Part shown: piece after piece, positions 1-33,368 of the stretch | Layout of the letters: the number at the start of each line of letters is the position of its first letter | Numbering within the stretch: position 1 is the stretch's first letter | From: a virus | Strand: one strand, 5' to 3' | IMG/VR virus record: IMGVR_UViG_3300020000_000049 | Location: 1 to 33,368 of that record | DNA: 33,368 bases | Program-made: the position numbers and the translations under genes | Notes under the pieces: generated by a model | Database searches by the model: none | What the model was told of the DNA's origin: nothing | Seen by the model: only the letters and a program-made list of their open reading frames with translations

Positions 1-142
1 AGTTTGTCATGGCGGAGAAATTAAAAGTCTCTTTGAACTTTTCAACTGCCATCGCCCAAAGGCTTTTTTTATTCATGTCCTCTTTATTAAATGTTACTTG
101 TTTTTGTTCTTCTGGGAATAGTTGCCCTTCGATTGATAAGCC
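1..142. repeat. Terminal redundancy, left copy
   Basis: Bases 17-142 are identical to 33243-33368. Bases 1-16 match 33227-33242 with three substitutions, at 4, 12 and 16. Joining the two copies restores an uninterrupted reading frame, so this is the overlap of a circular assembly (about 33,226 bp) or of a circularly permuted genome. It is not a gene duplication. Confidence 0.93.
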
Positions 143-610
143 TTTTAACTTGCCGTCTTTTATATCAGACCAAACTTGGTCGTTATCTATTTTATAACCT
201 TTCATTAAAGTACCAACAGGTAATTCAAATCCAAGTTTTACAGATTTATCGTTAACTGCATCTTCTATAATCCATTGTTCAAAACAAAAGACTCCATCAG
301 TATCATTTGATTGATGATTAAGATTTACTTTGTTATCGTAATTATTACGCATACCGTCAATGTGCAAATCTTTTATCGTCTGTGCATCGAAGTAAACATT
401 AGCAGGTTCGCCATTAATGTTTTTACGAAAGATTAGTTTATTTGGAATTAATGCGGGGGCGTAGATAATCTTTTGTTCTTCATCTGAAAAAATGAATTCT
501 TTTTCTTCTGAAAACGCCATTAAGTTTGATTGAATAGCAGGATCATCAACAAGACTAACTTTCATTAGTCCTTTGTAATCTTCTGGCCTTGTAAGTCTGT
601 ATGTTTTCAT
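1..610 (-). CDS. XkdF-like prohead protease/scaffold, N-terminal part (gene crosses the contig junction)
   Basis: The ATG at 610 opens a frame (MKTYRLTRPEDYKG...) that has no stop before base 1. On the circle it continues to the stop at 32760, giving 358 residues. The first ~165 residues look like the XkdF-type phage serine protease family. The likely catalytic residues are His99 in NLNHQS and Ser159 in KGLSIEG. The enzyme should cleave scaffold and capsid proteins during head maturation. It is the first gene of the head module, followed by a 55-residue gene and the major capsid gene. A terminator-like hairpin lies only 15 bases before the start. Protease assignment comes from motifs and context, and the contig edge explains the apparent truncation. 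Confidence 0.85.
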   Translation of the reverse strand, partial: MKTYRLTRPEDYKGLMKVSLVDDPAIQSNLMAFSEEKEFIFSDEEQKIIYAPALIPNKLIFRKNINGEPANVYFDAQTIKDLHIDGMRNNYDNKVNLNHQSNDTDGVFCFEQWIIEDAVNDKSVKLGFELPVGTLMKGYKIDNDQVWSDIKDGKLKGLSIEGQLFPEEQKQVTFNKEDMNKKSLWAMAVEKFKETFNFSAMTN

Positions 611-624
611 ATAGGTATAAACGC

Positions 625-660
625 AAAAAGACCAACCCAAATCAATGGATCAGTCTTTTT
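625..660 (-). terminator. Terminator-like hairpin directly upstream of the protease gene
   Basis: AAAAAGAC (625-632) pairs with GTCTTTTT (653-660). Read on the minus strand there is extra inner pairing (ATCCA/TGGGT) and the right arm ends in five Ts. It sits 15 bases upstream of the ATG at 610, so it could attenuate entry into the head operon. The rest of 611-821 holds the terminator at 743-770, a weak promoter-like TATTTTTG (minus, 710-717, no well-spaced -33 element) and no gene I could find. Confidence 0.55.
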
Positions 661-742
661 GTAATATCTTGTTAAGGGTAATATGCGTCATCACATACTT
701 TATTTGAAACAAAAATACAACTTTTTGTTAAACAAAATAAAA

Positions 743-770
743 AAGCGTAATAAAATTAATTATTACGCTT
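743..770 (-). terminator. Rho-independent terminator
   Basis: A perfect 11-bp stem (743-753 with 760-770, AAGCGTAATAA/TTATTACGCTT) with a 6-base loop, followed on the minus strand by a T-rich tract (735-744). It ends the transcript carrying the three small genes downstream of the tape measure RNA. Confidence 0.85.
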
Positions 771-821
771 AGTGGATAGTTTTCTCCTTTCTTTAAAGTT
801 ATAATCTTAAAGTAAAGTTAA

Positions 822-1016
822 TCATTTTTCGCTAACTTGAAATACGGTTAGATTCATTGTAGGACTTGTTCCACTAATTTCTTCCTTGTCATCTGCCGTC
901 CTGCATTTAAAATAAGCTTCTTGACTACCATTTGATAATAAACCTTTATCGGTACAAACATACTCTTTGCCGTGAATAATATATGTTTTACCAATTACCA
1001 TGTCGTGTACCGTCAT
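822..1016 (-). CDS. Hypothetical protein, 64 aa
   Basis: Small soluble protein, not recognised. It starts MTVHDMVIGKTYIIHGKEYV. The pattern VIGKTYIIHGKEYVCTDKG suggests a small beta-rich fold. Its ATG lies two bases after the stop of the lipoprotein gene, so the two are probably cotranscribed. It is the last gene before the terminator at 743-770. There are no cysteine pairs or membrane segments to suggest a function. Confidence 0.6.
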   Translation of the reverse strand: MTVHDMVIGKTYIIHGKEYVCTDKGLLSNGSQEAYFKCRTADDKEEISGTSPTMNLTVFQVSEK

Positions 1017-1017
1017 A

Positions 1018-1437
1018 TTATTGAACTATAAAAATCGCCTCTTTTGAAATATACCCATCCTGATACATATTAGCTATAACATTATTGTAATCATCGAAGT
1101 TTATAATGTACTTATAATGTACTCCTGATTCGGCAAAATCCCAAGTAAATACGTTGCCAACTTTCACAAAATCATTATGAACTTCGTTTGTTCCATCTGT
1201 ATAATTAAAAGTGAATTCGTTTTTTGAATTATCCCAAGTGAATGACTTTGTTGTAACGGTAGTATCCCAATCACTCCAAATATTATCTGTTGTAGTTCTT
1301 TGTTTTTCTGAAACGACATTAACAGTAAAATTATTTGAAGTTACTACTTCTGTTTTTTTACTTGTTGATGTTGATGATTCTGGACTGCATCCGATTGCCA
1401 TAACAGACAATAAGGATAATAATAATAGTTTTTTCAT
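1018..1437 (-). CDS. Predicted lipoprotein, 139 aa
   Basis: The N-terminus is a classical lipoprotein signal: MKK, a hydrophobic stretch (LLLLSLLSVMA), then the lipobox AIGC with Cys17. The mature part begins CSPESSTSTSKK, a Ser/Thr-rich linker, then a beta-strand-rich domain with many Trp/Phe/Tyr. Bacteroidota surface lipoproteins often carry an acidic Ser-rich export signal after the Cys; this one has only a single Glu there, so surface exposure is uncertain. It lies in a small unit between tail and head genes. Known phage lipoproteins often block superinfection at the envelope, and that role is plausible here but inferred only from topology. Confidence 0.75.
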   Translation of the reverse strand: MKKLLLLSLLSVMAIGCSPESSTSTSKKTEVVTSNNFTVNVVSEKQRTTTDNIWSDWDTTVTTKSFTWDNSKNEFTFNYTDGTNEVHNDFVKVGNVFTWDFAESGVHYKYIINFDDYNNVIANMYQDGYISKEAIFIVQ

Positions 1438-1456
1438 GGCTGTTTGTTTTAATATT

Positions 1457-1771
1457 TTAGTAAAAATCTTTTAAATCTTCTTCTGTTGCCTCTTTTATAA
1501 ATTCCAAAAAATCATCATGTACCCAAGCCCCACTTGTTTTTTTTAAACCTACTATAACATAAGTTGAATCAATACTATTGCTTCTTATATTTATGCTCAC
1601 TTCATCAATTATAACCACTTCAAAAGTGTTAGGATTATCTTCGGCATAAGTTCCGTTTAAATTCCATTTCCACTTTTTGCAAATATCGAACTTTTTAAAC
1701 TTAGGATTAAAATTTAATAATGCTATGTTTTTTTCTAGTTTGTTTTTACTCATACAAAAATCTACTTCCAT
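1457..1771 (-). CDS. Hypothetical protein, 104 aa
   Basis: Not recognised. Mixed alpha/beta protein with a Lys-rich N-terminus (MSKNKLEKNIALLNFNPKFK) and an acidic C-terminus ending EEDLKDFY. An alternative start at 1753 would remove six residues. It is the first gene after the structured RNA and terminator at 1784-1863. I see no consensus promoter between that terminator and the gene, so it may depend on readthrough. It appears cotranscribed with the lipoprotein gene. Confidence 0.6.
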   Translation of the reverse strand: MEVDFCMSKNKLEKNIALLNFNPKFKKFDICKKWKWNLNGTYAEDNPNTFEVVIIDEVSINIRSNSIDSTYVIVGLKKTSGAWVHDDFLEFIKEATEEDLKDFY

Positions 1772-1783
1772 AATTTATAAATT

Positions 1784-1863
1784 AAAAAAGACCCGAAGAA
1801 AGTGAGTCGGCACTTCCTAAGAGTCTTAATAATGTTTTCAACTTATTGGCTTCCGACTTCCAA
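1784..1863 (-). ncRNA. Short structured RNA with two complementary hairpin loops, ending in a terminator
   Basis: Downstream of the promoter at 1868-1897, the minus strand would give an RNA of about 80 nt. Hairpin A is TTATTGG/CCAATAA (1860-1866 with 1843-1849) around a 10-base loop containing AGTCGG. The terminator hairpin has an outer 7-bp stem (1821-1827 with 1788-1794) and an inner 8-bp stem (1811-1818 with 1797-1804) around the loop CCGACT. The two loops are perfect 6-base complements and could form a kissing interaction. Two positions pair only as G-U on this strand, which supports minus-strand transcription. The exact 5' end is estimated, and a start well inside 1866 would shorten hairpin A. 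No protein-coding frame fits. Confidence 0.6.
1788..1827 (-). terminator. Rho-independent terminator downstream of the tape measure gene
   Basis: A two-part hairpin (7 bp plus 8 bp, including two G-U pairs when read on the minus strand) with loop CCGACT, followed by six Ts (1784-1789). It ends both the tail operon and the short RNA that starts near 1863. Confidence 0.88.
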
Positions 1864-1867
1864 TAAT

Positions 1868-1897
1868 CAAATATAATTATTTTTCTTTAACCTCCAA
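1868..1897 (-). promoter_or_regulatory. Bacteroidota-type promoter inside the 3' end of the tape measure gene
   Basis: Minus strand TTG (1897-1895), exactly 19 bases, then TATATTTG (1875-1868). The spacing equals that of the promoters at 20660-20689 and 22060-22089. The -33 element lies in the last codons of the tape measure gene. Only the short RNA and its terminator lie immediately downstream. Confidence 0.65.
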
Positions 1898-3905
1898 CTT
1901 TACCCCCAAAAGAATTATCAGAAACTAAAGCAGCGTCTAGCCCTTGAGCCGTAGTTACATCACTAGAAACGACATAAGTCTTAATAGGAGGTAATGTTTT
2001 ATTCGCGCCATTTATCGAAGTTGCTATTTGGTTCTCACTACTCGCTTGGAATCCGGTTTGAGGGCTTGCGTTAACACCTCCCGATGCGCCCGGCAAACTT
2101 GGTGCGCTTGGAGCCGAGCCACCTCCCAATGCTTGCAATGCTTTACTTGTGCTAGATACCACTGAGGCAGCTCCAACAATACCGCCCGCCAAATGTATAC
2201 CAGACCACGGTAACCCAAATGTTAATGGGCTTGCTTTGTTGTCTTCGCTTACCTGAGTAACAGTATTAACCGCGATCTTGCCTAAAGCGACTGCGCCATC
2301 TGCAATAATAGCCGCTTTTTGAACGGCTTTATTTTTTCCAAATAAATCTTTTACTAAAGCGATACTTTGGGTGGCTAAGTCAAATTCTGCGTTTTGAATA
2401 GCTCTTTTCTGCTCTAACGCTTCTTTTTCCGCATTAAGTCTTTTTTGCCTTGCTTCTTCTTCAACATCATACCTTTCCTTTTGATACTTTAGATTAACCT
2501 CATTTATTTCATTCGCTTGGGCATCTTCTAACGCAACCGTATCTTTTCCAAATTGTTTAGCTAATTCAATCTTTTGGAAATATGCGTCTTTTATATTTCT
2601 GATTTCAACTTCCTGGGCAGATAAGCTTCCCTCAATACCCTTTTCAGTAGCTTCATCAATCGATTTATTAACTTCCGATAATAATGCTTCTGTTGCTTTT
2701 CGAGCCGCTTCTTTCGCAGCTTCTAATTCAGCGGCTTCCTTATCTCTTTTTGCTTTAGCATCTGCATCAATTTTATCCTGCTTAGCTTTAGCGGCTGCAT
2801 TAATCTTGTCTTGCGCGTCCTTTGCTTTTTTAGCGGCTTCTTCTCTATTTTTATCGATCTCGTCTTGACGGTCTTTATCAATCTTAGCTAACTTCCTACT
2901 TAACTCTTGATTTAAAGCAACCTGATTAGCTCCATCTTCTTTTAATAGGTTGTGGTAATCATCAACTGCTGCAAGTTTCTGCTTAGTGTATTCATCTAAT
3001 TGGCTCCCATGTTCGTCTAAGAACTTCTTATTTAAGGCTAAAGACTTATCTGCATTAGCTTTCATTCTGTCGATAGCCCTATCAGCGTCAGAAGTAACCC
3101 CTATAAAGTCAGTAACTGCATTTACTACATCGCCTATAAAGTCAGCAACCTTTGATAATCCAGGTATTACATTTTCAACCGTTTTCTTAAGCTTATCGAA
3201 ATTATTAACTACATAAATTAATCCTGTAATTAATAGCCCTATACCTAATCCAGCAATTGCGCCTTTTAAAACTTTAAAGCTAGTTGTTGAAGTATTAACA
3301 GATCCTGTAAATAACTTTTGAGCCATTGCCGCTAATCCTGTTGCAGCAGCATTTGCTTTTGTAACTATTGAATTTTCTAAAACAGCAGCTTTAAGAACTC
3401 TCCATTGACCACCCATTTCAGAAATGCTACTGATAGCATCAGCAAAAGCCATAGCAGATTGAACTTTCAACAATAGCTTTTCAGTATCTTCTGACTGATC
3501 GCCAAATAAAGCCATAGAAGCAGTAGCCCCTTGTACCGCAGTAGCTGCTAATTGACTTGCTCCACCTAACTTTTGAGCCATTGTGGTAGCTGCTGCATCA
3601 ACTACCCTATCGGTTTCCTGTTGAGTCTTTTTGTATTCTGCTACTTTAGCTAATAATCCTTGATATTCATCAGAAGCAGTTTTACCAGCTAAAGCCAACT
3701 CATAAAGCCTGTCCTCTGCCTCTCCCATTCTAGCGGTTAAAGGCTTCATCCCCTCGTAAACTTCGTCAAAAGTCTTGTCTAAATCCTTTGCGCTATCAGT
3801 TGTTTTAGTTATCGATGCGCTTAGCTTATTTACATCCTTTGCCGCCTCATCCGCATTAGTTTGTACGTCAATTATAATTTTTTCCTTAGTAGTATCGTCT
3901 GCCAT
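1887..3905 (-). CDS. Tail tape measure protein, 672 aa
   Basis: Sets tail length and probably helps DNA entry. The N-terminal ~200 residues are Ala-rich helical repeats (AAATTMAQKLGGASQLAATA). A hydrophobic segment follows near 213-233 (GLGIGLLITGLIYVV). Then comes a long charged coiled coil (~300-510) with Lys/Asp/Ala heptads (KAKDAQDKINAAAKAKQDKI) and a Gly/Ser/Ala-rich C-terminus. This composition is typical of tape measures although sequences diverge widely. By the usual 0.15 nm per residue, 672 residues imply a tail of roughly 100 nm. It is the last gene of the tail operon, and the RNA promoter and terminator follow at once. Confidence 0.85.
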   Translation of the reverse strand: MADDTTKEKIIIDVQTNADEAAKDVNKLSASITKTTDSAKDLDKTFDEVYEGMKPLTARMGEAEDRLYELALAGKTASDEYQGLLAKVAEYKKTQQETDRVVDAAATTMAQKLGGASQLAATAVQGATASMALFGDQSEDTEKLLLKVQSAMAFADAISSISEMGGQWRVLKAAVLENSIVTKANAAATGLAAMAQKLFTGSVNTSTTSFKVLKGAIAGLGIGLLITGLIYVVNNFDKLKKTVENVIPGLSKVADFIGDVVNAVTDFIGVTSDADRAIDRMKANADKSLALNKKFLDEHGSQLDEYTKQKLAAVDDYHNLLKEDGANQVALNQELSRKLAKIDKDRQDEIDKNREEAAKKAKDAQDKINAAAKAKQDKIDADAKAKRDKEAAELEAAKEAARKATEALLSEVNKSIDEATEKGIEGSLSAQEVEIRNIKDAYFQKIELAKQFGKDTVALEDAQANEINEVNLKYQKERYDVEEEARQKRLNAEKEALEQKRAIQNAEFDLATQSIALVKDLFGKNKAVQKAAIIADGAVALGKIAVNTVTQVSEDNKASPLTFGLPWSGIHLAGGIVGAASVVSSTSKALQALGGGSAPSAPSLPGASGGVNASPQTGFQASSENQIATSINGANKTLPPIKTYVVSSDVTTAQGLDAALVSDNSFGGKVGG

Positions 3906-3907
3906 TA

Positions 3908-6205
3908 TTAAAAATTAAGTAGGTTCATAGTTGATTTGCCTGTTGTAATATCTATTTGAGAATCTATAATTGAAAATCGCTCTTCTTGAATTATAATCTC
4001 GTTTTGTAAACGGAATCCATCAGGCACCTGCGACATACCCGCTAAAGTAGTTGCATAATTCAATACCAACTCACTCGCGGGTAATTGCAGGGAATGTGTC
4101 CATTGTAAAGTACTAGGGCTCAATAGTCTTTCTGTTTGAGTTTTATAGAAGTCATAATACAATGATCTTAAAACAGATTCTTGAATTAAACTAAACCCAA
4201 AACTAAAACCGTTAGGATGTACAGGGCTTGTTTTGATATATGATTTTAACGGCATTGTAACCAAAGAGCCGTCTGCTTTAGTTTTTTGAAATCCTAAAAA
4301 CTTATCTTCTGTTGTAAAAAATCCTCCACCACCAAAAACAGGTATCCAAAGGCCTAGAGACCTTATGCCGCAAGCAAAGAACATAGTTAAATCTTCATTG
4401 TTTGGTTTATATCTTAATTCGCCCCCGGTTAATACTTCCGGGGCATCGCTTGTAAAGCCATAAGAAGTAAATTCATCAGCCATACCTGATATGGGGACTG
4501 CTGGCAAAATGCAAAAACCTGTTTCAACTTTGAATTCGTTTAAATCATGAGTAGGTTTAATTGACGGCCATGTAGTTTGCCCGAATTCTAAACCATGAGT
4601 AGCTAAATAATCAGCATTAGATTTATATTTTGATGTCTTATGTTTGAAATTATAGTAATTATAATCGGCTGCAATCTTTTTTGTTATTGATTTTGAAACT
4701 ACATAAGGCGTATAATCAACTACTTTTTTAGAATAAGCCAAGTTATTAACTAGCAAATCTTTTGGAGTAAGCCAAAATAACTTATCATTATTAGGAGCAG
4801 CATCAAAAACAGATATATTAAACGTCTTAAAGAAGCTGTTTAAGAAGTCAACGCATTTAGTTTCCGGTATTGCATGGTATAAATCAATTGATCCGCCCCC
4901 TGAATTAGAACTATTATTATTCATCGAGCTTAAATACTTCCATTTTCTGCGCTCAACAGAGTTAAAACCCGCAAAAATATAATGATGGTAATACTCTTGA
5001 ATAGTGAATACATCCATTGTTGACCATGTGGATACTTGTTTAGGCGCTATCTGAATTGAGAATACTAAAGTACCCGCTAAAAACATATCATCGGTAATAT
5101 TTATTTCGGCACTACAAGTATTTCCGACAGAAGTAAATGTTCCGCCATAAAGAACTGCATCATCATATCTTTTTACTACAATTAAAAAATCACTTGTTCC
5201 AGAATCATCTAAAACAATAACTCCATTCAAAACTATATTTAATTGAAAGTCCCCTCCCCATCTATCAGGATGAAAAGTGTTATTTTGAATTACAGTAAAC
5301 TTATTAGTTGATAAATCTAAAGTAGTTGTGTATCGTGGTTGAGATGGCAAACCATCGCCCCCTGCATCATCATTTTGACTAACTACTGATAAACCTAAAG
5401 GACTAACTAAATCAATGTCGTGAATAGTATTTGAAGATATAGCTTCTGCATTACCGTAAATATACCAATCGTTATACTCTGCAGTTTGCTCTAAAGGCAT
5501 TTCAATATCAAGGTTGTACTTTGCCTTAATCATGTCGATTATAGAACGTCCTTGAATCGCTGGCCTAAGTTCAGAAGTCTTTAATGTTTTAGTACTTAAC
5601 GGGTCAGCTCCCGCAACATAAGCTACATTGTCTAAATAGTTAGTCGCTGTATTTAATCTTCTTTGAAATATTCTATTACGAGATATTAAAGGCGTGTAGT
5701 ACTTTGATTTAATACCCGCTCTTGGTTCCGTTGCAGCTTGTTTAATTGACGAAACTGAATCAAATACATCGTTAGGAGTCCATGAAATATAAACAGGTGA
5801 TGTAGGCAAGGTGTTGATCGTATCATCGCCCATACGCTGGGTTAATGATAGCATTGTAGTAGTAAAGTTGGCCGTAAATGATTTTACTATTCCGCTGTCC
5901 TCGCGTATTTCAGTAAGCTTTAATTTGCCTGTTTGAAATAGCAATCCATTGGAATAAATTTTACAAGCAAAAACATTACTAGTTTGTGATTTGGCAACTT
6001 TTGTATTACCAACGAACCCGAATATCTTTTGATTGTTTAATGTCCCGGGAAAAGTAAACGATAAACTATAAGCGGAAAACACTTTACTTAAATCTGTTGT
6101 ATCCTTAAGAATATACTTCATTTGGATCGACTCGTTTTTAGATAAGTCAATCTTATAATAATTATTGCCGTCTATTGAAATATAGATTTCAGTTTGTAAG
6201 TTCAT
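3908..6205 (-). CDS. Large tail-associated structural protein, 765 aa
   Basis: Probably a tail tip or baseplate-like component next to the tape measure. It begins MNLQTEIYISIDGNNYYKID and the first ~130 residues are beta-rich (SLSFTFPGTLNNQKIFGF), resembling the N-terminal part of distal tail or hub proteins. The middle is rich in Asn, Thr and Tyr, and the C-terminus (residues ~690-765) is again beta-rich. I recognise no enzymatic motif. The tape measure start follows two bases after its stop, and its own ATG overlaps the stop of the small membrane protein gene (TAATG). Role is assigned by size and position; a receptor-binding contribution is possible. Confidence 0.6.
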   Translation of the reverse strand: MNLQTEIYISIDGNNYYKIDLSKNESIQMKYILKDTTDLSKVFSAYSLSFTFPGTLNNQKIFGFVGNTKVAKSQTSNVFACKIYSNGLLFQTGKLKLTEIREDSGIVKSFTANFTTTMLSLTQRMGDDTINTLPTSPVYISWTPNDVFDSVSSIKQAATEPRAGIKSKYYTPLISRNRIFQRRLNTATNYLDNVAYVAGADPLSTKTLKTSELRPAIQGRSIIDMIKAKYNLDIEMPLEQTAEYNDWYIYGNAEAISSNTIHDIDLVSPLGLSVVSQNDDAGGDGLPSQPRYTTTLDLSTNKFTVIQNNTFHPDRWGGDFQLNIVLNGVIVLDDSGTSDFLIVVKRYDDAVLYGGTFTSVGNTCSAEINITDDMFLAGTLVFSIQIAPKQVSTWSTMDVFTIQEYYHHYIFAGFNSVERRKWKYLSSMNNNSSNSGGGSIDLYHAIPETKCVDFLNSFFKTFNISVFDAAPNNDKLFWLTPKDLLVNNLAYSKKVVDYTPYVVSKSITKKIAADYNYYNFKHKTSKYKSNADYLATHGLEFGQTTWPSIKPTHDLNEFKVETGFCILPAVPISGMADEFTSYGFTSDAPEVLTGGELRYKPNNEDLTMFFACGIRSLGLWIPVFGGGGFFTTEDKFLGFQKTKADGSLVTMPLKSYIKTSPVHPNGFSFGFSLIQESVLRSLYYDFYKTQTERLLSPSTLQWTHSLQLPASELVLNYATTLAGMSQVPDGFRLQNEIIIQEERFSIIDSQIDITTGKSTMNLLNF

Positions 6206-6324
6206 TACTTGTAAATATTTTCGTCTTCACGCATTCCTATTATTCCGACTACTGTTAAAATCATTGCAATTATAATTACAAACAAAAAGCTTCCGATTAT
6301 TCCTTGCATTATTATATCTGTCAT
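6205..6324 (-). CDS. Small single-pass membrane protein, 39 aa
   Basis: Starts MTDIIMQGIIGSFLFVIIIA. About 25 hydrophobic residues (8-30) form one membrane helix, followed by the charged tail MREDENIYK. Its ATG follows directly after the stop of the 381-residue tail gene (TAA then ATG) and its stop overlaps the start of the 765-residue gene (TAATG). The tight fit on both sides argues for a real gene. Function unknown; a membrane protein within a tail operon is unusual. Confidence 0.7.
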   Translation of the reverse strand: MTDIIMQGIIGSFLFVIIIAMILTVVGIIGMREDENIYK

Positions 6325-7470
6325 TTACCTTAAATTATTTATTCTACCCATAGTAACATCAAAACTCAAATCGTAATTAATTTTTGCCTTATCGTTAAGC
6401 CTTGTTTTTTTAACGAAATTATCAGTTGAGCAAGTAACAGGAATTTGCTTAAATGTTGAGTAATAACCTAAGTCAGCATGAGTTATTGTTTCGTTGTCAA
6501 CTGTATAAATAGTTGAATCAACTGTTACTAAAGTGCTATCTACCGTTAACCCCTCTTGAATTACCGTATATTGTTCGCCTGTGAATTCAACAAGATAAAC
6601 TAATGGAGAATAAATAACTTCTTCAACTTGGTCAGTCATTAATTCCGTTAAATCGCCTGTGTTTAAAACATAGCTTTGATCGCTTGTTTCAATCTGTCTA
6701 TTCTTAGAATGATTAACTGAGTTATTAATACTGTTTGGATTACGATATAATCTTGGATTAGTTTCGCTACTTAACTTAACTGATTTAATCGCTTTACCAA
6801 ATGGAGTGAAGTAATCCCACAACCCTAAACGGTTAATATACACTACTAAATATTTATCGCCTAATTGGCATTTTGTGGTTGCTGGTGTGTTAACCGTAGA
6901 TAGGATTATGTTTTCAGAAGTGCAAGTACCTAATGTTTTAGTAAAGTCGAAATAACGAGTGAAATATTTTATTCCTCCGTTATAATATCGGTTATAGTTA
7001 ATAGGTAATAATCCCAAGTAAGGCTGCTTATTTGAAGATAAAGCTACCTCCCCCACTTGTTCAAAGTCGTATCTATAACCCATAGTAGCGAAATTAGTAA
7101 CCATTGTTACAGGGGCTTCAACTGTCGCGCTTGTAACTTGGTATTTGCATTGAAAAAATACGCCTTCGCCAGCTATTGATGGTGCGTTATCACCACTAAT
7201 CCACGCGAATTTAGTGCCGTTGATATGGCTTGCTATAATTTCCGCTATTTGAAAGTTAATATAATCGTCGTTTGCGCTTACTTTATCAGCAACTAATGTA
7301 TAACTAGCCAATGATGGAGGCGCGTTTAAAGCACCTGACCAAATGTAAAGTTCGCATTGTACTGATTGAATTGTAGAATCTTGCGCAAGGTTTTTAATTC
7401 GCAAGTTTATCGGAGAACCGCAAAGATATATTTGATCTTCGGTTGTAATCGTAGTTGGAGTAATTGCCAT
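6325..7470 (-). CDS. Putative tail structural protein, 381 aa
   Basis: Not recognised by motif. Thr/Ser/Asn/Tyr-rich, beta-strand-dominated throughout, starting MAITPTTITTEDQIYLCGSP, with no signal peptide, membrane segment or catalytic motif. The size, composition and place between tail-completion genes and the large tail proteins fit a virion protein such as a tail tube or tail-tip component. It is the first gene after the terminator at 7512-7535, so it may be transcribed separately or by readthrough. No consensus promoter is seen in 7471-7511. Confidence 0.55.
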   Translation of the reverse strand: MAITPTTITTEDQIYLCGSPINLRIKNLAQDSTIQSVQCELYIWSGALNAPPSLASYTLVADKVSANDDYINFQIAEIIASHINGTKFAWISGDNAPSIAGEGVFFQCKYQVTSATVEAPVTMVTNFATMGYRYDFEQVGEVALSSNKQPYLGLLPINYNRYYNGGIKYFTRYFDFTKTLGTCTSENIILSTVNTPATTKCQLGDKYLVVYINRLGLWDYFTPFGKAIKSVKLSSETNPRLYRNPNSINNSVNHSKNRQIETSDQSYVLNTGDLTELMTDQVEEVIYSPLVYLVEFTGEQYTVIQEGLTVDSTLVTVDSTIYTVDNETITHADLGYYSTFKQIPVTCSTDNFVKKTRLNDKAKINYDLSFDVTMGRINNLR

Positions 7471-7511
7471 AGGTAAAATGTATCTTCACATTCAAAGCAA
7501 AGGTAATAAAA

Positions 7512-7535
7512 AACCCACTAAGATATTAGCGGGTT
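7512..7535 (-). terminator. Rho-independent terminator inside the tail gene series
   Basis: A 10-bp stem (7512-7521 with 7526-7535, AACCCACTAA/TTAGCGGGTT on the plus strand; the C/A mismatch becomes G-U in the minus transcript) with a 4-base loop, then six Ts on the minus strand. It overlaps the stop codon of the 122-residue gene. It probably sets stoichiometry between neck and tail genes. Confidence 0.85.
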
Positions 7536-7902
7536 ATTTAGATGTTCCATTCTTTTTCCTATATTCTTTAGCATTTTCATAATTATATAAAACGCTTTCC
7601 ATTAAGTCTTTTTTAATGACTTTTATCCCCGCCGGTAATAACTCTTTTATAACTATTAACAACGCATCAGGCTCACCTTTATCATATTGCTTTGTCGGAT
7701 GTACGTCTTTACCGTAGTAGTTTTGATAAAAGTTTAAAGTAGTGTCTGGCTTTACATTGTAGTTAATTGATTTTTTTAATGATCCCGTAAGTACGCGAGT
7801 TCTTTTTTTAGCTTCTTTATATATTTGCTCGCCTATCAAATTAAGGTTTTCTTTAATTATTAAATCAGATTCAATCTGCGCTTTAGTTCTCCTTTTCGCC
7901 AT
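7534..7902 (-). CDS. HK97 gp10-like neck/tail-completion protein, 122 aa (second copy)
   Basis: Contains KEAKKRTRVLTGSLKKSI near residues 29-46, a form of the (V)DTGxLxxSI motif of HK97 gp10-type tail-completion proteins, followed by strands ending NYYGK. The N-terminus MAKRRTKAQ is basic. It overlaps the neighbouring 5' gene by 20 bases, and that gene carries the same motif, so the two look like diverged paralogs. Such proteins usually join head and tail. Family membership is inferred from the motif only. Confidence 0.55.
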   Translation of the reverse strand: MAKRRTKAQIESDLIIKENLNLIGEQIYKEAKKRTRVLTGSLKKSINYNVKPDTTLNFYQNYYGKDVHPTKQYDKGEPDALLIVIKELLPAGIKVIKKDLMESVLYNYENAKEYRKKNGTSK

Positions 7903-8416
7903 CTTTAAAATCTTTTAGTTTGCCGGAATTTATTTCTTTAATCCTTTTTATAAAATCCCTTACACTTCCTATTTTTTGTTTTAATCCATAACGACCTAAA
8001 GTATCGTTTATAGCTTTAGCCGCTTTTTTATTTGGAACTACATTTACAGAAGTACGCCCGCTTTTATATCTCTTAACCGTTTGATAAGGCTGCCCATTAT
8101 CATCAGTATAAATTAAATTAAAAGGCTCGTTTGAATCCCAATATTGTTTTATGTTTTCTTCTAACTTTGAATTGTCATGAAACTGGCCATAAAATACCTC
8201 AGTAAATGTAAATACTCCATCTAACGCAATAACGTAATTAATCGATCTCTTAAGTCTACCCGTGTCAACGTGAGCATCTTTTTTAGATTCTTTAATAATG
8301 TATGATGCAGTTTTTCTAAGCTGTTTTAAACGCTCGAACTCGGCATCAATTGCCTCTTGTTCTTTTGTCTTACGCCCTTGATTATACGCGTCAACTACGC
8401 TTTCTGAACTAGCCAC
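7883..8416 (-). CDS. HK97 gp10-like neck/tail-completion protein, about 177 aa
   Basis: KDAHVDTGRLKRSINYVI followed by FTEVFYGQF is the hallmark of HK97 gp10-like proteins acting at the head-tail interface. A Lys-rich helical C-terminus follows. The frame is open up to an ATG at 8482, but that start would overlap the preceding gene by 74 bases. I prefer the GTG at 8416, which overlaps by 8 bases like its neighbours and yields VASSESVVDAYNQG. Its 3' end overlaps the next, similar gene by 20 bases. The start choice is uncertain. Confidence 0.65.
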   Translation of the reverse strand: MASSESVVDAYNQGRKTKEQEAIDAEFERLKQLRKTASYIIKESKKDAHVDTGRLKRSINYVIALDGVFTFTEVFYGQFHDNSKLEENIKQYWDSNEPFNLIYTDDNGQPYQTVKRYKSGRTSVNVVPNKKAAKAINDTLGRYGLKQKIGSVRDFIKRIKEINSGKLKDFKDGEKEN

Positions 8417-8870
8417 AATACCAAGTATTAGGAATTGACAAAGTAATATCGAATCTGAACCCATCAAGGTTTGCACCTCCATAGTTTTGCAAAGGCTCTA
8501 ATATAGAAAGTGAATCAACATTAAGATTATCTAATTCCATTCGCCTAATGTAGTTTATGAAGTTGGTGCAAATTGAATCACACTCATTCATGTTATCAAT
8601 CCAATTCGTTTCCTCCATTAGCTTTGATGGCTTAACTTTTCGGTTTGAATCGCGTTGTTGCAAAACGGAAATAGTGAAGTCGTATTTTTTTAAAGCTATA
8701 TCGGTAGCTTCTTCAATCTCGGTCCCATTAAATGAAATAGTTACCAACGGATAAATATTCTCTTTCTTAGTATCGATAATTGAATTATCAGATAAAGCGA
8801 TTGTATTAACCATTTCATCCTGATCAAATCTGTTAACTATGTAGTTTGTAACTTCGGATAGGTTTGTCAT
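8409..8870 (-). CDS. Putative tail terminator/neck protein, 153 aa
   Basis: Starts MTNLSEVTNYIVNRFDQDEM: an N-terminal helix, then a strand-rich core (YPLVTISFNG, YDFTISVLQQ) and a final strand (FRFDITLSI). This helix-then-sheet plan resembles tail terminator proteins of siphoviruses. Upstream is the 143-residue gene and downstream are the gp10-like genes, the expected place for such a protein. The assignment is structural guesswork plus context, with no diagnostic motif. Confidence 0.5.
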   Translation of the reverse strand: MTNLSEVTNYIVNRFDQDEMVNTIALSDNSIIDTKKENIYPLVTISFNGTEIEEATDIALKKYDFTISVLQQRDSNRKVKPSKLMEETNWIDNMNECDSICTNFINYIRRMELDNLNVDSLSILEPLQNYGGANLDGFRFDITLSIPNTWYCG

Positions 8871-9301
8871 TATTTTATATTTTCAACAAATTGATGATGC
8901 AGGAAATAATTAGCCCAAAATAAAAAGTCCTGCGTTTTTATTTCTTTAATCTGATCTGGATTATAGTTTAGCTTTTGACAAACTAATACAACTAATGAAA
9001 CGTAGCCCCCATACATCAACGAAAATTCTTTTCTGTATTCATCGCCTATCGTTTCTCTTTTCGCTTCTGTTGAGCTTGGTAATGATGGCGGGTTATAAAT
9101 GAATTCAAACGATTCTTTTATTTCGGTAATCTGATTCGCAAAGTTACTTATAATTTCTAAGCATTCACTTTCTGATTCTGGTAAACGACCGATTAAAGTA
9201 TTGAAGAACTTAGTTATTAATTCCTCGTTACCCTCCATCGTATCGAAGTAACTGCAAACGTCTATAAAATCGCCTGTTTTTAATTCTGTTAGGTTAAACA
9301 T
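8870..9301 (-). CDS. Small structural-module protein, 143 aa; possible tail assembly chaperone
   Basis: The open frame extends to 9367, but the ATG at 9301 (MFNLTELKTGDFIDVCSYFD) leaves only a 13-base overlap with the terminase gene and gives a sensible N-terminus. Mostly helical and acidic in the first half, with the C-terminal pattern DFLFWANYFLHHQFVE. Helical proteins of this size beside tail-completion genes are often tail assembly chaperones, but I see no slippery frameshift signal and the tape measure is far downstream. Function uncertain. Confidence 0.55.
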   Translation of the reverse strand: MFNLTELKTGDFIDVCSYFDTMEGNEELITKFFNTLIGRLPESESECLEIISNFANQITEIKESFEFIYNPPSLPSSTEAKRETIGDEYRKEFSLMYGGYVSLVVLVCQKLNYNPDQIKEIKTQDFLFWANYFLHHQFVENIK

Positions 9302-10506
9302 ATGCTTCCTCCTATGTTGATTGTTTCCATCTCGTGGTAACGTGTTGCGTCTATTGCGTGATTCCAATTGTCAATTGGTTTATTGATTTTGTCATTGGTT
9401 CTTTTGTCTTTCTTCCAAGTGTATTTTTGAAATTCATTTATCAAATTAACCGACTTTTTAGTGATTAAATAATTATACTCCTGCATTATTTGAATCCCGT
9501 AATTGATTGAATCAGGGCCTTTGGTAACTGCCTCCGCATTGATTCCTAAATCTTGAAGCTCTGCAATACTTTTAGGCTCGGCACTATCGCAATAACACGG
9601 CATTAACGTTGTGATATACTTTGCAATCTCTTTATTACTTAATGCTTTACGATAACATATCTCGTTTAATATTCGCTTATCATTCCATTTCCAAACTTCA
9701 ACTATCGCTGTCGGATCATTAGAATACCCAAAATCTAAACCGTAGCCAAGTAAACGAGCATCGCTTGGAATCTCATCTATTTGCGCCCAGTTATCGAATA
9801 CAACACCATCTAATGAGCCGACCATTCCTAAACCGTACACCCTCCACTTATTCGACCAATACGAACTCTTTATATTTTCTTCTTTAAATAATAGTTCAAA
9901 AGGTAAATCAGGATTGTGAAAGCCTTTAGTCTTGTAATCTAAAATAGAATCGACTTCGCTTTTAGGAAGGTACTCGTTATCTTCAAAAGTAAGAGTGATG
10001 AAGTTATTTTCGTTGATGTAATCATCTCCCCAAAATAAACTATCAGGGTTGTAATCGATAATGGTTAATCCCGCCCTAGATATAAACTGTACAGCCGTAT
10101 CAATATCCATCTTATCAGCCTCATTGATATAAACAATATCGCGCCTAAAACCTTTACCAATGTCATTAACATCGGCCCCTAAAAAATCAATGTAACTATC
10201 GTTTGGATATTCGTGTTTACTTTCGGATCTATTGAAGTCATCATTTCTTAATGCGCCCCAATCCTTAGCTATCTTTTTATAATCCCTAATAACCGTTCGC
10301 TTCATCTTAGACAACTCAGAAGATATAACAGATACTTCTTTTGTTGATGATAACAACGATTGAATCAGAAGCCCTAAAATAGATATAGTCTTACTAGCTC
10401 CTTGACCTCCACGAATAACAAAGACAGTTTCTTTTGGATTCGACATTATCAAATCCAAAATCTTAAAATATGCTTTTGAGTATTTGTATTTATTTTCTGT
10501 TGCCAA
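9289..10506 (-). CDS. terL: Terminase large subunit, 405 aa
   Basis: The DNA-packaging motor. Walker A is GGQGASKT (residues 33-40) and Walker B IVYINEAD (124-131) with the catalytic Glu. The C-terminal RNase H-like nuclease has three acidic residues: Asp258 in GYGLDFGYSNDPT, Asp307 in CYCDSAEP and Asp386 in NHAIDATRY. It acts with the small subunit at the portal to cut and translocate the genome. It overlaps the small-subunit gene by 17 bases and the next gene by 13. Length is usual for the PBSX/Terminase_3 type. All key motifs are present. Confidence 0.95.
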   Translation of the reverse strand: MATENKYKYSKAYFKILDLIMSNPKETVFVIRGGQGASKTISILGLLIQSLLSSTKEVSVISSELSKMKRTVIRDYKKIAKDWGALRNDDFNRSESKHEYPNDSYIDFLGADVNDIGKGFRRDIVYINEADKMDIDTAVQFISRAGLTIIDYNPDSLFWGDDYINENNFITLTFEDNEYLPKSEVDSILDYKTKGFHNPDLPFELLFKEENIKSSYWSNKWRVYGLGMVGSLDGVVFDNWAQIDEIPSDARLLGYGLDFGYSNDPTAIVEVWKWNDKRILNEICYRKALSNKEIAKYITTLMPCYCDSAEPKSIAELQDLGINAEAVTKGPDSINYGIQIMQEYNYLITKKSVNLINEFQKYTWKKDKRTNDKINKPIDNWNHAIDATRYHEMETINIGGSICLT

Positions 10507-10918
10507 TATCTGGAAGTGTAGGAACGTTTAAGCCACCGCTTAATTCGGTTTTAGTGTTTTCGGCTAGGTTGTTTAATCGCTGGGTTATTGATGGGTTAAA
10601 TTGACCTGACATACCACCCTCAATCTGATCTTTCCTGATACGTTCTTTTATATGCGAACAGATACTTGAAAATTCATCATAGGCGTTATTACTATTTGCC
10701 ATATAATTAGACAAAGAATTTAAATATCCTTTATCATATAACCAACAAGAAAAACCCTCCATCGTCAAAGGTCTTTCTTTTTCTCTAACCACTTCTTTTG
10801 CCATACCCCCTACCCAATCCTTAATAATAAAAGGATTGTTTTTCGTTTCCTTTTCGTACGTTAAAAAATATTCGTGTAGTTTATCTGGAGATTCAATATT
10901 TTTAGGTCTTCCTGCCAT
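10490..10918 (-). CDS. terS: Terminase small subunit, 142 aa
   Basis: Recognises packaging sites on phage DNA and delivers it to the large subunit. It begins MAGRPKNIESPDKLHEYF. The GRPKNI(E) start with a helical DNA-binding first half and the phrase PLTMEGFSCWLYDKGY are common in terminase small subunits of Bacteroidota phages. It lies directly upstream of, and overlaps, the large subunit gene. It is the first gene after the terminator at 10943-10980, with a TATATTTG box 16 bases before its start. It opens the late block. Confidence 0.85.
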   Translation of the reverse strand: MAGRPKNIESPDKLHEYFLTYEKETKNNPFIIKDWVGGMAKEVVREKERPLTMEGFSCWLYDKGYLNSLSNYMANSNNAYDEFSSICSHIKERIRKDQIEGGMSGQFNPSITQRLNNLAENTKTELSGGLNVPTLPDIGNRK

Positions 10919-10933
10919 AACATAATTTTAATA

Positions 10934-10941
10934 CAAATATA
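10934..10941 (-). promoter_or_regulatory. Possible late promoter -7 box upstream of terS
   Basis: Minus strand TATATTTG between the terminator's T-run and the terS ATG. No TTG lies 17-20 bases upstream, where the terminator stem is instead. A late promoter may need a phage activator, or the box may be chance. No gene lies in 10919-11011. Confidence 0.35.
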
Positions 10942-10942
10942 C

Positions 10943-10980
10943 AAAAACAGCCCTTAGAATAATAATTACTCTTTGGGCTG
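10943..10980 (-). terminator. Strong terminator between early and late blocks
   Basis: Read on the minus strand: CAGCCC, AA, a 7-bp inner stem (AGAGTAA/TTATTCT with one G-U), a 3-base loop, AA, then GGGCTG and TTTTT (10947-10943). It lies between the early-block microgenes and terS, so it should isolate early from late transcription. Confidence 0.88.
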
Positions 10981-11011
10981 CAAAAATCTTGATTATGAGT
11001 TTCAAAGATAG

Positions 11012-11086
11012 TTATTTTATACCGTAATAAAAATATAATATCTTATCCTGTAATTCTTCCAATCGTTTCGGATTATTTCCACTCAC
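11012..11086 (-). CDS. Possible microprotein, 24 aa (GTG start)
   Basis: The frame GTG AGT GGA... encodes VSGNNPKRLEELQDKILYF and a short end. The GTG overlaps the TGA of the previous microgene (GTGA). The amphipathic ...RLEELQDKI... is protein-like, but such a short frame could be chance. Supported only by the coupling arrangement. Confidence 0.3.
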   Translation of the reverse strand: MSGNNPKRLEELQDKILYFYYGIK

Positions 11087-11160
11087 AATAATTTATTCCG
11101 TTCTTCGATGATTTTGTTTATATCGTATTCTGTTCCATCTTTTGATCTAGTTTTTGCCAT
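11083..11160 (-). CDS. Possible microprotein, 25 aa
   Basis: MAKTRSKDGTEYDINKIIEE and five further residues. Charged and helical at the end. The ATG lies inside the last codons of the RHH-like gene (14-base overlap) and the stop overlaps the next possible start. Coding status is tentative. Confidence 0.35.
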   Translation of the reverse strand: MAKTRSKDGTEYDINKIIEERNKLL

Positions 11161-11293
11161 TGATTTTAGATTTAAAACGCTCTGCCATTAATTTGAACTC
11201 ATCGTATAGATCAGGATTAATTCTAACAGTTACATAGCGATACGGAGCTGCCGACTTTGGCCGACCTGCTCCTATTCTTTTACCGCCTTTCAT
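11147..11293 (-). CDS. Small ribbon-helix-helix-like protein, 48 aa
   Basis: Starts MKGGKRIGAGRPKSAAPYRY, a GRPK-type basic arm, followed by VTVRINPDLYDEFKLMAERF. That is a beta strand with alternating residues then a helix, as in CopG/Arc ribbon-helix-helix DNA-binding proteins; only one helix fits, so the fold may be partial. Its ATG overlaps the stop of the helicase-methyltransferase gene (TAATG). It may be a transcriptional regulator acting near the early/late boundary, but that is inferred. Confidence 0.65.
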   Translation of the reverse strand: MKGGKRIGAGRPKSAAPYRYVTVRINPDLYDEFKLMAERFKSKINGKN

Positions 11294-13797
11294 TATAATA
11301 AATCAAATAAAGTAGGTACATTTATTTTATATTCTATTGATTTAAGATAGAATAAACCATCGTCATAGTATTCAGGATTAAGCTCTGTCGATATAGCTTT
11401 ACGTTCCATTTCTAAAGCTTTGTAAGCTGTTGAAAAAAGACCTCCAAACGGATCATCTACAACATCACCTTTCATTGTAAATCTATTTATAAGCCTTGTA
11501 ATAATATCAAGTTGCAAAGGACAAATATGCTTTTCTTTTTTACGGTTTGCCTGGTTAGTATTCAAAGTATTCATTCTGTTTATATCAGTCCATACCATAT
11601 CAGTATTTGAGTGAGGTGGTATTGTCATAAATAATCTACTTAAACGCCCAGATGATTCTAGATCCTGACATACTTTCAAATGATGTTCAAAGTTGTAGAT
11701 GTTATTTTTATCAAACTGTTTCCACTTATTAAAGATCGTACTCATTTCAGATGTTGTTAGCTCTTCTGAACTCATAAATCTATCACCTGACGATTTCCAA
11801 TATGCGTGAGCATCTAACTGCCAATTGTCAATAGGATATTCTTCTTTGGTTTTTAAACATGGTTCATCTGCATAAGCATTATTCATTTCACTTGGTTTTT
11901 TTCTGAATAACAAAACGTATTCTGGCAAACCTACCCCCATCTTAGTAGCGTCTTTGCATTGTTCGGACCATCCTAAACGATATGTTTGATTGTTTTCACG
12001 AACTACATCTGTTGTGATTGTTATTTTACCACATAAGTAAAAACCATGCTTAACAAAGTGAGCTACTGTTTTTCCGCTAAAATCATCTATTGTAGTAAAT
12101 GAAGTTCCATTTTGATATGAATAACGGATTCTATCTTTTACATGAATTGCAGCAACCTTTCCTGGTTTAAGTGTTCTTAAAAGATTTGGAGTTAAGAAGT
12201 CCATTTGTTTAAAAAATTCTTCGTTTCCATGATTATGCCCCATGTCATTATAATTGTCTGAATACTCATAATGATCTCCAAAAGGTATTGAAGTCAAAAT
12301 CATATCTGTTGAATTATCATCCATCTCTTGGTGGATAGCTACGGTATCTTCATTAAATACGGTTGCGCCACCTATTTGTGATTGTCTTCTATTTTTAAAT
12401 ATTTGTCTTTTCATATCGCTTTTAATTTTATCAGTGTTAAGTCCGTATTCTCTAACTAGGTTTATCATTTCGGTTTGTAGTTCAATATGCTTTCTCCACT
12501 TGTCTTTTAATGCTTTTAAAACATCTTGCTCGTTTTGAGTATAGATAGCATAAACGTTAACTTCTTTTGTCTGCTTAAACCTGTAACATCTGTGAATGGC
12601 CTGTATAAAGTCATTGAATTTATAATCAATTCCGACAAATACCATATTATTACAAGCATGTTGGAAGTTGCACCCGGAACCTGCAATCTTAGGTTTAGTT
12701 GAAAGTATTTGATATTGGTTGTGTTTGAAGTCAATCAATAAACTTTCCTTTTCCGCATTTGTTTGCGATCCGTAAACCGATTTAATTTTGAAGTCTTTAA
12801 ACTTTCGGTTTAATTCTGACCTTTCAGCTTCTAAATGGTGCCAAAGTATCCAATTATCATCAGGTTGCTGATTTACTATCTCAAATGCTTTGTTAATTCT
12901 AATATCTATTGATTCTGACTTTTCCCGGCTAACATCAATTAAAGATTTAGTATTGTCTTTAAACATTACGATCTCGCCTCGTTTATTTCGGATCTCGTTA
13001 CCTGTAATGTTTTCAACTAATATTTCATTAAAGTTAAGTTTAGGCAGTAAATAACCTGTATCATCATAACCAAGATCAGAAGGCTTGTTTATGAATACTG
13101 CCCACGAGCTAACCCATTTCCAAAACTCTTCTTTTTTATTATCGTATAAAGTAAGATGTCCGGCTTTAGTTGAATCTCTTTGAAAGAATCTCGTTAATGC
13201 GTGACCTCTATCAATAACACCTAAGTAATCGGCATAATTAAGTATCTCAATAAAGTCATTTGGAGTTGGAGTTGCAGTTGCTACAAATCGGTAGTGAACT
13301 TTGCTAAAATGCTTTAAAACGTAGTTTGTTGTTTCGGTTTTTAGGTTTCTCAAAATACTAGCCTCATCAAATGAAACGCCTCCAAAGAATTCAGCAGTCA
13401 CATCTCCTTTTCTGATTCTCTCGTAATTTGTAACGTATATTATTTCTTTATTTACGGAGTCTATTGTATCAGAATCGGTAATGTACTTTATTTCTTTTTC
13501 AGGATATAAAAAAGCTAAATCATCTCTAAACTCTCCTACTACTCCCAATGGCATTACGATCAAAAAAGGCTTATCTGTTAGTTTGGTAACTTGGACTGCT
13601 ATTTCAAGTTGCATCATTGTTTTACCTAATCCAAAGCTGGCGAATATAGCTCTGCGACCTCCTGATATTGACCAATGAACAATGTCTTTTTGATGATCTA
13701 ATAATAACGGGTTAATGCTTTCGGGTTCGATGTCGGTCCCATAGTCCTTAGCAACTACGATCTTTTTCTCTAAGAATTCTAAGTAATCTGTTTCCAT
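11293..13797 (-). CDS. SF2 helicase-DNA methyltransferase fusion, 834 aa
   Basis: N-terminal half: SNF2-like helicase with Walker A ASFGLGKT (53-60), motif II DEAS (144-147), motif III-like ATATPTP (173-179) and motif VI QAIHRCYRFKQ (399-409). C-terminal half: amino-methyltransferase of the beta order, with motif IV first (TSIPFG, 502-507, where DPPY/TSPPY is usual) and the AdoMet-binding motif I last (DPFGG, 782-786). A Pro-to-Ile change in motif IV is notable, although TSIPF occurs in phage methylases. It probably methylates adenine or cytosine amino groups on phage DNA while tracking along it. No nuclease domain is visible, so defence against host restriction is likelier than restriction. 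It follows the 64-residue gene by 3 bases. Confidence 0.85.
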   Translation of the reverse strand: METDYLEFLEKKIVVAKDYGTDIEPESINPLLLDHQKDIVHWSISGGRRAIFASFGLGKTMMQLEIAVQVTKLTDKPFLIVMPLGVVGEFRDDLAFLYPEKEIKYITDSDTIDSVNKEIIYVTNYERIRKGDVTAEFFGGVSFDEASILRNLKTETTNYVLKHFSKVHYRFVATATPTPNDFIEILNYADYLGVIDRGHALTRFFQRDSTKAGHLTLYDNKKEEFWKWVSSWAVFINKPSDLGYDDTGYLLPKLNFNEILVENITGNEIRNKRGEIVMFKDNTKSLIDVSREKSESIDIRINKAFEIVNQQPDDNWILWHHLEAERSELNRKFKDFKIKSVYGSQTNAEKESLLIDFKHNQYQILSTKPKIAGSGCNFQHACNNMVFVGIDYKFNDFIQAIHRCYRFKQTKEVNVYAIYTQNEQDVLKALKDKWRKHIELQTEMINLVREYGLNTDKIKSDMKRQIFKNRRQSQIGGATVFNEDTVAIHQEMDDNSTDMILTSIPFGDHYEYSDNYNDMGHNHGNEEFFKQMDFLTPNLLRTLKPGKVAAIHVKDRIRYSYQNGTSFTTIDDFSGKTVAHFVKHGFYLCGKITITTDVVRENNQTYRLGWSEQCKDATKMGVGLPEYVLLFRKKPSEMNNAYADEPCLKTKEEYPIDNWQLDAHAYWKSSGDRFMSSEELTTSEMSTIFNKWKQFDKNNIYNFEHHLKVCQDLESSGRLSRLFMTIPPHSNTDMVWTDINRMNTLNTNQANRKKEKHICPLQLDIITRLINRFTMKGDVVDDPFGGLFSTAYKALEMERKAISTELNPEYYDDGLFYLKSIEYKINVPTLFDLL

Positions 13798-13800
13798 AAT

Positions 13801-13995
13801 CTATTTAGTTAAGTAGTGTAAATAATGTTCTAATTGATCTATTTGGTTTACGAAGTCGGATTTTACTTTCCAATTATCTTCGAATCCTTTTTTGAGGTGA
13901 TGCCGGGCTTCTAATTTCTTTCGGGCCTTAGCTACTTTTAAAGCTTTTTTTAGGACTGTAATATCTTCAATTCCGAGTGTTAGTGTAATAAACAT
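13801..13995 (-). CDS. Small basic helical protein, 64 aa
   Basis: MFITLTLGIEDITVLKKALK then a long Lys/Arg-rich helix (AKARKKLEARHHLKKGF). The frame is open to 14049, but the promoter at 14021-14050 lies within that extension, so I choose the ATG at 13995. Not recognised. The basic helix could bind nucleic acid. It lies immediately before the helicase-methyltransferase gene and shares its own promoter with it. Confidence 0.6.
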   Translation of the reverse strand: MFITLTLGIEDITVLKKALKVAKARKKLEARHHLKKGFEDNWKVKSDFVNQIDQLEHYLHYLTK

Positions 13996-14020
13996 AATCG
14001 CTGTTTTTATTTTATGTAGG

Positions 14021-14050
14021 CAAATATAGTTATTAAATTTAAACATCAAA
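14021..14050 (-). promoter_or_regulatory. Internal early promoter for the helicase-methyltransferase unit
   Basis: Minus strand TTTG (14050-14047), 18 bases, TATATTTG (14028-14021), 25 bases before the ATG at 13995. Close to the Bacteroidota consensus. It would give the fusion gene independent expression. Confidence 0.65.
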
Positions 14051-14067
14051 CTATTTTAAATTAAATA

Positions 14068-14394
14068 TTAATAAATCCGAAACTTAATATACTCCTGACC
14101 TTTTTTAACTATCGCTTTGAACACGTGAAGCTCGTATATGTGGCGATCATCAACTTTGTAACGCTTAACCAAACAATCAATAAAACTTTTACAACAGTTA
14201 TCTATATCGCTGGCTTTGGAACTAAAACCAAATTCAATTGCTAGCTTTATGTTTTCTTCATCAGGAATAACAATAGTTTTCGGCAGCAACTTCATCATAT
14301 TTGAAATGAAGCAATCATATTTATCAGTACGGTATTTTTTGCCTTTAAAAGCCTCGTTAACCGATAACGGTTTGATTTGTAGTGTGTGATTCAT
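14068..14394 (-). CDS. rusA: RusA-family Holliday junction resolvase, 108 aa
   Basis: Cuts branched DNA made during replication and recombination before packaging. The start MNHTLQIKPLSVNEAFKGKK and YRTDKY match RusA N-termini. The active-site cluster ASDIDNCCKSFIDCL carries Asp63, Asp65 and Lys69, and the third acidic position is Asp82 or Asp83 in KVDDRHIYEL. Normal length for the family. The frame is open to 14406, but starting at 14394 avoids overlap with the zinc-ribbon gene and fits the family. It sits in the replication operon next to the primase-helicase. Confidence 0.9.
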   Translation of the reverse strand: MNHTLQIKPLSVNEAFKGKKYRTDKYDCFISNMMKLLPKTIVIPDEENIKLAIEFGFSSKASDIDNCCKSFIDCLVKRYKVDDRHIYELHVFKAIVKKGQEYIKFRIY

Positions 14395-14396
14395 AA

Positions 14397-14588
14397 TTAA
14401 TAACAAATGTCAGTTACTATAAAAGTTTCTTTACACTCATTGCATTGTATTTCTAAATCGCATTTTTCGGCTCTTAATCCGTATAAAGATTCTTTCACAT
14501 GGTCATTGTCAAAAATATCTAAGTAAGCCTCGCAATATGGGCATTCGCACGTTATTTCTACAAAAGTGCTTGCTGTTGTTTCTTTCAT
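14397..14588 (-). CDS. Zinc-ribbon protein, 63 aa
   Basis: Two Cys pairs, CECPYC near residues 14-19 and CNEC near 49-52, form a zinc ribbon. The rest is acidic (FDNDHVKESLYG). It lies between the primase-helicase gene and rusA, separated by short gaps. Small phage zinc ribbons often bind nucleic acid or RNA polymerase, but nothing here identifies a partner. Confidence 0.7.
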   Translation of the reverse strand: MKETTASTFVEITCECPYCEAYLDIFDNDHVKESLYGLRAEKCDLEIQCNECKETFIVTDICY

Positions 14589-14600
14589 AATTTATATTTT

Positions 14601-16409
14601 TTAAAAAGGCACTCCGTTAAATTCATCATCTTCTAATAATTCCATCGGCTCTAAATCAAAAGCCTCGACTAAAGTCGCAAGCGGTGTTTTTGGTTCGGGT
14701 GATTCAATATCCCAATCAATCAAATTAAAAGTCGGTTCGCTTGTTCCTTTCTCGTAATACCTACCAGATGGTAAATGATAATCAAAATCAACGCTTGCAC
14801 CAATCTCGCCTTGAAAAGACATTTTGGTTTTTAGGTTTATAAACTTGGTTCCTGCATCATCCCCAAAGAATCTGTAAATACAAAAACCGTCGTGAGTTTG
14901 GTTGCGAAAGTCAGATGAACCAGAAACATCATAAAGCGATGGCATTTCATATTGTCCTGTTGCGTTCTTGCTCATCTTGGTAGGGTGCGCAATCAGGAAT
15001 ATCATTACGTTATTTATCTGAGCAAATGAAGTCAGTTTGGTTAGGGTGCTATTGATTAAATCGAGCTTGTTTCCTTTTTCGTCGAACTCCAATTTATTAA
15101 AAGCATCTATTACAAAAATATCAATACCATAAGTTACCATTTGCTCTTTGAACTTTTCTAAAAGCCAATTCCAAGTCGGACGCTCGCCATTGTCAGGGCA
15201 GGTTAGATAAATCTTTTCATTCGCCCATTCCGCATATTTGGCTATTTCTTGTTTTGATATTCTCGGAGTTCCGGCCACTTCATTAAAAAAGTTCTTACCG
15301 AAAGTCTTTTGAATGAATGTCGATTGATGCAGGTGCAATGGGTGATGCTCAGGGCTGAAAAAAGAAGCCTTTAAATCGTAATCTTTAATCAAATTTAGAA
15401 CGTACCACTCAGTAAAATTTGATTTACCATGCGATGGTATTCCTGTGCCTGTAATCAAATGCCCTCGCATAACTGAAAATACCTTTTTCAAGTCTCCAAA
15501 ACATCTATGTTTAGGGTAAAATGTATCAGGGAAACCGTTATCATATAGATTTAATATGTCGTCGTAAACATCATTTACTTTAAACGTGCCGCTTACAGGG
15601 TACTGTATGCGATTTAAGACACTTTTTTCTAAGTCTAGTGTTACGAGGTCTTCATTAGCGTCTTTGCCTTTAAATAACACTCTTTCGCATTTCCACTTTC
15701 CAAGCCTATGGGCTATCTTTTCCGCTACATCGTTTCCTTTGTCGTCATTATCGGTGCATATATAGAATTTCTTAATGTCTTTCAGATACTTTTCGGAGTT
15801 AACCCAGTAGTTATCGTTGTCGTTTGCACCGTTTGGAATTGAGATACAATTTTTAATTCCGATTTCATACATCGAAAGACAATCTATTTCGCCCTCGACA
15901 ATCCAAGCTTCATCATGCCCAATGATTGAATTGATATTGTAGAAAATACTTTTTGCCTCTTTGGATTGCGTAAATTTCTTATCGCCTGATCTGTATTTTT
16001 TATTAATCAGGGTTTCGCCCTCGAAATAATTAAAAACGATATTATTAACTTCTTTGCCTTTTGCTGGCTGATAATATTTTTCCTCTGTCAGCCCAAAATA
16101 AATGGCAGTTGATTGTTGGATCTTTCTCCCCTCCAACCATTTTACCATCGGAACAGAAAGCTGCGTGTAATTGCGCCAAGTCTGAACTGGTAGCTTGTAG
16201 TTTAGTGATTCTGTTTTTTTCTCGATTGAATCTCTGAATGAAATCGCGCTGCAATAATGACAAAACGCCAATCCGTTTGTAAAATTTACTGACAGACTTT
16301 TGTCTTTTTTGTTTGTTCGCTTGTCGATACATTCCGGGCATTGCGCTTTTGCGGTTCCGCTTGTTTTGTTGGTGTATATTTTTTCCCACGCAAATATTAT
16401 TTTATCCAT
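14601..16409 (-). CDS. T7 gp4-like DNA primase-helicase, 602 aa
   Basis: One protein for primer synthesis and fork unwinding. Zinc-binding domain: Cys24, Cys27 (CPEC), Cys50, Cys53 (CHYC). TOPRIM domain: Glu172 in IVEGEID and DND at 220-222 in ICTDNDDKG. RecA-like DnaB-type helicase: Walker A GIPSHGKS (323-330) and Walker B IDIFVIDAF further on. The helicase half retains the usual GxxxxGKS and hydrophobic-Asp pattern. It lies just downstream of the replication initiator gene, which carries the iteron-like array. No DNA polymerase gene was found, so the phage probably uses the host polymerase. Confidence 0.93.
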   Translation of the reverse strand: MDKIIFAWEKIYTNKTSGTAKAQCPECIDKRTNKKDKSLSVNFTNGLAFCHYCSAISFRDSIEKKTESLNYKLPVQTWRNYTQLSVPMVKWLEGRKIQQSTAIYFGLTEEKYYQPAKGKEVNNIVFNYFEGETLINKKYRSGDKKFTQSKEAKSIFYNINSIIGHDEAWIVEGEIDCLSMYEIGIKNCISIPNGANDNDNYWVNSEKYLKDIKKFYICTDNDDKGNDVAEKIAHRLGKWKCERVLFKGKDANEDLVTLDLEKSVLNRIQYPVSGTFKVNDVYDDILNLYDNGFPDTFYPKHRCFGDLKKVFSVMRGHLITGTGIPSHGKSNFTEWYVLNLIKDYDLKASFFSPEHHPLHLHQSTFIQKTFGKNFFNEVAGTPRISKQEIAKYAEWANEKIYLTCPDNGERPTWNWLLEKFKEQMVTYGIDIFVIDAFNKLEFDEKGNKLDLINSTLTKLTSFAQINNVMIFLIAHPTKMSKNATGQYEMPSLYDVSGSSDFRNQTHDGFCIYRFFGDDAGTKFINLKTKMSFQGEIGASVDFDYHLPSGRYYEKGTSEPTFNLIDWDIESPEPKTPLATLVEAFDLEPMELLEDDEFNGVPF

Positions 16410-16414
16410 AATCG

Positions 16415-17128
16415 TTAAAGTATTGGTGATGCCATTGTGTAAATCGGTTTTGGTTTTGATTCGGGAGCTACTGACAACTCATCATTCCAACATTTTCCAT
16501 TTAACCATGTCAAAGGATTTTTACGAAATTGGATATCAGGAGTTGATTTTATATAAATCGGCAAAGCTTCAAAAATCTTTTCAATATCTTTTTTTGCCAA
16601 TTTATTAAATTTGATTTCGCATTTTACTTTTTCAACTTTCTTATCATAGGCATTCCAAAATGATTCAAACAACGGATTCTCTTTTGTTTCTTTTTCTAAA
16701 AGAATATCATTAACAGTAACACTTACAGTATCAGTTACAGCGATGTTTGCGATTATTTGCGATTCTTTTTGTCGCAAATAATCGCTATGCGACTGTTTGC
16801 GATTATTTGCGATGTTTTCAGCGTCTTCAATAGTTAATTCATTAGCAATTACTTTGTCGTATAAATCACTATTCCAACGTTTTAAATTCCCTAGCCTACC
16901 GCTATCGCTCCTGCCGACTTTCTTTTGTTCCCACTTCATCAAATCGCGTTTTAACGATTGTTTTATAGGCGTAAACAATAATTCAGTTAATCTATCTGAT
17001 ACAGGATTAAGATCATTAATATATCTAAAGAAGTGTTTTATAAGTTTTCCAGCTTCTTCATCTGTAAGGTCTTCAAACTGACTAATCCAATCAGCGTAAA
17101 CAACAATTGTATTTTTATTTTCAGCCAT
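16415..17128 (-). CDS. Replication initiator/helicase-loader-like protein, 237 aa
   Basis: The N-terminal ~90 residues (VYADWISQFEDLTDEEAGKL... ) resemble the DUF6291-type domain found at the front of phage replication proteins. The C-terminal ~70 residues (NPLFESFWNAYDKKV ... FRKNPLTWLNGKCWNDE) match the end of phage O-like initiators. Between them lies a low-complexity linker (about 100-150), and the DNA coding it contains the repeats at 16740-16813. This is the layout of lambda O, which binds iterons inside its own gene. The primase-helicase follows after 5 bases. A -7-like box lies upstream at 17252-17259. Confidence 0.75.
   Translation of the reverse strand: MAENKNTIVVYADWISQFEDLTDEEAGKLIKHFFRYINDLNPVSDRLTELLFTPIKQSLKRDLMKWEQKKVGRSDSGRLGNLKRWNSDLYDKVIANELTIEDAENIANNRKQSHSDYLRQKESQIIANIAVTDTVSVTVNDILLEKETKENPLFESFWNAYDKKVEKVKCEIKFNKLAKKDIEKIFEALPIYIKSTPDIQFRKNPLTWLNGKCWNDELSVAPESKPKPIYTMASPIL
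16740..16813. repeat. Iteron-like array, putative replication origin
   Basis: A 19-base direct repeat GTTTGCGATTATTTGCGAT occurs at 16745-16763 and 16795-16813, exactly 50 bases apart. Between them TCGCAAATAATCGC (16772-16785) is the inverted form of its core. Each 19-mer contains two GCGAT units 10 bases (one helical turn) apart, and a further GCGAT starts at 16740. The array lies in the linker region of the initiator gene, as in lambda-type origins. Confidence 0.7.
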
Positions 17129-17251
17129 ATAAAGTTGATTAAATGCAAAAATCCCATCAAGTCGCTAGTAATGTGAGATATAGCTTCCTGATAGGATTTT
17201 GTATAATATTTTCCGGTATGTATCGTAATGTATCTCACCTCATTACAAGAG

Positions 17252-17259
17252 CAAATATA
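17252..17259 (-). promoter_or_regulatory. Possible promoter -7 box for the replication genes
   Basis: Minus strand TATATTTG, 124 bases upstream of the initiator ATG. The -33 region is poor (ATG where TTG is expected). The 17129-17445 gap otherwise holds two terminators (17349-17370, 17420-17441) and no supported gene. Confidence 0.35.
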
Positions 17260-17348
17260 CAACGTTTTCCCAATTTAACATAAATAAAAGTCAAAAAGTT
17301 TAGTTCAACGATTAAAATTAAATGTTGGTCGATTGGTGTAAAATAGAA

Positions 17349-17370
17349 ACGCTCCCGATTAAAGGAGCGT
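17349..17370 (-). terminator. Hairpin terminator
   Basis: A 7-bp stem ACGCTCC/GGAGCGT (17349-17355 with 17364-17370), followed on the minus strand by TTCTATTTT. It would end any transcript starting at the TATATTTG box at 17405-17412. Confidence 0.65.
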
Positions 17371-17404
17371 CTGGCTAAGAATACTATTCAAAGTGATGTT
17401 GTGG

Positions 17405-17412
17405 CAAATATA
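17405..17412 (-). promoter_or_regulatory. Possible -7 box between two terminators
   Basis: Minus strand TATATTTG directly after the T-run of the terminator at 17420-17441 and about 40 bases before the terminator at 17349-17370. No TTG at the expected distance. A roughly 55-nt RNA could be made if it is active. Confidence 0.3.
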
Positions 17413-17419
17413 GTAAAAA

Positions 17420-17441
17420 AATGCCCCTGATTAGAGGCATT
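17420..17441 (-). terminator. Terminator after the DUF551-like gene
   Basis: A 9-bp stem (AATGCCCCT at 17420-17428 with AGAGGCATT at 17433-17441; one G-U in the minus transcript), a 4-base loop, then a T-run on the minus strand. It closes the first early operon. Confidence 0.85.
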
Positions 17442-17445
17442 GGGG

Positions 17446-17682
17446 TTAATCTTTAATAGGAGGGTTAGGTAACGGCATCCAATGTGTTACAAAGTCAAAA
17501 TGATCGCCTTGTTTGCAAATTGTTCTATTTAATACATAACCATCATTCATATTGTCAGTAACTAAAACAGAACCTTTCCAATACCCATTCAATAAATAGG
17601 CTTGAACTATGTCTATACCTACATAAATCAAAACTTCATCATCGTTTTCGGGCAATCTATCTTTTACACTTATCCATTCCAT
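17446..17682 (-). CDS. DUF551-like protein, 78 aa
   Basis: MEWISVKDRLPENDDEVLIY at the start and THWMPLPNPP at the end are the signature ends of DUF551 domains, common in phages and of unknown function. The frame opens at 17694, but the ATG at 17682 begins with the conserved MEWISVKDRLPE and follows the previous stop by one base. It is the last gene before the terminator at 17420-17441. Confidence 0.8.
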   Translation of the reverse strand: MEWISVKDRLPENDDEVLIYVGIDIVQAYLLNGYWKGSVLVTDNMNDGYVLNRTICKQGDHFDFVTHWMPLPNPPIKD

Positions 17683-17683
17683 C

Positions 17684-17929
17684 TTACTTATCAATTTGAA
17701 TTAAACAAAGTTTATTGAGTTTATTACGCACTTCAAAAAATGCTTCTAGGAATTCGGCTTCTGAAATAGTAACATAAGGCTCTTTTAATAAATACATCGG
17801 AGTAATAATACTTATTTCGAATTGATTACTATGTTGTCCGTTACATACTGATACGGCTGATTGTTCATCTGTAATTTTAAACCAATGGCAAATATTACTT
17901 TTTAGGTAAATCGGGTAAGTGTTTTTCAT
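17684..17929 (-). CDS. Hypothetical protein, 81 aa
   Basis: Not recognised. Starts MKNTYPIYLKSNICHWFKIT. The middle (FEISIITPMYL) is strand-like and the C-terminus (SEAEFLEAFFEVRNKLNKL) is an amphipathic helix. It ends just before the DUF551-like gene and begins 13 bases after the 124-residue gene, so it belongs to the early operon. Confidence 0.6.
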   Translation of the reverse strand: MKNTYPIYLKSNICHWFKITDEQSAVSVCNGQHSNQFEISIITPMYLLKEPYVTISEAEFLEAFFEVRNKLNKLCLIQIDK

Positions 17930-17942
17930 AATCTTATTTTTA

Positions 17943-18317
17943 TTAAGTGTGTTTTCTGATTATTCTATGCGCTGTTGCTTCCATCGTTTGGCGATCATAT
18001 CCGTATGCTTCTTCCATCTGGCTTGCTTCTACTACTTCCATAATGTTTTTTTGAGCTATCCTTGTAACCAACTTATCGTATTCGTACATGATATTTAAAG
18101 TTAGCTTCTGATCAATTCCAAAAACAGCGTTATAATCCTTTTCAGCTACTTTGCACAGCTCTTTAATCAATTGGTTAGCTAGTTGCTTAACCTTTTGCTT
18201 ATTGTACATTGTAACTTCTTGCAATCCTTCTAAATCTTCAACTAATAGTTGAGATCCTACAATAACTTTTAATGCTTTTAATAGTTGGCTGTCTGGTGGT
18301 AGTATTTGTTCTGTCAT
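17943..18317 (-). CDS. Hypothetical helical protein, 124 aa
   Basis: Not recognised. Almost entirely alpha-helical by composition (KQLANQLIKELCKVAEKDYN), with no Cys pairs, membrane segment or known motif. It starts one base after the stop of the upstream 89-residue gene. An early-operon member; the similar helical, polar character of both suggests they could act together, but this is inference. Confidence 0.6.
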   Translation of the reverse strand: MTEQILPPDSQLLKALKVIVGSQLLVEDLEGLQEVTMYNKQKVKQLANQLIKELCKVAEKDYNAVFGIDQKLTLNIMYEYDKLVTRIAQKNIMEVVEASQMEEAYGYDRQTMEATAHRIIRKHT

Positions 18318-18318
18318 G

Positions 18319-18588
18319 TTACTTGATGTTTTCTAGTGGATATGCGTTTAGGATTGAATCTAACTCGATAAAGTTTTCAGTTTTAGTATAACCGCTTTTA
18401 GGTGTGTAATAAGGTTTTGTAATAGCCTGTACACTTGCCTGTACTAATGCTTCCTGAACGTGGAATTTTGCGAATTCGATCTTCTTATAATACCCATATT
18501 GTTCAATTAATCTAATGGCTTGAGCATCATTATTGCAGGATATTACAAATTTTATTTTTTCTAATGTTTCTTCTTCTGCTGTCATCAT
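18319..18588 (-). CDS. Hypothetical protein, 89 aa
   Basis: Not recognised. The N-terminal half is helical (EEETLEKIKFVISCNNDAQA), with a Gln/Ala-rich helix and a Tyr/Lys-rich loop (KPYYTPKSGYTKTEN) later. A second Met at 18585 is an equally good start. It lies 12 bases after the three-HTH gene in the early operon. Confidence 0.6.
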   Translation of the reverse strand: MMTAEEETLEKIKFVISCNNDAQAIRLIEQYGYYKKIEFAKFHVQEALVQASVQAITKPYYTPKSGYTKTENFIELDSILNAYPLENIK

Positions 18589-18600
18589 ATTTATTTTTAT

Positions 18601-19380
18601 TTAGTTTTTATTAGTCCATACTGTTTCACGAATCCCATGCCTACCCATACGAGTTACAAAGCGATAACCCTCTGCTCTCTGCTTTGCTTCCAATTCCTGA
18701 TAAGTCAATTTAGCCTTTTCTGCTTTACGTTTCGCCTCGTTAAATTCCTCAAATTTAGACTTAACCATTGCGGCACGTTTAGTTTCTGTTTTCAATTTCT
18801 TAACGATTTCTTTGGGAGTGATAACTTTTGCTTCTTTTACAGGTTTATCTTTTTTCGGTCGTGGCTTGTATGGTCTTGGCTTCTGGATTCTTTTCGCTTT
18901 CGGTTGTGTTGCTTGAAATGCCCGGTAAGACAATCCTAGCTTAGTTCGTTTTCTGCTTATCCACTCCGCACTAATTCCAATTTCAGGGGATAAACTACGA
19001 GCAGAAATTGTCAAGTCTTTAATGCGTTCTAATTGATGGTCAGTCGGAATAAGTTTTGATCTATTATGATTTCGCCTATTTACAAATACCCCAGCGTTTC
19101 TTTTTATCTTGCCAATAGTTGACGGGTGTACATTGTAAATCAACGCTAATTCATCATACGGTATTTTAGATTCTATTATCTCGGCTTTTTGTTGATCTGA
19201 AACTTTGAATCCTGTTGATCTGCAACCGCGACCGCGACCTTTGCTCGTTCCATGCTCGTTTTTAATCATTACAACTGTGTGCCTGGAAGTGTTATAAAGT
19301 GCCGCGATTTTATCTAAAGACAATAAATTATTATGAGCTATTTCAAGATGTTGTTGGTCGGTTAGATTTGCTTTACTCAT
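18601..19380 (-). CDS. DNA-binding protein with three tandem HTH-like segments, 259 aa
   Basis: Three similar helix-turn-helix-like segments lie in the first ~150 residues: SLDKIAALYNTSRHTVVMIK (21-40), PYDELALIYNVHPSTIGKIK (74-93) and a weaker one ending EIGISAEWISRKRTKLG (~134-150). A Lys/Pro/Arg-rich linker follows (KPRPYKPRPKKDKPVKEAK), then a basic helix and a short domain ending RMGRHGIRETVWTNKN. The arrangement suggests a nucleoid-like or regulatory protein contacting several adjacent sites. It overlaps the upstream gene by 8 bases. Function unknown. Confidence 0.7.
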   Translation of the reverse strand: MSKANLTDQQHLEIAHNNLLSLDKIAALYNTSRHTVVMIKNEHGTSKGRGRGCRSTGFKVSDQQKAEIIESKIPYDELALIYNVHPSTIGKIKRNAGVFVNRRNHNRSKLIPTDHQLERIKDLTISARSLSPEIGISAEWISRKRTKLGLSYRAFQATQPKAKRIQKPRPYKPRPKKDKPVKEAKVITPKEIVKKLKTETKRAAMVKSKFEEFNEAKRKAEKAKLTYQELEAKQRAEGYRFVTRMGRHGIRETVWTNKN

Positions 19381-19855
19381 TGATTCCTATTTGTTTTTTA
19401 GCTGATTCGGTTAGGGTTAAGTTAAACTTTATATAATCTTCGATTGTATCGCTTTCTCGTATATCATACACAAAAAATCTTAATTTATGGTTAACCGCTT
19501 GATATGATTTATCAGTCTCAAACCCCTCAAACAAAACCTTTTCTTTGGCTTGTTGGTATTGATTTATTCTCATGTGCCATTGTTGATGATAATGTTGAGA
19601 ATCCGAGCTTGTATCTTGTGAATCATAAAGTTTGTCACGTCCTTTTTCTACTTCTTTCAAAACATTCCCCTCATCATCGCAAGGCACAAACATTTCAAGT
19701 TTTAAAGGCTTTTTTAGGAAATTGGCGTAATTAGCGCATTTTACGAATGACTGTATTCTGTGTATTTGTACAGCTTCCCAGCCATTTTCGTTTTTGATTG
19801 CATTTGTATTATTGTAAAGCTCTAAAACAAAATCGGTCATTGATATTAGTTTCAT
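19373..19855 (-). CDS. Hypothetical protein, 160 aa
   Basis: Not recognised. Starts MKLISMTDFVLELYNNTNAI. Features are a Lys/Pro patch (NFLKKPLKLEMFVPCDDEG), a Ser/Gln/His-rich stretch near residues 80-95 (DSQDTSSDSQHYHQQWH) and a strand-rich end (HKLRFFVYDIRES). It overlaps the HTH gene by 8 bases and follows the HNH gene by 3, so it is part of the early operon. Confidence 0.6.
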   Translation of the reverse strand: MKLISMTDFVLELYNNTNAIKNENGWEAVQIHRIQSFVKCANYANFLKKPLKLEMFVPCDDEGNVLKEVEKGRDKLYDSQDTSSDSQHYHQQWHMRINQYQQAKEKVLFEGFETDKSYQAVNHKLRFFVYDIRESDTIEDYIKFNLTLTESAKKQIGINE

Positions 19856-19858
19856 AAT

Positions 19859-20389
19859 TTACATTTTAGCTTTTAGTTTTTCGATTCCTTTTAATTCCGT
19901 TTGATATGCTTCACTTGCACTTAGTTCATTATCAAATAATCCTAAATATTTTAGTTTCCCGTTAACATTAATGCTTGCGTGCCACTTAGAACTTAGACTA
20001 TGCCAAGATACCCCTGTATATTGTGAACTGCTTTTAATATGTTTTCTGTTTGAATTTTCTCTAGCCGTAACTATTTCTAAATTTTCAACACTATTATTCA
20101 ATTTGTTGAAGTCTTTATGATTGACAACTAACGTATAACCACATCTAACATGATTAAGAAATACCTCCGCAACTAATTGATGAACTAATCTATTTTTTCT
20201 ATTACCATCACGAGATAACCAAACCATATAATAGCCCTTAGAATCAATACTTTTACGCATTATTTTTTCTTTTAGAGCCCTATTGTTTCCTCTATGCTTT
20301 ACTATTCTTGCCAAAGATTTAACTCCGCCTAAATTACTAATCTGATACATCCCATAATATCCAGGAATGTCCTTAAATATTTCTTCCAT
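19859..20389 (-). CDS. HNH homing endonuclease (NUMOD4-HNH-AP2 type), 176 aa
   Basis: Three modules in order. NUMOD4 at ~3-26 (IFKDIPGYYGMYQISNLGGV). HNH core at ~88-125, with HQLVAEVFLNH then VVNHKDFNKLNNSVENLEIV. AP2-like DNA-binding module at ~140-170 (YTGVSWHSLSSKWHASINVN). Such free-standing endonucleases cut allelic sites and spread their own gene. Its ATG overlaps the stop of the XRE gene (TAATG). A paralog of the same architecture lies on the opposite strand at 22117-22623. All HNH landmarks look intact. Confidence 0.9.
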   Translation of the reverse strand: MEEIFKDIPGYYGMYQISNLGGVKSLARIVKHRGNNRALKEKIMRKSIDSKGYYMVWLSRDGNRKNRLVHQLVAEVFLNHVRCGYTLVVNHKDFNKLNNSVENLEIVTARENSNRKHIKSSSQYTGVSWHSLSSKWHASINVNGKLKYLGLFDNELSASEAYQTELKGIEKLKAKM

Positions 20390-20604
20390 TACTTCTTTTT
20401 TAAAGTTTCAATAGCCTTAAAGAACGCCTTTAATGTAGAAAATGCACCCGGTTCGTTCTTCCAATTCGTTACAGTTGCAATTGGAATTTTCGCCTCTCTG
20501 CAAACCTCATATATATTGAGATCGTGCTTTTCACATTCTGCCCTAACTATATCAATTATCTTTTCATCTTTAGAGAATACCTCTTTAATCTTTAATTTTT
20601 TCAT
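20389..20604 (-). CDS. XRE-type HTH regulator, 71 aa
   Basis: A single helix-turn-helix domain: helices around NIYEVCREAKIPIATVTNWK (residues 31-50), followed by a C-terminal helix (TLKAFFKAIETLKKK). No second domain, so it resembles Cro or a small repressor. It is the first minus-strand gene after the divergent control region at 20605-20710 and probably binds there. Coupled by a TAATG overlap to the HNH gene. Whether it represses early genes or acts in lysis/lysogeny control cannot be read from the sequence; no integrase was found. Confidence 0.8.
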   Translation of the reverse strand: MKKLKIKEVFSKDEKIIDIVRAECEKHDLNIYEVCREAKIPIATVTNWKNEPGAFSTLKAFFKAIETLKKK

Positions 20605-20627
20605 CTTGTTTATTGTTTTGTACTGTG

Positions 20628-20635
20628 CAAATATA
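20628..20635 (-). promoter_or_regulatory. Minus-strand early promoter, -7 box
   Basis: TATATTTG on the minus strand, 24 bases before the XRE gene start. The expected -33 position has only TTT in a poly-T run, so the box is imperfect. It lies back to back with the plus-strand promoter. Confidence 0.5.
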
Positions 20636-20659
20636 ATTATTAAATTTAATTAAAAAAAC

Positions 20660-20689
20660 TTGTGTGTAATTATTTTTGACTTATATTTG
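20660..20689 (+). promoter_or_regulatory. Plus-strand early promoter
   Basis: TTG (20660-20662), 19 bases, TATATTTG (20682-20689), 22 bases before the ATG at 20711. A close match to the Bacteroidota vegetative consensus. The divergent arrangement with 20628-20635 makes 20605-20710 the likely regulatory switch, probably with operators between the two boxes. Confidence 0.75.
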
Positions 20690-20710
20690 CCTCAACAAAA
20701 TATAACGATT

Positions 20711-20887
20711 ATGAAAACATTTAAAATAGAATTCCATTTCCGCTACAATGTAGATGAGAAAGATTTTGACATCGAGACAATAGAGGCCAACTCGTATTCA
20801 GAAGCAGTCGAGATATTGAAAGACAAGTATTCGACTATTAGTATTTTTAAAACAGAAATGAGAAACCAAGTAATTAACAACAATTAA
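20711..20887 (+). CDS. Hypothetical protein, 58 aa
   Basis: MKTFKIEFHFRYNVDEKDFD then EANSYSEAVEILKDKY: two strands and a helix, a small ferredoxin-like plan seen in many phage early proteins. I use the ATG at 20711, since the frame's earlier ATG at 20660 lies in the promoter. It is the first gene of the plus-strand unit, 12 bases before the SSB-like gene. Function unknown. Confidence 0.6.
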   Translation: MKTFKIEFHFRYNVDEKDFDIETIEANSYSEAVEILKDKYSTISIFKTEMRNQVINNN

Positions 20888-20899
20888 ATAAATTAGATT

Positions 20900-21529
20900 A
20901 TGGCAATTATCGCAACAAGTAATGGGAGTACAAATTTTGAACCTATCGCAACAGGAAACTACCCTGCAAGATGTTTTTCTATGGTTCATTTGGGAACAAT
21001 TGAAGAAAACATTTTAGGCACTTTAAAGAAGCTTAATAAGGTTCGTGTCACTTGGGAACTTCCAACAGAATTAAAGGTGTTCAAAGAAGAAAACGGCGAA
21101 CAACCGCAAATGATTAGCAAAGAGTTTACTTTATCATTACACGAAAAAGCAACTTTGAGAGGGTTTTTAAAGAATTGGAGATCAAAGGATTTTACCGATG
21201 AAGAAGCAAAGGCTTTTGATATTGAAAAATTGGTAGGTGTTCCTTGTATGTTAAACATCACTCACAAAACAAAAAAGGACGGATCTGGAGTGTATGCCGA
21301 GATCGGCTCAATTTCCGCAATGCCTAAAGGTTTTATTTGCCCTGATGCAATTAACACGCCTTTCATATTCACTTATGAAGTTTTTGACCAAGCTAAATTC
21401 GATACATTACCCGAATTCATGCGTAAAAAGATGGTTGATTCTGATGAATATAAATTGGCTATGTCGGGAGGTCAACACGCTGAAAGCCCAAATGAAGAAG
21501 AAATACCAGAAGATTTATTACCTTTTTAA
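20900..21529 (+). CDS. SSB-like single-stranded DNA-binding protein, 209 aa
   Basis: The C-terminus ends in an acidic tail with a bulky tip, EEEIPEDLLPF, like the DDDIPF tip by which bacterial SSBs recruit partners. The body is strand-rich (VRVTWELPTEL, ISKEFTLSLHEKATLRGFL) and contains VGVPCMLNITHKTKKDGSG, as in phage DUF669-like/SSB-type proteins of similar size. It lies 2 bases before the 146-residue gene and shares its promoter. It probably coats single-stranded DNA during replication. No RecT, Erf or beta recombinase is visible nearby. Confidence 0.65.
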   Translation: MAIIATSNGSTNFEPIATGNYPARCFSMVHLGTIEENILGTLKKLNKVRVTWELPTELKVFKEENGEQPQMISKEFTLSLHEKATLRGFLKNWRSKDFTDEEAKAFDIEKLVGVPCMLNITHKTKKDGSGVYAEIGSISAMPKGFICPDAINTPFIFTYEVFDQAKFDTLPEFMRKKMVDSDEYKLAMSGGQHAESPNEEEIPEDLLPF

Positions 21530-21531
21530 TC

Positions 21532-21972
21532 ATGTCTAAAGATCAATTCTTTTTAATGAGGTCGTCAGATATGGCGACCTTATACGATGCAACTTTCACA
21601 AAGAAAGAAGCTCAAAAAACAGGCGTTAAATTAGTAACTGATTTATTAGAATCAGGCGAAGTTGATAAGATGCAGTTTACCGCCAATTTAGCCCGTTTAA
21701 ACGAGGTTATTTCTAGCGCAATGGCTGAGATAAGAAAACATATCCCCGAAGAAAAACAAACAGTTCTAGGTGTTGAATTTACGCCTGTGAATGGCGGTTC
21801 AACTCTTCAATTTTTAGAAGATCCTATTTACCAACAATTAAAAGAAGAGTTAGACGCTCGTGCTGAATTATTGAAGTTAGCTCAAAAACAACCAATAATA
21901 GACGCTTTTGGAGAGGATGTGCCTAAAGTATCTACTAAGCCTCGCGCTTCCAGCATTACTATCAAGTTTTAA
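21532..21972 (+). CDS. Hypothetical early protein, 146 aa
   Basis: Not recognised. Helical first half (KEAQKTGVKLVTDLLESGEV) and a further helix with LKEELDARAELLKLAQKQ, ending in a basic tail (TKPRASSITIKF). It follows the SSB-like gene by two bases and precedes the terminator at 21996-22018, so the two proteins are made together. A partner of the ssDNA-binding protein is plausible, but no motif shows it. Confidence 0.6.
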   Translation: MSKDQFFLMRSSDMATLYDATFTKKEAQKTGVKLVTDLLESGEVDKMQFTANLARLNEVISSAMAEIRKHIPEEKQTVLGVEFTPVNGGSTLQFLEDPIYQQLKEELDARAELLKLAQKQPIIDAFGEDVPKVSTKPRASSITIKF

Positions 21973-21995
21973 AAGTCCTTTTTTATCCCAAAGCT

Positions 21996-22018
21996 AAACC
22001 CGTCCTAGTGATGGGTTT
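21996..22018 (+). terminator. Terminator of the SSB-like unit
   Basis: A 9-bp stem AAACCCGTC (21996-22004) with GATGGGTTT (22010-22018, one G-U), 5-base loop, then a T-run to 22022. It ends the first plus-strand unit. Confidence 0.85.
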
Positions 22019-22059
22019 TTTTATTTCGACAAAAAGTAAAAAATAGCCGTTTAGAAGTA

Positions 22060-22089
22060 TTGTTTATAAATAAATTAAGATTATATTTG
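22060..22089 (+). promoter_or_regulatory. Promoter of the second plus-strand unit
   Basis: TTG (22060-22062), 19 bases, TATATTTG (22082-22089), 28 bases before the HNH gene start. Same spacing as the promoter at 20660. Confidence 0.75.
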
Positions 22090-22116
22090 TAAACAGTTAA
22101 CAAGTAAAGTTTATAT

Positions 22117-22623
22117 ATGGAGGTTTTTAAAGATATCATTGGATATGAGGGATTATATCAAGTATCAAATTTAGGTAATATAAAGAGTTTAAAAAGGCTT
22201 AATTGGAGAGGTTATTTAATACAAGAAAGGATGCTAAAAAATACTATAAACGCTCATGGATATTATTTTGTAAAGCTTAGTAATAGTGGAAAACAAAAAA
22301 CTGTTGCTATTCATAAACTTGTTGCTATTCACTTTTTAAATCATGTACCGTGCGGATGGGAATTAGTTATTAACCATATTGATTTTAATAAAGCCAACAA
22401 TAGATTAGATAACTTAGAAATCGTAACAAGCAGAGAGAACGGGAATAGGAAACATTTAAAATCAACTTCAAAATACGTGGGCGTTTCTTGGGTAAAGAAA
22501 AATAGGAATTGGAAAGCTGAAATGAATATTAATAGAAAAACAAAGCACATCGGCTGCTTTAAAAATGAATATGATGCGCACTTGGCATATCAAAAAGCTT
22601 TATCAGAATTAAATAATAAATAA
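22117..22623 (+). CDS. HNH homing endonuclease (NUMOD4-HNH-AP2 type), 168 aa, second copy
   Basis: Same module order as the gene at 19859-20389: NUMOD4 (FKDIIGYEGLYQVSNLGNIK), HNH core (HKLVAIHFLNH, VINHIDFNKANNRLDNLEIV) and AP2-like module (YVGVSWVKKNRNWKAEMNIN). Clearly homologous but diverged, and on the opposite strand. It has its own promoter and its stop overlaps the start of an XRE gene (TAATG), again pairing an HNH nuclease with a small HTH protein. Likely a mobile selfish gene. Confidence 0.9.
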   Translation: MEVFKDIIGYEGLYQVSNLGNIKSLKRLNWRGYLIQERMLKNTINAHGYYFVKLSNSGKQKTVAIHKLVAIHFLNHVPCGWELVINHIDFNKANNRLDNLEIVTSRENGNRKHLKSTSKYVGVSWVKKNRNWKAEMNINRKTKHIGCFKNEYDAHLAYQKALSELNNK

Positions 22624-22862
22624 TGGAAAAAGTAAAAAAATTACGAAAGGAAATTGGGTTTAAGCAAACCCATTTAGGTGAATTATTAGGAATACACAAA
22701 ACGACTTATAGCCAATTGGAAAACTGTAAATTCATCCCCAATAACATTAAAGAAATTGAAGAAAGAGCCATTAAAATATTAAAGCCGTTGTTAGTTCAAA
22801 AGTTGCTTAAGGCTCAGGAGGAAGTGGAAAGGCTTGAGAGTTTAATAATACAGTATAAATAA
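22623..22862 (+). CDS. XRE-type HTH protein, 79 aa
   Basis: An HTH domain spans about residues 4-40 (LRKEIGFKQTHLGELLGIHK, then TTYSQLENCKFIPNN), followed by a helical C-terminus (LLKAQEEVERLESLIIQYK) that could form a coiled-coil dimer interface. It is translationally coupled to the upstream HNH gene. It may control the plus-strand unit or the HNH gene itself, which is inferred from position only. Confidence 0.8.
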   Translation: MEKVKKLRKEIGFKQTHLGELLGIHKTTYSQLENCKFIPNNIKEIEERAIKILKPLLVQKLLKAQEEVERLESLIIQYK

Positions 22863-22878
22863 AAAATAAATTAAGATT

Positions 22879-23214
22879 ATGAATTTAATTAATGCAAGTG
22901 AAATAAGCTCAGTAAGAGCTGTTTTAAAAAGAGAAGTAGTAGGATATGAATATAGAGAAGAAAAAAGGTTTTTAGGTATCAGGACACGAAAAGCAGGCTT
23001 TTATTATTGGATAACCTTAAGTGATTATTTAGTTTCTAGACAAGAACTTGAATCAAAAGGATATATTGTTTCTTACAACGCTGTTTATCATAAGCCTAGT
23101 TTGGAAATAACTATGAAAAACGGCAATACTCATTGTAAAAGTTTTGATTTCGAAAAAGATTTAAATAATTTTTTAGAGTTATACATCAATATGAACTTAT
23201 TTATAAAATTATAA
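22879..23214 (+). CDS. Hypothetical protein, 111 aa
   Basis: Not recognised. Starts MNLINASEISSVRAVLKREV and contains many aromatic residues (GFYYWITLSDYLVS). No signal peptide or clear membrane segment. Its stop overlaps the start of the next tiny gene (TAATG). It opens a run of short host-interaction-like genes. Confidence 0.6.
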   Translation: MNLINASEISSVRAVLKREVVGYEYREEKRFLGIRTRKAGFYYWITLSDYLVSRQELESKGYIVSYNAVYHKPSLEITMKNGNTHCKSFDFEKDLNNFLELYINMNLFIKL

Positions 23215-23303
23215 TGGGCAAACTAAGTCAAGGAATCTTAATACTATTCTGCTCGTTTATAATAGCAATTATATTTAATTTAACACTAATATTTTACTTA
23301 TGA
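23214..23303 (+). CDS. Tiny single-pass membrane protein, 29 aa
   Basis: MGKLSQGILILFCSFIIAII followed by FNLTLIFYL. Nearly all hydrophobic after residue 6. Its ATG overlaps the previous stop and its stop overlaps the next start (ATGA), so the position is well fixed. Function unknown. Confidence 0.65.
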   Translation: MGKLSQGILILFCSFIIAIIFNLTLIFYL

Positions 23304-23500
23304 GTCCAATCGCCCAATTGATCGAAGAAATTAATTGCGATGTAAGAAACATCGACAAAGTTATTAAACGCGCAGGATTAACCGACTGCCAAAAGAAGAT
23401 TGCCGAAAGGAGTAAACAGACTTTAACCGATGTATTGTTTAACCTGGAAACTAGGTATTTGAATTTAGAGGTATCATATATTAACAAGTTAAAAAAATAA
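23300..23500 (+). CDS. Hypothetical protein, 66 aa
   Basis: MSPIAQLIEEINCDVRNIDK then helical segments (AGLTDCQKKIAERSKQTLTD). Coiled-coil-like and charged, with no known motif. It overlaps the tiny membrane gene by 4 bases and is followed after 2 bases by the lipoprotein gene. Confidence 0.6.
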   Translation: MSPIAQLIEEINCDVRNIDKVIKRAGLTDCQKKIAERSKQTLTDVLFNLETRYLNLEVSYINKLKK

Positions 23501-23502
23501 CC

Positions 23503-23709
23503 ATGAAAAGATTAACCATCGCATTACTGTTACTATGTTTATGCTCGTGTCAATCGAGAGATATTCAGAAATGCAAACGAACCGATATTATTTACAATTA
23601 TCTTATCAGTCGTGAAATCAACAACCCTAAAGGGATTGACTTATCAAAGATTGATTCATTAGATAAGGAAAGAGAAAGAAAAATAAAACTATATTCTAAA
23701 ACAAATTAA
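23503..23709 (+). CDS. Predicted small lipoprotein, 68 aa
   Basis: Starts MKRLTIALLLLCLCSCQSRD: basic start, hydrophobic core, then a Cys-rich lipobox (LCSC) with the most likely lipidated Cys at 16. The remainder is short, polar and Lys-rich. Early expression of a small envelope lipoprotein fits superinfection exclusion or host membrane remodelling, inferred from topology only. It sits in a cluster of membrane microproteins. Confidence 0.7.
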   Translation: MKRLTIALLLLCLCSCQSRDIQKCKRTDIIYNYLISREINNPKGIDLSKIDSLDKERERKIKLYSKTN

Positions 23710-23712
23710 ATT

Positions 23713-23889
23713 ATGAACACAGGAGAAATTATATTGTTAGTTCTAATTACATTAAATCTATGTAATACAATGTTTAAACATGGCGAAGATAAGAAGCCTG
23801 AAAAATACAACTTTTATAAATCGTTCTTTTTTATGATGATACAAGTTGCCTTATTTTGTTATGCTGGATTATTTAACTTTAAATTATAA
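23713..23889 (+). CDS. Small two-pass membrane protein, 58 aa
   Basis: Two hydrophobic segments, about residues 5-20 (EIILLVLITLNLCNTM) and 38-55 (FFFMMIQVALFCYAGLF), joined by a charged loop (KHGEDKKPEKYNFYK). It starts 3 bases after the lipoprotein stop and ends 3 bases before the 93-residue gene. Function unknown. It does not have a holin context. Confidence 0.6.
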   Translation: MNTGEIILLVLITLNLCNTMFKHGEDKKPEKYNFYKSFFFMMIQVALFCYAGLFNFKL

Positions 23890-23892
23890 CTC

Positions 23893-24174
23893 ATGCGCAA
23901 CACTTACACTCAGGAAGCCATCAAAGAAACTCCGACTTACAAAGAATTGGAGTCGAAAGGAGAAACAACAAAATGCAAATTCTTACTTCAAAAAGGAGAA
24001 AGAGAAAGGATATCAAATGCAGTGCAAGTATTTAAAAATACAGGATCTATTCCAAATACCGTATCAGGAATATATCTATCAGTAGTAAAGGACATTATTA
24101 ACGAGGCCAAAAACATTGAAGTTGATTATTCAACGGTAATGACAGCCGAAAAAATACATTTGAAAGATGAGTAA
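23893..24174 (+). CDS. Hypothetical protein, 93 aa
   Basis: Polar helical protein starting MRNTYTQEAIKETPTYKELE. It has a Lys/Arg-rich middle (KGERERISNAVQVFKN) and an acidic end. Its stop overlaps the following tiny membrane gene. Not recognised. Confidence 0.6.
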   Translation: MRNTYTQEAIKETPTYKELESKGETTKCKFLLQKGERERISNAVQVFKNTGSIPNTVSGIYLSVVKDIINEAKNIEVDYSTVMTAEKIHLKDE

Positions 24175-24256
24175 ATCAGAAAAAGTAGTTTCAGAAGTAT
24201 TCTGCTGGGTTATTGCAATCGGAATAATTTATAGTTTGATTGAGTATTTTCATTAA
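24167..24256 (+). CDS. Tiny single-pass membrane protein, 29 aa
   Basis: MSKSEKVVSEVFCWVIAIGI then IYSLIEYFH. A charged start and about 17 hydrophobic residues. It overlaps the previous gene by 8 bases and ends just before the terminator at 24263-24288. Function unknown. Confidence 0.6.
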   Translation: MSKSEKVVSEVFCWVIAIGIIYSLIEYFH

Positions 24257-24262
24257 AACAAA

Positions 24263-24288
24263 AAAGCCTCTAAATTATTAGAGGCTTT
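24263..24288. terminator. Bidirectional terminator between the plus-strand unit and the lysis genes
   Basis: A perfect 11-bp stem AAAGCCTCTAA (24263-24273) with TTAGAGGCTTT (24278-24288), 4-base loop. A T-run follows on the plus strand (24291-24298) and an A-rich tract precedes it, so it can stop converging transcripts from both sides. Confidence 0.9.
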
Positions 24289-24333
24289 AATTTTTTTTAT
24301 AAATAAATGGCACCAACCGAGTTTATAATATGG

Positions 24334-24341
24334 CAAATATA
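24334..24341 (-). promoter_or_regulatory. Possible -7 box directly after the lysozyme stop
   Basis: Minus strand TATATTTG immediately downstream of the lysozyme stop, 46 bases before the terminator at 24263-24288. No TTG at the right distance upstream, so activity is doubtful. Confidence 0.25.
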
Positions 24342-24779
24342 CTATTTACTAAAATATAAATCAGCTTCTGCCTTTCTCCTTTTTACTAATCCAGCGCATA
24401 ATTTACCGTTAGCAGTAGTGTATTTATTTTCAAACCAATTCCTAATGTTTGAAACATCAACTTTCCGATTGATAAGCTCAAATAAAGTGTTTGAACCGCC
24501 TGTATTATAAGTATGACTAACTAATGCGTCAAACTGATTTTGATTGACTACAACCTTTAATTTACTGTTTACAATAGATTCAAACTTTGGCAACAAATTA
24601 TAAAAGAGTTCGTCTGCCATTTCTTGATGAATCTGATCTTTCAAAGTAACCTTTCGGCCATCTTCATAAAATGTATTTCCATACCCGATTGTTGGAATTC
24701 CTGCAGGGCATAAATAAGCTTTTAATTTACACCCCTCAAATGATCTGATAAAATCAGCGCCTTTTCTACTCGTTTTCAT
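24342..24779 (-). CDS. GH24 lysozyme (endolysin), 145 aa
   Basis: Cleaves peptidoglycan glycan strands at lysis. The GH24 active site is readable: Glu15 in SFEGCKLKAY, then position 24 is Cys, then Thr30 in GIPTIGYGNT. The spacing E-x8-C-x5-T is the accepted variant of E-x8-D-x5-T in this family. The C-terminal half contains NQNQFDALVSHTYNTG, typical of T4/P21-type lysozymes. It lacks a signal peptide, so export through a holin is expected. Downstream of the holin-like gene, overlapping it by 14 bases. Confidence 0.92.
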   Translation of the reverse strand: MKTSRKGADFIRSFEGCKLKAYLCPAGIPTIGYGNTFYEDGRKVTLKDQIHQEMADELFYNLLPKFESIVNSKLKVVVNQNQFDALVSHTYNTGGSNTLFELINRKVDVSNIRNWFENKYTTANGKLCAGLVKRRKAEADLYFSK

Positions 24780-24963
24780 TTGCTGTATGTGCTACTGCTG
24801 CCGCTGCTGCTGATGCAAATGTAATATAACCCGCTGCTGTTACTACCGCTGCTGGCAAAGCAATTGGTGCAGTTGCAATAACTCCCGCAATAGCTCCTAA
24901 AGCCAATCCAATAGTTCTAATAATTTTAAAAAACTTACTTGGTTGTGATGTTAATCTACTCAT
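24766..24963 (-). CDS. Holin-like membrane protein, 65 aa
   Basis: MSRLTSQPSKFFKIIRTIGL followed by about 45 mostly hydrophobic Ala/Gly/Val residues that could form two membrane helices, with a short charged tail ending ANENE. It lies directly upstream of the lysozyme gene and overlaps it. Size, topology and context fit a holin, but holins have no signature motif. Confidence 0.65.
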   Translation of the reverse strand: MSRLTSQPSKFFKIIRTIGLALGAIAGVIATAPIALPAAVVTAAGYITFASAAAAAVAHTANENE

Positions 24964-25187
24964 TTTATAAATTTATTTAGAAGCCAAATAGCCCCGTTAA
25001 AAATTACTGTTAATACAATTGCTATTCCTGATATTTTAGCTTTAAATGCCGTTTCCCTAGATAAGATTTCCGACTGAACCCTGTCAAGACGGTTAACTTT
25101 TTCTACTAATCCCTCTTGATTCGTTGTCCTATCGCTTTCGAGATAAAACAATATTCGGTCTACTTTCTGATCTAGCGTTTCTGACAT
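24960..25187 (-). CDS. XhlA-like holin accessory protein, 75 aa
   Basis: Starts MSETLDQKVDRILFYLESDR: a coiled-coil N-terminal part, then one membrane helix near residues 52-71 (GIAIVLTVIFNGAIWLLNKF) at the C-terminus. That is the topology of XhlA-type lysis proteins. It overlaps the holin-like gene by 4 bases (ATGA). An antiholin or spanin-like role is possible. Confidence 0.55.
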   Translation of the reverse strand: MSETLDQKVDRILFYLESDRTTNQEGLVEKVNRLDRVQSEILSRETAFKAKISGIAIVLTVIFNGAIWLLNKFIK

Positions 25188-25198
25188 TCTTTTACTTG

Positions 25199-25669
25199 TT
25201 AATGTTTTGTCAAAGTTAAGTAATCTTTTAAGAATTTTTCTCTTTGAATAGAAGACATTTTACCGCGTTTGATTCGTGCAAATGGGATAAACCCAATGCC
25301 GACTAAAGAAAGCCCAACAAATCTACTCCAAGAAGCATATTCGCTCTTTCCTTTGCGCTCGTTACCCAATGCGTAAAGTTTATCGGCACGCCATTTCATT
25401 GATACACTTGATGCCACATTATAAGCGATATAATGAAAATCATGTAACATACTATCAAGGTCTAGATCGGGGATATCGACTAAATCTTTTACAGCAGTCG
25501 CTCCGTCGAAGTCATTTGGGTTGATGGTGAAGTAGTCGAATGCTTTTAGATATATCAAACGGCATTCCAGCGAATAACCTTTAAGCCTCAATAACTCGGA
25601 AACATCAACCCATTTCTGAGCTAATGTTTCTTTGTCTTGTTCGAAGAAGTGAGATACAGATCCTAACAT
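25199..25669 (-). CDS. Hypothetical protein, 156 aa, possibly DUF1353-like
   Basis: The segment LDSMLHDFHYIAYNVASS followed by KWRADKLYALGNERKGKSE resembles the His-Asp plus downstream Ala-Asp pattern of DUF1353 phage proteins of unknown function. A hydrophobic stretch (FVGLSLVGIGFIPF) follows and the end is Lys-rich. Located between tail fibre-type genes and the lysis genes. The DUF1353 assignment is tentative. Confidence 0.45.
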   Translation of the reverse strand: MLGSVSHFFEQDKETLAQKWVDVSELLRLKGYSLECRLIYLKAFDYFTINPNDFDGATAVKDLVDIPDLDLDSMLHDFHYIAYNVASSVSMKWRADKLYALGNERKGKSEYASWSRFVGLSLVGIGFIPFARIKRGKMSSIQREKFLKDYLTLTKH

Positions 25670-26032
25670 CTAGTCGTTGTCTATGATATAATCAGTATCG
25701 GTAGTTCCATAATTAGAAGTTCCCTCAGAATGAAGTTTGAAAGCTACTAATTGCGATAACCTTTGATTCAAATCAGTAAATAAACTTGATGTCGATGTCA
25801 TTGCGGGCAAACCTTGCTCAATCAATGCGATATCCGACCATAAAATAGGATTCTCAACAATTCTATCTAATATTACCGCCTCATTATCTTCATTGAAATA
25901 ATAATAGTAACCGCTCGGAATTACATTATTAATATCCATTCTAAGATTTTCAACTATTAATCTGATAATTACTTGTTTAGTTACTCTTCCCGATATAACT
26001 GTAAAAGGTGTTTTTGTTTTTAATTTTAGCAT
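25670..26032 (-). CDS. Hypothetical protein, 120 aa
   Basis: Not recognised. A basic N-terminus (MLKLKTKTPFTVISGRVTKQ), a Tyr-rich centre (GYYYYFNEDNEAVIL) and an acidic end (YIIDND). It starts 11 bases after the LamG-like gene. Probably a late gene; a virion role is possible. Confidence 0.55.
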   Translation of the reverse strand: MLKLKTKTPFTVISGRVTKQVIIRLIVENLRMDINNVIPSGYYYYFNEDNEAVILDRIVENPILWSDIALIEQGLPAMTSTSSLFTDLNQRLSQLVAFKLHSEGTSNYGTTDTDYIIDND

Positions 26033-26043
26033 ATTTTTATTTA

Positions 26044-26733
26044 TTAAAGTCCGTATCTGCCTCTTAAAGCATTGAAATTAGCCGTTATCTCTGTTTGAGA
26101 TATAGCGTAATTATATATTTTTACAGATGATATGTATGAGTTAATATATGTATTATCTAACCTTTTACCTATTGTTATGTTTTTTCCTAAATAAATAGGC
26201 GGCACAGTTGTAGCTGTAGTTATTAAAGTGCCATTTATATATAATTTATCCTGAGTTGCTGTATGCACCCCTGTTAACATCATCCACGTACCTATCGGCG
26301 CGGCTGATACTGGTGAATTAAATGCGTAGTTAAAAGCTAAGTTAAATGAAACACCTACCTGTAAAAAACTTATTTGATTTGGATTTCCTGAGCATATAAA
26401 CGCTCCTCCTGTGGTATTGGAAACTATCTTTACCCAAATATTAAAACTATGAGATATACTTAACGGATACAAGTTTAATCCAGCATAATCATTAGATCCA
26501 TCAAATAAAAAACTCCCTCCATTTGCAGAGTCATAAGTCACGCCGTTAAATAATGTAGCATCATTGTGATTTCCGTTCCCGCTAATATCAAGCCAAGTTG
26601 TACCTGTACCAGGATAAGATGAAATGTTACCAGCATCAAAATGCGTAATTAATCTAGGCCTGTAATCACTTCTAAAAATTGGGTTAAACTGACCGAATGA
26701 AATGCAAGTAAATAGAATTAATAAATACTTCAT
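26044..26733 (-). CDS. LamG/concanavalin-like domain protein with signal peptide, 229 aa
   Basis: The N-terminus MKYLLILFTCISFGQ is a typical flavobacterial Sec signal peptide, cleaved after GQ. The body is a LamG/concanavalin A-like jelly roll, recognisable by WLDISGNGNHNDATLF, GGSFLFDGSNDYAGL and IGKRLDNTYINSYISSV, ending FNALRGRYGL as in many phage fibre-type LamG proteins. Such domains bind glycans. A signal peptide on a protein located among fibre genes is unusual; it may act at the host surface or in the periplasm. It starts 2 bases after the next fibre-like gene. Confidence 0.8.
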   Translation of the reverse strand: MKYLLILFTCISFGQFNPIFRSDYRPRLITHFDAGNISSYPGTGTTWLDISGNGNHNDATLFNGVTYDSANGGSFLFDGSNDYAGLNLYPLSISHSFNIWVKIVSNTTGGAFICSGNPNQISFLQVGVSFNLAFNYAFNSPVSAAPIGTWMMLTGVHTATQDKLYINGTLITTATTVPPIYLGKNITIGKRLDNTYINSYISSVKIYNYAISQTEITANFNALRGRYGL

Positions 26734-26735
26734 AA

Positions 26736-28313
26736 TTAATAGTTTGTTATTGCTAAATAATCAGTTGTTCCATTACTCCATAATGTTGCTGTACTTCCGA
26801 CGGCTCCGTTTAATATAGCAGTTCCGTTTAATTGCACTAAAGTGCGTCCCGAACCTTGAACAAAAGTTATAGCTCCTGTTCCTACCTTACCGTAAGAAGT
26901 TGTAACTCCACCGTTACAAGTTAAGTTGATTGCATTTACTCCGTTATCAATCACAACGTGCCTGCCGTTTTGAGTACGCCCTGATGAATCAGTTGTAGCC
27001 GTTGTTATACTTACCGAAGTTGTAATAGTTATTAATGGATTATTAGCTACGTTTCCATTCCCATCAACGCTCCAAGTAGTTGTACCTGCGATATTCTGGA
27101 CTTCTACAACTGTTGAAGTGTTAACAGAGCGCCCACTTCTAAAAGTATCAGCTCCTAAAGCATCCGTAACAGTTATTTGTGGAACTGTTGAATTATTGTA
27201 AGATGTTTGTTGAGTCGCTGTCGATGTTCCTGCTGTTGCGCCTCCTAATTGTCCTAATTTATCAGCCCTGAAAAATAAAGATTTTGCCGTATTATTTAAT
27301 GCAGTAGCATCTTTAGTAGTAACTAATACGCCTATTAAAGTTGCATTATTTATAAGGTTAGGATAAACAACAGTTGCATCTTTTCCTACTGCTGCAATAG
27401 CATCATTAAATGTTGCGTAAACAGTTTGCCCATATTGAATAATGAATCCTAAAGGCGGTACCGCATAAATATATTGAATAGTAGCGTTGTTGTTGCTTGG
27501 TACAGTTGTAATAGTTCCAGCATTATCGTATTTAGTTGGATCGATTAAAGTAACACCACCTGTCGATCCTCCGTTTTGCGTCCTATACATAAATGTAGCA
27601 GCTGTATTAGGCCCCATTGTAACGTAATCAGGATTGGTTTTACTTGTAACGAAATTAATACCATCGCCAAAGATTGTCCCTTGAGTAATATTGATATTCA
27701 AATTAGCACCGTTAGCATAAGGAAAAACACCATTATTAACATATCCAAAAGCCTGAGCTAAATCGCGGTATTGAGCCAATGGGCTTGTAATAAAATCAGG
27801 TTCATTTCCGACGGTTGTAATAGTTCCTGTTGGATGGCCTACCTTGCCTAGCCAAAGCTTTGCCTTACGTTCTGCCGATGTCGGAAAAGTATTTTGAAAA
27901 CTAATAACGCCCGAACTAGAAAGCATTACATAAGAGCTTAATCCACTTCCTACCGTTGTAACAGTTACATTTGTTGCCCCTGCGTAATTCACGTAAATAG
28001 AAACAGGAGAAGTGGGATTTGTTTCGTTATCTTGAATCCATCCCGTACACGCTCCTATATTAATTGTCGTACTTGAATTAGTTGTTAATCCTGCAAAGGT
28101 TAAAACGCCTGTGTCGCCATAAGCAGGACGATAATAAGCCATCCTACCCATAGTGCCATCAGAACCCATTGTACCCCAATAAAGCGGATTAGTTACTGTT
28201 TGCGGGCTTAAGTTTCTAAAGCCATAATCCGCTTCCATCTCCATGCCTGTAGATGATTGACCGATAGCGAAAAACGGAATAATCAATAGTAAGTAAATTA
28301 GTTTTTTATTCAT
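26736..28313 (-). CDS. Fibre-like protein with signal peptide, 525 aa
   Basis: Starts MNKKLIYLLLIIPFFAIGQ, a Sec signal peptide with the flavobacterial IGQ end. The rest is Thr/Ser/Asn/Gly-rich beta structure, with recurring short strands (TVTTVGSG, TITTVGNE, TITTVPSN) and a late WSVDGNGN motif. A central part (WLGKVGHPTG, YRDLAQAFGY) looks like phage fibre. No type IX secretion C-terminal signature is seen. It overlaps the upstream fibre gene by 8 bases, so it is part of the late virion operon. Confidence 0.65.
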   Translation of the reverse strand: MNKKLIYLLLIIPFFAIGQSSTGMEMEADYGFRNLSPQTVTNPLYWGTMGSDGTMGRMAYYRPAYGDTGVLTFAGLTTNSSTTINIGACTGWIQDNETNPTSPVSIYVNYAGATNVTVTTVGSGLSSYVMLSSSGVISFQNTFPTSAERKAKLWLGKVGHPTGTITTVGNEPDFITSPLAQYRDLAQAFGYVNNGVFPYANGANLNINITQGTIFGDGINFVTSKTNPDYVTMGPNTAATFMYRTQNGGSTGGVTLIDPTKYDNAGTITTVPSNNNATIQYIYAVPPLGFIIQYGQTVYATFNDAIAAVGKDATVVYPNLINNATLIGVLVTTKDATALNNTAKSLFFRADKLGQLGGATAGTSTATQQTSYNNSTVPQITVTDALGADTFRSGRSVNTSTVVEVQNIAGTTTWSVDGNGNVANNPLITITTSVSITTATTDSSGRTQNGRHVVIDNGVNAINLTCNGGVTTSYGKVGTGAITFVQGSGRTLVQLNGTAILNGAVGSTATLWSNGTTDYLAITNY

Positions 28314-28830
28314 ATTCGATGTAGATATAATTATTTAAAGCTGGTGTTTTTGTAATCGTAACAGTATCGCCTGTTTGCGACCATCTATTTACTAATGAAG
28401 TATTATTTAATGTGGTTTTATATTGTTTAGTATGAGCTAAATAAACATTTTTCGCAATAGCTCCCGCAGTTGGTAATATAAACGATTGCTGACCAACTGA
28501 AAATCCTGCCGTAGTACCTATAATTCCATCCATTATAAATAAAGTACCATCACTTATAATAGGTTTATTTAAAATAAAGTCTGGCGCACCTGGATCTGCT
28601 TGCGCCCAATCAGCTCTAACATTTACTTGCGCCCCATCTTCGATACCTGAAAGCTTAGTTTGTTCAGCATCGGTAAAGTTATTTTCAGTCAAACCTTTTC
28701 CCGCCTCTATTTCAACTTTTTTAGAATTTAATTCTCCAAAGTTATCGTTTGCCTTTACCTGTGATGCCCTTAAAGTATCCCCTAAATTGTCATTAGGAGT
28801 TGAAACATTTATTATTGATATTGTTGCCAT
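28306..28830 (-). CDS. Head/tail fibre protein, 174 aa
   Basis: Carries the common phage fibre elements GDTLRASQVKANDNFGELN, then FTDAEQTKLSGIEDGAQVNV and RADWAQADPGAPDFILNKP, which normally link coiled trimers to a distal domain. No signal peptide. It starts 13 bases after the head-tail adaptor gene and overlaps the next fibre-like gene. Confidence 0.8.
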   Translation of the reverse strand: MATISIINVSTPNDNLGDTLRASQVKANDNFGELNSKKVEIEAGKGLTENNFTDAEQTKLSGIEDGAQVNVRADWAQADPGAPDFILNKPIISDGTLFIMDGIIGTTAGFSVGQQSFILPTAGAIAKNVYLAHTKQYKTTLNNTSLVNRWSQTGDTVTITKTPALNNYIYIEYE

Positions 28831-28843
28831 AGTTTATTTTTAA

Positions 28844-29329
28844 TTAGCAGTCTAAAACCCAAGGCATAGTTGTTTCAATAGTAACTACTTTACTTTGTAA
28901 TTCTGGCAGTTGTAATGGATCTACATATTCTTTAAAATTAGCTTCAACTCCTGCAATTAATTGAGTATATCTATTAATTAGTTTTTCAGTTTCAGAGCTA
29001 TCCAAAGAAGTCATGTTTTCGCCTGTAATTTTATGCAAACCATTTTCAGAAACTTTATAACCTCCAAAATCTACATATAAAGAAGCTGTATAATAACTTA
29101 AAAAGTCTTTTACATAATCTTCATAAATAGTTTGATAAACCCCTGTCAAAGTATTAGATACAAAATCAGTATAAATCTTAGTGTAAAGCGAAAGCCCTAA
29201 AAATGATTTTAAATGCGTTGTTTGCGCGATAAAAATTAAAGGCTTCATATTGTCAGAATCAATATTACCATCAAACGTAGTTAACGAAATAATATCGTCT
29301 GGCTGTATCATTAGTGTTACTTGGCTCAT
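28844..29329 (-). CDS. DUF6712-like head-tail adaptor, 161 aa
   Basis: The opening (MSQVTLMIQPDDIISLTTFD) and IAQTTHLKSFLGLSLYTKIY match the pattern of DUF6712-type structural proteins of Bacteroidota phages: an N-terminal strand, DI, T, D(N), then IxxAQxxxLKxxLGxxLY. Probably a neck adaptor, since it follows the portal gene by a 4-base overlap. The family call is from memory of the pattern. Confidence 0.65.
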   Translation of the reverse strand: MSQVTLMIQPDDIISLTTFDGNIDSDNMKPLIFIAQTTHLKSFLGLSLYTKIYTDFVSNTLTGVYQTIYEDYVKDFLSYYTASLYVDFGGYKVSENGLHKITGENMTSLDSSETEKLINRYTQLIAGVEANFKEYVDPLQLPELQSKVVTIETTMPWVLDC

Positions 29330-30654
29330 TTAATTGGATTATTAGAAATTATTGTTTCTGGTTTTGGATTTCCTAATAATGAGATAGCTTCTTTTTCTGT
29401 AAATCCGTAAATCAATTTAATCATCGAAATTGCTGAGTCATAAGATGTTGTTTTAGCCACATAAGAAGCTTGAATTTCTAACAAAGCCTGTACGCCCTCA
29501 ACTGAACCTCTTAATTGCGCCTGAGCTTCTGCGTTTTGTTGTTCCGCTGTTTTTTCTCCTATTACACTTGTATTTGTGTTATCGGCTTCAGCATTAGAAT
29601 TGTTATCCATTTCTTCCGTATCAAAATCTTCAATATCCAATTTAATATTGGGATCAATCAAATTAAATACTCTTTGTAAATCATAAAGCAAAACTTCACG
29701 AGCTGGATTAATTACTCTTCTGAAAACTGATTTAGTAGCCACTGCAATCTCGTCAGCATTTGAAGAAAAACCTGTTTTAGAACCAGCTAATAAAATAGCT
29801 GGATAAGAATGCGCAATTAATATTTTACGCTCTGCCTCTTCGGTATAATTAACGTAAGTGTTATTTACGTTTGGTGGCTCAATGCTATCAACCACAACAG
29901 AATTTTCAACTGTGTTATTTACAGAGACTACAATCCTTTGACCATCAACTCCTGAAAACTTATCTTTTAAGTTTCTAGCCACTTCTGTTTTTTGTTCATC
30001 AGTAAGACCTCTACCACCTGCCCAGTTAATGACTTTTTGACCCGTAAAACCTGTTTTAACATCGGTATAAGAATGCTGAGCCATTAACCCCTCATCTTGC
30101 GCCCAACGTAAAGCAGGGAACCAATCAGGTCGAGCAAATAAAGGCTCGTTTGACGGTCTTTGAATTACAAGTATCTGAGTTTGATTATCTGGATTATCTT
30201 CGCAAAATTTTGGATATAGTTGAGGTATGTATCTGCTGCGTTTAGTCCAATCGTAACTAACCCAATACCCGCTTATTTCAGTAGTATTAACAGAAACAGG
30301 ATTCAATCCTACTCTGTCAATAGGAATATGATACATTTTAACAGGTTTGCCATCTAACCAAATGACCTGTAAAGCTGTTTGACCTTGTTTTTTATAGTCT
30401 AAAACTGCTAATCTAAAGTCTTTTTTAGATAAAATAGCGTGAGGAGTTACCCCGCTACCTTTATTTACAAGTCCATTACCCGCAATAAGATTTGAAATAT
30501 CATTAATACAAGCTGAATTCGTAACTGAATCATCATAAGCATCGCCAAAAAGCTTGTAATTTCCATTGTTTGTACCGTTCAAAACGTATTTAGTACCAAT
30601 TAATATGTCTGTAATTGACGGCAAATAAGCCGAAAATGACATAAAATTAGGCAT
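29326..30654 (-). CDS. Portal protein, 442 aa
   Basis: The ring at the head vertex through which DNA passes. Signs are the early GDAYDDSVTNSACINDISNL, the segment PDWFPALRWAQDEGLMAQHS with FTGQKVINWAGGRGL, and HSYPAILLAGSKTGFSSNAD around residues 282-301, which is the type of conserved core seen in phage portals. The C-terminus is Gln/Ala-rich. It overlaps the preceding gene by 1 base. It lies downstream of the major capsid gene rather than upstream as in most HK97-type phages. Confidence 0.8.
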   Translation of the reverse strand: MPNFMSFSAYLPSITDILIGTKYVLNGTNNGNYKLFGDAYDDSVTNSACINDISNLIAGNGLVNKGSGVTPHAILSKKDFRLAVLDYKKQGQTALQVIWLDGKPVKMYHIPIDRVGLNPVSVNTTEISGYWVSYDWTKRSRYIPQLYPKFCEDNPDNQTQILVIQRPSNEPLFARPDWFPALRWAQDEGLMAQHSYTDVKTGFTGQKVINWAGGRGLTDEQKTEVARNLKDKFSGVDGQRIVVSVNNTVENSVVVDSIEPPNVNNTYVNYTEEAERKILIAHSYPAILLAGSKTGFSSNADEIAVATKSVFRRVINPAREVLLYDLQRVFNLIDPNIKLDIEDFDTEEMDNNSNAEADNTNTSVIGEKTAEQQNAEAQAQLRGSVEGVQALLEIQASYVAKTTSYDSAISMIKLIYGFTEKEAISLLGNPKPETIISNNPIK

Positions 30655-30992
30655 TACTTGAACCTCTGTGTTGTTTGTGTCGATGGTGTGAAGTTTTGAA
30701 TGTCCGTATCTTCATTTACAACTATCATTTTACCCCTATAAATAACGGTTTGAGTAGTTGTATTTGTAATTGTTACCTCGTGTTTATCTCCTGCGAAATA
30801 TGCAACTCCTTGCGTTATTGCTGGAAGTGTAAATAATAATCTACCATGTACATATTCCCAATTGATGTTGAAATCAGCTTCTAAATCCGTAGCTTCATTT
30901 CTACTTTTAAAATCTAAAATATCCCCATCATTGGGCGCGATTCTAACAACCGCGCTCAAATCAAAAGGAGTATCAAGTTTAATAACTTTCAT
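30654..30992 (-). CDS. Putative head-associated protein, 112 aa
   Basis: Beta-rich, begins MKVIKLDTPFDLSAVVRIAP and ends QTTQRFK. Overlaps both neighbours by 1 base. Small beta proteins in this position are often decoration, joining or tail tube-related components. Not recognised further. Confidence 0.55.
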   Translation of the reverse strand: MKVIKLDTPFDLSAVVRIAPNDGDILDFKSRNEATDLEADFNINWEYVHGRLLFTLPAITQGVAYFAGDKHEVTITNTTTQTVIYRGKMIVVNEDTDIQNFTPSTQTTQRFK

Positions 30993-31501
30993 TAAACAAT
31001 TGCAGAGTTGTAAGCTGTAACTGCTGCAGGAGCTAAAGTGTACATGAATTCTGGCTCAAATGTATTTAAAGTGAATAAGAACCCTTGAGCGTCTGTTGAT
31101 TCAACAACAGTCATAATTTCGCCGCCGTTTACGGCACCTGCTACCGTAATAGATCCGTCATTGTGTTCAAAAAACACATTGAAAACACCATCAAGTAAAG
31201 CCTGAGCATCTGTAACATTTGCAATACGATCGCAATACATTAAAGCGAATGTACCTACACCAGCTTTGTTGCCTGTCATTGTAACAGGATCTTTAGTTGC
31301 AGTTTCAATAAAATTATCCGCTGTATTTTTTACCTCAAAACGATAAACTTCAGTAATCCCAGCAGGAATTACCATTACACCTGTTGAGGTATTTTGAATA
31401 ATATTTGCGCTATCCCAATCAGCGAATGAAATAGCTTTGTAACCTTTTGGCTTAATGAAGCCTGATTTTTTACGCGATGCCGTTAATGTTGTTCCGCACA
31501 T
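30992..31501 (-). CDS. Putative head or tail structural protein, 169 aa
   Basis: Starts MCGTTLTASRKKSGFIKPKG, then strand-rich with many Ala/Thr/Val residues (VMVIPAGITEVYRFEV) and no enzymatic motif. It is the first gene after the terminator behind the major capsid gene. Size and composition would fit a head decoration or tail tube protein; I cannot decide between them. Confidence 0.55.
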   Translation of the reverse strand: MCGTTLTASRKKSGFIKPKGYKAISFADWDSANIIQNTSTGVMVIPAGITEVYRFEVKNTADNFIETATKDPVTMTGNKAGVGTFALMYCDRIANVTDAQALLDGVFNVFFEHNDGSITVAGAVNGGEIMTVVESTDAQGFLFTLNTFEPEFMYTLAPAAVTAYNSAIV

Positions 31502-31524
31502 AATATTTTTTTTTGTTTAAAAAA

Positions 31525-31547
31525 AGCCCCTCTGAATTAGAGAGGCT
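31525..31547 (-). terminator. Terminator behind the major capsid gene
   Basis: A 9-bp stem (AGCCCCTCT at 31525-31533 with AGAGAGGCT at 31539-31547; one G-U in the minus transcript), 5-base loop, followed on the minus strand by seven Ts. Partial termination here would raise capsid mRNA above the portal and fibre genes. Confidence 0.88.
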
Positions 31548-31573
31548 TAATTATTAATTAATTCATTTGAAGA

Positions 31574-32590
31574 TTATCCTCCGTAAAGTACGCCGTGAGA
31601 CTGATCCATTACAGTAGCGTCCAAAGTATAGATTGAACGAGCAAACATCAAGTCTCCATCATTTGCAACTTTCCCTGTTTCAAAAGAAGCGCAATCAGCT
31701 AATGCATCAGTTGACCAATGGATTACTGACGGTCTTTGGCAGTAAACAAAACCTGTCGGCATTGGCACGAATTCAATAACAATTCCATTATAAGATATAA
31801 CCTCAGAATCGCCTTGACCTGTTACCAAGAAGTTGATTTGTTGAGCTGCTCCAACTGCGTTGTTAGCAACTTTGATGAATTGCTTGTGTGCGTATGGCGC
31901 ATACATTTTAGGTAATTCAGTAGCTTCTAATGCTGCTGCTGGAATAGCAGCATAGATAAGCGCATACTGAGCCGCGATATTGGCAGCCGTTACAGTTGTA
32001 CCAGCTACTTTAATGTAAGCTCCTAAGCCTGTTGAATCGTAAAGTACTCTTGAAAGAACACCATCAACACCTGCTGGATCTGCTGTGTATCCTGCAACCG
32101 CTGTTTGAGCTGCTGCTGAAATAGAACCTTGACCAGCTCCTGGAGTTAATGCTGCAATAGCTGTTTTTGTTGTTCCAGAAATAGCTGCCCAAAATTTAAG
32201 CTGAGCATCTTCTGAAACTCTTGGCCCTGTCATTGCTAAAACATTTGAGTTAAACTCATTTGAATCAATGTTCCAAGCTCCACTTGCCATATCTCTATTA
32301 AAACGAGATTGTCTTAAGTCCTCCATCTTGAAAGTGTACTTGTACTCAATCTTTACAGGAGTTGCAGTTCTATCTTTGATAGTAGGGCCTCCGTTAGACG
32401 TTAGAGCTAAGCCTGTGTAAGCTTGACCAACAACGTCAACTCTTGCCTCTGTGATAATTGTAGATGCTTTAACGTCATCTGCAAAGTTTACTAATGATTT
32501 ACCAACTGTTTTGTTGGCAAACATAATTTCTTGAATGATTGGCGAAACTGCTGCGCCTCTAATTGCTACTGGTGTATAAGTAATAGCCAT
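31574..32590 (-). CDS. Major capsid protein, 338 aa
   Basis: Builds the icosahedral shell. Ala/Thr/Val-rich, starting MAITYTPVAIRGAAVSPIIQ. It has a long first region with charged helix (KYTFKMEDLRQSRFNRDM) and a conserved-looking end (FETGKVANDGDLMFARSIYT). The HK97 fold is the usual scaffold for this size and neighbourhood. The protease/scaffold gene is just upstream, separated only by a 55-residue gene, and its own terminator follows, matching high expression. Sequence identity to a named capsid cannot be judged by eye. Confidence 0.8.
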   Translation of the reverse strand: MAITYTPVAIRGAAVSPIIQEIMFANKTVGKSLVNFADDVKASTIITEARVDVVGQAYTGLALTSNGGPTIKDRTATPVKIEYKYTFKMEDLRQSRFNRDMASGAWNIDSNEFNSNVLAMTGPRVSEDAQLKFWAAISGTTKTAIAALTPGAGQGSISAAAQTAVAGYTADPAGVDGVLSRVLYDSTGLGAYIKVAGTTVTAANIAAQYALIYAAIPAAALEATELPKMYAPYAHKQFIKVANNAVGAAQQINFLVTGQGDSEVISYNGIVIEFVPMPTGFVYCQRPSVIHWSTDALADCASFETGKVANDGDLMFARSIYTLDATVMDQSHGVLYGG

Positions 32591-32592
32591 AA

Positions 32593-32760
32593 TTATTTGT
32601 TTGTGTTAAAATGTTCGAGGTCGTTTAGCAACCATTTTATTTGTTCGTCTGTTAATTTGCCTTTGCAATATTCTTCAACTGTTTTTTTGCCAACAGCTTC
32701 TAAAAAATCAGGATAAGAAACTCCTCCATCGAATGGATTTATAAAGTCTGCCTTTGCCAT
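32593..32760 (-). CDS. Hypothetical protein, 55 aa
   Basis: MAKADFINPFDGGVSYPDFL then LTDEQIKWLLNDLEHF. A helical, acidic C-terminal part (VEEYCKGKLTDEQIKWL). It fits exactly between protease/scaffold (TAATG overlap) and the capsid start (2 bases). Not recognised; a scaffold-related or regulatory role in head assembly is possible. Confidence 0.7.
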   Translation of the reverse strand: MAKADFINPFDGGVSYPDFLEAVGKKTVEEYCKGKLTDEQIKWLLNDLEHFNTNK

Positions 32761-33368
32761 TATTTAAGCGTTTCTTTTTTCATTCTGTACTTTTCCAATG
32801 CAGACATATTTTCAATGCCTTTATCAACCATTTCAGGGATCTTTTTAGCTTCGATAACATCAGCTTTCAGTTTCTCAACTTCTGCCGTTAGCTTAACGTT
32901 AGATTCTTTTTCAGCTTCAAAGTCTGCTTTTAGTTTTACCTCAGCTTCTTCGTTAGCCATTTTAGTCGCAGTAGCTTCTGAAAGTTGAGCTTGTAAGTCT
33001 GCAACCTGAGTTTCTAACGCTGCAATTTTAGCTGCTGAATCATCGCCTCCGTTAGCATCTTCTTCTGCTTCTTCTTTGGCATCTTCGATAGAGCTAATCG
33101 CGCCCATATCATCAGTCTCATAAACTTTATTTTCAAAAGTAAATGTTCCGCTAGGCATAGGATTACCATCTTTATCTGTGATGATAGCGCCCAAATCTAA
33201 AGACGTTCCGAAAAATCCGTTTCCGTAGTCTGTCATGTCGGCGAAATTAAAAGTCTCTTTGAACTTTTCAACTGCCATCGCCCAAAGGCTTTTTTTATTC
33301 ATGTCCTCTTTATTAAATGTTACTTGTTTTTGTTCTTCTGGGAATAGTTGCCCTTCGATTGATAAGCC
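32760..33368 (-). CDS. XkdF-like prohead protease/scaffold, C-terminal part (gene crosses the contig junction)
   Basis: This is the rest of the gene that begins at 610, open at the right edge. Met179 at 33302 is an internal residue, not the start. Beyond the protease domain, residues ~240-340 form an acidic, Ala/Glu/Lys-rich coiled coil (for example KIAALETQVADLQAQLSEA), as expected of a scaffolding domain fused to its protease. No separate scaffold gene is visible, which supports the fusion. The stop overlaps the start of the next gene (TAATG). In the 16 bases where the two terminal copies differ, all three changes alter an amino acid. Confidence 0.85.
   Translation of the reverse strand, partial: GLSIEGQLFPEEQKQVTFNKEDMNKKSLWAMAVEKFKETFNFADMTDYGNGFFGTSLDLGAIITDKDGNPMPSGTFTFENKVYETDDMGAISSIEDAKEEAEEDANGGDDSAAKIAALETQVADLQAQLSEATATKMANEEAEVKLKADFEAEKESNVKLTAEVEKLKADVIEAKKIPEMVDKGIENMSALEKYRMKKETLK
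33227..33368. repeat. Terminal redundancy, right copy
   Basis: Right-hand copy of the 142-base terminal overlap, lying inside the protease/scaffold gene. The reading frame runs through it without a stop on the minus strand and continues in register into base 142 of the left copy. Confidence 0.93.

Follow-up and report, generated by a model that had tools for sequence, protein, structure and literature searches.

Conserved phage RNAs with complementary hairpin and terminator loops: candidate attenuating leaders of accessory gene cassettes

Results

A structured RNA element behind the tape measure gene

The window, by which we mean the whole stretch of DNA analysed, is a virus record of 33,368 bases in which Bacteroidetes-type TAnnTTTG promoters are present. 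The nearest relatives of its terminase found by tblastn are those of Cellulophaga and Flavobacterium phages, every one at less than 60% identity. The ends of the record (1-142 and 33227-33368) form a 142-bp direct repeat, 97.9% identical with 3 mismatches; the genome is thus probably close to complete, with circular permutation or terminal redundancy, even though the record is classed as linear.

Between the tape measure gene and the gene for an XkdF-like protease lies a slot occupied by a cassette of three small ORFs, preceded by the element we term RNA A, with a distinct leader, RNA B, at its far end (Table 1). An initial annotation of this DNA had described a TTG-N19-TATATTTG promoter at the very end of the tape measure gene, a 7-bp hairpin displaying AGTCGG and a terminator with the loop CCGACT. 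All of these are present on the minus strand, and the two loops are complementary at 6/6 positions. The promoter overlaps the last codons of the tape measure gene, whose stop is at 1887.

Table 1. Positions of features in the window.
Feature	Position	Strand	Remarks
RNA B	624..720	minus	distinct promoter-hairpin-terminator leader; heads the XkdF-like protease gene
Third cargo ORF	822..1016	minus	64 aa; no Pfam match
Second cargo ORF	1018..1437	minus	139 aa; lipoprotein-like N-terminus; no Pfam match
First cargo ORF	1457..1771	minus	104 aa (98 aa if ATG 1753 is used); begins 12 nt past the T-run; no relatives in IMG/VR, no Pfam match
RNA A	1867-1784	minus	84 nt
Intrinsic terminator of RNA A	1784..1827	minus	AAGACTC...GGGTCTT + T6
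Loop 2 kissing segment	1805..1810	minus	CCGACU (CCGACT)
5' hairpin P1 of RNA A	1843..1866	minus	TTATTGG / AAGTCGGAAG / CCAATAA; 7 bp, loop AAGTCGGAAG
Loop 1 kissing segment	1853..1858	minus	AGUCGG (AGTCGG); invariant in 23/23; perfect complement of loop 2
Bacteroidetes-type promoter	1868..1897	minus	TTG-N19-TATATTTG; TTG 1897-1895, TATATTTG 1875-1868; assigned from sequence
Tape measure gene stop	1887	minus	
Possible second kissing leader	17147..17259	minus	single instance; promoter TATATTTG 17259-17252
Terminator of possible second leader	17200-17147	minus	loop segment TATCTCAC (UAUCUCAC in RNA)
P1 of possible second leader	17248-17223	minus	loop segment GTGAGATA at 17238-17231 (GUGAGAUA in RNA)

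The terminator of RNA A is built of an outer 7-bp stem, a 2x2 internal loop, an upper 8-bp stem, a hexaloop and T6. The 84-nt RNA has an MFE of -22.0 (z -2.71), a stability equalled by 3/200 shuffles, and the plus strand of the region folds worse (-14.8 kcal/mol, z -1.17). Assignment to the minus strand, proposed in the initial annotation from G-U pairs, is borne out by relatives: 23/23 retain a U-G pair in the terminator, and with the family model described below complete copies score 83-107 bits on the RNA A strand as against at most ~26 on the opposite one. RNA A of the window itself scores 105 bits, its sequence being one row of the model.

RNA A belongs to a conserved family

A search pattern with both loops fixed matched 27 IMG/VR contigs, and the full architecture was present in 26. 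When only parts of the terminator were fixed, leaving the hexaloop and the whole 5' hairpin free, 27 viral contigs were recovered, and 27/27 carried both CCGACT and the AAGTCGGAAG hairpin, which is more than chance would give with a pattern that specifies neither. Freeing the terminator loop alone had the same outcome: CCGACT was invariant. In an alignment of 23 members, changes on both sides were found in 8/8 aligned pairs of P1 and 8/15 stem pairs of the terminator, a level of covariation reached in 0/500 shuffles; sliding the pairing partners destroys the signal. A covariance model detected the family, termed A, in 30 viral records, with a single copy in each—IMG/VR records are fragments, and these copy numbers are therefore lower bounds. 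A TAnnTTTG promoter lies no more than 26 nt upstream of the loop in 23/30 members, against a background of 2.1%, and the P1 loop holds invariant nucleotides beyond the paired six (A..AAG). The window has every part of the arrangement: P1, linker, terminator with fully complementary loops, its own promoter directly upstream (TATATTTG at 1875-1868) and a same-strand ATG 12 nt from the T-run, within the 18-nt limit. RNA A is a member of a conserved RNA family, far from a chance assembly, and the earlier proposal of a structured phage RNA with a promoter and loop-loop pairing potential is supported to that extent.

In keeping with the initial annotation, which knew of no matching family, neither Rfam 15 nor the open PMC papers that we searched describe a family corresponding to the kissing-loop leader. 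Neither the window nor ten loci carrying families 1-5 (family 1 being family A) gave an Rfam 15 family at the gathering threshold, and around RNA A the sole match at E<=5 is a chance CRISPR-repeat hit, at 13.4 bits compared with a gathering threshold of 50. The exact family A pattern matched 8 times in GTDB genomes, not above chance expectation and never with the hairpins and terminator, which suggests that the family, at least in exact pattern form, is restricted to viral records. Among cultured phages and plasmids blastn found no convincing family 1 match, and among cultured phages no match to the second family.

Loop pairs are exchanged as matched sets

The family A model picked out a second element in contig L063 whose loops, AUGCAAG and CUUGCAU, are perfect complements. 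A scan for this loop pair yielded 25 members (family 2), each with P1 and terminator, and with a TAnnTTTG/A promoter in place in 23/25; their stems covary too. Further matched pairs, spanning 6-8 bp and represented by one or two sequence types each, were met beyond these two families. The pair CCGCCAAG/CUUGGCGG, of 8 bp, heads an HNH gene. A screen of promoter-headed leaders brought up GUGCAG/CUGCAC ahead of a GIY-YIG gene, GGUCUGA/UCAGACC in two phages, and the window's own GUGAGAUA/UAUCUCAC at 17259-17147. The cultured Flavobacterium phage FCV-1 carries GUAGUGC/GCACUAC, of 7 bp, before an HNH gene, and leaders of this type occur in 65 Flavobacterium phage records. Terminator surroundings in the FCV-1 and L122 leaders are alike (GTAGGGA..CCCGAAA-like), and both loops differ together. 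FCV-1 is the sole clear case among the homing-gene upstream regions inspected in named phages; in Polaribacter phages P12002L/S and Cellulophaga phi19:1 the homing genes examined lack the device.

In the screen, which excluded families 1 and 2 and required a loop complement of at least 6 nt, 5/15 promoter-headed leaders passed (one of them a misparsed family 2 copy); the shuffle mean was ~0.7, and 0/1000 shuffles reached 5. With the promoter requirement removed there was no excess over shuffles, which indicates that complementarity between the loops of two hairpins is mostly noise. Loop-loop duplex energies across seven leaders range from -7 to -13 kcal/mol. Plain MFE folds, which are unable to form kissing pairs, leave both segments wholly unpaired in 2/7 leaders (those of the window RNA A and L122); in the other 5/7 local pairs take up one to four bases of one segment or of both, and kissing would thus have to compete with this weak pairing.

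Loops within each family never vary, and invariant loops within a family by themselves say nothing about pairing. Between families, one complementary loop pair is replaced by another, while stems covary within them, the kind of covariation that the initial annotation had named as a check on its proposal. As far as the sequences go, loop-loop complementarity is kept while loop sequence is exchanged, and families 1 and 2 provide the strongest support.

The window holds a possible second leader of this kind (Table 1), preceding the ATG at 17128 of a 237-aa gene (16415-17128); homologs of this gene elsewhere lack the leader. The segment GTAATG/CATTAC occurs three times, so that an alternative long helix is possible.

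Placement and cargo

In family A the distance from T-run to ATG is 11-18 nt, mostly 13, despite the unrelated genes downstream; for L080-82, three contigs that are nearly identical, the first start codon met past the T-run is a TTG, at 33 nt. In family 2 the distance is 4-6 nt wherever the contig extends that far. Family A cargo includes PAPS reductase-like, HNH and methylase-like proteins, a DEAD helicase (L056) and small unknown ORFs; the helicase and some others are not obviously selfish, and the 98-aa ORF behind RNA A in the window, lacking a Pfam match, was not recognised as a homing endonuclease. Family 2 cargo consists almost wholly of GIY-YIG or NUMOD4-type (NUMOD4-HNH) homing endonucleases, assigned by N-terminal motifs and in one case by Pfam. 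In the leaders of homing genes the start codon lies 3-6 nt after the terminator and no Shine-Dalgarno site is seen; occlusion of the ribosome site by the terminator hairpin is plausible here.

About ten records show a family A leader with one to three small genes oriented against the structural operon, as an insert would be. L126 carries a family A cassette in the same tape measure-XkdF slot as the window, but inverted, and in the related phages L008 and L016 the slot is empty, the tape measure gene leading straight to RNA B and XkdF. Family A elements also precede early genes, in both orientations; the slot behind the tape measure gene is one among several sites for the family.

RNA B and other short elements

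RNA B has a hairpin with the conserved loop UGAAGWUG on a covarying 5-bp stem, 100% of cells being paired and 0/500 shuffles reaching its score; in the window it has no Rfam match. It is carried by L002, L005, L006, L008, L010, L014, L016, L019, L022, L031 (in two copies), L035, L041 and L042 besides the window. We considered it as a kissing leader and rejected this: its hairpin loop finds no consistent complement in the terminator loops, and RNA B is accordingly a separate family.

Three further observations concern short elements in these phages. The sequence AGAAAGGAG, found at minus 794-739 of the window and also in L022, L025, L026, L045, L053 and others, precedes terminators, not start codons: among 28 distinct occurrences a terminator-like hairpin follows within 60 nt in 22/28, and an ATG follows in 3. 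It would presumably match the 16S anti-Shine-Dalgarno end over 9 nt. The mRNAs of the phylum lack Shine-Dalgarno sites (PMC6847099), and the presence of AGAAAGGAG in its phages is therefore odd.

In L062, L063 and L065 the sequence immediately upstream of RNA A resembles a tRNA (D arm GTTTAATGGTAAAAC, T arm GCAAGTTCGACCCTTGC) and directly adjoins the element. A promoter-like site of the TTTG type stands ahead of this tRNA-like sequence, in which ARAGORN called no tRNA. At minus ~24347-24253 of the window, a promoter-like TATATTTG stands right behind the lysozyme gene and is followed by a terminator, possibly a further short RNA.

Discussion

Comparison of sequences establishes the architecture and conservation of these elements, their covarying stems, matched and exchangeable loops, fixed placement and insertion with cassettes. 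With these in mind we propose, at a probability of roughly 0.6, that RNA A, an element of phages with Flavobacteria-like hosts, heads an inserted accessory cassette as its 5' leader and acts as an attenuator in cis. The TAnnTTTG promoter would start the RNA at or near P1; after a short A-rich linker the intrinsic terminator would form, its loop exactly complementing that of P1, and the two hairpins could then lock into an intramolecular kissing complex in solution. Transcription would mostly stop at the U-tract, releasing an RNA of ~80 nt. The start codon of nearly all members comes 3-18 nt later, and no room is left for another promoter between T-run and ATG; the downstream gene should therefore be expressed solely by read-through. 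In the read-through RNA the locked hairpin would sit inside or beside the ribosome landing site. The predicted outcome is low or conditional expression of homing endonucleases, methylase-like proteins, helicase and small unknown ORFs; here we infer the direction in which kissing acts, and any factor that might relieve the lock. Several findings weigh against the proposal: the invariance of loops inside each family, the one or two sequence types behind every loop pair outside families 1 and 2, cargo such as the DEAD helicase of L056, the TTG start of L080-82, and the local pairing that competes for the kissing segments in 5/7 leaders.

The initial annotation had envisaged an independently transcribed small RNA. 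The promoter of its own stands; the free-standing character is not supported, since a terminator placed directly before an ATG in nearly all members makes RNA A look like the 5' leader of the downstream gene. A trans-acting sRNA, in which the terminated ~80-nt RNA is itself the product, its loops pair with another RNA and the genes downstream are passengers, strikes us as rather unlikely. The partner might come from the host or from a competing phage, or it might be a nascent leader belonging to the same family, the last amounting to self-limitation like that of plasmid antisense RNAs. Loops that stay invariant within families while stems diverge, a single family A copy per record with variable cargo, and the presence of a promoter all fit such an RNA, and the invariance in particular, not being demanded by pairing alone, could mean that a trans-acting partner exists. 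Against it stand the same-strand ATG directly behind the terminator in nearly all members of both families, the tie of family 2 to homing endonuclease genes, and the perfect partner that each loop has in the same RNA, partners that are exchanged together between families. The invariant A..AAG of the P1 loop might equally be read as the binding site of a ligand or phage protein which, acting on that loop or on the kissing complex, sets read-through in the manner of antitermination, and kissing loops are common in ligand-binding leaders. We regard such gating as quite improbable: the genes downstream share no pathway, as those under a riboswitch should, and the loops differ wholly between families, which makes a single common binding factor unlikely.

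That the element serves as DNA, as a crossover site for cassette swaps, or as an RNA acting in packaging or assembly (the latter raised in the initial annotation), with folding secondary, seems very improbable indeed. An identical block before many unrelated genes, in both orientations and often adjoining structural genes, is what such a signal might look like, but compensatory double mutations in the stems are needless for DNA homology, and the element also stands before early genes and homing endonucleases, which tells against the packaging or assembly role.

The attenuating leader might, more speculatively, exemplify a general phage control module in which a terminator loop kisses an upstream hairpin and orthogonal matched pairs keep different copies apart. 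Each mobile or accessory gene would then carry its own loop-type lock, open to silencing in trans by RNAs that share its loop type and by no others, and homing endonucleases would fall into incompatibility groups; we consider this extension doubtful. Restraint of free-standing homing endonucleases and of inserted cassettes has so far been studied mainly in T4, and the leader offers a compact, testable RNA device for which the natural matched pairs are compensatory mutants already to hand, with Flavobacterium columnare phage FCV-1 and its relatives as a cultured model. A terminator loop serving as kissing partner was not found in Rfam or the open PMC papers searched, and would be a new design of RNA control.

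The nearest precedents are in T4, where RNA hairpins hold back homing genes and 5' terminators are found in some of them; in mobE and segF intrinsic terminators lie in the 5' end of the coding region, and T4 hairpins sequester the Shine-Dalgarno site and late promoters bypass them (PMC2988022). T4-type homing leaders (I-TevI, segB, mobE; PMC2988022) and kissing leaders have in common phage GIY-YIG/HNH genes, a promoter near the gene and an upstream RNA structure that limits expression, or in the kissing leaders would be expected to. The kissing leaders differ in having two hairpins, a terminator before the ATG and an AT-rich start region, and in being conserved across unrelated genes, beyond homing endonucleases. 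Antisense-controlled attenuators likewise combine a terminator in the 5' leader with loop-loop pairing to another hairpin, but in those a separate antisense RNA provides the kissing partner, whereas here both loops are in one RNA. Kissing hairpins and a terminator also share one leader in riboswitches whose loop-loop contacts precede the terminator, the purine class for example; in the kissing leader the terminator hairpin is itself one kissing partner, and there is neither a multi-helix ligand core nor a shared metabolism. The lambda pR'-6S RNA-tR' unit, which stands at the start of the late structural operon, with Q protein allowing read-through, resembles the kissing leader, as do similar late-operon leaders, in its order of promoter, short RNA, terminator and phage genes. 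Its closer parallel is RNA B; RNA A heads accessory cassettes.
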